The notes beneath the pieces are model-generated. The model did not search any database. It was not told where the DNA came from and saw only the letters and a program-made list of their open reading frames with translations. Of a stretch of DNA of 64,000 bases, positions 1 to 64,000 are shown one piece after another. Numbering within the stretch: the stretch's first letter is position 1; each line of letters opens with the position of its first letter. Origin of the DNA: Couchioplanes caeruleus (GTDB taxonomy: Bacteria > Actinomycetota > Actinomycetes > Mycobacteriales > Micromonosporaceae); contig NZ_RJKL01000001.1 in assembly GCF_003751945.1 (NCBI RefSeq), forward strand, positions 7,892,501 to 7,956,500, given 5' to 3'. The position numbers were made by a program, and so were the translations under genes.

Positions 1-1306
1 CGACGCGGGCCACGTGCAGGCCCGACTCCTCGGCCAGTACCCGGCGGCGGTTCCACAGCGCCGTGTATCCCTCGGCACCCAACAGCGGTACGCGTTCGGT
101 GCACGAGCGTGGCACCGAGCGGCCCAGACCGTGGACGGCCGCGTCGATCGCGTCCTTGGCCATCACGCGGTACGTGGTGTACTTGCCGCCCGCCACCACC
201 ACGAGACCCGGGACCGGGCTGGCGACCGTGTGCTCGCGGGACAGCTTCGAGGTCGACTCCGACTCGCCGGACAGCAGCGGGCGCAGGCCGGCGTAGACGC
301 CCTGGACGTCGGTGCGGGTCAACGGGGTCGCCAGCACCTGGTTCACCTGGTCCAGCAGGTAGTCGATGTCGGTGCTGGACGCCGCCGGATGGGACTTGTC
401 CAGGGCCCAGTCGGTGTCCGTGGTGCCGATGATCCAGTGCCGGCCCCACGGGATCACGAAGAGCACGCTGCTCGGCGTGCGGGTGATCAGGCCCGTGGAC
501 GACTGGATCCGGTCGCGCGGCACCACCAGGTGGATGCCCTTGCTCGCGCGGACGTGGAACTGGCCGCGCTCGCCGATCAGCGCCTGGGTGTCGTCCGTCC
601 ACACGCCGGTCGCGTTGACGACCTGCTGGGCGCGGACCTCGAAGGTGCGGTCGTGCTCGAGGTCGTGCACCCGGACGCCGGTGACCCGTCCGCCCTCGCG
701 CAGGAAGCCCACCACCTCCGTGCGGGAGGCCACGTGGGCGCCGTACGACGCCGCCGTGCGGGCCAGGAACATGGTGTGCCGGGCGTCGTCGATCTGGGCG
801 TCGTAATACTGCAGCGCCCCGACCAGGGAGTCCTTCTTCAGGGCCGGGGCGGCCCGCAGCGCGCCGCGGCGCGACAGGTTGCGGTGCCGGGGCAGGCCGC
901 CGCTGGTGGTGGCCATCAGGTCGTAGAGCTGCACGCCGGTGCCCGCGTACAGCCGCTCCCAGACCCGGTGTTGCAGCGGGTAGAGGAACGGCACCGGGCG
1001 GGCCAGATGCGGCGCGAGCCGTTGCAGGATCAGGCCGCGTTCCCGCAACGCCTCGCGGACCAGCGCGAAGTCGAGCATCTCCAGGTAGCGCAGGCCACCG
1101 TGGATCAGCTTGCTGGAGCGGCTGGAGGTGCCCGACGCGAAGTCGCGCGCCTCGACGAGCCCGACGGACAGGCCGCGGGTGGCGGCGTCGAGGGCGCAAC
1201 CCGCGCCCGTCACGCCGCCACCCACGACAAGCACGTCCAGCTCGCCCTCGGCCATGGCGGTCAGGGCCGCCTCACGACCGGCGGGGGAAAGAGCTGTCTC
1301 AGTCAA
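1..1306 (-). CDS. glpD: Glycerol-3-phosphate dehydrogenase, FAD-dependent (partial: C-terminus beyond window)
   Basis: Oxidises sn-glycerol-3-phosphate to dihydroxyacetone phosphate at the membrane, passing electrons through FAD to quinone. Reading the minus strand, the protein opens with the Rossmann FAD motif [10 protein letters not shown], then the family signatures [16 protein letters not shown] and GTTDTDW. About 435 residues are visible of a usual 550-580, so the C-terminal domain lies outside the window. I chose TTG at 1306 as start because its codon run ([15 protein letters not shown]) reads naturally into the conserved core and overlaps the glpK stop by 8 nt, matching the glpF/glpK junction. 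ATG at 1255 is the alternative. It is the last visible gene of the glpF-glpK-glpD operon. Confidence 0.93.
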
Positions 1307-2816
1307 TGTCTACCCAATCGAGAGTGCGCTGGACCGCCTTCTTCCAGCGGCCGTACCCGTCTTCGCGTTGCTCGGGGGACCACTCGGGCTGCCAGCGCTG
1401 TGATTCGTTCCAGTTCTCACGCAGCTCGTCGGTCGACTTCCAGAAGCCGACCGCGAGACCGGCCGCGTACGCGGCGCCGAGCGCGGTCGTCTCCGCCACC
1501 ACCGGGCGGCTCACCGCGACGCCGAGCACGTCGGCCTGGGTCTGCATGCACAGGTTGTTGACGGTGATGCCGCCGTCGACCCTGAGCACGTCCAGGGTCA
1601 CGCCGGAGTCCTGTGCCATCGCCTCGACCACGTCGCGGGTCTGGTAGCAGATCGACTCGAGGGTGGCCCGGGCCAGATGCGCGTCGGTGTTGAAGCGCGA
1701 CAGACCCACGATCGCGCCGCGGGCGTCGGAGCGCCAGTACGGCGCGAACAGGCCGGAGAACGCCGGGACGAAGTAGACGCCCCCGCTGTCCGGGACCTGC
1801 GCCGCCAGCGTCTCGCTCTCCGCCGCGTTGTTGATCACGTGGAGCTGGTCGCGCAGCCACTGCACGGCCGAGCCGGTGACCGCGATCGAGCCCTCCAGGG
1901 CGTAGACCGCCGGGGCGTCACCGAACTTGTAGCAGACCGTCGTCAGCAGGCCGTGCTCCGACCGTACGAGATCCGTGCCGGTGTTGAGCAGCATGAAGTT
2001 GCCCGTACCGTAGGTGTTCTTGGCCTCGCCGACGTTGAAGCAGACCTGCCCGACCGTGGCGGCCTGCTGGTCGCCGAGGTCGCCGGTGAGCGGCACCTCC
2101 CCGCCCAGCGCGCCCGGGAAGCGGGCGACGCCGTAGGTGTTCGGATCCGACGACGGCCGGATCTCGGGCAGCATCTGCCGCGGGATGTTGAAGAAGCCGA
2201 GGAGCTCGTCGTCCCAGTCGAGGGTCTCGAGGTTCATCAGCATGGTGCGGCTGGCGTTGGTGACGTCGGTGACGTGGTTGCCGCCGTCGACGCCGCCGGT
2301 GAGATGCCAGAGCAGCCAGCTGTCGGTGTTGCCGAAGATGGCGTCGCCGCGCTCGGCGGCCTCGCGGACCCCGTCGACGTTCTCCAGGATCCACTGGATC
2401 TTGCCACCGGAGAAGTACGTCGCCGGGGGAAGGCCGGCCTTGCGCCGGATGACGTCGCCGCGGCCGTCGCGGTCCAGCGCCGAGGCGATCCGGTCGGTGC
2501 GGGTGTCCTGCCAGACGATCGCGTTGTAGTACGGCCGCCCGGTGCGCCGGTCCCACACCACCGTGGTCTCGCGCTGGTTGGTGACGCCCAGCGCGGCGAG
2601 GTCGCTCGCCTGCAGGTTCGCCTTCTGCATCGCGGTGCGGATCACCGAGGCCGTACGGTCCCAGATCTCGATCGGGTTGTGCTCGACCCACCCGGCCTGC
2701 GGCAGGATCTGCTCGTGCTCGAGCTGGTGGCGGGTCACCTCGTTGCCGCCATGATCGAAGATCATGAAACGGGTGCTGGTCGTGCCCTGGTCCACTGCGC
2801 CGACGAAGTCAGCCAC
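1299..2816 (-). CDS. glpK: Glycerol kinase (copy 1, operonic)
   Basis: Phosphorylates glycerol to sn-glycerol-3-phosphate with ATP. The 505-residue protein is full length for the FGGY kinase family: the N-terminal phosphate-binding loop DQGTTSTR (residues 9-16), the substrate-loop sequence VTNQRETT, and the C-terminal [13 protein letters not shown] block. The GTG start at 2816 follows a GGAGG about 9 nt upstream and overlaps the glpF stop by 8 nt (GTGGCTGA). Its own stop overlaps the likely TTG start of glpD. The three genes therefore look translationally coupled, giving uptake, phosphorylation and oxidation of glycerol from one mRNA. A second kinase gene lies divergently at 4526-6025. Confidence 0.97.
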
Positions 2817-3645
2817 GTCGTGCCTCCACGGTCTCGGGGGTGTCGGGTAGGCGGCCCGGTTCGGGGGCGTCTTCCTTGGGCAGGAACCGTCCGATCAGCG
2901 CCTTGTAGAGCCCGGCGCCGAGCAGACCGCCCAGAATCGGTGCCACGATCGGTATCCAGAAATACAGGTAGCCGGTCTGGTCGCGGAACGCCCCGCCGTA
3001 CCCGGTGAAGAAGCTCGCCAGGCGCGGGCCGAAGTCGCGGGCGGGGTTGATGGCGTAGCCGGCGTTGGTGCCCCAGGCCATGCCGATGGCGACCACGACC
3101 AGGCCGATGACGAAGGGTGCGAGATTCGCGGCCGGGGGAGTGCCGGCCGCGTCGGTGATCGCCAGGATCAGGAACAGCAGGATGGCCGTACCGATGATCT
3201 GGTCCCGGAAGGCGCCCCACTCACCGACCGGAAGTGTCCCGTTTCCCGGCAGGGTGGAGAAGACGCCCTGCGTCTTGATGGTCAGTTCCGGGTCCGCCTG
3301 GTGCAGGACCTCGGTGTAGTTCCACCGCACCAGCAGCGCGGCGACGAACGCGCCGAGGGTCTGGGCGAGGCAGTAGGGAGCCACCTTGCGCCACTCGAAG
3401 CCCTTGAAGGCCGCGAGCGCGATGGTGACAGCGGGGTTGAGGTGGGCGCCGCTGATGCGTCCGGCGACATAGACGCCGAGCATCACGCCCAGGCCCCAGG
3501 CCCAGGCGATGCTGTCATGATCGCCGATGCCGCCGCCCGCTACCTGCGCGACGACACCGACCCCGAAGAGAATGAGGATCATCGTTCCGGCGAACTCCGC
3601 GGCGAGTTCGCCGGCGAATCCCGGAGTCTTCCAGCGTGCTGCCAT
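2809..3645 (-). CDS. glpF: Glycerol uptake facilitator, MIP/aquaporin family
   Basis: Channel for passive glycerol entry. The 278-residue membrane protein carries both NPA boxes of the aquaporin fold: HLNPAVT in the first half and [10 protein letters not shown] in the second. The Asp after the second NPA (NPARD) is typical of glyceroporins rather than water-only aquaporins. ATG at 3645 opens [18 protein letters not shown], a normal N-terminus with the first helix straight after. It is first in the glpF-glpK-glpD operon and overlaps glpK by 8 nt. The 105-bp gap to the divergent IclR gene holds a candidate operator at 3691-3705, so repression by that regulator is likely. Confidence 0.96.
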
Positions 3646-3690
3646 GCCAGAGAAGCTATGAACGGCATCACAGCTCGGCAATTGACCTGG

Positions 3691-3705
3691 TTCGGCATTG
3701 TCGAA
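3691..3705. promoter_or_regulatory. Candidate IclR-type operator in the glpF / regulator divergent region
   Basis: TTCGGCATTGTCGAA is an imperfect 15-bp palindrome with 12 of 15 positions symmetric. Its TTCG...CGAA arms are common in operators of IclR-family glycerol regulators. It lies 46 bp before the glpF start and 46 bp before the chosen IclR start, so one bound dimer could control both directions. The assignment is inferred from symmetry and context. Confidence 0.55.
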
Positions 3706-3750
3706 CGCGAACCGGTGAGCCCGGGTTATGTCTGGCATAAAGTCCGTACC

Positions 3751-4506
3751 GTGCCCGGAACGGTCCAGTCGATCGAGCGAGCCGCCGCGATCCTGCGGAT
3801 GCTCGCCGGCGGCTCGGGGCGGCTCGGGCTCAGCGAGATAGCGCGCTCGCTCGACCTGGCGAAGGGCACGGTGCACGGGATCCTGCGCACGTTGCAGCAC
3901 GTCGGCTTCGTGGAGCAGGACCGGGCGTCGGGCCACTACCAGCTCGGTGCCGCGCTGCTGCACCTGGGCACGAGCTTTGTGGACATCAACGAGCTGCGGT
4001 CCCGTTCCATCAACTGGGCGGACCCGCTGGCGGCGCGCTCCGGCGAGGCCGTCCGGATCGGTACGGTCCTGGAAGGACGCGTGCTGGTCGTGCACCACGT
4101 GTTCCGTCCCGACGACACCATCCAGACCCTGGACATCGGCTCGCTCCTGCCGCTGCACGCGACCGCGCTCGGCAAGGTGCTGCTGGCGTACCGGGCGGCC
4201 CGCCCACCGGAGTCGCCCGAACGCTTCACGCACCGCACGGTCGTGGCACCCCGGGAACTCGCCGCGGAACTGGACAAGATTCGCGCGGCGGGCTGGGGCG
4301 CCGACATCGAGGAGTACGCCGTCGGCGAGGCGGCCGTCGCCGCGCCGATCCGCGGATACGGCGGCCTGGTCGTCGGCGCCATCGGCGTCTCCGGCCTGGT
4401 CGAGCGGATCTGCGACAGCAGGTACCGACCGCGGCCGAAACTGGTCGGACACGTCCGGGACGCGGCCCGGGCGATCTCCCGCGACCTGGGAGCCGCCCGG
4501 CACTGA
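3751..4506 (+). CDS. IclR-family transcriptional regulator of glycerol genes (GylR-like)
   Basis: Predicted DNA-binding repressor or activator of the flanking glycerol operon. The 251-residue protein has an N-terminal winged helix-turn-helix (SIERAAAILRML...LSEIARSLDLAKGTVHGILRTL, residues 5-60) and a C-terminal IclR effector domain ending in AAPIRGYGG...GAIGVSG. I chose GTG at 3751 (PGTVQSIERAAAIL), the usual IclR opening. ATG at 3658 would add 31 residues that do not look coding and would place the palindrome inside the gene. It sits between glpF (divergent) and a second glpK 19 nt downstream on the same strand, the arrangement of GylR in streptomycetes. The ligand, probably glycerol or glycerol-3-phosphate, is inferred. 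Confidence 0.9.
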   Translation: MPGTVQSIERAAAILRMLAGGSGRLGLSEIARSLDLAKGTVHGILRTLQHVGFVEQDRASGHYQLGAALLHLGTSFVDINELRSRSINWADPLAARSGEAVRIGTVLEGRVLVVHHVFRPDDTIQTLDIGSLLPLHATALGKVLLAYRAARPPESPERFTHRTVVAPRELAAELDKIRAAGWGADIEEYAVGEAAVAAPIRGYGGLVVGAIGVSGLVERICDSRYRPRPKLVGHVRDAARAISRDLGAARH

Positions 4507-4525
4507 GCAGCAGAGGGAGGGCCTC

Positions 4526-6025
4526 ATGACCGAGCGCTTCGTGGTCGCGATCGACCAGGGAACCACGTCGACGCGGTGCATCGTGTTCGACCGGCGCGGT
4601 CAGCTCGTGTCCCTCGCCCAACAGGAGCACAAGCAGTTCTTCCCGAAGCCCGGCTGGGTCGAGCACGACGCCGCGGAGATCTGGCGCAACGTGGAACGCC
4701 TGGCCCCGCTGACGCTGCGCCGCGCCGGGATCACTGTGGACCAGGTCGCCGCGGTCGGCATCGCCAACCAGCGGGAAACCACGGTGCTCTGGGACCGGCG
4801 TACGGGCGCCCCGATCGGCCGCGCGCTGGTCTGGCAGGACACCCGCACCGACTCGCTGGTGCACCGCCTGCTCGCCGAGCCCGGCGCCGAGCAGGTGCAG
4901 CAACAGTCGGCGCTGCCGCTGGCCACGTACTTCTCCGGGCCGCGGCTGCGCTGGATGCTGGACCACACTCCCGGCCTGCAGCAGCGGGCCGAGCTCGGCG
5001 AGGTCCTGTTCGGCACGATGGAGACCTGGCTGATCTGGAAGCTGACCGGCGGCGCCGTGCACGCCACCGACGTGACCAACGCCAGCCGCACCAACCTGCT
5101 CGACGTGCACACCCTCGACTGGTCGCCCGAGGCGCTGCACTTCTTCGGCATCCCTCGGGCCATGCTGCCCGAGGTCAGGCCGTCGGTGGAGGTCTTCGGG
5201 ACGGCCACGGCGGCCTTTCCGGGGGTACGGATCGGCGCCGCGCTCGGCGACCAGCAGGCGGCGCTGTTCGGCCAGACCTGCTTCACCCCCGGAGAGGCCA
5301 AGTGCACGTACGGCACCGGCAGCTTCCTGCTGCTCAACACCGGCACGGAGCTGGTGCGCTCGGACAACGGGCTGCTCAGCACGGTCGCGTACCAGATCGG
5401 CGGCGAGCCGGCCCACTTCGCGCTCGAGGGCTCGATCGCGATCACCGGCTCGCTGGTGCAGTGGTTCCGCGACCAGCTCGAGCTGATCACCAGCGCCCCG
5501 GAGATCGAGACGCTGGCGCGGACGGTCGCCGACAACGGCGGCTGCTACATCGTCCCGGCGTTCTCCGGCCTGTACGCCCCGCACTGGCGCTCGGAGGCCC
5601 GGGGGGTGATCGTCGGGCTGACGTCGTACATCACCAAGGGCCACCTGGCCCGGGCCGTGCTGGAGGCGACGGCCTGGCAGACCCGCGAGGTGGTGGACGC
5701 GATGAACGCCGACTCGGGCCTGACGCTGAAGACGCTGAAGGTCGACGGCGGGATGACCGCGGACAACCTGCTCATGCAGTACATCGCGGACGTCCTCGAC
5801 GTGCCGGTGGTGCGCCCGCTCGCGGCGGAGACGGTGTCGCTCGGCGCGGCGTACGCGGCGGGCCTGGCCGTGGGCCACTGGCCGGACCTCGAGGACCTGC
5901 GCCGCAACTGGCACCGTGCGGCGCAGTGGCTCCCGGCGATGGACCCCCGACGGCGCGACACCGAGTACGCGAACTGGCGGCGCGCCGTCGAGCGCACCTT
6001 CGACTGGATCCGGCCGGACTGCTAA
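4526..6025 (+). CDS. glpK: Glycerol kinase (copy 2, downstream of IclR regulator)
   Basis: A 499-residue FGGY-family glycerol kinase, paralogous to the operonic copy at 1299-2816. It has DQGTTSTRC near the N-terminus (residues 8-16), IANQRETT, the glycerol-site stretch GWVEHDAAEIW, and the C-terminal [15 protein letters not shown] block, so it appears catalytically complete. ATG at 4526 follows GGGAGG at 4515-4520. It lies 19 nt after the IclR stop and probably shares its transcript, so regulator and second kinase would be co-expressed. The linker regions differ enough from copy 1 to suggest an old duplication or separate origin rather than a recent tandem copy. Whether it uses glycerol or a related polyol cannot be read from sequence. 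Confidence 0.94.
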   Translation: MTERFVVAIDQGTTSTRCIVFDRRGQLVSLAQQEHKQFFPKPGWVEHDAAEIWRNVERLAPLTLRRAGITVDQVAAVGIANQRETTVLWDRRTGAPIGRALVWQDTRTDSLVHRLLAEPGAEQVQQQSALPLATYFSGPRLRWMLDHTPGLQQRAELGEVLFGTMETWLIWKLTGGAVHATDVTNASRTNLLDVHTLDWSPEALHFFGIPRAMLPEVRPSVEVFGTATAAFPGVRIGAALGDQQAALFGQTCFTPGEAKCTYGTGSFLLLNTGTELVRSDNGLLSTVAYQIGGEPAHFALEGSIAITGSLVQWFRDQLELITSAPEIETLARTVADNGGCYIVPAFSGLYAPHWRSEARGVIVGLTSYITKGHLARAVLEATAWQTREVVDAMNADSGLTLKTLKVDGGMTADNLLMQYIADVLDVPVVRPLAAETVSLGAAYAAGLAVGHWPDLEDLRRNWHRAAQWLPAMDPRRRDTEYANWRRAVERTFDWIRPDC

Positions 6026-6057
6026 GGTTTCCCCGTCGCCGGGCAACCGGGCGGCGT

Positions 6058-6130
6058 GCGGACGTAGCGCAGCTGGTAGCGCATCACCTTGCCAAGGTGA
6101 GGGTCGCGGGTTCGAATCCCGTCGTCCGCT
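6058..6130 (+). tRNA. tRNA-Gly (anticodon GCC)
   Basis: A 73-nt cloverleaf. The acceptor arms GCGGACG (6058-6064) and CGTCCGC (6123-6129) pair fully, followed by discriminator T. The anticodon stem TCACC/GGTGA encloses the loop TTGCCAA with anticodon GCC. The T-arm is GCGGG-TTCGAAT-CCCGT. CCA is not encoded. It lies 32 nt after glpK copy 2. No integrase gene or repeated tRNA 3' end was seen nearby, so there is no sign of use as an integration site. Confidence 0.95.
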
Positions 6131-6142
6131 CTCTTCACTCCC

Positions 6143-7294
6143 TCAGACGAAGGCGCTCAGCCCCGTCACCGCCCGCCCCACGATCATCGTGTTGATCTCG
6201 CGAGTGCCCTCGTAGGAGTACAGCGCCTCCGCGTCCGCCACGAACCGGCCGATGTCGTAGTCGAGCACGATGCCGTTGCCGGCCAGCAGCTCCCGCGCCC
6301 AGCCCACCACCTCACGCATCCGCGTCGTCGTGTACGCCTTCGCCAGCGCCGAGTGCTCGTCGCGGAACTCGCCCGCGTCCTGCAACTGCGCGAGGCGTAC
6401 GCACATGCCCATCGCGCCGGTCACGTTGCCCAGCATGCGCACCAGCAGATCCTGCACGAGCTGGAACCCGCCGATCGGACGGCCGAACTGCTCACGCTCC
6501 TTCGCATACTTCAGGGCGATCTCGTACGCCGCCAGCATCACCCCGACGGCCTCCCACGCCACGCCGCTGCGGGTCTGGCGCAACACCTTGGCCGTGTCCT
6601 TGAAGGAACGCGCGTTCTGCAGCCGGTCGGCCTCCGGCACCTCGCACTCGGTCAGCGTGATGTCGGCATTCTGCACGGTCCGCAGCGCGATCTTGTTCTC
6701 GATCTTCGTCGCCGCGAAGCCCGGGTTGTCCTGGTGCACCACGAATCCCTTGACCTGGTCGTCCGCCACGTCACGGGCCCAGACCACGATGAGGTCGGCG
6801 AAGGTCCCGTTGCCGATCCACCGCTTCTTGCCGTTCAGGATCCAGCGGTCGCCGTCCCGGCGGGCGGTCGTGCGCAGGCCGGCGGCCACATCGGACCCGC
6901 CGGTGGGCTCGGTGAGGGCGAACGCGCCGATCTTCTCGAACGTCCGCATCCGCGGGAGCCAGCGTTCCTGCTGTTCCGCCGAGCCGCAGGTCTCGATGCT
7001 GCCCATCGCCAGCCCCGAGTGCACCCCGAAGAACGTGGCCATCGAGGCGTCCGCGCGAGCCATCTCCAGCGCGATCCACCCGGAGAGCAGATTCGAGTGC
7101 CTCGCCCCGGCGATGCCCAGATCGGCGAAGCCCTTGACGAGCGGGAAGGGAAACTCGGCCCGCGCCCAGTGGTCGTTGGCGACCGGGACCACCTCGGCCT
7201 CGAGGAAGGTCCGGACGCGCGTCACCACCTCGGCGTCCTCGGGGGTCAACAGGTCCTGGAAGCGGTAGAGGTCACCGGTCAGCAGCTCGAACAT
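6143..7294 (-). CDS. Acyl-CoA dehydrogenase, glutaryl-CoA-dehydrogenase-like
   Basis: Flavoenzyme oxidising an acyl-CoA to its enoyl-CoA and passing electrons to ETF. The 383-residue sequence has the family FAD/substrate motif FALTEPTGGSDVA, the central KRWIGNGTFADL stretch, and the C-terminal catalytic-base segment YSYEGTREINTMIVGRAVTG with Glu near residue 360. That placement in YEGT matches the glutaryl-CoA dehydrogenase and short-chain group. ATG at 7294 is used. It is convergent with the tRNA and separated by 57 nt from the helicase gene upstream on the same strand. The true substrate (glutaryl-CoA or another short acyl-CoA) cannot be settled from sequence. Confidence 0.9.
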   Translation of the reverse strand: MFELLTGDLYRFQDLLTPEDAEVVTRVRTFLEAEVVPVANDHWARAEFPFPLVKGFADLGIAGARHSNLLSGWIALEMARADASMATFFGVHSGLAMGSIETCGSAEQQERWLPRMRTFEKIGAFALTEPTGGSDVAAGLRTTARRDGDRWILNGKKRWIGNGTFADLIVVWARDVADDQVKGFVVHQDNPGFAATKIENKIALRTVQNADITLTECEVPEADRLQNARSFKDTAKVLRQTRSGVAWEAVGVMLAAYEIALKYAKEREQFGRPIGGFQLVQDLLVRMLGNVTGAMGMCVRLAQLQDAGEFRDEHSALAKAYTTTRMREVVGWARELLAGNGIVLDYDIGRFVADAEALYSYEGTREINTMIVGRAVTGLSAFV

Positions 7295-7351
7295 GCGCGC
7301 CCTGATACCCAGATGATCGACCCGTTAGACATCGGCCGATGCCTGCCCGGG

Positions 7352-9061
7352 CTACCGGACGAAGCGTTCCCGGCGAACCGTGGGCCGGCGGCCCCGGATG
7401 GTGGCGTTCTGCATGGCCGCGATGACCGAGTCGGCTTCCGACTCGGGAACCTCCACCAGTGCGAAGCGATCGGTGATCTGGATGGCTCCGATCTCGCGGG
7501 CTCCGAGGCCGGACTCGCCGGCTATCGCACCGACGAGATCCTGGGGGCGCAACCCCGCCCGCCGGCCGATGCCGAAGAACAGCCGGGTCACGCCGGAATC
7601 GCGTCCGCTCCCGCCTCTTCGGGTGTCACGATCCGTCCCGCCTCCCCGGCTGTCACGGTCCGTCCTTTCTCCCCGGGCGTCACGATCGTGGCTGCGCCGC
7701 GGTGGCGTCGCTTCCGGGATCTCCTCCTCGGCGGCGTCACCGCCGGCCGCCTCGTGCAGGAGCTTGACCGCGGCGAGCGCGATGTTCTCGACGTCGAACT
7801 CGTCCGCGAGCGAGTCGATCACGACGCGGAACCGTTCCAGATCGTCGGCTTCCAGGCTGGCCTGCAGGGCCGCGCGGGTCAGTTCCAGACGCCGGGCCCG
7901 CAGATCCGTCACGGTGGGAAGCCGCTCCAGGGTGATGCGCCGTCCGGTCAGCCGTTCGATGGACTTGAGCATCCGCTGTTCCCGGGGTTCCGCCAGAGTG
8001 ATCGCGGAACCCTCGCGCCCGGCCCGGCCCACCCGGCCGATGCGGTGCACGTACGCCTCGGGCGCCACCGGCACGTTGACGTTGATGACGTGGGTCAACT
8101 GCTCGACATCGAGGCCCCGGGCCGCCACGTCCGTCGCGACGAGCAGCTCGGTGCTGCCGGAGCGCAGCCGCCCCATGACACGGTCGCGTTGATCCTGGCT
8201 CATCCCGCCGTGCAAAGCCTCCGCGCGGTACCCGCGCCCGTTCAAGGTCTCGGTGACCTCGTCCACCTCCTGCCGGGTGCGGCAGAAGACGATCGCCGAC
8301 GAGGGCGCCTCCACGTCCAGGATCCGCCCCAGAGCGGCCGCCTTGTGCGCGCGGGCCACGATGTAGGCGCTCTGTCGCACCAGAGGCATGTCACCCGGTG
8401 TGACGACCTCCCGACCCATCGTGATCCGGACCGGATCACGCAGATGGCGGCGCGCGATGCTGTCGATGCGGGGCGGCATCGTCGCGGAGAAGAGCACCGT
8501 CTGTCGGTCCTCGGGAGTCTCGTCGAGAATCGCCTCGATGTCGTCGGCGAAGCCCATGTCGAGCATCTCATCCGCCTCGTCGAGGACGACGGTACGCACG
8601 TCCCCGAGCCGCAGCGTCGCCCGTTCGATGTGATCGAGCACCCGCCCCGGCGTCCCGACGACGACGTCCACCCCGCGGCGCAGCGCCTGGAGCTGCCGGC
8701 CGATCGGCTGCCCGCCGTACACGGGCAGGACGCGCACGCCCAGGTCGCGGCCGTACCGGTGGACCGCCTGCGACACCTGCTCGGCCAGTTCGCGGGTGGG
8801 CACGAGAACGAGCGCCGCCGGCCCGGCATCCCGGGCGCCCTCCTCCAGCCGCTGCAGCAGGGGCAGGGCGAAGGCAGCCGTCTTGCCGGTGCCGGTCGCC
8901 GCCTGCCCGACCAGGTCGTTGCCTGCCACCAGCGGGGGAATCGACTCCTGCTGGATCGGTGTCGGTTCCTCGTAGCCCAGATTGGTCAGGGCACGGAGCA
9001 GCTCCGCCCGCAACCCCAGTCCGGCGAAACCCGCCTCGGAACCGATCGGGTTCTCGTCCAT
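7352..9061 (-). CDS. deaD: DEAD-box ATP-dependent RNA helicase with DbpA-type RNA-binding domain
   Basis: Remodels RNA duplexes, probably in ribosome assembly, RNA decay or cold response. Motifs in order: Q motif near residues 25-35 (GYEEPTPIQ), ATGTGKT (54-60), PTRELA, GTPGRVLDH, DEAD (160-163), SAT, TDVAARGLD and HRIGRVGRAG. After the two RecA domains comes a charged linker rich in RD/RG units (about 450-497), then a DbpA-type domain (VTRLFFGIGRRAGLRPQDLV onward) to the end at 569. On the minus strand TATCCT at 9069-9074 would place transcription start almost at the ATG, so the mRNA may be nearly leaderless. The linker is encoded by imperfect short repeats around 7600-7690. Confidence 0.96.
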   Translation of the reverse strand: MDENPIGSEAGFAGLGLRAELLRALTNLGYEEPTPIQQESIPPLVAGNDLVGQAATGTGKTAAFALPLLQRLEEGARDAGPAALVLVPTRELAEQVSQAVHRYGRDLGVRVLPVYGGQPIGRQLQALRRGVDVVVGTPGRVLDHIERATLRLGDVRTVVLDEADEMLDMGFADDIEAILDETPEDRQTVLFSATMPPRIDSIARRHLRDPVRITMGREVVTPGDMPLVRQSAYIVARAHKAAALGRILDVEAPSSAIVFCRTRQEVDEVTETLNGRGYRAEALHGGMSQDQRDRVMGRLRSGSTELLVATDVAARGLDVEQLTHVINVNVPVAPEAYVHRIGRVGRAGREGSAITLAEPREQRMLKSIERLTGRRITLERLPTVTDLRARRLELTRAALQASLEADDLERFRVVIDSLADEFDVENIALAAVKLLHEAAGGDAAEEEIPEATPPRRSHDRDARGERTDRDSRGGGTDRDTRRGGSGRDSGVTRLFFGIGRRAGLRPQDLVGAIAGESGLGAREIGAIQITDRFALVEVPESEADSVIAAMQNATIRGRRPTVRRERFVR

Positions 9062-9068
9062 GCCGGCA

Positions 9069-9074
9069 AGGATA
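9069..9074 (-). promoter_or_regulatory. Candidate -10 element for the DEAD-box helicase
   Basis: Reads TATCCT on the minus strand, 7 nt before the ATG at 9061. This spacing predicts a transcript starting within a few nucleotides of the start codon, a common arrangement in actinobacteria. No convincing -35 was identified. Confidence 0.35.
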
Positions 9075-9191
9075 TGCCGAGGCCGTCTTCGTCATCCGGC
9101 CGCCTCGGCAGGCACGGCCTGCGCTACCTTCAGCACATCGCGGACACCGCGTGTCAGCAGCCTGCCGATCCCGACACCCGAGGAGTCACCG

Positions 9192-9380
9192 ATGTCCGAC
9201 ACCGCCCCCGAGGCAGAACCCGGATCCGAGGACCTGCCCGAGCCGTTCGCCAACCGTGCCGCACGCCGGGCCAAGGGCAAGAAGACCGGGAGCGCCCCGG
9301 TGAGCAACGAGGGACGGCGGCCGATCCGCACCGGCACCGTGCAGAACCCCCGCCAGTACGGCAACCGCCGAAGCGGCTGA
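9192..9380 (+). CDS. Small conserved basic protein (NRAARRAKGKK type), function unknown
   Basis: A 62-residue protein: an acidic N-terminus (TAPEAEPGSEDLPEPFA) followed by the basic segment NRAARRAKGKKTG and an Arg/Asn-rich tail ending YGNRRSG. I recall similar short proteins with an NRAARRAKGK core as widespread hypotheticals in actinomycetes, but I do not know a function. The basic block could bind nucleic acid or the ribosome. It is divergent from the DEAD-box helicase with about 130 bp between them, so an RNA-related role is an attractive guess only. No membrane segment or signal peptide is visible. Confidence 0.7.
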   Translation: MSDTAPEAEPGSEDLPEPFANRAARRAKGKKTGSAPVSNEGRRPIRTGTVQNPRQYGNRRSG

Positions 9381-9396
9381 CCCCGTCCGGGCACGA

Positions 9397-9648
9397 TCAG
9401 AGCGGACGCGGTGGCTCGTCGGGCCGACGGGCACGCCCTTCGGCGCCGGCGCGGGCCACGATCGCCTGCAGATGTACGCCGCAGCCGACCTCGATGGCGG
9501 TGGTCGCCGACGCAGTGGGCGCCGAGCGCGTCGCGGATCCGGGACAGCAGGTCCGCATCCAGGTCGGCGAGCAGGCGGTGCCGGGCCTGCAGCGGCGGGC
9601 CAGGACGGTCATCGTCTCGGTGGAGAACCGGGTCCGGCCGTAGGCCAT
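9397..9648 (-). pseudogene. Small ORF with two apparent compensating frame changes, function unknown
   Basis: Reading minus from ATG at 9648, the protein starts well (MAYGRTRFSTETMTVLAR). It then becomes Cys/Trp/Pro-rich and unnatural for about 25 codons, and returns to a normal sequence (TTAIEVGCGVHLQAIVARAG) up to the stop at 9397. In a shifted frame the odd stretch reads as a good amphipathic helix (LQARHRLLADLDADLLSRIRDALG). The simplest reading is two opposite indels, either true decay or sequencing error. An upstream GTG at 9801 would lie inside the hairpin that follows fadD, so translation from there is doubtful. I do not recognise the family. It is 3' of the acyl-CoA ligase on the same strand. 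Confidence 0.4.
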
Positions 9649-9793
9649 CTGCACGGTGCGCAGCAGCGCGGCCGGGTCGCACGCGGCCGCGCTGCGCACG
9701 TCGCGGATGAGCCGGCCGTGCTGGTATTGCTGGTTCGGCGGGGGCGATGCCTGGGCGCCCTGGACGGCCGGTTCGCTTGTCGCCGGAGCGTCC

Positions 9794-9813
9794 GGCACCA
9801 CCTCCGTGGTGCC
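9794..9813 (-). terminator. Terminator-like hairpin directly after fadD
   Basis: GGCACCAC (9794-9801) and GTGGTGCC (9806-9813) form a perfect 8-bp stem with a 4-nt loop, abutting the TAA stop of the acyl-CoA ligase on the minus strand. No T-tract follows, as is usual for actinobacterial stem-loop terminators. Confidence 0.6.
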
Positions 9814-11457
9814 TTACCCGTCGGTCCGTGTCACCGGGAGGTCGCCGGCGGCGTAGTCGGCGCGTATCCGCCGCTTGTCGAACTTGCCGACGCTGGTCTT
9901 GGGCACCGCCTCGATGAATGCCCACCGCTCCGGCAGTTGCCAGCGGGCCAGCTTGTCGGCGAGGAAGCCGCGCAGCGCGTCGCCGTCGACCTGCGCATCC
10001 TCGTTGATCACGACCGCGGCGAGTGGACGTTCACCCCACTTGTCATCCGGGACGCCGACCACGCACGCTTCGAGAACCGCCGGATGCGCCATGATCGCGT
10101 TCTCCAGCTCCACCGAGCTGATCCACTCCCCACCGGACTTGATGACGTCCTTGGCCCGATCGGTCAGGGTGACGTACCCGTCAGCGGACAGCGTGCCGAC
10201 GTCGCCGGTGCGCAGCCAGCCGTCGCGGAACTTCTCCGGGTCGGACTCGCCTTCGGCCAGGTAGCCGGCGGTGATCCACGGGCCGCGGACCTCCAACTCG
10301 CCCACGGCCCTGCCGTCGACGGGCATCACCTCGCCGGCCGGGTCCACGATGCGTGCCTGGACGCCTGCCGGCACCCGTCCCTGCGTGTAGCGGTAGGCCC
10401 ACGCCTCGGCTCTGTTGACGCCCGCGGGAGGGCGCGCTACCGAGCCCAGGGGTGAGGTCTCGGTCATGCCCCAGGCATGGATCACCTCGATGTCGTGCCG
10501 TTCGGAGAACGCGTGCATCAACGCAGGCGGGCAGGCGGAGCCGCCGACGATGACCTCCCGCAGCGAGGAGGTGTCGACCGGCGCGGCGTCGAGGTGGGCC
10601 AGCAGGTCGGCGAAGATGGTCGGCACCGCGCCGGCGAGGGTGGGCCGCTCGCCGGCGATCATCGCGGCCAGCGGTGCGGCCTGCAGGAACCGGTCCGGCA
10701 TGATCAGGGAACTGCCGCTCATCAGCGCGGCGTAGGGCAGGCCCCAGGCCATCGCGTGGAACATCGGCACCATGCACAGCGCGCGCGTCGCCGGGCTCAG
10801 CCCGAACGTCTCGGCCATGCACACTTCCATCGAGTGCAGGTAGACGGAGCGATGCGAGTACGCGATGCCCTTGGGGTTGCCGGTCGTGCCGGAGGTGTAG
10901 CACAGCGCGGCGGCGTCGTCCTCGTCCACGACCGGCCAGTCGTAGCCGTCGGGTCTGCCGGCGAGCAGGTCGTTCCAGCGGTGCACCCCCACGTCCTCCT
11001 TGCGCAGTGCCGAGAGGTCTGCGTCGCCGCAGACGATGACGTGCTCGACGGTGCTCAGGTGCGGCAGGATGCCGACCAGCAGCGGGATCAACGCGGAGTC
11101 GACGATCACCACGCGGTCCATGGCGTGGTGGGCGATGTAGACGAGCTGCTCGGGGAAGAGCCGGATATTGAGGGTGTGCAGCACCGCGCCCATGCTGGGC
11201 ACGGCCAGGTACGCCACCAGGTGCTCGGCGTTGTTCCACATCAGCGTGGCGACCCGCTGGTCGCCGGTGATGCCGAGGTCGTCGCGAAGGGCATGTGCCA
11301 GCCTGGCGGCCTGGCGGCCCACCTCGGCGAACGTGATGCGCGAGGGACCGCTGTCCGTGCCGGTCCAGGTGACCACCTCGGCGGTGGCGTGGACCGTACT
11401 GCCGTGCTCCAACAGGCGGGATACCTGCAACGGGGTGTCCATCATCGTGCTTCGCAT
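9814..11457 (-). CDS. Long-chain fatty-acid-CoA ligase (AMP-forming acyl-CoA synthetase)
   Basis: Activates a carboxylic acid, probably a medium- or long-chain fatty acid, to its acyl-CoA through an acyl-AMP. The 547-residue ANL-superfamily enzyme has the P-loop-like YTSGTTGNPKG (about residues 184-194), the GMTETSP adenine-binding motif, the hinge region GWLRTGDVGTL, DRAKDVIKSGGEWIS, and the catalytic C-terminal Lys in TSVGKFDKRRI. The start ATG at 11457 gives MRSTMMDTPLQVSRLLEHG, the usual opening of this actinobacterial subgroup. A small ORF upstream overlaps this start by 16 nt. A hairpin follows the stop. Confidence 0.93.
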   Translation of the reverse strand: MRSTMMDTPLQVSRLLEHGSTVHATAEVVTWTGTDSGPSRITFAEVGRQAARLAHALRDDLGITGDQRVATLMWNNAEHLVAYLAVPSMGAVLHTLNIRLFPEQLVYIAHHAMDRVVIVDSALIPLLVGILPHLSTVEHVIVCGDADLSALRKEDVGVHRWNDLLAGRPDGYDWPVVDEDDAAALCYTSGTTGNPKGIAYSHRSVYLHSMEVCMAETFGLSPATRALCMVPMFHAMAWGLPYAALMSGSSLIMPDRFLQAAPLAAMIAGERPTLAGAVPTIFADLLAHLDAAPVDTSSLREVIVGGSACPPALMHAFSERHDIEVIHAWGMTETSPLGSVARPPAGVNRAEAWAYRYTQGRVPAGVQARIVDPAGEVMPVDGRAVGELEVRGPWITAGYLAEGESDPEKFRDGWLRTGDVGTLSADGYVTLTDRAKDVIKSGGEWISSVELENAIMAHPAVLEACVVGVPDDKWGERPLAAVVINEDAQVDGDALRGFLADKLARWQLPERWAFIEAVPKTSVGKFDKRRIRADYAAGDLPVTRTDG

Positions 11458-11693
11458 GCGTCACCTCGGGTCGTCGGGAATGGGTCTACGTCGCTACTGA
11501 CGAGCTCGGCCACATGGAATTTGATCGACGCGGCGCCGAACTTCCCTTCCGAGTTCTGACCGACCGCGAGGGGGAAGGCCTGCGTCGCCATCGCGTCCCC
11601 CGAAGCCTTCTCCGGAGGGACCGGGACCGTCACCGCCCCGCGGCTCTGCGCCGCGATCGTCGACCGGCCGCCGTTACGTGATTGTCCAAGCAT
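11442..11693 (-). CDS. Possible small ORF or gene fragment overlapping the acyl-CoA ligase start
   Basis: An 83-codon frame whose middle (about codons 8-65) shows the strong G/C third-position bias of real genes here. The protein is soluble-looking (SGDAMATQAFPLAVGQN, then EGKFGAASIKFHVAELVSS), with no signal peptide, membrane helix or motif I recognise. The stop overlaps the ligase ATG by 16 nt, which would fit coupling, but the last 15 codons have poor codon use, as expected of a promoter region. It could be a small gene, the remnant of a larger one, or chance. Nothing else is evident between 11458 and 11782. Confidence 0.3.
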   Translation of the reverse strand: MLGQSRNGGRSTIAAQSRGAVTVPVPPEKASGDAMATQAFPLAVGQNSEGKFGAASIKFHVAELVSSDVDPFPTTRGDACEAR

Positions 11694-11782
11694 CGTCGTC
11701 GAGTGTCGGGCGTCGATTCCCGGCGCAGGCGGAGTTCGGACGAGTTCGGACGACGCCCCGGGACGCCGACGCCCGAGGACCG

Positions 11783-14284
11783 CTATTGCCGTTCGGAGCT
11801 GGTTGCGGTGGGGTCCACATCGGCCAGGTGAGCGCGGGTCTGGTAGGCCTCGGGCCGGCCGAGGCCGGTGTAGAGGGCCAATGCGTACCGGTAGTGCTCG
11901 CGGGCGAGGACCCGGTTGCCGAGGGCGCGGTGGGCGTGGCCGATGCCGGTGAGGGCGCGAGCCTGTTGCGGACGATCACCGGTGTCGGCGACGACGGCGT
12001 GGGCAGCGGTGTGGTGGTTCAGGGCGTCGCAGGGACGGCCGGCTGTGTGGGCGGCTTCACCGAGGCTGTTGAGCACTCGGGCCTCGCCGTACCGGTCGCC
12101 GGCGGCGCGGCAGATGGCCAGGGCCTGGTGGTAGTGCTCGGCGGCTTCGACCGGGTGGCCGAGGCGGGTGTGGAGGAGGCCGAGGCCTTCATGCGTCCAC
12201 GTTTCGCCGGCATGATCGCCCACCTGCAGAAACAGGGCCAGGGCCCTCTGGAGATGGCCGGCGGCCGACCCGGGCCGGCCCAACTCCAGATGTATCAGGC
12301 CGAGACCTTCCAGCGCGTAGGCTTCGCCGACGCGGTCGTCCACCTGCCGGAACACGGTCAGGGCCTGCGCACTGCGGTCGATGGCCATCTGATGACGGCC
12401 CGGTGGCTCGTCACCGTCGCCGAGGTTGTCGGAGGCGCGGCCCTGGCCGGCCAGGTGGTCGGCGTGCCGGAACAGATTCACGGCCTCCTGCAGGGACTCG
12501 GCGGCCCACCCGTACCGGCCGAGCCGCCCGTAAGTGAAGCCGATGTCGATCAGGCCATGGGCCTGTCCGATCGGGTCGCCGCTCTGACGAGCGGCATGGT
12601 GGCCGTGACCGTGCACCATCACTGCGTCGGCATTGTGGCCGCCGGCGGCTAGATAGCGTTGCAGTACGCGCGAGAGCAGGGTGGTGTGGGCCGGCCAGCC
12701 GCGCGTGGCGGTGTGGACAGCGACCGCTACCAGGGCGGGCCGTTCGGTGTCCAACCACTCTCGCGCGCTGTCGGGGTCGGGCAGCTCCGGGGTGGGGGTA
12801 CCGGCTGGGAGGATCCGGGGCCGAATGAGTGCTTCGGCCGGGTGCAGGGTGTTCATGGCGGCCGCAGATGTGGCGAGGTAGTGGTCGAAGAGGCGGGTCA
12901 GCGCGGCGCGGCGGGCGGGCGGAGGTTCTTCGTCGGTGGCGCGGATCGTGGCGTAGGCACGGGTGAGGTCGTGGAAGGTGTACCGGCCGGGGGCGGCCTG
13001 CTCGAGCAGGTGATCGTCGCGCAGGTGGTGCAGGCGAGCCCGGGCGGTGTCCAGGTCGGTGTCGGCCAAAGCTGCGGCGGCGTACGCGTCCAGGTCCTGT
13101 CCGGGGTGCAGGGCGAGCAGGCGCAGCAGTCGCCGCTGGTCGGCGGGTAGGTGCTGGTAGGACAGGGTGAGGGCGAGTTCGATGCCGGTGTCCAGACGCC
13201 GGTCGTGGTGGCGTTCGTCGAGCCGGTCGGCGTGATCGGTCAGCGTCCAGCCCGGCGTGTTGCGGATGTGCCCGGCGACCAGGCCCAGAGCCAGCGGCAG
13301 GTAGCCGCAGCGCCGGGCGATGCGGTCCGCGGCGCGCGGATCGGAGCCGGCGGGAACCCCGGGTACCGTCCGGGCCAGGAATGCCAGTGCCTCGTCGGGG
13401 TTGAAGGCGTCCACGGACAGGTGGGTCGCGGGGTGCAGGTCGGCCAGGCGGCGCCGGCTGGTGACCAGGGTGAGACACCCCGGTGTGGCCGGCAGCAGCG
13501 GGCGGACCTGCTCGGTGGTGGCGGCGTTGTCCAGCACCACCAGGGCGCGGGTGCCGGCGAGGCGGCCGCGGTAGGCGGCGGCGCGCGCTTCCAGACCGTG
13601 CGGTATCTGCTGGCCGGGCACCCCGAGCAGGCGCAGAAACCCGTCCAGGACCGCGGCCGGGTCGGCCGGCGGCTGGGCCGGGTCGGGATCGAACCCGCGC
13701 AGGTCGACGAACAGCACCCGCTCGAACGGCTGCTCCCGGTGAAGGAGGTGTCCGGCGTGGACGGCGAGCCGGGTCTTGCCGACCCCGGCCATCCCCTCGA
13801 TCGCGGAGACAACCACCGCCTTCCCGCCCTGTACCGCGCAGCGGAGTCGGTCGAGTTCGCCGGTGCGGCCGGTGAACCCGTCGAGGTCCTGCGGCAGGCT
13901 GTCCTGAACCCGGACCCGAGACACCGCTTCGATCTCCCCGCCGATCACCCGCAACGCCTGGCGCCACAGGGCCACGTACCCGGTGTCGGGATGCAGCGCC
14001 TGGATCACCGCGATCACCAGGTCGGTGTCCCACCGGCGACGACCGGGCCGGAAGCAGTACGCGACGGTCGATTTGCACACCAGCTCACCGGCCGGCCGGC
14101 CCGCCGCGGTCCAGGCCGCGTTGATCCGATCCTTGATCGTCCCGTAGGAGGGGTTACCGGCCCAGACCTTCAACAACCGCAACCGCTTGACGAGATCGGC
14201 GAGGCTACTCGCCTGCGCCGGATCAGGCAGCGTGGTGAAGGCGTCCACCGGCGTGGTGGTCACCGGCTCCCCTGACCGCGGCAT
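11783..14284 (-). CDS. STAND-family regulator: N-terminal helical domain, NB-ARC ATPase, TPR repeats
   Basis: A predicted signal-transduction ATPase of the AfsR/NB-ARC class, without the SARP DNA-binding domain. Of 833 residues, 1-110 form a helical domain (LADLVKRLRLLKVWAGNPSY...) like those preceding many actinomycete NB-ARC proteins. The P-loop GMAGVGKTRLA lies near 163-173. Walker-B-like ALVVLDNA, sensor LVTSRRRL and the GYLPLALGL (GxP) motif follow. A winged-helix region precedes TPR repeats (about 590-830) with the period GEAYALEGLGLIHLELGRPG. One TPR is irregular (DNLGDGDEPPGRH, near 12410), as if a few residues were lost. The start at 14284 (MPRSGEPVTTT) is the first sensible ATG. The output is unknown, with no obvious effector gene beside it. 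Confidence 0.85.
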   Translation of the reverse strand: MPRSGEPVTTTPVDAFTTLPDPAQASSLADLVKRLRLLKVWAGNPSYGTIKDRINAAWTAAGRPAGELVCKSTVAYCFRPGRRRWDTDLVIAVIQALHPDTGYVALWRQALRVIGGEIEAVSRVRVQDSLPQDLDGFTGRTGELDRLRCAVQGGKAVVVSAIEGMAGVGKTRLAVHAGHLLHREQPFERVLFVDLRGFDPDPAQPPADPAAVLDGFLRLLGVPGQQIPHGLEARAAAYRGRLAGTRALVVLDNAATTEQVRPLLPATPGCLTLVTSRRRLADLHPATHLSVDAFNPDEALAFLARTVPGVPAGSDPRAADRIARRCGYLPLALGLVAGHIRNTPGWTLTDHADRLDERHHDRRLDTGIELALTLSYQHLPADQRRLLRLLALHPGQDLDAYAAAALADTDLDTARARLHHLRDDHLLEQAAPGRYTFHDLTRAYATIRATDEEPPPARRAALTRLFDHYLATSAAAMNTLHPAEALIRPRILPAGTPTPELPDPDSAREWLDTERPALVAVAVHTATRGWPAHTTLLSRVLQRYLAAGGHNADAVMVHGHGHHAARQSGDPIGQAHGLIDIGFTYGRLGRYGWAAESLQEAVNLFRHADHLAGQGRASDNLGDGDEPPGRHQMAIDRSAQALTVFRQVDDRVGEAYALEGLGLIHLELGRPGSAAGHLQRALALFLQVGDHAGETWTHEGLGLLHTRLGHPVEAAEHYHQALAICRAAGDRYGEARVLNSLGEAAHTAGRPCDALNHHTAAHAVVADTGDRPQQARALTGIGHAHRALGNRVLAREHYRYALALYTGLGRPEAYQTRAHLADVDPTATSSERQ

Positions 14285-14661
14285 CACCCACCCCCATCGA
14301 CCGAATCCGATGTTCCAGGGTTCGAGGCTAGCGACCGCACCACCGACGACAGTCCTCCAAAGACACTTCACGCCGTCGGACCCATGACGGAACCCCCTCC
14401 GACGTCGGCACCTCACCGGGCCGATCGAGAAAGGGGAGCACACGACCATCGACGGGAGAGAAAAGTGAAGCATCGATTCGAGCGGCCGTCACCGCTGCGC
14501 TGACGCGCGACGACGCAGGAACCCCACACATCTGAAGGACGTACACAGGGATTCGAGAAGGCGTCTGACTTTCGTCCCGACAATTCGGCGACCCGATCCG
14601 GTGCTGATGTGGACCTGCTCCGGAGCCGTCAACCAGCAATGGCTCTACTGATGTGAATGCG
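14285..14661. other. Intergenic region upstream of the NB-ARC gene
   Basis: About 375 bp of visibly lower GC and poor third-position bias in all frames, consistent with promoter DNA rather than a gene. TTGACG on the minus strand near 14627-14632 could be a -35, with CATCAG 17 bp further on as a weak -10. I see no small gene, RNA or large repeat. A terminator for the transporter fragment starts at its right end. Confidence 0.5.
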
Positions 14662-14692
14662 GGTGGCGACCGGTTTCCCGCCGGTCGCCACC
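14662..14692 (-). terminator. Strong stem-loop terminator after the BASS transporter fragment
   Basis: GGTGGCGACCGG (14662-14673) pairs perfectly with CCGGTCGCCACC (14681-14692): 12 bp with a 7-nt loop, 38 nt beyond the stop of the minus-strand gene. No U-run follows. Confidence 0.75.
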
Positions 14693-14730
14693 TGGGCAGG
14701 TCAGTGCGCGCACTCTTCGCGCCGGCAGGA

Positions 14731-15201
14731 TCACGCGGGGAGGCTCGCTCGGTCCTGCCGCCCGGTGACGAGGTATCCGAAGGCGGTGGCGGTGAAGAAC
14801 ATGACGAGGCCGTACACCGCGGCGGGAATCGCCATCTCGGTGCTGTTCAGCAAGGTGGGGCTGATCGCGATGGTGATCGCCAGGGTGCTGTTGTGGATGC
14901 CGATCTCCATGCCGGCGGCGATCGATTCGCGTCTGCCGACCCCGGCCAGCCTCGGCGCGCCGCCGGGCGACGCGGCGAGCAGCATCATGCCGACCGCCGG
15001 TGCGGGCGGCAGGTCCAGCGCGAGGACCAGACCGAAGCAGAGCGCGGGCAGCAGCAGTGCCTGGCAGCCGAGCGCGATCAGCGCCGGTCTGGGATACCGC
15101 ACCACGCGGCGGAAATCCGCCACGGCCAGGCCCAGCCCGAGGCCGAGCATGATGATGCCGAGCGCGATCGGCAGCCCGACAGCCGTCAATGACGAGTCCA
15201 T
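14731..15201 (-). pseudogene. Bile acid:sodium symporter (BASS) family gene with internal deletion
   Basis: BASS transporters usually have 280-330 residues and 9-10 membrane helices. This ORF has 156. Residues 1-84 match the N-terminal helices (IALGIIMLGLGLGLAVADFRR, ALIALGCQALLLPALCFGL and the AASPGGA motif). The sequence then jumps to the C-terminal part (ESIAAGMEIGIHNSTLAI, then ISPTLLNSTEMAIPAAVYG). The middle, about 120-150 residues including several helices of the substrate path, is missing, with the join near 14950 in frame. The signature GMEIGIHN survives. It keeps an open frame and a strong terminator, so it may still be transcribed, but transport is unlikely. An expressed half-size form cannot be excluded. 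Confidence 0.7.
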
Positions 15202-15402
15202 GGCGCAGTATTCTGCCCCGGCCTGCGGGCGCGAGGGATCCTCGTCTCGGCTACCGGAGATGAGTCGCCTGATTGCCGCCTCGACGGACAGAAACGCCGA
15301 ACCACCCGGTCCCGCCCTCCTGGATCAGGCCCCAGCCTTTTCTCACCGGTCAGCGCGAGGTACCGGTCCTCGCCCACCTCCCACCGCGGCCGAGGGCGGA
15401 GG

Positions 15403-16773
15403 TCACGGCAGCGCGCGGCGCACCGCGGCGACGATGCGGTCCTCGTCCGCCTCGCCGGTACGCCAGTTGGAGAAGGCGAGCCGCAGCGCCGGTGTGCCGG
15501 CGTACACCGTGGGTGTCACGAACGCTTCGCCGGTCTCCGCGATGGTCCGGGCCGCCGCGGCCTGGTCGCCCGGGAGGGCCAGGCAGACGACGTTCAGTCG
15601 TACCGGGGCCAGCAGCCGGACCCCGGGCAGCTCCGCGAGGCGCGCACCGACCCGCTGGGCGGACGCGATGTTGCGGGTCACGATGTCGCGGTGCCCGTCA
15701 CGGCCGTAGGCCGCGAGCGAGAACCAGGCGGCCAGCGCCCGCAGGCGGCGCGAGTTCTCCGGGGTGTGGTGCAGGAAGTCGGGCCGCTCGGTCAGCGGGC
15801 CGAGGTACGCGGCGGCGTTGCTGAACACCTTCAGCTGCAGGTCCGTCCGGCGCGTGAACTGCACCGCCGAGTCGTACGGGACGTTCAGCCACTTGTGCAG
15901 GTCGACGCAGATCGAGTCGGCCTCGGCCAGCCCGTCGAGCAGCGGCGCGTGCGCGGGGCTCAGCGCGGCGAAGGCGCCGAACGCCGCGTCGACGTGCAGC
16001 CAGAACGGGTACTCCCGGCGCAGCTCGACGATCGCCCGCAGATCGTCGTAGTCGACGGTGTTCACGGTGCCGGCGTTGGCGACCACGATCGCCGGGCGGC
16101 CGGCGCGGGCCGCCAGCGCGGCGCGCAGCGCCGCCACGTCGACCGCTTCGCGGTCCGGCCGGACCGGCACCTGCCGCAGCGCACCGCGGCCCAGACCCAG
16201 CATGGACAGTGCCTTGAAGATGCTGGAGTGCGGTGCGCCGGAGAACACCGCCGTCTCGCCGAGTGCCGCGACGCCCTGCTGGGCGACGTCCACGCCGAGC
16301 CGTTCGCCCAGCCACTCCCGGCCGATCGCCAGACCCACCATGTTGGACATGGTGGCGCCGCTGACGAAGGCGCCGCCGTGCCCGTCCGGCAGGCCGAACA
16401 GCTCGCGCAGCCAGCCGAGTGTCTCCCGCTCCAGATCGCCGGCCGACGAGCCGATCTCCGGCCCCGCGTTCTGGTCGAAGACGCCGGTCAGCCAGTCGCC
16501 GGCCAGTCCGGCCGGGGTGGCACCGCCGGTGACGAAACCCAGGTACCGGGGTCCGGCGCTGCCGGAGAACCCGGGCGCCCACCGGTCGGCGAAGCTCGCC
16601 AGGGCCCCGGCCAGCCCGGCCCCGTCCGCCGGCAGCGGCATCGCCGGCTGCTGTGCGGGCGAGTGGGCCGCGGGACGGTCGTCCAGTCCGTCGAGCACGT
16701 CGACGGCCAATCGGCGGATGGACTCCAGCAGTGCGGGGAACGTCGCGAGGTCGTCGGCGAGTCGAGGATGCAT
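15403..16773 (-). CDS. Pyridoxal-phosphate-dependent decarboxylase, group II (aromatic amino acid decarboxylase-like)
   Basis: Predicted cytosolic PLP enzyme removing the carboxyl group of an amino acid, most like aromatic-L-amino-acid or tyrosine decarboxylases. The 456-residue protein has the cofactor-ring region VSGATMSNMVGLAIGRE, ANAGTVNT, the Asp-containing HVDAAFGAF, and the Schiff-base lysine in DLHKWLNVPYDSA (about residue 290). It ends with the small C-terminal domain (LRLAFSNWRTGEADEDRIV). ATG at 16773 lies 9 nt downstream of the stop of a decayed GGDEF gene on the same strand. Substrate is not determinable by eye. Nothing adjacent indicates a biosynthetic cluster. Confidence 0.88.
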   Translation of the reverse strand: MHPRLADDLATFPALLESIRRLAVDVLDGLDDRPAAHSPAQQPAMPLPADGAGLAGALASFADRWAPGFSGSAGPRYLGFVTGGATPAGLAGDWLTGVFDQNAGPEIGSSAGDLERETLGWLRELFGLPDGHGGAFVSGATMSNMVGLAIGREWLGERLGVDVAQQGVAALGETAVFSGAPHSSIFKALSMLGLGRGALRQVPVRPDREAVDVAALRAALAARAGRPAIVVANAGTVNTVDYDDLRAIVELRREYPFWLHVDAAFGAFAALSPAHAPLLDGLAEADSICVDLHKWLNVPYDSAVQFTRRTDLQLKVFSNAAAYLGPLTERPDFLHHTPENSRRLRALAAWFSLAAYGRDGHRDIVTRNIASAQRVGARLAELPGVRLLAPVRLNVVCLALPGDQAAAARTIAETGEAFVTPTVYAGTPALRLAFSNWRTGEADEDRIVAAVRRALP

Positions 16774-16782
16774 GCTCCTACG

Positions 16783-17123
16783 CTAGGCGGCCGCCCGGAA
16801 TCCGATCGTGGCCAATTCCGGGCTCCTGGACCGTGCCTTCCGGCGGTAGAGGGCCGCGTCGGCGTGGGCGTGAAGGCGGTCGAAGTCGTGGCCGTGCCGG
16901 TCCAGGTCAGCAGCTCATCCCCGGCCTGGTGACCGTAGCGGTCGTTGATCTCCTTGAACCGGTCCAGGTCGATCAGGACGAGGGTCAGCGGTCGGCCGCC
17001 GCGCTCGCTCGCGGCCGGTTCCGCGTGGAGGCGCTCGTCGAAGCCACGCCGGTCGAGGCAACCGGTCAGCGCCAGGGCCGGTCCCACCGCTCCCTGCACT
17101 GCGCTGGCACGGATCGCCCGCAC
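16783..17123 (-). pseudogene. Remnant of a GGDEF (diguanylate cyclase) gene
   Basis: The minus strand first reads LTGCLDRRGFDERLH, then LTLVLIDLDRFKEINDRYGH and QAGDELL, the first third of a GGDEF domain. Directly afterwards, in another frame, comes DFDRLHAHADAALYRRKARS, the last third, ending at TAG (16783-16785). About 80-90 residues in between are gone, including the GGDEF active-site loop and I-site, and the frame changes at the join near 16908. It cannot make c-di-GMP. It lies just upstream of the decarboxylase and may be the 3' relic of a larger sensor gene. An intact GGDEF protein is encoded at 24013-25530. Confidence 0.75.
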
Positions 17124-17187
17124 CTCGCCGGGGGGCGCGGGTCCCGCGACATCCCGGCGGATTCGGATCCCGGGCCGGCCCCAGCAC

Positions 17188-17193
17188 TAGACT
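17188..17193 (+). promoter_or_regulatory. Candidate -10 element giving near-leaderless glyQS mRNA
   Basis: TAGACT ends 8 nt before the ATG at 17202, so transcription would start at or just before the start codon. No ribosome-binding site precedes that ATG, which agrees with leaderless translation. No T-box leader motif was found upstream. Confidence 0.45.
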
Positions 17194-17201
17194 GAGGCCC
17201 C

Positions 17202-20147
<2,946 letters not shown>

Positions 20148-20285
20148 GGCGGCGGGTCAGTTCGGACGCAGCACAGGCGGGTCCGGAACTCGGCTCTGGC
20201 GCGACAAGCGTGAGGTGATCCTCTGCTGGCATGATCCTGCTTGGTGGCGAGCAGCGTTCGCGGCAGAGCCCGGCAGGAGGCGACA

Positions 20286-20324
20286 GTGGGCTTTTTCGGC
20301 ACCTATCTGTTCGACTGCCGATGA
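20286..20324 (+). pseudogene. Truncated start of a MGFFGTYLFD-type hypothetical gene
   Basis: AGGAGG (20275-20280), a 5-nt spacer and GTG lead into VGFFGTYLFDCR and then TGA after 12 codons. Proteins beginning MGFFGTYLFDG are, from memory, a recurring actinomycete hypothetical family of a few hundred residues. Here a well-formed translation start and the first ten diagnostic residues remain, but nothing recognisable follows before the convergent mannosyltransferase stop at 20357. It is probably a gene stump left by deletion. A functional 12-residue peptide is unlikely but possible. Confidence 0.45.
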
Positions 20325-20356
20325 TCGAGGACCTTCCGCGCTGACGGAGAGGCGCG

Positions 20357-21853
20357 TCACGGCCGGCCGGTGGGGCGGTGTTCCGCACAGCGGCGGATGT
20401 CCATGTCGGCGCCGGATCGACGTAGCAGCAGGGCCGTTGCGCCGAGCAGCAGGGCCGCGGCAAGGTAGCCGCCGATGAGCAGTGCCGCGCCGTGTCCGTT
20501 CGGGGGCAGGGCTACGGCGATCAGGGCGCCGGCCCTGGCGACGATCGTGCGGTCGTGACGTTTCCGGGCCGCGGCGGCGAGGGGTAGCAGGGCCCACAGG
20601 AGATACCACGGCTGGACCACCGGTCCGCACAGGACGACGGCGGCGAAGACCAGGCCGAGGCCGCGGACCGGGCCGAGGCGGCCTTGGTACGTCGCCCACA
20701 GCAGGCGGGTGACCACGACGGCGCAGACGGCGGCGCCGATGGTCACGGCGACCGTGATGGCGGTGTCGGTGATCTCCGCGCCGGTCAGCTTGCCCAGGCC
20801 GCCGGCGAGGAAACCGGCCATGTTGGTCGGTGCCAGCCAGCTATGCACGGCGGTGCTGGAATGGATCGCGCCGATCCAGCCGAAGCCGAGGCCGGAGCCG
20901 AGGGAGATGGCCGCAGTGACGGTGGCGGCGGCGGACAGCGTGGTCAGTGCCGTCGCGAGAGGGTTGCCTCGGCGCCGGGCCAGTTCCGCGGTCAGGCAGC
21001 ACACCGCGGCGAAGCCGACGACCTTGATGTTGGCGGCGACCGTGAGCATCGTCAGTCCGGCGGCGATCCGCAGTGTGGCGGCGGTCCGGGTGCGGTCCGC
21101 TCCTTGGAGGGCGATCTCCGTCCCGCACAGCAGCAGTCCGAGCATGATGCCGTCGTTGTGCGCGCCCGCCACGAGGTGCCAGAGCACCAGCGGGTTGAGC
21201 AGGCCCAGCCACAGGGCGGACGACGGCTCGGCGCCTGAGCGCCGGGCGAGGCGTGGCAGGGCCCAGGCGATCAGGGCGACGCCGATGAGGGCGATCAGGC
21301 GGTACAGCAACACGCCGGCCACAAGATGCTCGCCGGTCAGCATCGCGACAGTTCGGGAGAGGACCATCCATGCCGGACCGTACGGCGCCGGCGTCTCGAT
21401 CCAGTAGGGGCTCACCTGCTGCGTCACCGGGGAGGCGGGCCCGAGCGCCTGCAGCGGGCCCAGGGTGTACGGGTCCTGCCCGGTCGCCGCGATCACTCCC
21501 TGGGCGAGGTAGCTCCAGACGTCGCCGCTGAACAGGGGAGGGGCGGCCAGGAGGGGGAGGCCCCAGGCGGCCGCGACGGCGAACAGGACCCGGGCCGGGA
21601 GCCGGCGGTGCTGACGTCCCAGGAGCAGCCAGGCGGCGACGACCAGAGCCATGCCGGTCACGCTCAGTGCCACGGCCGCCGGCATGGGCAGGACACGGCC
21701 GGAGGCGGCGGCCACCATGACGATGCTGCCGATACAGCCGGTGATGACGGCGTGGGATACCGGTGACCGCCGCGGGGGAGCGGGCGGCGGAGACGGGACG
21801 GCTTCGGGGGAGGTGCCGGGACGAAAGTCCAGCACAGCGGCACTGTGTCTCAC
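20357..21853 (-). CDS. mptB: Polyprenol-phosphate-mannose-dependent alpha-1,6-mannosyltransferase (MptB-like, GT-C)
   Basis: Integral membrane glycosyltransferase that extends mannan chains on the outer leaflet using polyprenyl-phosphate-mannose. The 498-residue protein has a Pro-rich N-terminus and about 12 hydrophobic helices. The first large loop has the GT-C acid motif LFSGDVWSYLAQG followed by ATGQDPYTLGP, which is characteristic of MptB/MptA-type enzymes. It also has PYGPAWMVLSR and WHLVAGAHNDGIMLGLLLCG, matching the conserved NPL...HND block of that family. ATG at 21853 is used. In Micromonosporaceae it would act on lipomannan-like glycolipids, which is inference from the mycobacterial family. 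No other mannan gene is adjacent. Confidence 0.82.
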   Translation of the reverse strand: MRHSAAVLDFRPGTSPEAVPSPPPAPPRRSPVSHAVITGCIGSIVMVAAASGRVLPMPAAVALSVTGMALVVAAWLLLGRQHRRLPARVLFAVAAAWGLPLLAAPPLFSGDVWSYLAQGVIAATGQDPYTLGPLQALGPASPVTQQVSPYWIETPAPYGPAWMVLSRTVAMLTGEHLVAGVLLYRLIALIGVALIAWALPRLARRSGAEPSSALWLGLLNPLVLWHLVAGAHNDGIMLGLLLCGTEIALQGADRTRTAATLRIAAGLTMLTVAANIKVVGFAAVCCLTAELARRRGNPLATALTTLSAAATVTAAISLGSGLGFGWIGAIHSSTAVHSWLAPTNMAGFLAGGLGKLTGAEITDTAITVAVTIGAAVCAVVVTRLLWATYQGRLGPVRGLGLVFAAVVLCGPVVQPWYLLWALLPLAAAARKRHDRTIVARAGALIAVALPPNGHGAALLIGGYLAAALLLGATALLLRRSGADMDIRRCAEHRPTGRP

Positions 21854-21931
21854 ACCCGGCTAGACGATCATCGGGTGCCGGCGGTTTTCGGGTGGTGGTG
21901 ACGACCGTCACTTTGGGCGAGGCTGTTGGGG

Positions 21932-22546
21932 TCAGCGGCCGGGCGGGGTCAGGGTGATGCGGGCCAGGGTTTCGCCGTCCGGGGTGAACTGGGCGTGCAG
22001 GTGGAAGCCCGGCAGCATCCACCGGTCCCACGGTCCGTAGTCGCCGAGGAAGCGGTCGTGATACGGCTCGCCCATCTCGTCCGGGCGGCCGAGCCGCTCC
22101 CACAGGGCGGTGCGCTGGGGGATGGTGCCGGCGCCGCCGGGAATCTCGCCGCGGTAGGCGATGAACCCGTCGTCGCCGTGGAAGTGCAGGAAGACCGTCG
22201 TCACCATGCCGTGCGCGTCGGCGGCTAGCTCCACCCCGGACTCCCGGGCCAGGTAGGAGCGGGACAGGGCGGCGCCCATCGTTACTCCGGAGGGGGAGAC
22301 GAGGCCGTACTCCCGGCAGATCTGCTGGACGCGGTCCTCGAGGACGGAGTGGCCCAGCACCAGGGTGAGGTCGCTGCGGACCTCCTCGCGCGGCTCGGAG
22401 ACGGGCGGCACCGGAGGTGGCGTGGAGGGACGCGGGTCGGGGTGCAGGCGGGGCGCGTACAGGGGTTCGTTCGAGCCGGACGAAGCGGGCCCGGGTTTGG
22501 TCCCGTACCGGTCGTCCGCCCTGGTGCGACGCTCGAGAAATCCCAT
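21932..22546 (-). CDS. Conserved hypothetical protein (Pro-rich N-terminus, globular C-terminus)
   Basis: A 204-residue soluble protein. Residues 1-55 are low complexity and Pro/Arg-rich (RPSTPPPVPPVSEP). The rest looks like a folded alpha/beta domain containing VLGHSVLEDRVQQICREYGL, VTTVFLHFHGDDGFIAYRGEIPG and PPGFHLHAQF-like ends. No catalytic motif, signal peptide or membrane helix is visible. I chose ATG at 22546, with GAGG about 5 nt upstream, over GTG at 22552. It is transcribed toward mptB with 78 bp between and could share its transcript. I do not recognise the family. Confidence 0.7.
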   Translation of the reverse strand: MGFLERRTRADDRYGTKPGPASSGSNEPLYAPRLHPDPRPSTPPPVPPVSEPREEVRSDLTLVLGHSVLEDRVQQICREYGLVSPSGVTMGAALSRSYLARESGVELAADAHGMVTTVFLHFHGDDGFIAYRGEIPGGAGTIPQRTALWERLGRPDEMGEPYHDRFLGDYGPWDRWMLPGFHLHAQFTPDGETLARITLTPPGR

Positions 22547-22762
22547 GGGCACCTCACGACGAACCGTCGATGTCGTCTCTATTGTCTCATTCCCGTTACA
22601 CGCCTACCTCAATCAGGCGGCCGGGATGGCCGGCTGGCGGGCTTCCGGCCGAGTTCCCTTGCCGGTCATGACGATGTCGCCGGAATGTCGTACCGATCGC
22701 CTGAACTGCTGGCGACCCGGACGTCGGCGAACGTCGCCGGCGGTGAGTTCGTGGAGGATGTC

Positions 22763-23881
22763 ATGGCAGACCGCCGACAGGTGCTGTGTCTGGGTGCGCT
22801 CGCTTCCGGGGCGCCTGCGTTGCTCGCGGTGGCTGGCTCACCGGCCCAGGCGGCCCCGGCGGCCGCGCCGGCGCCACGCCGGCGGCGCTCGCTGGTCATC
22901 GGGCATCGAGGGGCGTCCGGCTACCGGCCCGAGCACACCCTCGCGTCGTACGAGCTGGCCGCCCGGATGGGTGCCGACTTCATCGAGCCGGATCTCGTCG
23001 TGACCAAGGATCACGTGCTGGTGGCGCGGCACGAGCCGGAGATCGGCGGCACCACCGACGTCGCCTCGCGGCCCGGGTTCGCGTCGCGCCGGCGTACGGT
23101 CGTGCTCGACGGGGTCTCCGTCACCGGTTGGTTCACGCACGACTTCACTCTCGCCGAGCTGAAGACGCTGCGTGCGACCGAGCGGATCCCTCAGGTACGC
23201 CAGCACAACACCCTGTACGACGGGCTGTTCCCGGTGCCGACCTTCGAGGAGGTGCTGGAGCTGCGCGAGCGGCTCTGCCGGGAGCTCGGCCGCGAGATCG
23301 GCGTCTACCCCGAGACCAAGCACCCCACCTACTTCCGGGGGCTCGGGCTGGACCTGGAGACCCCGCTGGTCCAGGCGTTGCGGCGGCGCGGGCTGAACCG
23401 GCGTGACGCCCCCGTCTTCGTGCAGTCGTTCGAGGCGGCGAACCTCCGGAGCCTGCACGACGACCACCGGCTCCGCGCGCCGCTGGTCTTCCTGACCAGC
23501 GCGACCGGCGGGCCGTTCGGCGACCCGAAGAGCTACGCCGAGTACCTGACCCCGGGCGGGCTGCGCGAGCTCGCCCGCTACACCGACGGCATCGGCCCGG
23601 AGAAGAGCCAGATCATTCCGCGCGAGGCCGACGGCACCCTGGGCACGCCGACCCGGCTGGTCGCCGACGCGCACGCCGCGGGGCTGCGGGTCATGCCGTA
23701 CACGTTCCGCGCGGAGAACCAGTTCCTGCCCGCGGAGCTGCGGTCCGGCACGGATCCGATCGCGTACGGACGGGCGCTCGACGAGCAGGTCACGTTCTTG
23801 CGTACGGGAATCGACGGGCTCTTCACCGACCAGCCGGACATCGGCGTCCTGGCCCGGGACCTGGCCCTCGCCCCGGCCTGA
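22763..23881 (+). CDS. Secreted glycerophosphodiester phosphodiesterase
   Basis: Hydrolyses glycerophosphodiesters (deacylated phospholipids, possibly teichoic-acid-like polymers) to sn-glycerol-3-phosphate and an alcohol outside the cell. The 372-residue protein starts MADRRQVLCLGALASGAPAL, a Tat-like signal (RR with following hydrophobic core and AQA cleavage near residue 30). The GDPD TIM barrel follows: GHRGASGYRPEHTLASYELA with the catalytic His/Arg, ADFIEPDLVVTKDH (metal-binding Glu/Asp), the second catalytic His in ARHEPEIGG, and the C-terminal GIDGLFTDQPD. ATG at 22763 follows GGAGG at 22753-22757. The product would feed the glp genes 17 kb away. Confidence 0.92.
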   Translation: MADRRQVLCLGALASGAPALLAVAGSPAQAAPAAAPAPRRRRSLVIGHRGASGYRPEHTLASYELAARMGADFIEPDLVVTKDHVLVARHEPEIGGTTDVASRPGFASRRRTVVLDGVSVTGWFTHDFTLAELKTLRATERIPQVRQHNTLYDGLFPVPTFEEVLELRERLCRELGREIGVYPETKHPTYFRGLGLDLETPLVQALRRRGLNRRDAPVFVQSFEAANLRSLHDDHRLRAPLVFLTSATGGPFGDPKSYAEYLTPGGLRELARYTDGIGPEKSQIIPREADGTLGTPTRLVADAHAAGLRVMPYTFRAENQFLPAELRSGTDPIAYGRALDEQVTFLRTGIDGLFTDQPDIGVLARDLALAPA

Positions 23882-24012
23882 CGCGGCCGGGCGAACCCGC
23901 CGTCACGCGGCCGGTGGACGCCGCCGGGAACGGGCCGTCGGGGAGGTCGCGGCTTTCCCGCGTGCGGAGCACCCGCCGAGGGGTGGGCCGGGCTGACCCG
24001 GACAGCGGGCCG

Positions 24013-25530
24013 TCAGGCCGCGGAGCGGACGCCGCCGCCGTTGCGCTTGGCGCGGTACATCGCGGCGTCGGCGCCGCGCATCAGCGTGGTCATGTCGCCG
24101 GCGTCGGAGGGGAACAGGGCGATGCCGATGCTGGCGCCGACCGTCACATCCCTGCCCTCGATGTCGAACGGCTCGCTGAGCCGGTCGTGGATGCGGCCGG
24201 CGATCGCGGCGGCCGAGGCGGCGTCGGGGTTGCGGGTCAACAGGATCGCGAACTCGTCGCCGCCGAGGCGGGCGACGACGTCGTGGTCGCGGACCGCCGC
24301 CTGCAGGCGCTGGCCCACCGCCTGCAGCAGCGCGTCGCCGGCGTGGTGGCCGACCGTGTCGTTGACCCGCTTGAAGCCGTCGAGGTCGAGCAGGAGCAGC
24401 GCGAGCCGCCCACCGTTCGCCGTCGCCAGCTCGACCTCGCGTTCCGCGCGGTCCATCAGGTGCGAGCGGTTCGGCAGGCCGGTCAGCGCGTCGTGGTACG
24501 CCTGGCGGGTGAGCTCGGCCACGTGCTGCTGCTCGGCCTGGCGCATCCGGGCGCCGTCGACGATGAGCGCGCCCTCCATGGCGACCTGGCGGGCGAGGCT
24601 GTGGTCGCGCCCGGACCAGTCGCGGACCGTGGTGTCGCCGCACAGCACGACGCCGACCGGGCCGGACGCCGACATCAGCGGCATGGCGAGGAAGGAGCGC
24701 AGCTTCATGGTGTGCACGAAGCCGCCCGTGCTGATGTCGGTGCGCTCGGTGTCGGAGACCAGAACCGGGCCGTTGATCTTCTGCATCAGGTGCCACACCG
24801 GCGAGTCGGCCGCGCGCTTGCCGACCAGGTTGCGGCGCAGGTCGTCGCTCATCTCCTGGGTGAGGCCGACGCCGACGGCGTAGCGGATCATGCCGTCCGG
24901 GCCGACGAGATGCACGGCCGCCCGTTCGGTGCGGAACGCCTCGCCGGTGGCCTTGGCGAGCAACTGCCCGGCCGCCTCGACGGAGGTCGCCGTGGCGCCC
25001 TCCTCGAAGAGCTTGCGGATGGTGCTGGTGGCGTGCTCGGTGTACTGCCGGTGCACCTCGGCGGCGAGCACCTGCAGCGTGGCGGCGACCTGCAGGGCGG
25101 TCCCCGCGGCCACGTCCGGGCGGAGCTGGTCCAGGTCGGTGCCGGTCAGCACGAGGACGCCGACGGTCTGGCCGCCGATGCGCAGGCGGATCGCCGTACG
25201 GTCGCCGACGCGCACCGGTGGTGCCCCGGCCGACACGCGGAACACCCGGCCGGCGACCCGCAGGTCGTCGGCGGCGGCGGGGCCGATCGTGGCGGCGGAC
25301 CGCAGGCTGCCGTCGTCGGGGTCGAGGGTGAACACGGTCGCCGCGGTCATCCCGCACGGCCCGCTCAGCCGGCGGTCGACGAGCGCGAGAATGTGGTCCA
25401 GGGACGGGATGTCCCGGGTCATGACCTCCACGAGGTCGGCAAGGAGCTGGGTCTGGCCTTCGAGCTCAGGCAGCAGCGTTCCGGTGGCGAGGCCGCCACC
25501 GGAGGATCGCATCGCGCTGCTGAGGGTCAC
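24013..25530 (-). CDS. GAF-domain diguanylate cyclase (GGDEF)
   Basis: Predicted cytosolic synthase of cyclic di-GMP. The protein has about 505 residues: two GAF-like sensory regions (roughly 25-160 and 175-320, the second containing RSFLAMPLMSASGPVGVVLCGD), then a complete GGDEF domain from HDALTGLPNRSHLMDRAERE. The active-site loop is ARLGGDEFAILL (near 420). Five residues before it is RDHD, a canonical RxxD product-inhibition site, so feedback control is likely. No membrane helix is seen. The start is uncertain: GTG at 25530 or ATG at 25512 are preferred over a further upstream codon that would run into the promoter of the divergent UDP-glucose dehydrogenase. A dead GGDEF relic occurs at 16783-17123. 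Confidence 0.9.
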   Translation of the reverse strand: MTLSSAMRSSGGGLATGTLLPELEGQTQLLADLVEVMTRDIPSLDHILALVDRRLSGPCGMTAATVFTLDPDDGSLRSAATIGPAAADDLRVAGRVFRVSAGAPPVRVGDRTAIRLRIGGQTVGVLVLTGTDLDQLRPDVAAGTALQVAATLQVLAAEVHRQYTEHATSTIRKLFEEGATATSVEAAGQLLAKATGEAFRTERAAVHLVGPDGMIRYAVGVGLTQEMSDDLRRNLVGKRAADSPVWHLMQKINGPVLVSDTERTDISTGGFVHTMKLRSFLAMPLMSASGPVGVVLCGDTTVRDWSGRDHSLARQVAMEGALIVDGARMRQAEQQHVAELTRQAYHDALTGLPNRSHLMDRAEREVELATANGGRLALLLLDLDGFKRVNDTVGHHAGDALLQAVGQRLQAAVRDHDVVARLGGDEFAILLTRNPDAASAAAIAGRIHDRLSEPFDIEGRDVTVGASIGIALFPSDAGDMTTLMRGADAAMYRAKRNGGGVRSAA

Positions 25531-25661
25531 GGACCCATGAATCGGCAGCGGGAGGACGCGCCTGAGCATCCCGCGATGACGTGGTACGCGACACCAAGGA
25601 TTACCGTTTTCACCGTCGGGGCTCATTGCGCGCCGGACGTGAGACGAGAGGAAGTACGGAC

Positions 25662-27029
25662 ATGAGGGTGTGCGTCGTCGGGACCGGCTACGTCGGGCTC
25701 ACCACCGGCGTCAGCCTGGCGTTTCTCGGCCACGACGTCACCTGCGTCGATCTTGACCAGGTCAAGGTCGACCTGCTCAGAGGGGGCCGCTCCCCGATCT
25801 ACGAGCCGCACATGGACGCGCTGCTGTCCGACGCGGCCGAGCGGCTGACGTTCACGACCGACTACCGCGAGGCGGTGCCGGACGCCGAGGTGGTGTTCAT
25901 CGCCGTGCAGACCCCCTCGCTGCCGGACGGCAACCCTGACCTGCGGTATCTGCGGTCGGCGGCGGAGAGTGTGGGCGAGCACATCGGCGGGAAGTTCACC
26001 GTGGTGGTGAACAAGTCGACCGTGCCGATCGGCAGCAGCAACTGGGTCGACTCGATCCTGCGGGAGTCGTTCGAGCGCACCCGGGAGCGGCGCAGCGACG
26101 GGGAGTTCTCGGTGGCCTCGAACCCGGAGTTCCTGCGCCAGGGTGCCGCGATCCAGGACACCTTGTACCCCGATCGGGTGGTTGTCGGCTCCGACAACCC
26201 CCGCAGCCTCGACGTGCTCAACCGTCTCTACCGCACCATCCTGAATCAGACGTTCACCCCGCCCACCTACCTGCCGCGCCCCGGCGACCTCGGCGCCGTG
26301 CCGATGGTCTCCACCGACCTGGCCTCCGCCGAGCTGATCAAGTACGCGGCCAACGCCTTCCTGGCCCTCAAGATCAGCTTCGCCAACGAGATCGGGCAGC
26401 TCGCCGGCCGGGTCGGCGCCGATATCACCCAGGTCACCCGCGGCATCGGCCTCGACACCCGGATCGGGCCCCGGTTCCTGCAGCCGGGCATCGGCTGGGG
26501 CGGCTCGTGCTTCGGCAAGGACACCGCCGCGCTGATCGCGACCGGCGCCGAGTACCACCACGAGATGCCGATCGTGTCGGCGGCCCGGGAGGTCAACCAG
26601 CACCAGCGCCGCCTGGTGGTGGACCGGCTCCTGGACGAGCTGCGCATCCTCAAGGGCCGGCGCATCGGCCTGCTCGGCCTGGCCTTCAAGCCCAACACCG
26701 ACGACATGCGCGACGCCCCGGCCCTGGACATCGCCCGCATGCTGCTCGACCGGGGTGCCCGCATCCGGGTGCACGACCCGGTCGCGGGGGACCGGTTCCG
26801 GCGGGAGCAGCCGGACCTCGCCCCGTACCTGGCCGGCGACGTGGCGGAGGTGTTCGACGACAGCGACGCGGTGGTCCTGATCACCGAGTGGTCGCAGTAT
26901 CTGGATCTCGACTGGGGCAAGCTGGCGTCGCTGATGCGGACGCCGGTCCTGCTGGACGGCCGGCACGTGCTGGACCCGGCCCGGCTCACCAAGCTCGGCT
27001 ACCGCTACCTCTCGGCGACCGGGCGATGA
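25662..27029 (+). CDS. ugd: UDP-glucose 6-dehydrogenase
   Basis: Oxidises UDP-glucose to UDP-glucuronate with two NAD+, supplying precursors for surface polysaccharides. The 455-residue protein has the N-terminal NAD motif GTGYVGLTTG (residues 7-16), the central dimer region ELIKYAANAFLALKISFANEI, and the catalytic cysteine in GWGGSCFGKD (about residue 282). It ends with the C-terminal UDP-binding domain (GLAFKPNTDDMRDAPA). ATG at 25662 follows GAGAGGAAG about 8 nt upstream. It is divergent from the GGDEF gene and convergent with cutC. No glycosyltransferase cluster is adjacent, so the destination of UDP-glucuronate is unknown. Confidence 0.95.
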   Translation: MRVCVVGTGYVGLTTGVSLAFLGHDVTCVDLDQVKVDLLRGGRSPIYEPHMDALLSDAAERLTFTTDYREAVPDAEVVFIAVQTPSLPDGNPDLRYLRSAAESVGEHIGGKFTVVVNKSTVPIGSSNWVDSILRESFERTRERRSDGEFSVASNPEFLRQGAAIQDTLYPDRVVVGSDNPRSLDVLNRLYRTILNQTFTPPTYLPRPGDLGAVPMVSTDLASAELIKYAANAFLALKISFANEIGQLAGRVGADITQVTRGIGLDTRIGPRFLQPGIGWGGSCFGKDTAALIATGAEYHHEMPIVSAAREVNQHQRRLVVDRLLDELRILKGRRIGLLGLAFKPNTDDMRDAPALDIARMLLDRGARIRVHDPVAGDRFRREQPDLAPYLAGDVAEVFDDSDAVVLITEWSQYLDLDWGKLASLMRTPVLLDGRHVLDPARLTKLGYRYLSATGR

Positions 27030-27093
27030 AGCGCTGGTCGCCACCGGGCGCTCGTCGGCGGCGGTGAGGCCCCGGCCGGCTGCCGGGTGGTGT

Positions 27094-27154
27094 TGCGCTG
27101 AGGCGCTAGTCGGTGGCAGGGCGGTGATGCGCTGAGGCGTTGGCAGGGCGGTGA
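27094..27154. repeat. Two-copy direct repeat spanning the cutC 3' end
   Basis: TGCGCTGAGGCG...GGCAGGGCGGTGA occurs twice in tandem (27094-27127 and 27128-27154), the second copy lacking 7 nt. A weaker third match lies just upstream, near 27030-27066. The second copy encodes the last residues of CutC (the HRPA-type repeats), suggesting the reading frame end was extended by local duplication. Confidence 0.55.
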
Positions 27155-27843
27155 GGCGCCAGGAGCTCGCGCCAGGTGCGGACCAGGGCGGGGTCGACCG
27201 GGGCGTCCCAACGGCCGCCCGGGCGTACCGCGCCGCCGGTGTGGAACGCGTCGACGCCGGCGGCCAGCAGGCATGCCAGGTGGTGTCGGCGCAGCCCGCC
27301 GCCGGCCAGGACCCGCGGCGTGCGGCCGGCCTCTGCGCGCAGGGTGTCGAGCCCGGCGTCCACCCCGGCCGGACCGCCCGCCGTCAGCACGAAGTCGAGA
27401 CCGGGCAGGCCGTCGAGGGCCCGCCACGCGGCGGCGCGGTCGGCGGCGTGGTCGAGCGCCCGGTGGAATGTCCACCGGCAGCCCTCGATCACGGTGAGCA
27501 CATCCTCGACGGCGTCCCGGTCGACCGCGCCGGCATCGTCCAGGAAACCCAGCACGAACTCGTCGGCGCCGGCGTCGCGCAGCTCGGCCGCGGCGCGGGT
27601 GAGGCCGGCGGCGTCGCCGGGCGCGTACCCGTCCTGCAGGCGCAGCATGGTCCGGACCGGCAGGCCGGCGGCGTCGCGGACCTCGGCGAAGGTGCGGACC
27701 GCCGGGCTGAGGCCCTGCCGGCCCATGTCCGCGACCAGTTCGACCCGGTCGGCGCCGCCCTCGCGGGCCGCCACCGCGTCGGCGGCGTTCAACGCGATGA
27801 CTTCCAGGACCGGTGCCGCCACGGCGGCATCGTCGCACATCAA
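27106..27843 (-). CDS. cutC: CutC family protein (copper homeostasis / unknown TIM-barrel enzyme)
   Basis: A 245-residue TIM-barrel protein of the CutC family. Visible signatures are EVIALNAADAVAAREGGADRVEL near the start (broken here at its conserved AxxGGADRVELV core), GADEFVLGFLDDAGAVD, the conserved TFHRALDH, and VLTAGGPAGVDAG. The family was linked to copper tolerance in E. coli, but its enzymatic role remains unclear. The C-terminus (RPANASAHHRPATD) is encoded by a local direct repeat and may not be part of the fold. ATG ATG at 27843/27840 leaves the exact start open. It lies downstream of the GH6 cellulase on the same strand, separated by a strong hairpin. Confidence 0.85.
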   Translation of the reverse strand: MMCDDAAVAAPVLEVIALNAADAVAAREGGADRVELVADMGRQGLSPAVRTFAEVRDAAGLPVRTMLRLQDGYAPGDAAGLTRAAAELRDAGADEFVLGFLDDAGAVDRDAVEDVLTVIEGCRWTFHRALDHAADRAAAWRALDGLPGLDFVLTAGGPAGVDAGLDTLRAEAGRTPRVLAGGGLRRHHLACLLAAGVDAFHTGGAVRPGGRWDAPVDPALVRTWRELLAPHRPANASAHHRPATD

Positions 27844-27861
27844 CGTGAACGGACGGCCGGC

Positions 27862-27886
27862 CGGCCCGGCCGTGGAGGCCGGGCCG
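27862..27886 (-). terminator. Stem-loop terminator after the GH6 cellulase
   Basis: CGGCCCGGCC (27862-27871) pairs perfectly with GGCCGGGCCG (27877-27886) around a 5-nt loop, 13 nt beyond the cellulase stop and before the cutC start on the same strand. Confidence 0.7.
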
Positions 27887-27898
27887 TCAAGGGGCGGG

Positions 27899-29596
27899 TC
27901 AGGAGAGCGGCGGGTAAGCGTTCGCCATGAGCTGGCGGAACTGGGCGGGGAACCAGGCTCCCGAGATCGGCGCGCCGCTCAGCGCGCCCGTCGGGTTGTG
28001 GCCGTTGCGTTCGTTGCCCTGGTACGTGGGGTCGCACATGCGGTCGAAGCCCTTGCCCTCGTCGTTCGGGATCAGGGTGCTGGAGCCGTCCGACTCGCCG
28101 GGCGGCTTGACCCAGACGTAGGCGTCGATGTCCGGCGCCGGGGCCGCCCTCGGGCGCTCGCCGAGGCCCGCGCCGTCCTGGTTGCACCAGTTGCCGGCGT
28201 GGATCCGGCGGTCGACGCGGGACTGGTCGACGAAGGTGCCGACGTCGGTGGAGGTGCTCGCCGCGGTGGGCCGGGCGGGTCCGCCCCAGCCGTTGCGGGA
28301 CGTGTCGATCAGCATGCCGATACCGGGGTCGAAGCCGATGGAGACCAGCTTGCGGCGGAACGCCTGGGCGAACGACAGCTCGTCGACGTAGTTGTTCCAG
28401 TCGATCCACCGGGACTGGCGCACCGAGGTGCCGTTCACCGTCGTGGTGACGGTGAAGTACGGCTCGGTCAGCGCCGAGTAGTTCGCCGTGTTGGTGATGA
28501 AGCCGTGCACGGTACGGACGTCGCCGGACGCCCGCGCCGCCTCGAGCATGGCGTCCGCGGACGGGCCGAAGTTCGAGTCCCAGCCGATCCAGCCGTGGTG
28601 GGCGGCGTCGAGGTAGTTGTAGGCGTTCGGGATGGCGCCGAGCTTGCGCAGGGCGTACCCGATGCCCTGCACGTAGCCGCCGTTCTGCTTCATCGTGGCG
28701 CAGGTGGCGACGTTGGTGTTGGTGACCAGGTTCGGCAGAGAGTCGATCTCGACGATGTTGACGATGCGCAGGTCGCGGTACTTCGGGTCGCCCTGGATCG
28801 CGGCGATCGGGTCGATGTACTCGGTCTGGTAGCGCGGCAGGTCGTCGACGCCGAGTTCGCCGTTGGAGGCCAGCGCCGAGCAGTCGCGGCCGGGCAGGTT
28901 GTAGATGACGAACTGGGCGTAGCCGGCGCCCTGGGCGAGGGCGGCGTCCAGATGCGCCCGCAGGCCCCTCTTCGTCGCGGTGCCGTCGATCGCGGCGATC
29001 CGGTCCAGCCACACCGCGGTCGGGTTGCCGGAGACGCGGTGGCCGCCGGGCTCCGCCTCGGCCTGGGCCTTCCATTCGGGGTCGACGTATCCGCGGGCGT
29101 CCGCGTACGGATTGCCGACCCGGTCGCCGGGCGGCGGATCGGAGGGCGGCGGCGGATCGGAGGGCGGCGGCGCGGCGCCGGTGCAGCGCGTGCCGTCGAG
29201 GGTGAACGAGGCCGGGGCGGCGTTGGTGCCGGAGTGGCCCGCGTTGAAGCCCAGCGTGGCCGTGGCGCCGGTCGCCAGGGAGGACGCGGAGGACGGGGCG
29301 GTGACGTCGACGTGCCGCCCGGTCTGGGTGAAGGTGCCGTTCCAGCCCTGGGTGATCCGCTGGTCGCCGGCGAAGTCCCAGGCCAGGGTCCAGCCGCCGG
29401 TGATGGGGTCACCGAGGTTGGTCACCGCCAGGGCGGCGGTGAACCCGGTGTCCCACTGCTGGACCGAGTAGGCGACCCGGCAGCCGGCCGCGGCGGCGGC
29501 CTGGGGGGAGGCGACGGCGACGCCGGCACCGGTGAGTACGAGGACGGCGGCCGCGGCGGTCAGGCCGCGGGCCGCGCCGGGGCGACGTGGTCTCAT
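27899..29596 (-). CDS. Secreted glycoside hydrolase family 6 cellulase (exo-type) with CBM2
   Basis: Extracellular cellulase, probably a cellobiohydrolase. The protein has 565 residues: a signal peptide (1 to about 36, ending AAAAAG), a cellulose-binding CBM2 (about 38-137, from CRVAYSVQQWDTGF to the matching Cys in LDGTRC), a Pro/Ser linker with two PPPSD units, and a GH6 catalytic domain. The GH6 acid region is PGRDCSALASNGEL, with VNIVEIDSLPNLVT, the active-site HHGWIGWDSN and the C-terminal WVKPPGESDGSS. Family length and the two long loop segments suit the exo-acting branch. ATG at 29596 has GGAG about 10 nt upstream. A perfect CebR box lies 103 bp upstream, so cellobiose-inducible expression is expected. 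Confidence 0.94.
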   Translation of the reverse strand: MRPRRPGAARGLTAAAAVLVLTGAGVAVASPQAAAAAGCRVAYSVQQWDTGFTAALAVTNLGDPITGGWTLAWDFAGDQRITQGWNGTFTQTGRHVDVTAPSSASSLATGATATLGFNAGHSGTNAAPASFTLDGTRCTGAAPPPSDPPPPSDPPPGDRVGNPYADARGYVDPEWKAQAEAEPGGHRVSGNPTAVWLDRIAAIDGTATKRGLRAHLDAALAQGAGYAQFVIYNLPGRDCSALASNGELGVDDLPRYQTEYIDPIAAIQGDPKYRDLRIVNIVEIDSLPNLVTNTNVATCATMKQNGGYVQGIGYALRKLGAIPNAYNYLDAAHHGWIGWDSNFGPSADAMLEAARASGDVRTVHGFITNTANYSALTEPYFTVTTTVNGTSVRQSRWIDWNNYVDELSFAQAFRRKLVSIGFDPGIGMLIDTSRNGWGGPARPTAASTSTDVGTFVDQSRVDRRIHAGNWCNQDGAGLGERPRAAPAPDIDAYVWVKPPGESDGSSTLIPNDEGKGFDRMCDPTYQGNERNGHNPTGALSGAPISGAWFPAQFRQLMANAYPPLS

Positions 29597-29610
29597 GGCG
29601 AGCGCTCCTG
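29597..29610. promoter_or_regulatory. Weak second CebR-like site at the cellulase start codon
   Basis: GGCGAGCGCTCCTG matches 10 of 14 positions of the CebR palindrome and overlaps the ribosome-binding region of the GH6 gene. It could be an auxiliary site for looping or a translational overlap, or chance. Confidence 0.3.
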
Positions 29611-29697
29611 GGGACGGGGCGGCGCCCGGGGCAGGCGCTGCCGGGGAGGCCACCGGGGCGATCGACGAACGTCACTGACCGGTGGCCGCTTCAGCGT

Positions 29698-29713
29698 ATG
29701 GGAGCGCTCCCAT
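29698..29713. promoter_or_regulatory. CebR operator (cellobiose-responsive LacI-family site)
   Basis: ATGGGAGCGCTCCCAT is a perfect 16-bp palindrome containing the exact 14-bp CebR consensus TGGGAGCGCTCCCA known from cellulolytic actinomycetes. It lies 102 bp before the GH6 start (minus strand) and 49 bp before the membrane-protein start (plus strand), so it may control both. Confidence 0.88.
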
Positions 29714-29761
29714 GTCGGCAATGAGTCACGGGCACGAAACCGGTACGCCATAGTGGAGATC

Positions 29762-30397
29762 ATGAGCCGCGCTGCCGCCGTCCGCCGTGGACTGCTCTTC
29801 GCCGTCCGCTACGAGATGCGGCTCTGGAGCGCACTTTATCGGTGGATCGCCCGCAAGCCCCCGTACGGCAGTGGTCCCGGCGTCGCCGTGTTCCCGTACG
29901 CCGGCGCGGCCACCGGGCTCTTCGGCGTCTTCATCGGGCTCTCCGCCGTCGAGATCCCGATTCTCCACCTCATCCTGCCCTGGCAGACCGCCCGGACCAT
30001 CTCGCTGATCATCGGGGCGTACGGCCTCGTGTGGATGATCGGGCTGCTGGCCACGTTGCGCGTGTATCCGCATCTGCTGACGCCGTCGGCGCTGGTCGTG
30101 CGCAACAGCCTCACGCTGCGGGTGGAGATCCCCTGGGATGCCGTCGCCCAGGTCGAGGTGCGCCGGCGCTCGATGCCGCCCGGCGGCAGCATCCAGGTCG
30201 AGGAGGCCGGCGACCAGCGGATCCTCTCGCTCGCCGTGGCCAGTCAGACCAGTGTCGACGTGCTGCTGGCCCGGCCGCTGACCGTCGACGTGAAGAAGGC
30301 CGGCACCGATCCGGTCACGCAGATCCGCCTGCACGCCGACGACCCGGAGGCCCTGGTCGCGGCGGCGCGGGAACGGCTGCCATCCACCGCCCCGTGA
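29762..30397 (+). CDS. Membrane protein with two helices and a PH-like cytoplasmic domain
   Basis: A 211-residue protein. Two hydrophobic segments near residues 42-65 (YAGAATGLFGVFIGLSAVEI) and 78-98 (ISLIIGAYGLVWMIGLLATL) are followed by a beta-rich domain (LTPSALVVRNSLTLRVEIPWDAVAQVEV...) resembling bacterial PH-like domains found after two helices. ATG at 29762 has GGAG about 6 nt upstream. It is divergent from the GH6 cellulase across a perfect CebR box 49 bp upstream, so it may be co-regulated with cellulose use, although nothing in the sequence indicates a role in transport or hydrolysis. Function unknown. Confidence 0.75.
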   Translation: MSRAAAVRRGLLFAVRYEMRLWSALYRWIARKPPYGSGPGVAVFPYAGAATGLFGVFIGLSAVEIPILHLILPWQTARTISLIIGAYGLVWMIGLLATLRVYPHLLTPSALVVRNSLTLRVEIPWDAVAQVEVRRRSMPPGGSIQVEEAGDQRILSLAVASQTSVDVLLARPLTVDVKKAGTDPVTQIRLHADDPEALVAAARERLPSTAP

Positions 30398-30452
30398 GGA
30401 CCGGGCATTCGGTAGGCTGCCGCCACTGCGGACGCGACGACGGGAGCCGACC

Positions 30453-30941
30453 ATGATGGAGATCGGTCTGCGCGTGGTGGCCGACGACGACCTCGACGCC
30501 ATCTATCAGCAGATGCGCGACCCCGAGGCGGTCCGGATGGCGGCGTTCACCGCCGAGGACCCCGACGACCGGGTCGCCTTCGACGAGCATCTCGTCCGGC
30601 TGCGGACCTCGCCGGAGATCAAGCTGCGGGCGATCACGGTCGGCGGGGAGCTCGCCGGGACGATCGCGAGTTTCGCCGTCGGCAGCGACACCGAGATCAC
30701 GTACTGGCTGGGCCGGGACTGGTGGGGCCGGGGCGTCGCCACCACCGCGGTCCGGATGTTCCTGGACACCGTTCCCGTGCGTCCCATCACGGCCCGGGCC
30801 GCCAGCGACAACGCCGGCTCGCTCGCGGTGCTGCGCAAGGCGGGCTTCCGGGTGGTCGGCAAGGAGGTCGCGTACGCCACGGCGCGCGGCCGGGAGATCG
30901 AGGAGACCGTACTGCGCCTGGACGGGCCTCAGGCGGATTAG
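30453..30941 (+). CDS. GNAT-family N-acetyltransferase (RimJ/RimL-like)
   Basis: A 162-residue acetyl-CoA-dependent acyltransferase. The acetyl-CoA loop reads YWLGRDWWGRGVATTAVRMFL (motif A, Gxx-type R-x-x-G-x-G/A variant) and motif B is ITARAASDNAGSLAVLRKAGF. The opening IGLRVVADDDLDAIYQQMRDPEAV is the usual substrate-side part of the RimJ/RimL group. Two ATG codons are in tandem at 30453. GGGAG lies about 8 nt upstream. It is followed after 16 nt by an arginase-fold gene on the same strand, probably the same transcript. Substrate unknown. Confidence 0.87.
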   Translation: MMEIGLRVVADDDLDAIYQQMRDPEAVRMAAFTAEDPDDRVAFDEHLVRLRTSPEIKLRAITVGGELAGTIASFAVGSDTEITYWLGRDWWGRGVATTAVRMFLDTVPVRPITARAASDNAGSLAVLRKAGFRVVGKEVAYATARGREIEETVLRLDGPQAD

Positions 30942-30957
30942 GCCTTAGGATCGCCGG

Positions 30958-31716
30958 ATGGTGATCGTCGTCCCCTACCACCAGGACGAGCGGCTCCCCG
31001 GCGACCTGCTGCCGCTGCCCGGCCGGGAGCCGGTGCTGGTCGTCGACCCGGAGCTGCCGCCCGGTGATCTGTGGACCCGCCTGGCGGCCCTCGACGAGGC
31101 GGTGGCCGCCGCGGTGGCCGATGCGCCGGGCCCGGTCACGGTCGTCTCCGGCGACTGCCTGATGGCGGTCGCCGCGCTCGCCGGCGCCCAGCGTGCCGGC
31201 CTGGACCCGGCCCTCGTGTGGTTCGACGCGCACGGCGACGTGCACACCCTGGCGTCCTCCACGTCCGGCTACCCCGGCGGGCTCTCCCTGCGGCTGGCCA
31301 TGGGCGGCGATCCGGCGCTCCTGGCGGACCGCCTCGGCCTGCGCCCGGTGGTCGAGGAGCGGGTCCTGCTGGTCGGCGCGCGCGACCTGGACCCGGCGGA
31401 GGTGTCCTTCCTCGCGGCCAGCCGGGTCCGCCGGACGACCGTCACCGGCCTCTGCGCCGCCGACGCCCCGCCGGGCCCGCTGATCGTGCACGTCGACCTG
31501 GACGTGGTCGACCCGGCGGAGCTGCCGGGCCTGCTCTTTCCGGCGCCGGGCGGCCCGCCGGCGTCCGAGGTGGTCGCGGCGGTGCGGCGGTTGCGAGCCA
31601 CCGGCCGGGTCGCGGTCCTCGACATCGCGTGCCCGTGGCAGCGCGTCGCGGATCCGTCCGGTCGCACCGCGCTGCTGGACGCGCTGATCCCCCGGGACCG
31701 GGCCGCCGGGCAATGA
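30958..31716 (+). CDS. Arginase/agmatinase superfamily protein (ureohydrolase fold)
   Basis: A 252-residue protein with the metal-binding motifs of the ureohydrolases: WFDAHGDVHT (Asp-x-His-x-Asp) and HVDLDVVDPAE (two Asp). The usual first motif GGDHS is replaced by SGDCLMA, so the first metal-ligand His is a Cys. The protein is shorter than classical arginases (about 300) and lacks their typical substrate-specificity loops. It may hydrolyse another guanidino or formimino compound. ATG at 30958 has AGGAT nearby. It follows the GNAT gene closely and ends at a strong hairpin shared with the convergent gene. Confidence 0.82.
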   Translation: MVIVVPYHQDERLPGDLLPLPGREPVLVVDPELPPGDLWTRLAALDEAVAAAVADAPGPVTVVSGDCLMAVAALAGAQRAGLDPALVWFDAHGDVHTLASSTSGYPGGLSLRLAMGGDPALLADRLGLRPVVEERVLLVGARDLDPAEVSFLAASRVRRTTVTGLCAADAPPGPLIVHVDLDVVDPAELPGLLFPAPGGPPASEVVAAVRRLRATGRVAVLDIACPWQRVADPSGRTALLDALIPRDRAAGQ

Positions 31717-31720
31717 CGAC

Positions 31721-31753
31721 GCCGGTGCCCCGCCGCGACGGCGGAGCACCGGC
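31721..31753. terminator. Bidirectional terminator hairpin between convergent genes
   Basis: The arms at 31721-31735 and 31739-31753 are 15 nt each and pair at 14 of 15 positions (one C-A mismatch), with a CGA loop. It lies 4 nt after the arginase-fold gene and 34 nt beyond the stop of the minus-strand membrane-anchored gene. Confidence 0.75.
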
Positions 31754-31787
31754 ATCTACCCCTCGTGAAGGTCTCTGGCGCGCCCGC

Positions 31788-32552
31788 TCAGGAATAGAAG
31801 CGGGCGGGCATGGCCGCCTGCCGGGCGGTCCGGTTGCGCAGGCGCAGGCGCAGCAGCAGGCCGACGCCGAGGAACACGAGCACCGCACCGACGATCAGGC
31901 CCGGTCCCAGCAGCGACGGCGTGCCGCCGCTGGACGAGGCCGGGACCCCGGCGATGGTGTCGCCCGTCCGATCGGGCTGCGGCGTGGCCTCCTCGTCCTC
32001 GGCGGCGGACTCCTCCGGCTCCGGCGACGGCGACTCGGTGGGTGTCGTGGAGCGCTCCTGCCCGACGACGGGACTCTGCCCCGACGTCTCCTGTAGCAGG
32101 GTGCCGCCCGCGGTGAACGCCTGGGACGCGAAGACGACCCGGCCGCTCTCGGCGTCGTCGTCGATGCTGACCCGGTAGCGGGCGGTGACCGTACGGCCAC
32201 GGCACAGCTCGCCCGGGTCGAGCTGCTGGTCGGTGATCCGCGCGATGTCGTCGTCGCGCTCGACCTGGACGGGGAAGTCGTCGTCGTCCTCCACCCGCTC
32301 CACCTCGACCTCGTCGAGGTCGGGGCCCTCGACCTGCAGTACGAGCGACCACCGCACCTTCTGGCAGCGGCGGCGGTCGCTCGACGCCACGACGGTGAGG
32401 GTCCGGCTCTCGGCTCCGGCCCCGAAGGTCGGCGGCAGCTCGGTGATGCGTACCTCGAAGCCGGGTTCCACCGCGGTGGCCCGGCCGGGAACGGCGAGGG
32501 TCGCCACGGCCACGGCCAGGGCGGTCGCCGCCAGCGCAGCGCGATGCCGCAC
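31788..32552 (-). CDS. Secreted, membrane-anchored protein of unknown function
   Basis: The 254-residue protein has a signal peptide (MRHRAALAATALAVAVATLA... to about residue 28) and an extracytoplasmic beta-rich domain with two cysteines (RRRCQKVRWSL and GELCRGRTVT), in which acidic runs such as VEDDDDFPVQVERDDD stand out. A Pro/Glu/Ser-rich stalk follows, then a C-terminal helix (GPGLIVGAVLVFLGVGLLL) with a basic cytoplasmic end. I prefer GTG at 32552 because GAGGAG lies 9 nt upstream. ATG at 32561 would be directly adjacent to that SD. It is divergent from the cytochrome/redox cluster and may be a surface component of it, but I do not recognise the family. Confidence 0.72.
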   Translation of the reverse strand: MRHRAALAATALAVAVATLAVPGRATAVEPGFEVRITELPPTFGAGAESRTLTVVASSDRRRCQKVRWSLVLQVEGPDLDEVEVERVEDDDDFPVQVERDDDIARITDQQLDPGELCRGRTVTARYRVSIDDDAESGRVVFASQAFTAGGTLLQETSGQSPVVGQERSTTPTESPSPEPEESAAEDEEATPQPDRTGDTIAGVPASSSGGTPSLLGPGLIVGAVLVFLGVGLLLRLRLRNRTARQAAMPARFYS

Positions 32553-32561
32553 AGCAATCAT

Positions 32562-32959
32562 CTCCTCACGGAACGTCGTCGATGGACCCGCATCACGAGG
32601 TAGTTCGGCGCAGCGGCGCGAAAGGTTCACCGCGAGCGCAGGATCACTGCCGCCGAGACATTCTCTTTCGCCGCTCTTAAGGTGCTCTGGTGGGCATCCT
32701 CCCTGGTCAAAGCCGTTTGGCGTGGGTGGGTTACCAGGCCCGTGCACACTCGCCGGTAATTAAGTTCCGGAACGTTCATCCGAACCGGCCCGCCACACGT
32801 AGATGGGGGAGGGCAGGGACCGGCGACGACGCACCGTGAGGAAAGGAAGGACACCTACCGGACCGCCCGACAGTAACGAGCGCGGGGCATCCCCCACGGA
32901 TGCCGGCGTCTGCGAACGCCCACGACGGACGCCTTGACCGCTGCGGAGAACGAGGAGCC
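32562..32959. other. Divergent promoter region between the anchored protein and the redox operon
   Basis: About 400 bp with lower GC in its middle (TCTTTCGCCGCTCTTAAGG, GGTAATTAAGTTCCGG), and no good coding frame. A short hairpin GCATCC-CCCAC-GGATGC lies at 32887-32903, about 60 nt before the cytochrome ATG. GGAACGTTC near 32768 could be part of a promoter or operator. I found no recognised riboswitch consensus. Confidence 0.4.
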
Positions 32960-34894
32960 ATGGCCCGGACGAAGACGCAAGAACGATCCACCAGTCGGGT
33001 GGACGTCGAGATGGGATCCACGGGTGGCCGGACACCACCCTCCAAGCTCACCGTCGCCCTGTTCGGCACGTCGATCCTCGCGGCGCTGTGGTCCGTGATG
33101 ATGCTCATCCCGGCCGGCCGCGTCGCATGGGTCTACATCTTCTACTACCTCGAGTTCTACATGGGCGTCGTGTCGCTCGTGTCGCTCTCGATCACGATCA
33201 TGGTCGGACTGGTCTCCACCGACCGCCTGGTGCTCTCGATCCGCCAGCGCCTGCTGCTGCAGTCCGCCCACCGGACCACCGGCGTCATGGCCATCGCCGC
33301 CCTCGGCGTGCACGTCTGGACCAAGTTCGCCGAGGAACACATCGGGCTGATCGACATCTTCATCCCGTTCATGTACCAGGGCTTCAACAGGGTCTTCGTC
33401 GGGTTCGGCACGGTTTCCGGCTGGATCATGGTGATGGTGATGTGGACCGGCATCGCCCGGGCCCGGTTCATCGGTCGCGGCAAGCCGTGGATGTGGCGCG
33501 CCGTGCACAGCGTCTCCTACCTGATGTGGCCGATCGCCCTGCTGCACGGGCTCAACGCGGGCCGGCCCGCCGCCGCCTGGGTCAACGTCAGCTACGTCGT
33601 CTGCGTGCTCGGCGTACTCATCGGCCTCGCGGTCCGCATCGCGGTCAGCCTCAACCGCCGCAAGGACTTCGCGTCGCAGGCGGGCACGGCGGGCGGCGGC
33701 ACCGGCGGTATGAAGCCGGTCGGCGCGATGGCGTCCACCGCGCCCATCGCCAAGGGCCGCGGTGCGCGTACGCGGCGTGAGGACCCGATGGTCTCCGACC
33801 GTGGCAACGCCGTAGAGGCATGGGTGCCCGCCGCCCCGGCCCGTCCCGCCGAGCCCGCCGCCCGGCCGGCCAAACCGTCGGAGCCCGCCCCGGTCAGCGC
33901 CGCCCCGGTCGACGCGCCGCCCGCCGAGCGCCGCCCGCGCCGCCGCGTCGACGAGGACGAGCGCGCCCGGCGCCGCCGCGACTTCGACGACGCGCCCACG
34001 CAGCGCTGGGAGTTCGAGGACGAGGACGAGATGCCGGCGAGGCGCTCCCGCTACGCCGACGACGCCCCGGCCCCGCGCCAGCGCCGCGCCGCCGCGGCCG
34101 AGCGGTTCGACGAGCCGACCCGGCCGATCTCGCGCCGCGCCCTCGAGGAGAGTCCGCGCCGCTACGCCGACGACGACGAGATGCCGGCCCCGACCGGCCG
34201 CCGCCGGGCCGGCGACGCCTACGAGGAGACTCCCCGTCCCCGCTCGCGCCGCCACGCCGACGCCGAGCTCGACGACGAGCCGGCCCCGCGCTCCCGGGGC
34301 CGCCGCCACGCGGGCGACGACGACGCCGCGACGGTCCCGCGGGGCCGCCGGGCGCCGGACGACATGCCGCGGTCGCGGTACGCCGACGACGAGCCGGCGC
34401 GGCCCCGCCGGTATGCCGACGACGACCGGTACGCCGACGACGACCGGCACGCCGACGCCCCGCGCCGCCGCGCCGCCCGGTACGCCGAGGACGAGCCGCC
34501 CCGCCCGGCGCGTTCCTCCCGCTACAGCGAGGAGCGTCCCGTCCGCGAGACGCGTTCCCCCCGCTACACCGAGGAGGACGACGATGCGCCCCGGGCCCGG
34601 CGCGACCGGGGCGCCGACATCGATCGCGCCGACTCGGGGCGGCACAGCCGCAGCGAGTTCGTGGACCTGGCCGGTGGGGAGCCGGCCGGCGACTACGACG
34701 ACCCGAACTACATGGAGCCCGACGAGACGCCGACCCTCGTGGACATGGCGCAGCGGCGGGCCCGCAAGGCGACACAGCAGGAACCCGTGCGTACCGGGTC
34801 GGGCCGGGGGGCCCGCCGGGGATCCCGGTCACGTACGACCGATGAGGCGGCTGACGACCGGTACTGGGCGCAGTTGCGAGGGGAAGCACAGTGA
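32960..34894 (+). CDS. b-type cytochrome / ferric-reductase-like membrane protein with long R/D-rich tail
   Basis: The 644-residue protein has two parts. Residues about 30-240 hold roughly six hydrophobic helices with paired histidines suited to heme b: AHRTTGVMAIAALGVHVW and AVHSVSYLMWPIALLHG, as in ferric-reductase/cytochrome b561-like domains. Residues about 245-644 are disordered and polyampholytic, with a recurrent RYADD unit (RRYADDDEMP, SRYADDEPARP, RYAEDEPPRP, RYTEEDDDAP; about eight copies) interrupted by R-rich stretches. ATG at 32960 follows GAGGAG at 32952-32957. The stop is TGATG, overlapping a 21-codon ORF, which in turn overlaps the NuoF-like gene. It probably moves electrons across the membrane for the downstream thiol/ferredoxin proteins. 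Confidence 0.8.
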   Translation: MARTKTQERSTSRVDVEMGSTGGRTPPSKLTVALFGTSILAALWSVMMLIPAGRVAWVYIFYYLEFYMGVVSLVSLSITIMVGLVSTDRLVLSIRQRLLLQSAHRTTGVMAIAALGVHVWTKFAEEHIGLIDIFIPFMYQGFNRVFVGFGTVSGWIMVMVMWTGIARARFIGRGKPWMWRAVHSVSYLMWPIALLHGLNAGRPAAAWVNVSYVVCVLGVLIGLAVRIAVSLNRRKDFASQAGTAGGGTGGMKPVGAMASTAPIAKGRGARTRREDPMVSDRGNAVEAWVPAAPARPAEPAARPAKPSEPAPVSAAPVDAPPAERRPRRRVDEDERARRRRDFDDAPTQRWEFEDEDEMPARRSRYADDAPAPRQRRAAAAERFDEPTRPISRRALEESPRRYADDDEMPAPTGRRRAGDAYEETPRPRSRRHADAELDDEPAPRSRGRRHAGDDDAATVPRGRRAPDDMPRSRYADDEPARPRRYADDDRYADDDRHADAPRRRAARYAEDEPPRPARSSRYSEERPVRETRSPRYTEEDDDAPRARRDRGADIDRADSGRHSRSEFVDLAGGEPAGDYDDPNYMEPDETPTLVDMAQRRARKATQQEPVRTGSGRGARRGSRSRTTDEAADDRYWAQLRGEAQ

Positions 34895-34959
34895 TGCAGC
34901 GCAGGGGATTCATCAGGGGACGCCGCGGCCTGGCCGCGTGGAGCGGGGCGTCGGCGTGA
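34894..34959 (+). CDS. 21-codon coupling ORF between the cytochrome and NuoF-like genes
   Basis: ATG at 34894 overlaps the cytochrome stop (TGATG). The frame encodes 21 residues (MQRRGFIRGRRGLAAWSGA plus SA), very basic at the N-terminus. Its TGA at 34957-34959 overlaps the GTG start of the NuoF-like gene (GTGA). It could be a translational relay letting ribosomes reach the downstream start, or a short membrane-associated peptide. It is too short for homology judgement. Confidence 0.45.
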   Translation: MQRRGFIRGRRGLAAWSGASA

Positions 34960-36428
34960 GCGGCAGCAAGGTTCCGCCCGTCACCTCGATCGGCACGCCG
35001 CGGCTCACGGCGGGGTTCGACGAGTACGGGCGGCTCGACCTCCTGGCGCACCAGGAGGTGCACGGCGGATTCGCCGCCCTCTCCAGCGGGGAACTGATCG
35101 GCCTCGCCGACCGGATCGAGCTGCGCGGGCGCGGCGGCGCGGGATTCCCGTTCGCCCGCAAGGTGCGCGCGGTGCTCGACTCGTGCCGGCGCCAGGACCT
35201 GCCGCCGATCATCGTCGTCAACGCCACCGAGGGCGAGCCGCCCTCGTGGAAGGACAAGGCGATCCTCACCCGGGCGCCGCATCTGATCCTCGACGGCGCC
35301 GCGCTGGCCGCGGCCGCGCTCGACGCCGAGGAGATCGTGATCGGCGTCGCCGACGACGGCATCGGCCAGGACTCGCTCGCCGCGGCCCTCGCCGAGCGCC
35401 GGATGCCGGTGCCCACCCGGATCGTCACCGTGCCGCACCGGTTCATCTCCGGTGAGGGCGGCGCCCTGGTCCGCGGCATCAACGGCGAAGCGCACATCCC
35501 GCCCGGGCGCAAGGTGCGCTCCAGCGACAACGGCGTCGCGGGCCTGCCCACGCTGCTCTCCAACGCGGAGACCTACTCGCAGCTCGCCATCGCGGCCCGG
35601 CTGGGGCCGTGGGAGTACAACGCGGTCGGCATCCCCGAGGAGCCGGGCACGGTCATGCTGACCGTCGGCGGCTCGTCGACCGCCCCCGCCGTGGTCGAGG
35701 CACCCACCGGTACCCCGCTCATGGAGGTGCTGGAGATGTGCGGCGCGGACATCGGCCCCGGCCTGCTGGTCGGCGGCTACCACGGCAAGTGGATCAGCGC
35801 CGAGGCGGCCAAGACGGTCACCATCTCGCGCAAGGGGTTCGCCAAGGTCGGCGGCACGCTCGGCGCCGGCATGCTGATCCCGATCGGCTCGCAGACCTGC
35901 CCGCTGGGCGAGGTCGCCCAGGTCGTGCAGTATCTCGCCGGCGAATCCGCCGGACAGTGCGGCCCGTGCCGGCTCGGCCTGCCCGACCTGGCCCGGGCGG
36001 TGACCCTGGTGGCGCTCGGCGGCAGCGCCCTGGAGAACGTGCGCCAGGCCGCCGGCGTGGTCAAGGGCCGCGGTGCGTGCAGCCACCCGGACGGCACCTC
36101 GCGCTTCGCCCTCTCCGCGCTCGAGGTCTTCGCCCGCGACGTCGAACTGCACGCCAACGGCGAGGGCTGCGGCAAGCAGGTACGGGGCATCCTGCCGCTG
36201 CCGTACCACCAGCAGCAGGGCGCGCGGAAGCTGGCGCTGGACTGGTCGCGGTGCGACGGGCACGGGCTCTGCTCGGCGGTCGCGCCCGAGATCATCCGGC
36301 TGGACGCGAACGGCTTCCCCGCGTTCCCGCAGACCCCGCTGCCGCCGTGGCTGGAGAACGGCGCGCGCAAGGCCGTCAACGTCTGCCCGGCCCTGGCGCT
36401 GCGGCTCACGGAGGCGGGCAAGAAGTGA
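34956..36428 (+). CDS. NuoF-like iron-sulfur flavoprotein fused to a ferredoxin domain
   Basis: The 490-residue protein resembles the NADH-binding subunit of complex I but stands alone. Visible features are the FMN loop RGRGGAGFPFARKV, the ATEGEPPSWKDKA segment, the altered nucleotide loop ISGEGGALVRGING (complex I has GEETAL), an SLBB-like region, and the cluster motif ESAGQCGPCRLG with the distal RGACSHPDG. The first of the three clustered cysteines of complex I (ESCGxCxPC) is Ala here. After about residue 430 comes a small ferredoxin domain, CDGHGLCSAVAPE...VNVCPALAL (C-x5-C...CP, 3Fe-4S style). The GTG start at 34956 overlaps the previous stop. The stop overlaps the TlpA start (GTGA). It likely passes electrons between NAD(P)H or ferredoxin and the cytochrome. 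Confidence 0.83.
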   Translation: MSGSKVPPVTSIGTPRLTAGFDEYGRLDLLAHQEVHGGFAALSSGELIGLADRIELRGRGGAGFPFARKVRAVLDSCRRQDLPPIIVVNATEGEPPSWKDKAILTRAPHLILDGAALAAAALDAEEIVIGVADDGIGQDSLAAALAERRMPVPTRIVTVPHRFISGEGGALVRGINGEAHIPPGRKVRSSDNGVAGLPTLLSNAETYSQLAIAARLGPWEYNAVGIPEEPGTVMLTVGGSSTAPAVVEAPTGTPLMEVLEMCGADIGPGLLVGGYHGKWISAEAAKTVTISRKGFAKVGGTLGAGMLIPIGSQTCPLGEVAQVVQYLAGESAGQCGPCRLGLPDLARAVTLVALGGSALENVRQAAGVVKGRGACSHPDGTSRFALSALEVFARDVELHANGEGCGKQVRGILPLPYHQQQGARKLALDWSRCDGHGLCSAVAPEIIRLDANGFPAFPQTPLPPWLENGARKAVNVCPALALRLTEAGKK

Positions 36429-37027
36429 GAGTCAGGGTCCTGCTCGCGACGGCCGCCGTGCTCGCGGCGGCCGGCTGCGGCACCACCGCGGCTCCCGCGG
36501 CCCCGCCGCCCGCGGCCGTGCCGTCTACCGCCGTGCCGTCTACCGCCGTGCCGTCTACCGCTCCGCCCTCTGCCGCCGCGCCGTCCGCTCCGGGGCCGGC
36601 GGGCGGGGCAGCGGCCGTCACGGTGCCCGCGTCACTGACGTTCACGGGCCGGACCCTCGACGGCAAGCCGTTCGACGCCGCCACCCTGGCGGGCAAGCCC
36701 ACGATCCTGTGGTTCTGGGCGCCGTGGTGCGCGACCTGCGCCAGCCAGGCCATGTCCATCGCCGACGTCCGCGAGGAGTACGGCGACCGCCTCAACATCC
36801 TGGGCATCGCCGGCATGGGCGGCAACAAAGAGATGCACGAGTTCGTCTCCGACCTCGAGGTGGGCTCCGTGCCCCACCTCGACGACGAGCCCGGCGAACT
36901 CTGGAAGAAGTTCGGCATCACCGAGCAGAGCACGTACGTGATCATCGACCGAACCGGCCGAACCGTCGTCTCCGGCTACCTCGACGATCTGCAGCTGACG
37001 TCGAAGGTCAAGGCTCTGGTGGCCTGA
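36425..37027 (+). CDS. TlpA/ResA-like thioredoxin-fold lipoprotein
   Basis: An extracytoplasmic thiol-disulfide oxidoreductase anchored by lipid. The 200-residue protein has a signal peptide with lipobox LAAAGC (Cys about 18), an Ala/Pro linker with three tandem PSTAV-type units (36521-36560), and a thioredoxin domain with WCATC (about residues 101-105) in the LWFWAPWCATCASQAMS context. The cis-Pro appears in the VGSVPHLDD region. GTG at 36425 overlaps the NuoF-like stop by 4 nt, so translation is coupled. CcdA, its usual electron donor, is encoded 3 nt downstream. Role: receives reducing power from CcdA and reduces exported disulfides, possibly for cytochrome maturation. Confidence 0.92.
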   Translation: MRVRVLLATAAVLAAAGCGTTAAPAAPPPAAVPSTAVPSTAVPSTAPPSAAAPSAPGPAGGAAAVTVPASLTFTGRTLDGKPFDAATLAGKPTILWFWAPWCATCASQAMSIADVREEYGDRLNILGIAGMGGNKEMHEFVSDLEVGSVPHLDDEPGELWKKFGITEQSTYVIIDRTGRTVVSGYLDDLQLTSKVKALVA

Positions 37028-37030
37028 GCT

Positions 37031-37894
37031 GTGGAGGCGCCGCTGCTGCTCGCGCTCACGGCCGGGATGCTCGGTGCCGTCAACCCGTGCGGCTTCGCGC
37101 TGCTGCCGGCGTACCTGTCCGTCCTGATGGCCTCGGACGACGGCGGGCCGAACCGGCCGCGCGCGGGTCTCGCCGCCCTGCGCCGGGCCCTGGGCTGCAC
37201 GGCCGCGCTGACGCTGGGCTACGTCACGGTCTTCGCGGGCTTCGGCCTGGTCCTCACGCCGCTGGCGGGGTGGCTGCAGCCGCGCCTGCCGTGGCTGACC
37301 GTGGTCCTCGGGGTGGGCCTGGCGCTGCTCGGCGGCTGGCTGCTCGCGGGCCGGTCGCTGCCCGTGCCGGGCCGGGGGATGCGGGCGCCGCGGTTGACCG
37401 GCACGGCGGCGTCGATGGTGCTCTTCGGCATGGCGTACGCGGTGGCGTCGCTCGGCTGCGCGATCGGGCCGTTCCTCGCGCTCGTCGCCTCGAGCCTGCG
37501 CGCGGGATCCGTCGGCGCGGGCCTGGCACTGTTCGTCAGCTACGCGGCGGGCATGGGGCTGGTCATCGGCGTCACCGCGGTCGCGGTCGCGCTGGTCCGG
37601 GTCTCGGCGCTGGCCCGGCTGCGACGGCTCGCGGCGTACGTCCCCCGGGCCGGCGGCGCCGTGCTCGTGGCCGCCGGCGCGTACGTGGCCTACTACGGCT
37701 GGTACGAGCTGCGCCTCGTCGGCGACCGGCGCGCCTCCGGGCGCGATCCCGTGGTCAACGTCGCCTCGGACCTCCAGCGGGAGCTGAGCGACCTGGTCGC
37801 TCGGGTAGGCGCGGGCTGGTTCGTGCTCGCGCTGGCCGTCCTCGTGCTGGCCGCGCTCCTGCTGTCGCGCCGCCGCACCCCGGCGGGAGGCTGA
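37031..37894 (+). CDS. ccdA: CcdA/DsbD-type membrane thiol transporter
   Basis: Transfers electrons from cytoplasmic thioredoxin across the membrane to extracytoplasmic thiol proteins. The 287-residue protein has about seven hydrophobic segments and the two conserved redox cysteines: GAVNPCGFALLPAYLS (Cys near 20) and VASLGCAIGPFLALV in the fourth helix region. The C-terminal third (RDPVVNVASDLQRELSDLV followed by a last helix) extends beyond a minimal CcdA of about 240 residues. GTG at 37031 lies 3 nt after the TlpA stop, and the kinase gene begins 6 nt after its own stop. The partner is almost certainly the adjacent TlpA. Confidence 0.92.
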   Translation: MEAPLLLALTAGMLGAVNPCGFALLPAYLSVLMASDDGGPNRPRAGLAALRRALGCTAALTLGYVTVFAGFGLVLTPLAGWLQPRLPWLTVVLGVGLALLGGWLLAGRSLPVPGRGMRAPRLTGTAASMVLFGMAYAVASLGCAIGPFLALVASSLRAGSVGAGLALFVSYAAGMGLVIGVTAVAVALVRVSALARLRRLAAYVPRAGGAVLVAAGAYVAYYGWYELRLVGDRRASGRDPVVNVASDLQRELSDLVARVGAGWFVLALAVLVLAALLLSRRRTPAGG

Positions 37895-37900
37895 TCGATC

Positions 37901-39679
37901 GTGGACATCGCGGACCGCGCGGACCCGCTGCGCCGGGGCGACCCCGGGTGGCTGGGCGAGTACCGGCTGCTCGGCCGGCTCGGCTCGGGCGGCATGGGCG
38001 TGGTCTACCTGGCCGAGGACCGCGACGACGCGCTCGTCGCGATCAAACTGATCCACTCCTCGCTGTCGCACGACCCGGAGTTCCGGCACCGGTTCCGCAG
38101 TGAGGTCGAGCGCGCCCGTCAGGTGCCCTCGTTCTGCACGGCCGAGGTGCTCGACGCCGACCTCGACCACGATCCGCCGTACCTGGTCGTCGAGTACGTG
38201 GACGGGCCGAGCCTGGCCGACGTGGTGGAGGAGCGGGGCCCGCTGCGGTCCGCCGCGCTGCACTCGCTGGCCGTCGGGGTGGCCACCGCGTTGTCCGGCA
38301 TCCACGGCGCCGGCGTCATCCACCGCGACCTCAAACCGGACAACGTGCTGCTCGCGCCGGGCAGCCCGAAGGTGATCGACTTCGGCATCGCCCGGGCCTT
38401 CGAGGCGACCAGCCAGCTCACGCGCACCGACCAGATGGTGGGCACGGTGGCGTACATGGCGCCGGAGCGGTTCTCGTCCGACCCGGGCACGGCGCTGACC
38501 GCGGCGGCGGACGTGTTCGGGTGGGGCTGCGTGGTGGCGTACGCCGGCACCGGACGGACGCCGTTCCAGGGCGACTCGCCGACCTCGACCGCCGCCCGGA
38601 TCCTCACCCAGCCGCCGCATCTGGACGGCCTGCCGCAGCCGCTGCGGGACCTGGTCGAGCTCGCCCTGGCCAAGGACCCCCGGGACCGCCCGAGCGCCCG
38701 GGAACTGGTGGACCTGCTGCTGGGCGACCGTCCCGCCGTACGCCCGCCGGCACGGCCGCAGGCCCCGGCCGCCGCACCGCCGCGGCCGCAACCCCCGGCC
38801 GCCGCACCGCCTCGGTCGGCACCTCACGACCACCGGACGCTCGTCGCTCTCGACCGCCGGACGCTGGTCGCGGCGCCGGGCGGTGGCGCACCGGCGCCGG
38901 CCCGCGGTGGGCGCGCCCGCGGCCACACCCTGCTGGCCACCCTGGCCGTGCTGCTCGTCCTCGCCGGCATCGGCACCGTCGGCTTCGTGCTGAACGCAGG
39001 CGCGAGGAGCCGTACGCCGATCGCGACGTCGCCTTCCCCGGGCGGCGGCGTGGGGGCCGGAGCGCAGACGTCCCCGGACCCCTCCGAGGAGCGGGAGCCG
39101 GAGGAACCCACCGGCGGCGAGCCGCTCATCCAGGACTCCCTGGACCGGCCCGGGCAGTGGTTCGACAGCCAGACCCGCGCGGGGGACGCCCGGTGCGTCA
39201 CCCGCGGTGGTCTGCGCGCCGAGCTGGCCGGCAGCGGCGCCTTCCAGTGCCTCGGGCCCACCGACGACGTTCCGGACGACGCCGGGATCGAGGTGAGCAC
39301 CACCCTGCTGACGGCCGGGAGCTGCGCCGTCATCTGGTTCCACTGGGACGACGAGGCCGGCGGTCAGGCCCTGGACGTCTGCCAGGACGAGATCGCTGTG
39401 GCCACCGACACGCCGTCCGGCCGTAGCGTCCTGGGCCGCGTGCGGCTCGAGGACCGTGTCCCGCTGCGGGAGCCGACCCGGATCCACCTCGTCGTGCGCG
39501 AGGGAGCGGCCCAGGTCTTCCTGGCAGGCGAGTTCGTGGGCAAGCTCGCCCTGCCCGGCGGCGGTCCGGACACGGGCCAGGTCAGGCTGGGTCTGAGCGC
39601 CGAGGAGGAGGGCGCCGGTCCGCCGTACGCGGTCAGCTTCGCCGACGTCGACATCCGCTCCCTCCCGGCCGCAGGCTGA
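37901..39679 (+). CDS. Receptor Ser/Thr protein kinase (PknB family) with four-cysteine ectodomain, copy A
   Basis: The 592-residue transmembrane kinase has a Hanks-type domain (about 20-275) with GRLGSGGMGVVY, the catalytic HRDLKPDN (about 141-148), VIDFGIAR and GTVAYMAPE. A Pro/Ala juxtamembrane stretch precedes one helix (about 341-365). The external domain (about 400-592) carries four Cys (ARCVT, FQCLG, GSCAV, DVCQD) and an end PYAVSFADVDI resembling a concanavalin/LamG-like sandwich. There are no PASTA repeats. GTG at 37901 begins 6 nt after ccdA, so it likely belongs to the redox operon. A paralogue with the same architecture follows. The ectodomain could sense a sugar, redox state or cell-wall signal; this is inference. 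Confidence 0.93.
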   Translation: MDIADRADPLRRGDPGWLGEYRLLGRLGSGGMGVVYLAEDRDDALVAIKLIHSSLSHDPEFRHRFRSEVERARQVPSFCTAEVLDADLDHDPPYLVVEYVDGPSLADVVEERGPLRSAALHSLAVGVATALSGIHGAGVIHRDLKPDNVLLAPGSPKVIDFGIARAFEATSQLTRTDQMVGTVAYMAPERFSSDPGTALTAAADVFGWGCVVAYAGTGRTPFQGDSPTSTAARILTQPPHLDGLPQPLRDLVELALAKDPRDRPSARELVDLLLGDRPAVRPPARPQAPAAAPPRPQPPAAAPPRSAPHDHRTLVALDRRTLVAAPGGGAPAPARGGRARGHTLLATLAVLLVLAGIGTVGFVLNAGARSRTPIATSPSPGGGVGAGAQTSPDPSEEREPEEPTGGEPLIQDSLDRPGQWFDSQTRAGDARCVTRGGLRAELAGSGAFQCLGPTDDVPDDAGIEVSTTLLTAGSCAVIWFHWDDEAGGQALDVCQDEIAVATDTPSGRSVLGRVRLEDRVPLREPTRIHLVVREGAAQVFLAGEFVGKLALPGGGPDTGQVRLGLSAEEEGAGPPYAVSFADVDIRSLPAAG

Positions 39680-39688
39680 GCGCAAGTG

Positions 39689-39705
39689 TCGGTTGCGCAG
39701 CAACC
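39689..39705 (+). terminator. Stem-loop after kinase A
   Basis: CGGTTGC (39689-39695), GCA loop, GCAACCG (39699-39705): a perfect 7-bp stem 9 nt after the kinase stop. It is modest in strength and may attenuate rather than end transcription into kinase B. Confidence 0.5.
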
Positions 39706-39832
39706 GGAGCACGGGTCTTCGCGCGCAGTGACAGCGCCCGATAGGGTGCCATCCTGACGGGGGTGATCCTCCGCGTCCATGCGGCGCGGAGAGGGTGGCG
39801 ATCGAGCCGCCGGGGGCGTAGGAGCAGCGATC

Positions 39833-41602
39833 ATGACGGACGAGCGGACGACCCCGCTGCGCCCGGGAGACCCGAGCCGGCTCGGGCGGTACGAGCTGAT
39901 CGGCCGGCTCGGCGAGGGCGGCATGGGCACCGTCTATCTGGCGCGGGCCGACGGCACTCTGGTGGCGGTGAAGATGGTCCGCGCCGACCTCGCGTCCGAC
40001 GACGCGTTCCGGCGCCGCTTCCGCAGCGAGGTCAACCGGATCCGCCAGGTGCCGCCGTTCTGCACCGCCGAGATCCTCGACGCCGACCCGGACTACGAGC
40101 AGCCCTACCTGGTCGTCGAGTACGTCGACGGGCCCAACCTCGCCGACGTGGTCGCGGAGCGCGGCCCGCTGACCGCCGCCAACCTGCACGGCGTCGCGAT
40201 CGGGGTGGCCACGGCGCTCACCGCGATCCACGGCGCCGGCGTCATCCACCGCGACCTCAAGCCGCGCAACGTCCTGCTCGCCCCGGGCAGCCCGAAGGTC
40301 ATCGACTTCGGCATCGCCCGGCCGATGGAGGCCACCAGTGGGCACACCCAGACGGGCGAGGTCGTCGGGACCGTCGCGTACATGGCGCCCGAGCGCTTCG
40401 GCGACGACACGACGCTGATCACCCCGGCCGCCGACGTCTTCGCGTGGGGCGGGGTGGTCGCGTACGCGGGCACCGGTCGTACGCCCTTCGGCGCCGACTC
40501 GCCGGCCGCGACCGCGGCCCGGATCCTGACTCGCCCGCCGGACCTGGCCGGCCTGAGCGGGCCGTTGCGCGACCTGGTCGCGCACGCCCTGGAGAAGGAT
40601 CCGGCCAACCGGCCCACCGCCCGGGAACTGCTCGACCTGCTCGTCGCGGGCCCGCGACAGCCGGCACCCGCCGCGGCGGCGCTGGCACACCAGCCGGGCC
40701 TGCGCGTCGCGGCGGAGGAGGCCCAGGCGGCCACCGGGTATCACAGCGCCCGCCAGTTGACCGCGCTCGCGCCGCAGAGTGAGCTGGTCGGATACACCGA
40801 GGACGCGATCGTCACCCAGCCGGTGCCGCCCTCGCCGGTGGCTCCCCCGACCCCGTTCGGTCACGATCCGCATCCGCGGCGGCGCTGGGTGCTGCCGGCG
40901 GCGGTGGCCCTGCTGCTGGTGGCGCTCCTGGCCGCGGGCGGTCTCACCGCGAAGTTCTGGCCGCGGGGCGGTGGCGGCGCGGCGGGCGGGGTGGCGGCGA
41001 CCACGACCCCGGCGACCGAAAGCGGGCAGGTGGTTCGCGGCGGAGCCGGAAACCCGCCGCTGCTGACGGACGAGCTGCGGCGGCCGCGGCTCTGGCAGGC
41101 CTCCAACGACCGCAAGGAGAAGGCCACCTGCTCCTTCCGCGACGGCCTGGTCGTGCGCCGGGAGAAGAGCGGCGTCTACCGTTGCCGGGGCCCGCTCGAC
41201 GCCGTGCCGGACGACATGCGGGCCGAGGTCGGCGTCCGGATTCTGACCCCGGACAGCTGTGCCACCATCTGGCTGCGCTTCCGCGGCGTTCAGGGATACC
41301 AGGTCCGCGTCTGCGAACGCAACGTCTACATCGGTACGCACAAGTCGGCCGACATCCAGGTGCTCCGGACCTTCCCGCTCGACGACGCCCCGCTGAGCGT
41401 CGGCGGCGCACCGACGAAGATCACGCTGAACGTGGTCGGGGGCATGCTCGAGATTCTCCGCGACGGCAAACCGGTCGGCAGCGTACGGCTCACCGACCGG
41501 GACCTCACGAGCGGGCGGGTCGTGCTGGGCATCTACACGGAGCAGTGGGCCCGCGAGGACGGCCCGTACGAGGTGGCGTTCTCGGACATCACGATCTGGT
41601 AG
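39833..41602 (+). CDS. Receptor Ser/Thr protein kinase (PknB family) with four-cysteine ectodomain, copy B
   Basis: A 589-residue paralogue of kinase A. The kinase domain has GRLGEGGMGTVY, HRDLKPRN (about 139-146), VIDFGIARPMEAT and GTVAYMAPERF. The usual catalytic-loop Asn and DFG Asp are intact. After a linker of about 70 residues comes one helix (VLPAAVALLLVALLAAGGL, about 352-370), then an ectodomain with four Cys in the same order as in copy A (ATCSF, YRCRG, DSCAT, RVCER), ending PYEVAFSDITIW. ATG at 39833 follows GGAGC about 9 nt upstream. The 153-bp gap from kinase A holds a hairpin and a -10-like TAGGGT at 39742, so it may have its own promoter. Confidence 0.93.
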   Translation: MTDERTTPLRPGDPSRLGRYELIGRLGEGGMGTVYLARADGTLVAVKMVRADLASDDAFRRRFRSEVNRIRQVPPFCTAEILDADPDYEQPYLVVEYVDGPNLADVVAERGPLTAANLHGVAIGVATALTAIHGAGVIHRDLKPRNVLLAPGSPKVIDFGIARPMEATSGHTQTGEVVGTVAYMAPERFGDDTTLITPAADVFAWGGVVAYAGTGRTPFGADSPAATAARILTRPPDLAGLSGPLRDLVAHALEKDPANRPTARELLDLLVAGPRQPAPAAAALAHQPGLRVAAEEAQAATGYHSARQLTALAPQSELVGYTEDAIVTQPVPPSPVAPPTPFGHDPHPRRRWVLPAAVALLLVALLAAGGLTAKFWPRGGGGAAGGVAATTTPATESGQVVRGGAGNPPLLTDELRRPRLWQASNDRKEKATCSFRDGLVVRREKSGVYRCRGPLDAVPDDMRAEVGVRILTPDSCATIWLRFRGVQGYQVRVCERNVYIGTHKSADIQVLRTFPLDDAPLSVGGAPTKITLNVVGGMLEILRDGKPVGSVRLTDRDLTSGRVVLGIYTEQWAREDGPYEVAFSDITIW

Positions 41603-41644
41603 GCCGGCCGCTCGGTCGGCTGGCTGCTCAGGCGGGGCGGCGGG

Positions 41645-42304
41645 TCAGGTGGGGCGGCGGGTGACGGCGCCGGCCGTGGCGAGGGTTCCGATCGAGGCGA
41701 GGGCGGCGTCGCGGTCGGCGCCGAGGCCGCTGAGCAGGCTCACGAACATGGGCACCAGGACGCGCTCGACGCCGTCGTCGCCGAAGTAGCCGCCGACGTC
41801 GAGCATCACGTACCCGTGCATCGCCGTCCAGAGCTGGCCGGCGATCGCCAGGGGATCGGCGCTACGGAGCCGGCCCTGCTCCACGGCGCGGCGGGCGGCC
41901 GCCACGATCTCGTCGAACGTGTACCGGCCGCGCTCGCGCTCGCCGGCGGTCCGCGGGCGGTACGTGCCCAGCGAGGCGGTGCCGAACATGACGGCGTACA
42001 GATGGGGATTCTGCCGGGCGTGGACCAGGTAGGCACGGCCCAGGCTGGCCAGGTCGGTGATCGCGTCGTCCGTGGCCGGGACCTCGACGAGCAGCGCGGC
42101 CAGCCGGGAGAAGCCCTCCGCGACCACGGCGTCGGCGAGGTCGGGCATGGAACCGAAGTGCGTGTAGACCGCCATCGTCGAGGTGTCGGCCTCGGTGGCG
42201 ACCCGGCGCAGCGTGAGCGCGGAGGGGCCCTCCTCGGCGAGCAGGCGGGCGGCGCCTTCGAGCAGGCGTACGCGCACCGCGGGGTTCGCACGGCGTTCGG
42301 TCAC
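41645..42304 (-). CDS. TetR-family transcriptional regulator
   Basis: A 219-residue repressor. The N-terminal HTH (residues about 10-55) reads RLLEGAARLLAEEGPSALTLRRVATEADTSTMAVYTHFGS with the typical recognition helix TSTMAVYTHF, followed by a helical ligand-binding domain containing YRPRTAGERERGRYTFDEIV. The GTG start at 42304 directly abuts a 20-bp palindrome at 42319-42338, which also lies 32 bp before the divergent flavoprotein gene. Autorepression and control of that gene are likely. The ligand is unknown, perhaps the lipid or polyene acted on by the neighbour. Confidence 0.92.
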   Translation of the reverse strand: MTERRANPAVRVRLLEGAARLLAEEGPSALTLRRVATEADTSTMAVYTHFGSMPDLADAVVAEGFSRLAALLVEVPATDDAITDLASLGRAYLVHARQNPHLYAVMFGTASLGTYRPRTAGERERGRYTFDEIVAAARRAVEQGRLRSADPLAIAGQLWTAMHGYVMLDVGGYFGDDGVERVLVPMFVSLLSGLGADRDAALASIGTLATAGAVTRRPT

Positions 42305-42318
42305 CCGCTGATCGTAGT

Positions 42319-42338
42319 GCTATAGCAATTGATATAGC
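42319..42338. promoter_or_regulatory. TetR operator in the divergent promoter
   Basis: GCTATAGCAATTGATATAGC is a 20-bp inverted repeat with 18 symmetric positions: perfect arms GCTATA/TATAGC and a CAATTG centre. It is AT-rich against a very GC-rich background. TATAGC, a -10-like hexamer, occurs in the arms on both strands, so binding would block both promoters. Confidence 0.8.
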
Positions 42339-42370
42339 GGGTGCTAACGTGTCGGGCGGAGGTGTCCTTC

Positions 42371-44035
42371 ATGACTGAGTGGGACGCGATCGTCATCGGC
42401 TCGGGCCTCGGCGGGCTCACCTGCGCCGCCTATCTCACGGCGGCCGGGAAGCGCACGCTGGTGCTCGAGCAGAACCAGGTTGCCGGCGGCTGCAGCCAGG
42501 TCTTCCGACGCAAGGGCAACCGGTACGAGTTCGACGTCGGCATGCACTACATCGGCGAATGTCACCCTGGCGGGCGCATGACGACGGCACTGCGCGGCCT
42601 CGGCCTCGAGGACCGGGTCCAGTTCCGCCGGCTCGACCCCGACGCCCACTCCACCCTGGTGTTCCCCGGGCTGACATTCCGGGTGCCCAGTGACTGGGAC
42701 ACCTACCTGGCCCGGCTGATCGAGGCGTTCCCCGACCAGCGGCGTGGCCTGCGGGTCTGCATCGGCATCCTGCGGCGCATCGGCGCCGAGTTGCGCACCG
42801 CCGTGTTGCCCCGGCGTACCGTGCGTAGCCTGCTGCGGTTCGCGCGCACGGCGCCGACCGTCGCCGCCGTCGGGCAACTGCCGCTGACCTGGCTGTTCAA
42901 TGTCTGCCGGCTCAGCCCGCTCGCCCGGGCGGTGATCGTCGGCGAGTGCGGAGACTACGGGACGCCCCCCTCGCGGGCCTCGGTCGCCCTGCACGGCGGC
43001 TTCCTCGACCACTACCTCACCGGCGGTGCCTGGTATCCCCGCGGCGGCGGCCAGGTCGTCCCGGCCCACCTCATCGACGTCATCCAGACCCACGGCGGAC
43101 GGGTACGCACCAAGGCGCGCGTCACCCGCATCCTGGTCGAGAACGGCGCCGCGGCCGGGGTCGAGCTCGACGGCGGCGAGACGATCCACGCCCCGATCGT
43201 GGTATCGGGCGCCGACCTCAAACGCACGTACCTCGACCTCGTCGGCCGCGACCACCTCGCGCCGGCCACCGTCGCCCGCGTCGCGCGCTACCGTATGGCG
43301 CTGCCCCTGTTCAGCGTCTATCTCGGACTCGACATCGACCTCACCGAGCACCTGCCCAACAGCACGTACTGGTGCTACCCGCACACCGACGTGGAAAAGG
43401 TCTACCGCGACGCCTACGAAGGCCGCATCCCGGACGAGATGCCCATCTTCCTCACCTCGGCCACCACCAAGGACCCGGGCAACCCGCACGCCGCACCGCC
43501 CGGCCACAGCACACTCGAGGTGATGTGCCTCGCCCCGCAGGGCACGTTCTGGCCCGGCGGCGACGGTTACCGCCAGGACCCGGCGTACGCGACGCTCAAG
43601 GACACCCTCACCGAGCGGCTGATCGACCGCGCCGCCACGGTGATCCCCGAGCTGCGCCGGCACATCGTCTGGCAGGAGGCGTCCAGCCCGCCCACCCACG
43701 AGCGGTTCACGCTGTCCAGCCTCGGCTCCTGCTACGGCATCGAGATGGCCGCCGACCAGATCGGCCCCCGCCGGCCGGGCCCGCGCACCGAGATCCCCGG
43801 CCTGTGGCTCACCGGCGCCAGCACCACCTGGGGCAACGGCATCGTCGGCGCCGTCAGCAGCGGCCTCGGCACGGCGGGCGCGATCCTGCGCCGCCCGCTC
43901 AGCGCCGAGGTCAAGGCGGGCGCGGTGATCGCCGACCCGGCCAGGCTCACCCCGATCGGCCCCGGCTGGGACCCGCTCGCGGTCTCCAAACCCAGCTCCC
44001 CGCTCCGCCGCCGCCCCCGCGTCCCGGCCGAGTAG
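42371..44035 (+). CDS. FAD-dependent phytoene desaturase/retinol saturase-like oxidoreductase
   Basis: A 554-residue flavoprotein. The N-terminal dinucleotide motif IVIGSGLGGLTCAAYL (residues 7-22) is followed by VLEQNQVAGGCSQVFRRKG, the CrtI-superfamily second motif. The protein ends with the FAD C-terminal signature PGLWLTGASTTWGNGIVGAVSSGL, and has MHYIG near residue 60. It most resembles the NAD(P)/FAD oxidoreductases related to carotenoid isomerases and RetSat rather than classical phytoene desaturase, and no other carotenoid gene lies nearby. The start is taken as ATG at 42371. It is controlled by the divergent TetR through the operator at 42319-42338. The substrate, presumably a polyene or unsaturated lipid, is unknown. 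Confidence 0.85.
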   Translation: MTEWDAIVIGSGLGGLTCAAYLTAAGKRTLVLEQNQVAGGCSQVFRRKGNRYEFDVGMHYIGECHPGGRMTTALRGLGLEDRVQFRRLDPDAHSTLVFPGLTFRVPSDWDTYLARLIEAFPDQRRGLRVCIGILRRIGAELRTAVLPRRTVRSLLRFARTAPTVAAVGQLPLTWLFNVCRLSPLARAVIVGECGDYGTPPSRASVALHGGFLDHYLTGGAWYPRGGGQVVPAHLIDVIQTHGGRVRTKARVTRILVENGAAAGVELDGGETIHAPIVVSGADLKRTYLDLVGRDHLAPATVARVARYRMALPLFSVYLGLDIDLTEHLPNSTYWCYPHTDVEKVYRDAYEGRIPDEMPIFLTSATTKDPGNPHAAPPGHSTLEVMCLAPQGTFWPGGDGYRQDPAYATLKDTLTERLIDRAATVIPELRRHIVWQEASSPPTHERFTLSSLGSCYGIEMAADQIGPRRPGPRTEIPGLWLTGASTTWGNGIVGAVSSGLGTAGAILRRPLSAEVKAGAVIADPARLTPIGPGWDPLAVSKPSSPLRRRPRVPAE

Positions 44036-44226
44036 CCGCCGCGCCGCCTGCCACGGCGCACGATGATCTCGCGGGCCCGATGGCGGGGTTCACCGCAGGG
44101 CCGCCGCGTCGCAACCCCTCGGGTCATCCGTCGTGGGGAGGTCGCGGACTACTGCTCGCGGGGCATATCTGAAGCAGATGAGGCAGACCGGCCGCCGCGC
44201 CGTCGGCGCGCCGTCGGCGCGCCGGG
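44036..44226. other. Intergenic stretch before the G-rich array
   Basis: Together with the array and 44388-44502 this makes about 465 bp without a gene between two convergent genes. I see no coding frame with gene-like codon use. GCGCGCCGTCGGCGCGCC near 44205-44222 is a small palindrome just before the array. Confidence 0.4.
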
Positions 44227-44387
44227 CCGCTGGGGTGCCGGGCCGCTGGGGTGCCGGGCCGCTGGGGTGCCGGGCCGCTGGGGTGCCGGGCCGCTGGGGT
44301 GCCGGGCCGCTGGGGTGCCGGGCCGCTGGGGTGCCGGGCCGCTGGGGTGCCGGGCCGCTGGGGTGCCGGGCCGCTGGGTGTGCCGGG
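44227..44387. repeat. Ten-copy 16-bp tandem repeat with G-quadruplex potential on the plus strand
   Basis: The unit CCGCTGGGGTGCCGGG is repeated head to tail from 44227. Nine units are exact and the tenth (44371-44387) carries an insertion. Each unit supplies a GGGG and a GGG run separated by 4- and 5-nt loops, giving about 20 consecutive G-runs that fit the classical G-quadruplex rule. 16 is not a multiple of 3, so all frames read through as repetitive peptides, which explains spurious ORFs here. It lies between the 3' ends of two convergent genes. Confidence 0.95.
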
Positions 44388-44502
44388 CGCCGGGGCGCCG
44401 CGGGTGCGGGCGGACACGTGACGTGCCCACCCGCTGCCCGACAGGGTTCTTGCCCGCGGATCGATACTCGCCTTTCGCGGGCCGGTGCCGGTTCGCCGCG
44501 GG

Positions 44503-47067
44503 TCAGTCCTTGGCGAGACCGGCGCGGCGCAGGGCGTCGGCCATCGCGCCGCCGTTGAAGCTGGTGCCGCCGGCGCCCTGGCCTCCCGAGGCCTGGCCGC
44601 CGCGGCGCTGTTGGCCTGCGCCCTGGCGCTGGGCGCCGCCCTGGCGGGGCTGGCCCCCGTCCCGGCCGCCGGCTCGCTGACCGTCACGGCCGCCCTGCTG
44701 ACCATTCCGGCCGCCCTGCTGACCGTCCCGGTCGCCCTGCCGGGCGTCGCCGCTCTGCCGGGAGCCTCCGCCCTGCCGGGAGCCTCCGCCCTGCCGGGTG
44801 TCACGGGCCCCGGACCGGGCGTCGCCGGCCTCGCGCGGTCCGGCCGGTCGTCCGTCGCGGCCGCCTCCGGGGCCGCGGCGGTCGCCGCCACCCTGGCGGG
44901 GCTCGTCGGTCAGGCGCATCGTCAGCGAGATGCGCTTGCGGGCCTCGTCCACGTCGACCACGCGGACCTTGACCACGTCGCCGGACTTCACGATCTCGCG
45001 CGGATCCTTCACGAAGGTGTTCGACAGCGCCGACACGTGGACCAGGCCGTCCTGGTGGACGCCGACGTCGACGAATGCGCCGAACGCCGCCACGTTGGTC
45101 ACCACGCCCTCCAGGACCATGCCCGGCTGCAGGTCGGCGATCTTCTCGACGCCCTCGGCGAAGGTGGCGGTGGTGAAGGCCGGGCGGGGGTCGCGGCCCG
45201 GCTTCTCCAACTCGCGGAGGATGTCGGTGATCGTGGGGAGGCCGACGGTGTCGGTGACGAACCGCTCCGGCTTCAGGGCGCGCAGGATGGGACTGTTGCC
45301 CATGGCGCTGCGCAGATCGGTGCCCGCCTCGGCGAGGATCGTGCGGACCACCGGATAGGACTCCGGGTGCACGCTGGAGGCGTCGAGCGGGTCGTCGCCG
45401 TCCGGGATGCGCAGGAAGCCGGCGCACTGCTCGAACGCCTTCGGGCCGAGTCGGGCGACCTTCTTGATGTCCTTGCGGCTGCGGAACGGGCCGTTGGCGT
45501 CGCGGTGCAGCACGATGTTCTCGGCCAGGCCCGCGCCGATGCCGGAGACCCGGGTCAGCAGGGGAGCGGACGCGGTGTTCACGTCGACGCCGACCGCGTT
45601 GACGCAGTCCTCGACCACCGCGTCGAGCGAGCGCGACAGCTTCACCTCGGACAGGTCGTGCTGGTACTGCCCGACGCCGATGGAGCGAGGGTCGATCTTG
45701 ACCAGCTCGGCGAGCGGATCCTGCAGGCGCCGCGCGATGGAGACCGCACCGCGCAGCGAGACGTCCATCCCGGGCAGTTCCTGCGATGCGTACGCCGACG
45801 CCGAGTACACCGACGCACCGGCCTCGGAGACCATCACCTTGGTGAGCGTCAGCTCCGGGTGCCGCTTGATGAGATCGGCCGCCAGCTTGTCCGTCTCGCG
45901 CGACGCCGTGCCGTTGCCGATGGCGACGAGCTCCACCCCGTGCCGCTGCGCCAGCTCGGCCAGCGTGTGGATCGACGCGTCCCACTTGTTCTGCGGGACG
46001 TGCGGGTAGATCGTCGACGTGGCGACGCACTTGCCCGTGGAGTCGACGACGGCCACCTTCACACCCGTACGGAATCCGGGGTCGAGGCCCATGGTCGTGC
46101 GCGTGCCGGCGGGCGCGGCGAGGAGCAGGTCGCGCAGGTTGGCCGCGAAGACCCGCACGGCCTCGTCCTCGGCCGCCTGCCACAGCCGCACCCGCAGGTC
46201 GGCGCCGAGGTGGATGAGGATGCGGGTGCGCCAGGCCCAGCGGACCGTGTCGAGCAGCCACCGGTCGCCGGGGCGGCCCTGATCGGCGACGCCGAAGCGG
46301 CCGGCGACGGCCGCCTCGAACGACGGCAGGTCGGCCTCGTCGGCGCACGGCTCCATCGTGAGGTCGAGGACCTCCTCCTTCTCGCCGCGGAACATGGCGA
46401 GGATCCGGTGCGAGGGCAGCTTCGTGTACGGCTCGGCGAAGTCGAAGTAGTCGGCGAACTTCGCGCCCTCGGTCTCCTTGCCCTCACGAACCTTCGCCAC
46501 CAGCCGGCCCCGGGTCCACATCCGCTCGCGCAGCGCGCCGATGAGATCGGCGTCCTCGGCGAAGCGCTCGACCAGGATCGCCCGGGCGCCGTCGAGGGCG
46601 ACGGCCGCGTCGGCGACGCCCTTCTCCGGGTCGGCGAAGGCCTCGGCCTCGGCGCGGGGGTCGCGCGCGGGGTCGCCGAGCAGCAGGTCGGCCAGCGGCT
46701 CCAGGCCCGCCTCGCGGGCGATCTGGGCGCGGGTGCGGCGCTTGGGCTTGAAAGGCAGGTAGATGTCCTCGAGCCGGGCCTTGGACTCGGCGCCCATGAT
46801 CTGCGCCTCGAGCGCGTCGTCGAGCTTGCCCTGCGACCGGATCGACTCGAGCACGGCGGTGCGGCGCTCCTCGAGCTCGCGCAGGTAGCCGAGCCGCTCC
46901 TCCAGCACGCGCAACTGCTGGTCGTCGAGGGTGCCGGTGACCTCTTTGCGGTACCGGGCGATGAACGGCACGGTGGCGCCGCCGTCGAGCAGCTCGACGG
47001 CCGCGGCGACCTGGCCCTCGCGGACCCCGAGCTCCTGGGCGATGCGCTGATGGATGGCTGTCGTCAC
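44503..47067 (-). CDS. tex: Tex-family RNA-binding transcription accessory protein
   Basis: A conserved nucleic-acid-binding protein acting on transcription elongation. The 854-residue protein has the N-terminal Tex helices (VREGQVAAAVELLDGGATVPFIARYRKE, split over residues 14-40), the YqgF/RNase-H-like core with GLDPGFRTGVKVAVVD, helix-hairpin-helix motifs (VNTASAPLLTRVSGIGAGLA, VARLGPKAFEQCAGFLRI), and an S1 domain (about 640-710, GMVLEGVVTNVAAFGAFVDVG). Beyond the usual end comes about 110 residues of G/Q/R-rich low complexity (SRQGGGSRQSGDARQGDRDG) and a last conserved-looking FNGGAMADALRRAGLAKD. It is convergent with the flavoprotein gene across the G-rich array. ATG at 47067 is used. 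Confidence 0.96.
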   Translation of the reverse strand: MTTAIHQRIAQELGVREGQVAAAVELLDGGATVPFIARYRKEVTGTLDDQQLRVLEERLGYLRELEERRTAVLESIRSQGKLDDALEAQIMGAESKARLEDIYLPFKPKRRTRAQIAREAGLEPLADLLLGDPARDPRAEAEAFADPEKGVADAAVALDGARAILVERFAEDADLIGALRERMWTRGRLVAKVREGKETEGAKFADYFDFAEPYTKLPSHRILAMFRGEKEEVLDLTMEPCADEADLPSFEAAVAGRFGVADQGRPGDRWLLDTVRWAWRTRILIHLGADLRVRLWQAAEDEAVRVFAANLRDLLLAAPAGTRTTMGLDPGFRTGVKVAVVDSTGKCVATSTIYPHVPQNKWDASIHTLAELAQRHGVELVAIGNGTASRETDKLAADLIKRHPELTLTKVMVSEAGASVYSASAYASQELPGMDVSLRGAVSIARRLQDPLAELVKIDPRSIGVGQYQHDLSEVKLSRSLDAVVEDCVNAVGVDVNTASAPLLTRVSGIGAGLAENIVLHRDANGPFRSRKDIKKVARLGPKAFEQCAGFLRIPDGDDPLDASSVHPESYPVVRTILAEAGTDLRSAMGNSPILRALKPERFVTDTVGLPTITDILRELEKPGRDPRPAFTTATFAEGVEKIADLQPGMVLEGVVTNVAAFGAFVDVGVHQDGLVHVSALSNTFVKDPREIVKSGDVVKVRVVDVDEARKRISLTMRLTDEPRQGGGDRRGPGGGRDGRPAGPREAGDARSGARDTRQGGGSRQGGGSRQSGDARQGDRDGQQGGRNGQQGGRDGQRAGGRDGGQPRQGGAQRQGAGQQRRGGQASGGQGAGGTSFNGGAMADALRRAGLAKD

Positions 47068-47131
47068 GCGGTCGATTGTGACCGAGGGGTACGACAGTTG
47101 TCGCGGCGCCCCGCGAGACCCGCGTCGATGA

Positions 47132-48094
47132 TCACCCGGTCCGGGCGCCCGCGTCGCGCTGCACGGCCCAGAGCGCCGCCTCCGTCCGCGACGCCGCGCC
47201 GGTCTTGCGCAGCAGGTTGGAGACGTGCACGGTGACCGTACGTATCGAGATGCCGAGCGCGCCGGCGATCTGTTTGTTGCTCATGCCCTCGGCCAGGCAG
47301 CCGAGCACCTCCCGCTCGCGCGCGGTCAACTCCACCGGCCCCCGGAGCTGCTCGGCGAGGTGCTGCGGCCCGCCGGCCACGGCCAGCAGCTCGGTGAGCC
47401 GGTACGGGTTTCCGCCCGTGCGGCGCCACACCGCGTCGCAGAGGTCGCGCGACGGCGGGCCTTCGCCGTACGCGTGACCGAGGATCTGGGCGACGTGAGC
47501 GGCGGTGAGGGGTCCGAGGTGCCGGCGCACGGCCCCCGGGGCGCCGGCCAGACGCTCCAGGGCGCGGACGGCCAGCGCCGGTTCGGCCGCCGCGTCCGGC
47601 GGCCGGGAGGTCACCACGAGCAGGGCGGGCAGGTCCGCGCCGGCCAGCTCCGTGATCAGGCTCAGGCTCGCCGGGTCCAGGGCGTGGAGGTCCTCGACCA
47701 GCAGGACGGCCGATCGGCCGCCGATCAGCGCGCGTACGGTGGTCACCGCCAGGCGCAGCAGCGCGTCGGGCGCGTACCGCTCCCGGGGGACATCGGGGTC
47801 CTGGGCGAGCCAGGCCAGCGCGTCCGGCGGCACCGGCAGGTCGGGGCGCGGCCCGTGGGCGGCCAGAACGGCGGCGAGCCAGTCGTACGGCGCGGGGGAG
47901 TGCAGCCGCGCCGAACCGGACAGCACCACCTCGGGGGTCGCGACCTGCACCGCCGCCGCGGCCAGGGTGCTCTTGCCGGTCCCGGCCGGCCCGGTGACGA
48001 CGGCGGGCACACACCGACCGCCGCCGCGCACACGTTCCCAGGCGTGCCGCAGCTCGTCCAGCTCGGCCGCCCGGCCCACCATCGGTACCGGCAT
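47132..48094 (-). CDS. Short LuxR-family regulator with AAA-type ATPase domain
   Basis: The protein has about 320 residues. The N-terminus has MVGRAAELDELRHAWERVRGG and the P-loop GPAGTGKSTLA (about 34-44). Walker B is AVLLVEDLHALDPASLSLI. The C-terminal LuxR HTH (about 250-318) reads LTAREREVLGCLAEGMSNKQIAGALGIS with the recognition helix RTVTVHVSNLLRKTG. It is far shorter than classical LAL regulators (about 900), lacking the TPR-like middle. The start is ambiguous: ATG at 48094 or GTG at 48097/48100. The region to the divergent PP2C gene holds overlapping palindromes at 48106-48124, a likely binding site for this or another regulator. Confidence 0.88.
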   Translation of the reverse strand: MPVPMVGRAAELDELRHAWERVRGGGRCVPAVVTGPAGTGKSTLAAAAVQVATPEVVLSGSARLHSPAPYDWLAAVLAAHGPRPDLPVPPDALAWLAQDPDVPRERYAPDALLRLAVTTVRALIGGRSAVLLVEDLHALDPASLSLITELAGADLPALLVVTSRPPDAAAEPALAVRALERLAGAPGAVRRHLGPLTAAHVAQILGHAYGEGPPSRDLCDAVWRRTGGNPYRLTELLAVAGGPQHLAEQLRGPVELTAREREVLGCLAEGMSNKQIAGALGISIRTVTVHVSNLLRKTGAASRTEAALWAVQRDAGARTG

Positions 48095-48105
48095 CACCAC
48101 CCAAC

Positions 48106-48124
48106 ACTACGTAGTACGTACTAC
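48106..48124. promoter_or_regulatory. Overlapping perfect palindromes between luxR-like and PP2C genes
   Basis: ACTACGTAGTACGTACTAC contains a perfect 10-bp palindrome (48106-48115) and a perfect 14-bp palindrome (GTAGTACGTACTAC, 48111-48124), sharing a GTAGT half-site. Half-sites ACTAC/GTAGT appear three times. It is strongly AT-biased for this genome and sits 12-17 bp before the luxR-like start. Probably an operator. Confidence 0.6.
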
Positions 48125-48158
48125 AGACATGCTCTCCGCCCTTTGGCAGTCTGGGGGC

Positions 48159-48884
48159 ATGAGCTTGGTGCTACGCGCGGTCGCCGCCTCCGATCAGGGG
48201 CTGGTCCGGTCGAACAACGAGGACGCGGTCTTCGTCGGTGGACGGCTGCTGGTCGTGGCGGACGGCATGGGCGGCCTGCCCGCCGGGGAACTCGCCAGTG
48301 ACATCCTGGTGAAGTCGGTAGCCGTCGTCGACGACCTGCCCGACACGGGAGAACCCCTGCAGGACCTGATCGCCGCGCTCGGCACGGCGAACGAGCGGAT
48401 CGAGGCCGCGGTCGCGGACGACGAGGCCCGCGACGGCATGGGTACGACGGTGACGGCGTTGCTGCTGGCCGGCGACCGGGTCGCGGCCCTGAACGTCGGC
48501 GACTCCCGCTGCTACCTGATGCGCGACGGGGACCTGACGCAGATCACCCGCGACGACACGTACGTGCAGGCGCTGGTGGACCAGGGGGTGCTGACGCCGG
48601 ACGACGCCCGGCGGCATCCGCAGCGCGCGCTGGTGACCCAGGCGGTGCAGGGCGGGCCGTTCCGTCCGGCCGGGCGGATGGTGCCGGTGCAGGCCGGCGA
48701 CCGGTTCCTGCTGTGCAGCGACGGGCTCAGCGACTATGTCGAGGACGAGGTCATCGCCGCGACGCTGCGGGCGTACCAGGACCGGCAGGTGTGCGCGGCG
48801 GAGCTGATCGCGCGGACGCTGGAGGCGGGCGCGCCGGACAACGTCACGGTGATCGTCGCCGATCTCGAGCCGGCCGCAGACTAG
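48159..48884 (+). CDS. PP2C-family Ser/Thr protein phosphatase
   Basis: Metal-dependent phosphatase likely opposing the Ser/Thr kinases. The 241-residue protein is a minimal PP2C domain without membrane helix: SDQGLVRSNNEDAV (motif 1), VVADGMGGLPAGELAS (metal Asp), GMGTTVTALLL, LNVGDSRCYLMRDG, LLCSDGLSDYVEDE and the final APDNVTVIVADL. The metal-binding Asp residues are all present. ATG at 48159 is chosen. It is soluble, whereas PstP-type enzymes linked to pknB have a membrane helix. It is divergent from a LuxR-ATPase and 9 nt upstream of a GNAT gene, probably co-transcribed. The two receptor kinases are about 7-10 kb upstream. Confidence 0.94.
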   Translation: MSLVLRAVAASDQGLVRSNNEDAVFVGGRLLVVADGMGGLPAGELASDILVKSVAVVDDLPDTGEPLQDLIAALGTANERIEAAVADDEARDGMGTTVTALLLAGDRVAALNVGDSRCYLMRDGDLTQITRDDTYVQALVDQGVLTPDDARRHPQRALVTQAVQGGPFRPAGRMVPVQAGDRFLLCSDGLSDYVEDEVIAATLRAYQDRQVCAAELIARTLEAGAPDNVTVIVADLEPAAD

Positions 48885-48893
48885 GGTCGACCG

Positions 48894-49433
48894 GTGCTGC
48901 TCACCACCGAGCGCCTGGTGCTGCGCCGGTTCCGACTGGAGGACGTGCCGGCGCTGGCCGCGTACCGTTCCGATCCCGGGGTCGCCCGTTACCAGTCGTG
49001 GCGCTCACCCTACTCGCTCGACAAGGCCCGCTACGCGGTTCAGACGATGGTCGCGGCCGATCCGGGGCAGCCGGGCTGGTTTCAGTACGCGGTGGAGCTC
49101 CCGGACGAGGCGGCGCTGATCGGCGACGTGGGCGTCAACCTGGCCGACAACCTGATGCAGGCCGAGATCGGTTACACCTTGGACCCGCGCTGGCAGGGCC
49201 ACGGCTACGCCTCGGAGGCGGTCCGCGGTGTCCTCGGCCACCTCTTCACCGTGCGGGGCCTGCGCCGGGTGTCGGCGGAGTGCGACGCCCGCAACACGGC
49301 CTCGGCGCGGCTGTTGGAGCGGGTCGGCTTCACCCGCGAGGGTCTGCGGCGCCAGCACACCTGGATCAAGAACGAGTGGACCGACGACCTGCTCTACGGC
49401 CTGCTGTCCGACGAGTGGCCGCCTGGACGCTGA
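48894..49433 (+). CDS. GNAT-family N-acetyltransferase, RimJ/RimL type
   Basis: A 179-residue acetyltransferase. The opening LLTTERLVLRRFRLEDVPALAAY is the RimJ/RimL hallmark. Motif A (EIGYTLDPRWQGHGYASEAV) contains the acetyl-CoA loop RWQGHGYA, and motif B is RVSAECDARNTASARLLERVGF. It ends with the Glu/Trp-rich IKNEWTDDLLYGLL. GTG at 48894, 9 nt after the PP2C stop, suggests an operon. The substrate is probably an amino group on a ribosomal protein, peptide or antibiotic. It is not distinguishable here. Confidence 0.9.
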   Translation: MLLTTERLVLRRFRLEDVPALAAYRSDPGVARYQSWRSPYSLDKARYAVQTMVAADPGQPGWFQYAVELPDEAALIGDVGVNLADNLMQAEIGYTLDPRWQGHGYASEAVRGVLGHLFTVRGLRRVSAECDARNTASARLLERVGFTREGLRRQHTWIKNEWTDDLLYGLLSDEWPPGR

Positions 49434-49557
49434 CCGGTGACGCACCCGGACGGGCGGTTGTCCACAGGCTCGGCGGGATCGAGGGCGCGACGTGCCTGGC
49501 CAGGGCTATGGTGCTCGTGCAGCACGGTCCGCCCGTCACGGCGAAGGAGCCTCGGTC

Positions 49558-49974
49558 ATGACTAGTCGCCTCAACCCGTACATCTCGTTTCCCGGCGGCA
49601 CGGCGCGCGCCGCCATGGAGTTCTACCGCGACGTCTTCGGCGGCGAGCTGCGCATCAGCACCTTCGGCGACTTCGGTGCGCCCGACCCCAGCGCGGCCGA
49701 CAAGGTCATGCACGCCATGCTCGAGGCGCCGAACGGTTTCACGCTGATGGGCGCCGACGTGCCGCCGGGCATGCCGCACGTGTCCGGCACCAGCATCTCG
49801 GTCAGCCTCAGCGGCGACGACGCCGACGACCTGCGCGGCTACTGGGAGAAGCTGTCCGGCGGCGGCACGGTGACCATGCCCCTGGAGAAGCAGGCGTGGG
49901 GCGACGAGTTCGGCATGTGCAAGGACCGGTTCGGCGTCGACTGGATGGTCAACATCACCTCCCCTCAGCCCTGA
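49558..49974 (+). CDS. VOC-superfamily protein, PhnB/YjdN-like
   Basis: A 138-residue single-chain vicinal-oxygen-chelate fold protein of the PhnB (formerly 3-demethylubiquinone methyltransferase-like) group: LNPYISFPGGTARAAMEFYRDVFGGEL at the N-terminus (residues 5-31 region), DKVMHAMLEAPNGFTLMGAD, and the closing WGDEFGMCKDRFGVDWMVNI, which is the family signature. Such proteins are small, dimeric and of mostly unknown substrate. ATG at 49558 follows GGAG about 9 nt upstream. 124 bp of mostly noncoding DNA separates it from the GNAT gene. Confidence 0.9.
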   Translation: MTSRLNPYISFPGGTARAAMEFYRDVFGGELRISTFGDFGAPDPSAADKVMHAMLEAPNGFTLMGADVPPGMPHVSGTSISVSLSGDDADDLRGYWEKLSGGGTVTMPLEKQAWGDEFGMCKDRFGVDWMVNITSPQP

Positions 49975-50006
49975 TCCGTGCGCGCCGCGCCCGCCGCTCT
50001 GGCGTG

Positions 50007-50108
50007 TCTCCGGCGGTGTCGGCCGGGTGTGCGGCGTGGGTCTCCGGCGGTGTCGGTCGGGTGTGCGGCGCGGGTTCCCGGTGGTGTCGGGTGGGTGCGC
50101 GGCGGGGA
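50007..50108. repeat. Three-copy 34-bp tandem repeat upstream of the MmcQ/YjbR-like gene
   Basis: Units at 50007-50040, 50041-50074 and 50075-50108 share CCGGYGGTGTCGGxCGGGTG and a GCGGCG core. The first two are about 94% identical, the third is diverged. It ends 19 bp before the ATG of the next gene, so it occupies its leader or promoter. Confidence 0.8.
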
Positions 50109-50127
50109 GGTGGGCGATCATTGCCGG

Positions 50128-50523
50128 ATGCACGCTCAGCCGGGCCCGACCATGCTCGAGGAACTGCGCCGGATCTGTCTTGCCCTGCCGGAGGTCACCG
50201 AGCGCCTCAGCCACGGTGCGCCGACCTGGTTCGTGCGCGGTAAGCGGACCTTCGTGTCGCTCATGGCGGACGGCCACCACGACGCGGACTTCCCCCATCT
50301 CTGGTGTGCCGCCCCGCCGGGCGCGCAGGAGGAGCTGATCGCCGCCGATCCCGGGCGCTTCTTCCGGCCGCCTTACGTGGGCCATCGCGGGTGGCTCGGG
50401 GTGCGGCTCGACGGCGACGTGGACTGGGACGAGATCGCGGAGCTGTGCGAGGACGCATTCCTCACCATCGCCCCGAAGTCGCTGCGGGCGACCGTCGAGG
50501 AGCGGCGCCCGGACGCACGCTGA
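50128..50523 (+). CDS. MmcQ/YjbR-family (DUF419-like) DNA-binding-fold protein
   Basis: A 131-residue protein of the MmcQ/YjbR family, which has a CyaY-like fold and is suspected of DNA binding. Typical segments: LEELRRICLALPEVTERLSHG (start of the domain), APTWFVRGKRTFVSLM, and PPYVGHRGWLGVRLDGDVDWDEIAELCEDAF, broken here at its middle. ATG at 50128 (MHAQPGPT) or 50152 (MLEELRR) are both possible; the second matches the family start better. The preceding DNA is a three-copy repeat that may affect its promoter. Function in the cell is not established. Confidence 0.88.
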   Translation: MHAQPGPTMLEELRRICLALPEVTERLSHGAPTWFVRGKRTFVSLMADGHHDADFPHLWCAAPPGAQEELIAADPGRFFRPPYVGHRGWLGVRLDGDVDWDEIAELCEDAFLTIAPKSLRATVEERRPDAR

Positions 50524-50553
50524 CGGACGGCCGGCTGTAAGGGGTGAGGCACA

Positions 50554-51000
50554 ATGTCGGTCATGACAACGCCCTCGACCGTGCCGCTCGGCTACCGCTT
50601 GATCAGTGGGCCGCCCCACGTCGACGACTACCTCGCACTGCGCGAGCGATCCGGACTGTCGCCGCGCCGGCCCGACCAAGCGGCGGCCGCGCTCCGCGGG
50701 AGTTGGGCGGCTGCGCACGTGGTGCACCAGGAGACCGGCACGACGGTCGGCATGGGTCGGGTGCTCGGCGACGGCGGCTGGTACTTCCACGTGGTGGACA
50801 TGGCGGTGCTGCCGGATCATCAACGCCGCGGTATCGGGGATGCGGTGCTCACCACGCTGCTGGAGGCGATCCGGCGGGAGGCGCCGCCCGGTGCATACGT
50901 CAATCTGCTAGCCGATCCGCCGGGGCGCCGTCTCTACGAACGGCATGGTTTCCGGCTCACGGCACCTTCCTCGGAGGGGATGGCCCTGATCCTGGGCTGA
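50554..51000 (+). CDS. GNAT-family N-acetyltransferase
   Basis: A 148-residue acetyltransferase. GYRLISGPPHVDDYLALRERSGLS opens the protein, the acetyl-CoA signature is VVDMAVLPDHQRRGIGDAVL (QRRGIG loop), and the end has PPGRRLYERHGFRL, the classical C-terminal GNAT segment. The central TTVGMGRVLGDGGWYFHV suits a small diffusible substrate. ATG at 50554 follows GGGGTGAGG. It is 30 bp after the MmcQ-like gene and convergent with glgB. Substrate unknown. Confidence 0.9.
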   Translation: MSVMTTPSTVPLGYRLISGPPHVDDYLALRERSGLSPRRPDQAAAALRGSWAAAHVVHQETGTTVGMGRVLGDGGWYFHVVDMAVLPDHQRRGIGDAVLTTLLEAIRREAPPGAYVNLLADPPGRRLYERHGFRLTAPSSEGMALILG

Positions 51001-51002
51001 CC

Positions 51003-51126
51003 GGCACGGCCGGCGGGCGCAGGCGGGCGACGGCGGGCGGCGGGCGACGTCGGGCGGCGGGCGACGGCGGGCGACGGCGGGCGCGGGCAGGCGACCGCGG
51101 GCCGCGGGCGCAGCCGGCGCAGGCGG
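51003..51126. repeat. Low-complexity GGCGGGCGAC-type repeat tract
   Basis: About 120 bp made almost entirely of degenerate CGGGCGACGG / GGCGGGCG units, between the GNAT stop and a strong hairpin. No consistent period is held for long. No gene is present. Confidence 0.7.
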
Positions 51127-51130
51127 GTGA

Positions 51131-51164
51131 CGGCGGACGGCGGCGAGCCCGCCGCCGTCCGCCG
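51131..51164. terminator. Very strong bidirectional terminator hairpin before glgB 3' end
   Basis: Perfect 15-bp arms at 51131-51145 and 51150-51164 with a 4-nt AGCC loop. It lies 36 bp beyond the glgB stop on the minus strand and about 130 bp after the GNAT stop on the plus strand. Confidence 0.85.
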
Positions 51165-51199
51165 GGTCGGCCCGGATTCGGCCGGGGGAGCGGTCCGGC

Positions 51200-53374
<2,175 letters not shown>

Positions 53375-53393
53375 CGGTTCTTCCTCCGGGGTG

Positions 53394-54700
53394 TCAGCCG
53401 ACGAGCCGGGAGATGGACCGCAGCGGGATCCGCAGCCATCCCGGCCGGTGCCGGGCTTCGTACGCGGCCTCGTAAACCGCCTTGTCCAGCTCGTACGCCG
53501 CCAGCAGCGCGCCCTGCTCGCGCGGGTCGGTGCCGGCCGATGCCGCGTACCCGTCGCAGAAGGAGGCACGGTTGCGGTCGACCCATTCGCGGGCCCGCGC
53601 GGCCAGATGTTCCTCGTCGTCCTGGTCCACCAGCAGCTGGTACGCGGCGTACTCGTAGCTGCGCAGCACCCCGGCGACGTCCCGCAGCGGCGAGTCCGGC
53701 ATCCGGCGCTCGTCCAGCGGCTGACCCGGCTCGCCCTCGAAGTCGATGAGCAGCCACGCCTGCGGGGTGCGCAGCACCTGGCCCAGGTGCAGATCGCCGT
53801 GGACCCGCTGGACGGTCACCTGCTCGCCGGTCAGCTTGCGGAACCGTTCCTCGATGACGGGGACGTACTCCCGCAGCTCCGGCACGGTGCCGGCGGCGGC
53901 GTTCAGCCGGGCCACGACGGCGTCGACCGGGAACGGCGACGGGCCGGTGCCCATCTCCTCGGCGAGGGTGCGGTGCACCGAGGCGACCGCCTCGCCCAGC
54001 CGGTACGACTCCCCGGCGAAGTCGCCGCCGGTCTCGTCGGCACGCAGTTCGGCGTCGGCGAACAGGTCGCGGGCGCTGGCCGTGGCCATGGCCCAGCCCT
54101 CGGCCGAGTTGGCCGCGTACGCGGTGACCATGCCCAGCGGGCAGGGCGCGGTCTCGGAGCCCATCTCGACGGAGCCGAGCAGCCGGGCGACGTGCGGGTT
54201 GCCGGCCCGGCCCAGGACGCGGTTGAGCTCGATGTCGGGGTTGATGCCGCAGTCGACCCGCCGGAAGATCTTGAAGATCGCCTCCTGCTCGAAGATCACG
54301 CTGGTGTTGCTCTGCTCGGCGTCGAAGACCCGCGGCGCGGCGTCCACCGGCAGCGTGGTGCCGGGCTCCTTGGCGAAGACGACGTCGCCGACGATCGCCG
54401 AGGAGTCGATGAGCGACAGCAGGTGCTTGGCCGCGCCGGTGTCGTACAGGGCGTCGTAGCCGGTCCGGTCGTTGTCGGTGCCGATCGTGGCGACGGTGCT
54501 GTATTCGGAGATCGGGCCGTTGTCCCAGGCCACGAGCACCTGGTACCGCTCCGAGCTGCCGTCGGTGTAGGTGGCGTCGACGAGCATCAGGTCGAGGTCG
54601 TCGCGCAGGGCCGTCACCGAGCCGGGCTCGGCGGAGGCGAGGGTCCGGCTGCGGCCTGCGTACCAGCGTTGCTGGGGGAGCCATTCGGTGAAGGGCAGCG

Positions 54701-54704
<4 letters not shown>
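53394..54704 (-). CDS. mak: Maltokinase
   Basis: Phosphorylates maltose to alpha-maltose-1-phosphate, the substrate of GlgE. The 436-residue protein has an aminoglycoside-phosphotransferase-like fold: [15 protein letters not shown] opens it in the standard Mak/Pep2 fashion. [16 protein letters not shown] (catalytic Asp, about 305) and [18 protein letters not shown] (metal-binding DFE) mark the active site, and [20 protein letters not shown] is the substrate-lobe signature. ATG at 54704 overlaps the treS stop by 4 nt (ATGA), so maltose produced by TreS is directly channelled to a coupled kinase. The C-terminus ends SISRLVG. Confidence 0.95.
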
Positions 54705-56488
<1,784 letters not shown>

Positions 56489-56524
56489 CTACCCCACCCC
56501 GCAGGAACTTCCATCGCGTGCGCC

Positions 56525-58492
56525 TCAGCGGCGCGGGTGCACCACGAACACGTGCGCCGGCTCGACGTACGGATCGATCCGGACGGCGTTGTGCTGGCCC
56601 CACTCGTACGACGCCCCGGTGATCTGGTCGACCACGTCGAAGCGCTCATGCCAGTCCATCCCCAGTGCCGGCATGTTGAGGGTCGTGTTGCCCCACTGCA
56701 CGTTTGCCGAGTCGAACGAGCAGATCGCCAGAACGGTATTGCCCGACTCGGGATCGTGTTTGGACCAGCACAGCAGCTCGGCGTTGTCGATCTCGTGGAA
56801 CTCCGTGTTGCGCAGCCAGTGCAGCGCCGGGTTCTCCCGCCGGATGGTGTTCAGGCGGGTGATGTACGGCGCCAGCGACCGGCCGGCCCGTTCGGCGCCG
56901 GCCCAGTCGCGCGGCTTCAGCTCGAACTTCTCGTTGTCGATGTACTCCTCGGCGCCCGGGCGGGCCACGTGCTCGAACAGCTCCAGCCCTGAGTACATGC
57001 CCCAGGACGGCGAGAGCATGCTCGCCAGTACCGTCCGGATCTTGAACATCGGCGGGCCGCCGTGCTGCAGCGTCTCGTGCAGGATGTCCGGGGTGTTGGG
57101 CCAGAAGTTCGGGCGCATCCAGTCGATCGACGACTTGAGCTGCTCCATGTACTCGCGCATCTCCCAGGCCGTGGTGCGCCAGGTGAAGTACGTGTACGAC
57201 TGGGAGAAGCCGATCTTGCCGAGGCCGTTCATCATCGCCGGCCGGGTGAACGCCTCGGCGAGGAACAGCACGTCCGGGTCGACGGCCTTGACCTTGGCGA
57301 TGCACCACTGCCAGAAGTTCAGGGCCTTGGTGTGCGGGTTGTCGACGCGGAAGATCTTGACGCCCTGCTCGACCCAGTGCAGCACGACGCGCAGCACTTC
57401 CTCGCGCAGGCCGATGGGGTCATTGTCCCAGTTCAGCGGGTAGATGTCCTGGTACTTCTTGGGCGGGTTCTCGGCGTAGGCGATGGTGCCGTCGGCGCGG
57501 GTGGTGAACCACTCCGGATGCTCGCGGACCCAGGGGTGGTCCGGCGCGGCCTGCAGGGCCAGGTCCATGGCGACCTCGAGGCCGTGCGCGTTCGCCGTAC
57601 GGATGAAGGCACGGAAGTCCTCCAGCGTGCCGAGCTTGGGCTCGATGGCGTCGTGGCCGCCCTCGTCGGAGCCGATCGCCCAGGGCGAGCCGACGTCCTC
57701 CGGGCGGGCCACCAGGGTGTTGTTGCGACCCTTGCGGTTGATCTTGCCGATGGGGTGGATCGGCGGCAGGTACAGCACGTCGAAGCCCATCGCCGCCACG
57801 GCCGGGATCCGCTCGGCGGCGGTCGCGAACGTGCCGTGCTTGATCGGCGTCGCCTCGGGACCGATCTCCGCGCCCTCCGAGCGCGGGAAGAACTCGTACC
57901 ACGAGGAGAAGAGGGCGCGCTGGCGGTCGACCCAGATCGCGTACGACCGGGTGGTGGTCACGAGGTGGCGCACCGGGTTGTCCCAGAGCAGCTCCTCCAG
58001 ATCGAGGGCGGGGGAGACCCGGGAGAACAGCGAGCGGTGGTCGTCGCGCAGCGCGGCGGCGGCGGTGCGGACCCGCTCCTCGTGCTCCTGCGGCACGATC
58101 TTGGCGGCCAGGTCCAGCACGTCGGCGCCCTCGGCCAGGTCGTTGGCGAGGTCCTCCACGCCCTGCCCGGCACCGATCTTCTTGGTGACCGCGTTGCGCC
58201 AGGTCTGGTAGGGGTCGTCGAACGCCTCCACGGTGAACGTCCAGCGGCCCACCCGGTCCGGCTTGATCACGCCGTGCCAGCGGTCCAGCCCGGGCTCGCC
58301 GGGCCGCATCCGGGTGAACGGCTGGGTCTCGCCGTCCGGGCCGGTCCATACCACGTTCACGCCCAGCGCGTGGTGGCCTTCCCGATAGGACACCGCCGAA
58401 ACCGGAACCAGCTCGCCCACCACGGCCTTCGCCGGGTAGCGGCCGCAGGACACGGACGGCGTCACGTCTTCGATGGGAAAGCGTCCGGTCAT
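56525..58492 (-). CDS. glgE: Alpha-1,4-glucan:maltose-1-phosphate maltosyltransferase
   Basis: Transfers maltosyl units from maltose-1-phosphate to alpha-glucan, the polymerising step of the GlgE pathway. The 655-residue GH13_3 protein has the N-terminal [20 protein letters not shown], the catalytic [18 protein letters not shown] (nucleophile Asp about 383), [14 protein letters not shown] (Glu about 411) and [19 protein letters not shown] with the Asp of the third acid site. It ends with the C-terminal VVHPRR. ATG at 58492 has GGAG about 5 nt upstream. It is first of the operon glgE-treS-mak-glgB (36 nt to treS). Confidence 0.97.
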
Positions 58493-58630
58493 GATCTCCA
58501 CCGTAGTCAGAATGCGCGGGAGGGTGCTCGGAGACGGGCGAAATGCAGCGGCCGTCGCCGCTGGTTTCTCCGCATTGGAGCAACGGCAAACGGTCGCGCT
58601 TCCGGCGCTGTTCAACCTACCGGAGTGGGC

Positions 58631-59464
58631 TCACGCGTACCCGTCGAGGCGCGCCTTTGCTCCACCCAGAAAGTCGGTCAGGGCGGCGCCGTGCCACACC
58701 CGGGCCGGCCGAGGGTCGCGCGCCGTCGCCGCGGCCAACGCGGCGACGGGCAGGGTGGCGGATCCCGCCGCCGCGGCGAGCACCACGTTGCCGGCCCGGC
58801 GCCCCCGCAGCAGCCCCGGCGCGGCGATCAGGGCCACGTCGTCGAACGCCGCGCGCAGCGTCGCCGTCTGGATGCGCGAGTGCGACAGCGGCGGGACGTC
58901 GGTCAGGTTCATCGCGAGCAGGCCGCCGGGCCCCAGCAGGCGCGCCGCCGCGGCCGCGAAACCGACCGTGGCCACGCTCGCCGGCAGCACCGCGCCCTGG
59001 AACACGTCGGTGATGATCACGTCGTAGCCGCCCGGCGCGGCCCCCTCCACGAACTCCCGGGCCTCACCCACCCGCACCGCGACGTCCGGCGGCCAGGGCA
59101 GCGTGCGGGACACGAGCGCGAGCAGCGGCGCGTCGTGCTCCACCACGGTCTGCATTGCGCCGGGCAGCGTCGCGGAGATCCAGCGGGGCAGCGTCAGCCC
59201 ACCGCCGCCCAGATGCAAGATCCGCAAGGGTACGGCCGCAGGCGCGCCCACCCGCAGCACCGTGGCCAGCTTGCGCACGTACTCGAAGGCCAGATGCGTG
59301 GGATCGCCCAGATCGACGTACGACTGCGGTACCCCGTCCACGCACACGGTCCAGCCCCGGGCGCGGGCCGGATCCGGCTCCAGGGTGGCGATGCCGGAGT
59401 CCACCCGCGCGACGATCGTTGCGCGCCGGTTGCCGTGCGTTGCCATCGGGGCGAGGTTACTCAT
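58631..59464 (-). CDS. Spermidine-synthase-like / SAM-dependent transferase protein
   Basis: A 277-residue protein of the polyamine aminopropyltransferase-like methyltransferase fold. RILHLGGGGLTLPRWISATLPG is the SAM-binding GxGxG-type loop, VVEHDAPLLALVSRTL the following acidic strand, and GYDVIITDVFQGAVLPAS holds the DxF motif equivalent to the catalytic Asp region of SpeE. LHLGGGGL differs from the canonical GGGDG, so true spermidine synthase activity is doubtful. The C-terminus (FLGGAKARLDG) resembles similar actinobacterial proteins. ATG at 59464 or 59446 (MATHGN) starts it. It lies 139 bp upstream of glgE on the same strand. Function uncertain. Confidence 0.8.
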   Translation of the reverse strand: MSNLAPMATHGNRRATIVARVDSGIATLEPDPARARGWTVCVDGVPQSYVDLGDPTHLAFEYVRKLATVLRVGAPAAVPLRILHLGGGGLTLPRWISATLPGAMQTVVEHDAPLLALVSRTLPWPPDVAVRVGEAREFVEGAAPGGYDVIITDVFQGAVLPASVATVGFAAAAARLLGPGGLLAMNLTDVPPLSHSRIQTATLRAAFDDVALIAAPGLLRGRRAGNVVLAAAAGSATLPVAALAAATARDPRPARVWHGAALTDFLGGAKARLDGYA

Positions 59465-59538
59465 GGGCCGGCGCGCTCCGCCGAGCAGTAGCGGTGAAGC
59501 ACCCCGTGGACGGGGCGCACCGAAGCCCTGGGGGAAAC

Positions 59539-60141
59539 ATGGCGGGTCCGTCGACCGCGCTGTCGCCGGTCATCGCGGCCAGCACGCACTGGCTGGTCCG
59601 GGCGTACCCGGCGACCGGCGGGGACCGCGTCGCGCCCACCCTCAACGAGCTCCAGGCCCGCCAGGCGATCACCGTGGCGGCGTGGCTGCGCTACCCGACG
59701 CCGGTCGACGCCGAGCTGGTCGCCATGGCCGGCCCGGGCGGCTCGGCGGTGCTCGACTGGCGCACCGGCAGCGAGCCCGACGACGACCTGGCCGAGGACG
59801 AGGGCTGGCGCACCTGGGTCGACGAGGTCGTGGTGAGCTGGGCCGCCTGCCTGCTCGCCGACCCGCTGCTGGCCGCCCGCGCGGTCGACGCGGTGGCCGC
59901 CGCCATCCCGCCGAGCCGTGATCAGGCCGCCTCCCGGCCCCGCCCGCGCCGCTCCGTGGGGGACCTCCCCGCCGAGTTCCAGCGCCTGACCGCCCCGGAC
60001 GCCCGCGAGCGGGCCGCCGCGGTCCTGCTGCGCCACCCCGACCTGCTCGAGCCGGTGGCGGAGATGCACCGCGACGACCTGTTCTACCTGCTGGCCGTGC
60101 CGGACGGCCGGGCAGCCGGTCCCACCGGGATCGCCGCCTAG
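59539..60141 (+). CDS. Hypothetical protein, alanine-rich, function unknown
   Basis: A 200-residue soluble protein with no signal peptide, membrane segment or motif I recognise. It starts MAGPSTALSPVIAASTHWLVR and contains LNELQARQAITVAAWLRYP, an acidic EPDDDLAEDEGWRTW stretch, and PAEFQRLTAPDARERAAAVLL. GC3 is gene-like throughout. GGGGGAAAC sits before ATG at 59539. It is divergent from the spermidine-synthase-like gene and precedes the HTH-ricin gene by 69 nt, so a link to that membrane regulator is possible but unsupported. Confidence 0.65.
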   Translation: MAGPSTALSPVIAASTHWLVRAYPATGGDRVAPTLNELQARQAITVAAWLRYPTPVDAELVAMAGPGGSAVLDWRTGSEPDDDLAEDEGWRTWVDEVVVSWAACLLADPLLAARAVDAVAAAIPPSRDQAASRPRPRRSVGDLPAEFQRLTAPDARERAAAVLLRHPDLLEPVAEMHRDDLFYLLAVPDGRAAGPTGIAA

Positions 60142-60210
60142 GATGTAGACGCCGCACGCTCGGCTAGGCTCCTCGGATATCAAGACAAATCGATGTCTGC
60201 CAGGAGTGAC

Positions 60211-61242
60211 GTGCCCGAGCCCGGTCCGAACCCGCCAAGCCCCGATGCGACGACGACGCCCGCCGAATACGTCGCGGCGTTACGTGCCTTGCGCGAGTGG
60301 TCGGGGCTGACCTACCGGCAGCTCGCCGCGAAGGCCGACGCCTGCGGGGACGTCCTGCCGTCGAGCACGATCGCGTCCGCCCTGGGCCGCAGCAGCCTTC
60401 CCCGTCGGCAGGTGGTGACCGCGTTCGTGCGGGCGTGCGGACTGGGCGACGACGAGGCGGTGCACTGGGCCGAGGCCCGCGACGCGATCGCCGCGGGCCG
60501 GGTCGCCTCCCCGAGCGACGCCGCGTCCGAGATGGCAGAGGGTGCCGCGCCGATGCCGGAGGTCCGGCCGGTGAACCCACGGGCCGGGACGGCGGCTCGG
60601 CGGCGGTTCCCGGCGGGGATCGCGGCGGCCGTGCTGCTGCTCGTGACTGGTGGGGCCGCCGTGCTGGTCCGCGACGGCGTCCGGGATCAAGACGGCGAGG
60701 GTGCCGTACAGCGCGCTACCGACGGTCCGCGCCGAGGTGATGCCGGGGGCGCGCCCATCGCCGACGGCTGGTATCTGCTGCGTCCGGCCCATGTCGACGG
60801 GCACGGGCTGTGCCTGGGCGAGGGGCGCGAACGCAACGGCCGCACCGACCGGCCGCTGGTGGTGCAGCGACCGTGTGACCAGGTCTCCCCGGACACCTAC
60901 GTGCAGTCCGCCGGCGCCGGCGTCGTCGAGATCCGGTGGCGTCACCCGAAGCACGGCGTGGGCTGCCTGACCGTGGACGAGGCGTACCCGGGCGACGGGG
61001 CCCTGCTCGCACCGGCGGACTGCACCGGCGCCGCGCACCAGCGGTATCTGCTGGAGGCTGTCGACGTCCCGGTGCCGGGCGGCTACCGGCTCCGGCCGGT
61101 GCACAGCGGCCTGTGCGTCGGGATCCTCGGTGGCCCCGCGGAGGACAGCGCCGGCGCCGAGGCGGTGCAGACCCCTTGCACGGGCGCCCCCGATCAGGAG
61201 CTCGTCTTCACCGCCACCCGGCAGGCCTCCCGCCCCTCCTGA
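60211..61242 (+). CDS. HTH-transmembrane-ricin-B-lectin protein (one-component lectin sensor candidate)
   Basis: The 343-residue protein has three parts. An N-terminal XRE-like helix-turn-helix (about 15-80, LREWSGLTYRQLAAKA...SSTIASALGRSSLPRRQVVTAFV) is followed by a single membrane helix (about 128-148, FPAGIAAAVLLLVTGGAAVLV) and an external ricin-type beta-trefoil (about 180-335) with CLGEGRERNG, CLTVDEAYPGD, CVGILGGP and repeated QxW-like positions, containing several cysteines. The architecture suggests direct coupling of carbohydrate binding outside to DNA binding inside. The first ATG (60193) has no SD; GTG at 60211 is preceded by AGGAG and is preferred. A GACAAATCGATGTC motif overlaps the upstream promoter. 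Confidence 0.82.
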   Translation: MPEPGPNPPSPDATTTPAEYVAALRALREWSGLTYRQLAAKADACGDVLPSSTIASALGRSSLPRRQVVTAFVRACGLGDDEAVHWAEARDAIAAGRVASPSDAASEMAEGAAPMPEVRPVNPRAGTAARRRFPAGIAAAVLLLVTGGAAVLVRDGVRDQDGEGAVQRATDGPRRGDAGGAPIADGWYLLRPAHVDGHGLCLGEGRERNGRTDRPLVVQRPCDQVSPDTYVQSAGAGVVEIRWRHPKHGVGCLTVDEAYPGDGALLAPADCTGAAHQRYLLEAVDVPVPGGYRLRPVHSGLCVGILGGPAEDSAGAEAVQTPCTGAPDQELVFTATRQASRPS

Positions 61243-61357
61243 CGTTGCGCCGCCCCTGACCTGGGACATCGCCGTACCCTGGCGTGTTCCGAACCGTTCC
61301 GAACGCGTCCCGGACGGGTCCGGCCCTGGCAGCCCGGCTCCGCGGCTTGATGGGATC

Positions 61358-61373
61358 CGGACATCGATGTCCG
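61358..61373. promoter_or_regulatory. Perfect 16-bp palindrome upstream of the small secreted protein
   Basis: CGGACATCGATGTCCG is fully symmetric and lies 17 bp before the ATG at 61391, adjacent to the SD (GAGGAGGAAC). It shares ATCGATGTC with an imperfect site (GACAAATCGATGTC, 60187-60200) at the start of the HTH-ricin gene. Possible operator, or an RNA hairpin controlling translation. Confidence 0.5.
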
Positions 61374-61390
61374 ACCCGAGGAGGAACGAG

Positions 61391-61735
61391 ATGCGCATCC
61401 GCAAGGCAATGACGACCGTTGCGGCCGGTGCCGCACTGACGCTGGCCGGCGTGGCCGCACCGGCCGCGGCCGCACCGGCGGGAACCGCGGCGCCCACCGC
61501 CGGCACGGGCGCCGCACGCGCCAACTGCCCCGGCTACGTGACCTGGTCCGACAGGTCTGGGCCGGGTGGTGGTGACCGCCGCCATGTGCAGTGCAGCGGC
61601 GGCACGTACGTCTACGTGGAGATCTACTGCAACACGGGCGGCGGGACCAGTCCCGGATTCAGGAAGGGATACAACAAGGCGGAGTGCCCGGGCTACGGGG
61701 GCCGGGCATCCGGCTGGTCCTACACCTGGAACTAG
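61391..61735 (+). CDS. Small secreted cysteine-containing protein
   Basis: The 114-residue precursor has a signal peptide (MRIRKAMTTVAAGAALTLAG... to about residue 44) leading to a mature domain of about 70 residues with four cysteines (NCPG, VQCSG, IYCNT, ECPG), rich in Gly, Tyr and Ser and ending GWSYTWN. The pattern suits two disulfides and a compact extracellular fold. ATG at 61391 follows GAGGAGGAAC. A perfect 16-bp palindrome lies just upstream, and direct TTCCGAAC repeats lie about 100 bp upstream. The HTH-ricin gene is the upstream neighbour on the same strand. I do not recognise the family. It could be an effector, inhibitor or surface ligand. Confidence 0.78.
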   Translation: MRIRKAMTTVAAGAALTLAGVAAPAAAAPAGTAAPTAGTGAARANCPGYVTWSDRSGPGGGDRRHVQCSGGTYVYVEIYCNTGGGTSPGFRKGYNKAECPGYGGRASGWSYTWN

Positions 61736-61795
61736 TGATCGCCTCGGCGCGGCCGTCCGGATCACGCCGGGCGGCCGTCCGGGCCACCGTCGCGC

Positions 61796-62608
61796 TCAGC
61801 CCTCGTGGGCGCCGGCGGCGACGCCCTCGGCGGCGGGGCGGTCGGCCTCGACGCGGACGGCGCCCGGGTGGCCGGCCGCCTGGCCGGCGGTGACCGCGGC
61901 GCCGATGATGCCGGCGTTGTTCAGCAGCGTGGCCGGGACGATCGGCGTGCGGATTTCGACCAGCGGGAGCCACTTGTCCGCCTTCTTGCTCACCCCGCCG
62001 CCGATGACGAACAGCCGCGGCGACAGCAGCATCTCCACGTGCCGCAGGTAGTTCTGGACCCGCGGGGCCCACTGCTCCCAGCTCAGGTCCTCCTGCTCGC
62101 GGGCGCGGTCGGAGGCGCGCAGCTCGGCGTCGCCGCCGTCGAGTTCGAGGTGGCCGAGCTCGGTGTTCGGGATCAGGGTGCCGTCGAGGAACAGGGCGCT
62201 GCCGATGCCCGTACCGAAGGTCAGCATCATCACCAGGCCGCGCTCGTCGCGCCCGGCGCCGAACGCGACCTCGGCGACGCCCGCGGCGTCGGCGTCGTTG
62301 AGCACCGACACCGGCCGGCCGAGCCGCTCGGTGAACAGCCGCGCCGCCGGTGCGCCGATCCATGACTTGTCGACGTTCGCCGCGGTCCGGATGACGCCGT
62401 CGACCACCACGCCGGGAAAGGTGACCCCGACCCGGTCGTACCCGTCGAACCGGCCGGCGACCTCCGCGACCGCCTCGACCACGCTCGTCACGTCGGCCGG
62501 CTGCGGCGTCGGTACCCGGTATCGCTCCGCGAGCAGCTCGCCCTGCCCGGTGTCGACCGGTGCGCCCTTCACGCCGGACCCGCCGATGTCGATGCCCAGG
62601 ATGGCCAT
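61796..62608 (-). CDS. ppgK: Polyphosphate glucokinase
   Basis: Phosphorylates glucose using polyphosphate (and ATP). The 270-residue ROK-like protein has the phosphate loop [15 protein letters not shown] (residues 5-19), [20 protein letters not shown] (PpgK-specific), the sugar-binding [31 protein letters not shown], and [13 protein letters not shown] at 62608 follows GGAGAACGGG. Its presumed leader (up to about 62706) holds four near-tandem GTGCGTT...GGATGTC repeats. It supplies glucose-6-phosphate, complementing the nearby GlgE pathway. Confidence 0.94.
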
Positions 62609-62627
62609 GTCCCGTTCTCCGTCCCCG

Positions 62628-62706
62628 GTGCGTTCCGGATGTCGCAGTGCGTTTCTCGGATGTCCCAGTGCGTTGTTTCTCGGATGTCCCAGTGCGTTTC
62701 GGATCT
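62628..62706. repeat. Four degenerate direct repeats in the ppgK leader
   Basis: Units GTGCGTT-n-CGGATGTCSCA start at 62628, 62647, 62668 and 62692, with lengths 19, 21, 24 and 14 nt. On the minus strand (the ppgK mRNA) they read GACATCC...GCACTG and lie 20-100 nt upstream of the start codon. They resemble a duplicated operator or an upstream leader element. Confidence 0.7.
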
Positions 62707-62841
62707 GTGTACCCATGAGCACCCGGGATCGAATCGTGTCATCCGGGCACCCGTGACCGAATCCTGCCATCCGCCGGTGCACACTTCCGAGGCACCTGAT
62801 GCAGTTGTCACCCAACGTGACTCATACTTTCGGCTAGTCAA

Positions 62842-62855
62842 CGCTCGTCCGAGCG
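62842..62855. promoter_or_regulatory. Palindrome and direct repeats in the sigma-factor upstream region
   Basis: CGCTCGTCCGAGCG is an inverted repeat 74 bp before the sigma ATG, bracketed by two CGGCTAG direct repeats (62831-62837 and 62854-62860). Possible operator or promoter element. The -10 could not be fixed. Confidence 0.35.
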
Positions 62856-62928
62856 GCTAGCGTGGGAGGGAGTGAATGGTCGCCGCGCGCGGGCACGGCT
62901 CTCTGCCCGCTGATGGAGGACCTCCGTT

Positions 62929-63720
62929 ATGACCGTTACCGCTCCGAAGGCCGGCACGGGGAGTGACACCGCGTCGGACAGTGCCGCGGACTTGCTCGAC
63001 GCCATGGCCGCCGTGCCCGCCGAGGACCGCCGCCACGCCGCGCTGCGGGACCGGGCGATCGAGGCCTGGCTACCCCTGGCCCGCCACCTCGCCCACCGCT
63101 ACTCCGGCCGCGGCGAACCCACCGACGACCTCATCCAGACCGCCACCGTCGGCCTCATCAAAGCCGTCGACAAGTTCGACCCCACCCGCGGCGTCGACTT
63201 CGCCGGCTACGCCATCCCCACCATCATCGGCGAGATCAAACGCCACTTCCGCGACCGCACCTGGTCCGTCCGCGTCCCCCGCCGCCTCCAGGAACTCCGC
63301 CTGGCCATCACCGAAGCCAACGCCACCCTCACCCACACCCTCGGCCGATCCCCGACCGTCGCCGACATCGCCACCCACCTCGGCGTCACCGAGGAAGACG
63401 TCCTCGAAGGCCTCGAAGGCGCCCGCGCCTACAACGCCACCAGCCTCTCCACCCCGATCAGCGCCGACGGCACCACCGAACTCGGCGACACCCTCGGCAG
63501 CGAGGACCACGAATACGAACTCGCCGAAACCCGCGTCGCCCTCGGCCCCGCCCTGGCCACCCTCGACCCCCGCGAACAGAAGATCCTCACCCTGCGCTTC
63601 TACGGCAACCTCACCCAGTCCCAGATCGCCGACCAGATCGGCATCTCCCAGATGCACGTCAGCCGCCTGCTCACCAAGGCCCTGACCAAGCTGCGCACCC
63701 AGCTCGACGCCGCACGCTGA
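62929..63720 (+). CDS. RNA polymerase sigma factor, SigB/SigF/SigG family
   Basis: An alternative sigma-70-family factor of the actinobacterial stress/development type. The 263-residue protein has region 2 (IEAWLPLARHLAHRYSGRGEPTDDLIQTATVGLIKAVDKF with PTRGVDFAGYAIPTIIGEIKRHFRD as its 2.4 part), region 3 (SVRVPRRLQELRL, TLGRSPTVADIATHLGV) and region 4 (QSQIADQIGISQMHVSRLLTK with the recognition helix). ATG at 62929 follows GGAGG, which sits inside a GGAGGACCTCC inverted repeat. No anti-sigma gene is adjacent in the window, unlike many RsbW-linked SigB/F operons. Its promoter region is shared with ppgK. Confidence 0.95.
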   Translation: MTVTAPKAGTGSDTASDSAADLLDAMAAVPAEDRRHAALRDRAIEAWLPLARHLAHRYSGRGEPTDDLIQTATVGLIKAVDKFDPTRGVDFAGYAIPTIIGEIKRHFRDRTWSVRVPRRLQELRLAITEANATLTHTLGRSPTVADIATHLGVTEEDVLEGLEGARAYNATSLSTPISADGTTELGDTLGSEDHEYELAETRVALGPALATLDPREQKILTLRFYGNLTQSQIADQIGISQMHVSRLLTKALTKLRTQLDAAR

Positions 63721-63724
63721 CACC

Positions 63725-63751
63725 CGCCGCCCCCGCCCACCGGGGGCGGCG
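63725..63751 (+). terminator. Stem-loop terminator after the sigma factor
   Basis: CGCCGCCCCCG (63725-63735) pairs perfectly with CGGGGGCGGCG (63741-63751) around CCCAC, starting 4 nt after the stop. No U-tract. Confidence 0.8.
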
Positions 63752-64000
63752 CCGTCATGTCCGCCCCCACCCCGGGAGTGCGGCCGTCATGTCCGCCCAC
63801 CGAGGGTGCCGCCGGCGTGTCCAGACCCCCGGCGTGTCCAGACCCCAACGCCCACGCGGTCCGCGGGACGTCCGGCGCGTGATCCCCGCCGCGGAAGTGG
63901 GGAATCCTCCAGGGGGCGGCGCGTGAGCCTGCGCACCCGCGCTCGCCCTAACCGCGGCGTGCGGCACAGGGGCGTGGACGGGCAGGGGATCGCGTAGCCC
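63752..64000. other. Intergenic end of window with short direct repeats
   Basis: GCCGTCATGTCCGCCC occurs twice (near 63752 and 63783), and a 17-nt unit GGCGTGTCCAGACCCC occurs twice in tandem (near 63815-63847). No frame has convincing gene-like codon use up to the edge. The repeats share a CRTGTCC core, suggesting a small degenerate array. Confidence 0.4.

Follow-up and report, generated by a model that had tools for sequence, protein, structure and literature searches.

A conserved cytochrome/NuoF-ferredoxin pair as a candidate electron exporter with varied extracytoplasmic partners in Actinobacteria

A cytochrome and a NuoF-ferredoxin protein encoded in a 64,000-nucleotide stretch of the Couchioplanes caeruleus genome (the window) form a conserved gene pair which, with its neighbours, on balance probably constitutes an NAD(P)H-driven transmembrane electron exporter. 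The operon consists of two modules: the cytochrome/NuoF-ferredoxin core, and a TlpA-like thioredoxin with or without the membrane thiol transporter CcdA. Judged by gene content, the core is predicted to be a variant, free of flavinylation, of an NAD(P)H-driven design for electron export that is already known. If this is true, an MsrQ-like/NuoF-like export design would exist independently of covalently flavinylated carriers, and could act as a general power supply for a range of extracytoplasmic redox proteins that plug into it. Electron transfer would then offer a functional context for three unexplained families, DUF4142, DUF1996 and Lipoprotein_15, and how actinobacterial reduction outside the membrane is powered becomes a question directly testable with two genes.

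Organisation of the operon

Direct reading of the sequence gave the frames, overlaps and gaps of the redox operon (Table 1) as they had been described in a first-pass annotation, and bore out the spacing between CcdA and the kinase, which is this close in only some of the window's nearest relatives. Orthologous loci are present at 50 sites in named genomes (L004–L053), most with the same gene order, and the operon frames are therefore taken to be real genes; three further loci (L054–L056) are hits of 25–27% and lie outside this set. All five reading frames originally listed are present; the 21-aa frame is no conserved peptide, and is taken to be a translational coupler between the cytochrome and nuoF. 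A role as a functional peptide was dropped, the sequence being without conservation. There is also an in-frame GTG at 34891, upstream of the mini-ORF ATG, from which the overlap with the stop of the cytochrome gene would be 4 nt. The host of the gene set is a soil actinobacterium.

Table 1. Features of the locus, in window coordinates
Feature	Position	Strand	Remarks
upm, divergent gene	31788..32561	-	start codon uncertain
promoter-like pair for upm, TGAACC-N16-CGAAC	32603..32629	-	from footprint; putative function
promoter-like pair for operon, GTTCATCCG-N15-CGTA	32774..32801	+	putative, ECF-like
leader hairpin	32886..32904	+	7-bp covarying stem, loop CCCAC
cytochrome	32960..34894	+	ATG start; diheme FRD/MsrQ-like core plus disordered tail
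tail C-terminal cap, YWAQLRGEAQ	34862..34891	+	
21-aa mini-ORF	34894..34959	+	ATG start; bridges cytochrome stop and nuoF start
NuoF-ferredoxin	34956..36428	+	GTG start; 4-nt overlap with mini-ORF
TlpA-like thioredoxin	36425..37027	+	GTG start; 4-nt overlap with NuoF-ferredoxin
CcdA-like membrane thiol transporter	37031..37894	+	GTG start; 3-nt gap after TlpA
Ser/Thr kinase	37901..39679	+	GTG start; 6-nt gap after CcdA

The cytochrome and its NuoF-ferredoxin partner

The cytochrome core comprises six transmembrane helices (residues ~29–242) and four histidines (104, 118, 183 and 196) of the two-heme type. It has no match in Pfam or NCBIfam at E 0.001, and its predicted membership of the MsrQ/ferric-reductase (PF01794) superfamily follows from phmmer, by which it reaches PF01794 proteins, from the conserved histidines and from an agreeing six-helix model. 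Among its relatives, the fused L093 and the unfused L103 and L110 fall under the PF01794 cut-off and the unfused L108 and L112 over it. Direct Foldseek matches are weak, none with E below 0.001; in VIA-align, comparable scores are reached by b6f and by designed helical bundles; and a profile made from the aligned cytochromes matched nothing in the PDB at E 1. These three structural results, together with the patchy TlpA/CcdA linkage described below, count against the exporter reading.

Beyond the core, the cytochrome carries a disordered C-terminal tail of ~400 aa, which presumably lies in the cytosol and ends in a conserved cap, [YF][WF]xxLRGE. The broader pattern [YF][WFL]xx[LMI][RK]G[ED] occurs within the last 22 residues at 66 of 72 own-family loci, a count in which L044, L118 and L138 appear frame-broken. 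The cap's DNA pattern has one match in the own genome. That 'RGE' might be a mere by-product of the nuoF Shine-Dalgarno sequence was considered and dropped, as the codons vary synonymously.

The NuoF-ferredoxin protein contains PF01512, PF10589 (51.4 bits against a cut-off of 23.5) and PF13459, its C-terminal ferredoxin domain being a Fer4_15 domain with three cysteines (residues 428–483). Complex I NuoF has a four-cysteine N3 motif, CxxCxxC...C. The protein shares with it the fold, the FMN-site glycine motif and three of the four N3 cysteines, but differs in the replacement of the first N3 cysteine, the fused ferredoxin and the cytochrome partner. That cysteine is alanine in 77 and serine in 3 of 80 rows; in this comparison the gene calls of L092 and L107 are truncated. 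The true complex I NuoF of the own genome is encoded elsewhere, is 27–28% identical and carries the canonical cluster motif, ESCGKCTPC, which sets the NuoF-like protein apart from an ordinary paralogue of that subunit.

In 2021, Meheust et al. described flavinylation clusters whose defining member is ApbE or an FMN-binding protein; among them are MsrQ-like clusters, a subset of which includes a NuoF-like protein (PMC8238504). The present core resembles these in its PF01794-type diheme membrane protein, its PF10589 NuoF-like donor and its occurrence in Actinobacteria. It differs in the fusion of ferredoxin to NuoF, the long capped tail and the absence of ApbE nearby, and its neighbours are instead a thioredoxin or DUF4142, DUF1996 or Lipoprotein_15 proteins. 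Among unfused relatives the cytochrome, NuoF and ApbE occur together in 8 of 11, as in the published MsrQ-like/NuoF-like type, several with a separate three-cysteine ferredoxin gene, whereas no ApbE was found at 93 fused loci in a second scan with a nine-sequence model (the first model was a single sequence). It is on this difference that the flavinylation-free assignment is based. The own genome's ApbE and FMN_bind matches lie side by side about 1.6 Mb from the operon, so FMN_bind is likewise absent from the window's cluster. The original statement that no named system has this composition thus needs qualifying, since the MsrQ-like/NuoF-like design is known from that report; what sets the fused loci examined apart is the lack of ApbE. 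At the level of titles and abstract openings, the literature surveyed reports no flavinylation-free NuoF-MsrQ system, and no electron-transfer operon for combinations of DUF1996, DUF4142 and cytochrome. A desferrioxamine paper (PMC12161575) bears, in its available part, no relation to this system.

The two-heme FRD core is also shared with MsrPQ and bacterial NOX (SpNOX), from which the pair differs in its donor, a separate NuoF-ferredoxin rather than Fre or a fused FNR domain. Pfam and NCBIfam identified none of the proteins encoded by the operon as MsrP. The common two-heme core of NOX and STEAP, and the description of SpNOX as a bona fide bacterial NADPH oxidase (PMC5676040), would fit a NOX- or ferric-reductase-like enzyme with O2 or Fe(III) as its extracellular acceptor. 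However, Pfam and NCBIfam scans revealed no FNR-type (FAD/NADPH-binding) domain on the cytochrome, and the same report allows that bacterial NOX-like proteins may have a physiological acceptor other than O2; this reading is considered decidedly doubtful.

Linkage of partners and the proposed electron path

The survey of fused loci covered 93 from three actinobacterial families (13 loci taken from family f19, in 12 of 15 genomes; 6 of 30 for family f21), with HMMs partly built from the loci scored. The cytochrome and NuoF-ferredoxin genes adjoin at these 93 loci, except at two contig ends, one second copy and one locus where they lie 1.7 kb apart. The conserved pair is thus found well beyond close relatives. 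The first-pass annotation had named two findings that would speak against its proposal, gene order confined to very close relatives and a NuoF that is an ordinary complex I paralogue; neither applies to the core, since the pair is conserved at a distance and its NuoF is no such paralogue.

Linkage to TlpA and CcdA is looser, and is seen mainly in Actinoplanes-type species. Among the 50 Actinoplanes-type loci, TlpA is linked at 45 and CcdA at 29: both at 28, TlpA without CcdA at 17 (one of which, L044, ends 1.9 kb past nuoF), CcdA only at 1 and neither at 4. Across 121 family genomes, TlpA adjoins 18 and CcdA 13 of 61 core loci, counting fusion-grade matches and leaving out 20 lower ones (40–45% identity, 230–265 bits). 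At 24 other own-family loci TlpA was present at 4, a figure biased by hand-choosing, many having been picked for TlpA absence; 18/61 is the fair figure. In the 121 genomes, core presence and TlpA presence are associated (Fisher p 5e-5, kinship uncorrected). Of the proposed trans-membrane relay, the conserved pair survives, but the full set forms no single obligate relay, for 52 of 65 TlpA-CcdA pairs in these genomes lie away from the core.

This last count favours two independent modules on one transcript, an exporter and a CcdA-TlpA pathway, both serving envelope stress and exchanging no electrons, as does the pneumococcal CTM/Etrx case, where CcdA, TlpA and MsrAB2 are described as acting together, with no such exporter in the available part of the report (PMC10543277). 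The Streptococcus pneumoniae CcdA-TlpA(Etrx)-MsrAB operon is alike in combining CcdA with a surface thioredoxin, and unlike in that here no Msr product is recognised, an electron-export pair is attached and TlpA lacks the cis-Pro. Set against independence are the 17 loci with TlpA but not CcdA beside the core, and the association across genomes; it is possible, if somewhat unlikely.

The remaining core neighbours are DUF4142, DUF1996 or Lipoprotein_15 genes, or no recognised partner. DUF4142 and DUF1996 stand beside the core in family f19, and DUF4142 at two own-family loci. A recognised exported partner is lacking in 27 of 58 fused rows, a hand-picked set. This too counts against the exporter reading, as a quinone, O2 or Fe(III), and not the product of an adjacent gene, may be the final acceptor. 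The pair might then be an NADH:menaquinone reductase that feeds or drains the quinone pool, with TlpA and CcdA as unrelated, transcript-sharing neighbours; the frequent lack of an exported partner and the description of MsrQ as the quinone-binding subunit of a periplasmic methionine sulfoxide reductase (PMC8238504) would suit it. We regard this as unlikely in view of the repeated linkage to extracytoplasmic proteins, with TlpA in several clades and the DUF families as above.

For the favoured exporter, the families, their conserved ligands and the linkage pattern are observed, whereas all movement of electrons, the tether and the identity of the acceptor are inferred. The cytosolic NuoF domain would transfer an electron pair from NAD(P)H to FMN, from which the electrons would pass singly via an N3-like Fe-S cluster to the fused ferredoxin domain and on to the cytochrome's inner heme. 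The long cytosolic tail of this MsrQ-like protein, with its cap, probably tethers the NuoF protein. Two stacked hemes, held by His104/183 inside and His118/196 outside, would carry the electrons across to an extracytoplasmic acceptor. This last component may be interchangeable: beside the pair, relatives have TlpA with or without CcdA, DUF4142, DUF1996 or Lipoprotein_15 proteins, or no recognised neighbour. The window's exporter probably serves thiol-based maintenance or repair on the outer side of the membrane.

TlpA, of the AhpC-TSA/thioredoxin family, is a probable lipoprotein (58% of the 45 near rows align with its lipobox Cys18) with the active-site motif W-C102-A-T-C105 and EQST in place of the cis-Pro. 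The window's CcdA has no Pfam or NCBIfam match at E 0.001, nor any in Pfam at E 10; it is identified through its L086 orthologue (60% identity over 260 aa), which exceeds the cut-off of PF02683 DsbD_TM, and through its conserved cysteine pair, C20/C143, the TlpA pair being C102/C105. The locus thus encodes the make-up of a CcdA-TlpA pathway, a two-cysteine membrane CcdA and a CxxC extracytoplasmic thioredoxin. TlpA would be reduced by CcdA, which could serve TlpA alone, and possibly also by the cytochrome through a hypothetical heme-to-TlpA transfer. In a bolder version, which is quite unlikely, the leashed NuoF-ferredoxin and diheme cytochrome would pass single electrons directly to the TlpA lipoprotein, beside or instead of CcdA and free of flavinylation, with sister systems serving DUF4142, DUF1996 and Lipoprotein_15 proteins. 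If true, it would provide a heme-to-dithiol route for extracytoplasmic reduction.

The upstream region

Both promoter-like pairs come from the footprint of 48 aligned intergenic regions; they are putative promoters of upm and of the operon, and the latter pair is matched nowhere else in the 8.4 Mb of the own genome. A search of the window for the Rex operator (consensus sequence, up to 3 mismatches) gave 0 matches, and three Rfam matches over 12 kb, all under gathering scores, were judged to be chance. In the leader hairpin, 204 of 210 pair cells are standard over 30 of 33 distinct segments, compared with 62–92 of 210 when slid; the other three were dropped because the pattern had settled on a different site in them, and it found none in L047. 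The divergent gene upm is present at 47 of the 50 Actinoplanes-type loci and has no Pfam match above cut-off. Its product has a signal sequence, an extracytoplasmic domain, a Pro/Glu linker and a C-terminal transmembrane helix, and two cysteines of the extracytoplasmic domain are near-invariant (of 47 aligned rows, 46 have C64 and all have C118).

Conservation of the cytochrome and NuoF–ferredoxin pair

Direct reading of the sequence bore out the frames, overlaps and gaps of the first-pass annotation, which had proposed a trans-membrane relay of a cytochrome, a NuoF–ferredoxin fusion (NuoF-Fd), TlpA and CcdA. That relay is plausible, and its first half, the six-transmembrane diheme MsrQ-like cytochrome and NuoF-Fd, is evolutionarily fixed; the remainder is not. 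The pair is a real, well-conserved, modular unit, probably for electron export, and a variant of a known design rather than categorically new. The 8.4 Mb genome is, by its matches, of Actinoplanes-type Micromonosporaceae; among named genomes the nearest locus is from Couchioplanes caeruleus, with a NuoF 100% identical to that of the window. A Pfam scan recognised PF01512, PF10589 and PF13459 in NuoF-Fd and thioredoxin/AhpC-TSA in TlpA, and gave no match for CcdA; the CcdA orthologue at a related locus (L086) exceeds the DsbD_TM cut-off.

Full-length fusions at ≥50% identity (partial matches set aside) were found in 48 of 394 genomes evenly sampled from the class: 3 Micromonosporaceae, and 15 and 30 from two other actinobacterial families, f19 and f21. 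Streptosporangium and Micromonospora were among the named protein matches, and 60 of 121 Micromonosporaceae genomes carry the fusion. A six-frame search of orthologous loci placed the cytochrome beside the fused NuoF at 48/50 Actinoplanes-type loci (the two exceptions lie at contig ends), 24/24 other Micromonosporaceae loci, 11/13 f19 loci and 6/6 f21 loci; the f19 exceptions are L089, its cytochrome 1.7 kb off, and L117, which is the second copy within its genome and has no cytochrome there. Relative to the window, NuoF is 89–100% identical across Actinoplanes-type loci (84% at L047, 69% at L050), the cytochrome core 61–93% (52% at L050) and TlpA 55–91% over its best segment.

Meheust et al. 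2021 (PMC8238504) found MsrQ-like clusters via ApbE or FMN-binding genes; a NuoF-like protein is encoded in 31 of these clusters. Most fetched loci whose NuoF lacks a fused ferredoxin are of this type, but the defining ApbE/FMN-binding feature is missing from the window operon, which is therefore not counted as a member. The six-frame census found ApbE within 4 kb at 9/11 unfused and 0/93 fused loci. A nine-sequence ApbE model, which recovered 3 positive controls, found none at the 93 fused loci at E 10, and cytochrome and ApbE together at 8/11 unfused loci. In the window's own genome, ApbE and FMN_bind matches lie apart from the operon, about 1.6 Mb away. Judged by its parts and arrangement, the operon would work like an MsrQ-like/NuoF-like cluster. 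The main text of a 2024 flavinylation preprint (PMC10979944) does not contain the term 'NuoF'.

Cofactor ligands and the cytochrome tail

The structure model of NuoF-Fd (pLDDT 85) matches NuoF subunits of complex I and NuoEF. All 80 aligned rows keep C315, C335, C338, C375 and C405; C315 is found in ordinary NuoF as well. Residue 332, corresponding to the first Cys of the complex I N3 motif (ESCGKCTPC in this genome's complex I NuoF), is Ala in 77 rows and Ser in 3. Five aligned unfused ApbE-linked NuoFs (L103, L108, L110, L112, L113) share SAGxCGPC. Fused and unfused NuoFs linked to a cytochrome, as far as examined, have thus all lost this ligand. Three Cys (433, 439, 477) are present in the ferredoxin domain, with His436 at the place of the fourth, the pattern of [3Fe-4S] ferredoxins.

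Beyond its last helix the window cytochrome bears an Asp/Arg/Glu-rich tail of ~400 residues. Length varies: core-alignment start to stop spans 278 to 683 residues in 69 Micromonosporaceae rows, 3 frame-broken rows being excluded. The end is nearly constant, with [YF][WFL]xx[LMI][RK]G[ED] inside the last 22 residues in 66/72 rows; the misses are L044, L118, L138 (apparently frame-broken), L119, L126 (YWAQLRGT, one position off) and L145. Codons of this cap differ synonymously between rows, so the constraint is on the protein and not only on the nuoF ribosome-binding site; its DNA pattern occurs once in the genome, at this locus. A related FWxx[LMI]R end is present in 3/12 f19 rows (L089, L092, L106) and absent from all 6 f21 rows. 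The cap may be a docking hook for NuoF-Fd.

Outside partners and the proposed electron path

By homology and order, electrons would pass from NAD(P)H via FMN, an N3-like cluster and the ferredoxin domain to the inner and then the outer heme. A further step to TlpA is possible. Beside the pair at the 50 Actinoplanes-type loci lie TlpA and CcdA (28), TlpA only (17), CcdA only (1) or neither (4). The 17 loci hint at another reductant for TlpA; CcdA may be elsewhere in those genomes. With fair sampling of the family, TlpA occurs at 18/61 and CcdA at 13/61 core loci, and 52/65 TlpA–CcdA pairs lie away from the core. Presence of the fusion is associated with that of the TlpA–CcdA pair (34/26/18/43, Fisher p 0.003) and of TlpA alone (p 5e-5) in 121 genomes, both uncorrected for kinship. 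On the NuoF tree (69 rows) the TlpA label requires 7 changes, below every one of 500 shuffles, so TlpA gains and/or losses recur. A quinone stays a fair rival as acceptor, since at many loci no partner is recognised.

The CcdA–TlpA pair resembles the pneumococcal CTM operon (PMC10543277).

Window TlpA has EQST at the place of the cis-Pro loop of thioredoxins, Q168 and S169 being conserved among relatives. The divergent upstream gene, kept at 47/50 Actinoplanes-type loci, encodes a secreted protein of no Pfam family with a C-terminal anchor and two near-invariant Cys; it is possibly, and speculatively, a thiol substrate or partner of TlpA. The tandem kinases downstream, read by eye, share four similarly placed ectodomain Cys and are a possible extracytoplasmic redox sensor.

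Other exported proteins recur near the pair. DUF4142, DUF1996 and Lipoprotein_15 are found at 12/13, 12/13 and 6/13 f19 loci and at 1, 2 and 2 of 6 f21 loci; L127 and L147 (Micromonosporaceae) have DUF4142 and Lipoprotein_15, L147 also DUF1996. One or more occur at L088–L094, L106, L107, L114–L116, L127 and L147, some beside ECF sigma genes; from this recurrence, the three families, so far unexplained, may have redox roles. At L126 (7921–8457) a DUF305 gene immediately follows nuoF, where other loci place TlpA or other exported proteins.

Gene junctions and upstream elements

Features of the window
Feature	Position	Detail
Divergent secreted protein	31788-32561 (-)	
Conserved promoter-like element	32603-32629	TGAACC-N16-CGAAC; ECF type by look; faces away from next
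Conserved promoter-like element	32774-32801	GTTCATCCG-N15-CGTA; ECF type by look; faces away from previous
Conserved leader hairpin	32886-32904	Covarying: both-side changes at four pairs; CCCAC loop constant
TlpA	36425-37027	
Two receptor-type Ser/Thr kinases	37901-41602	Tandem

The leader hairpin has no Rfam match above gathering. A 21-residue frame spans the cytochrome stop to the nuoF start, and unrelated peptides form such a bridge at 10 of 13 usable Micromonosporaceae loci with a gap (none at L050, L120, L143). Gaps at bridged loci are 28, 43, 52, 55, 61 or 73 nt, and each is 1 mod 3, the condition for a bridging frame. The bridge stop overlaps the nuoF start at 9 of the 10, and at L046 ends 9 nt in; nuoF is called with a direct 4-nt overlap at 26/50 Actinoplanes-type loci. 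Among genes selected from the neighbourhood of the pair in relatives, four encode ECF sigma factors (L089, L106, L127, L147) and one a zf-HC2/RskA-like anti-sigma factor (L088), neighbours which suggest envelope-stress control.
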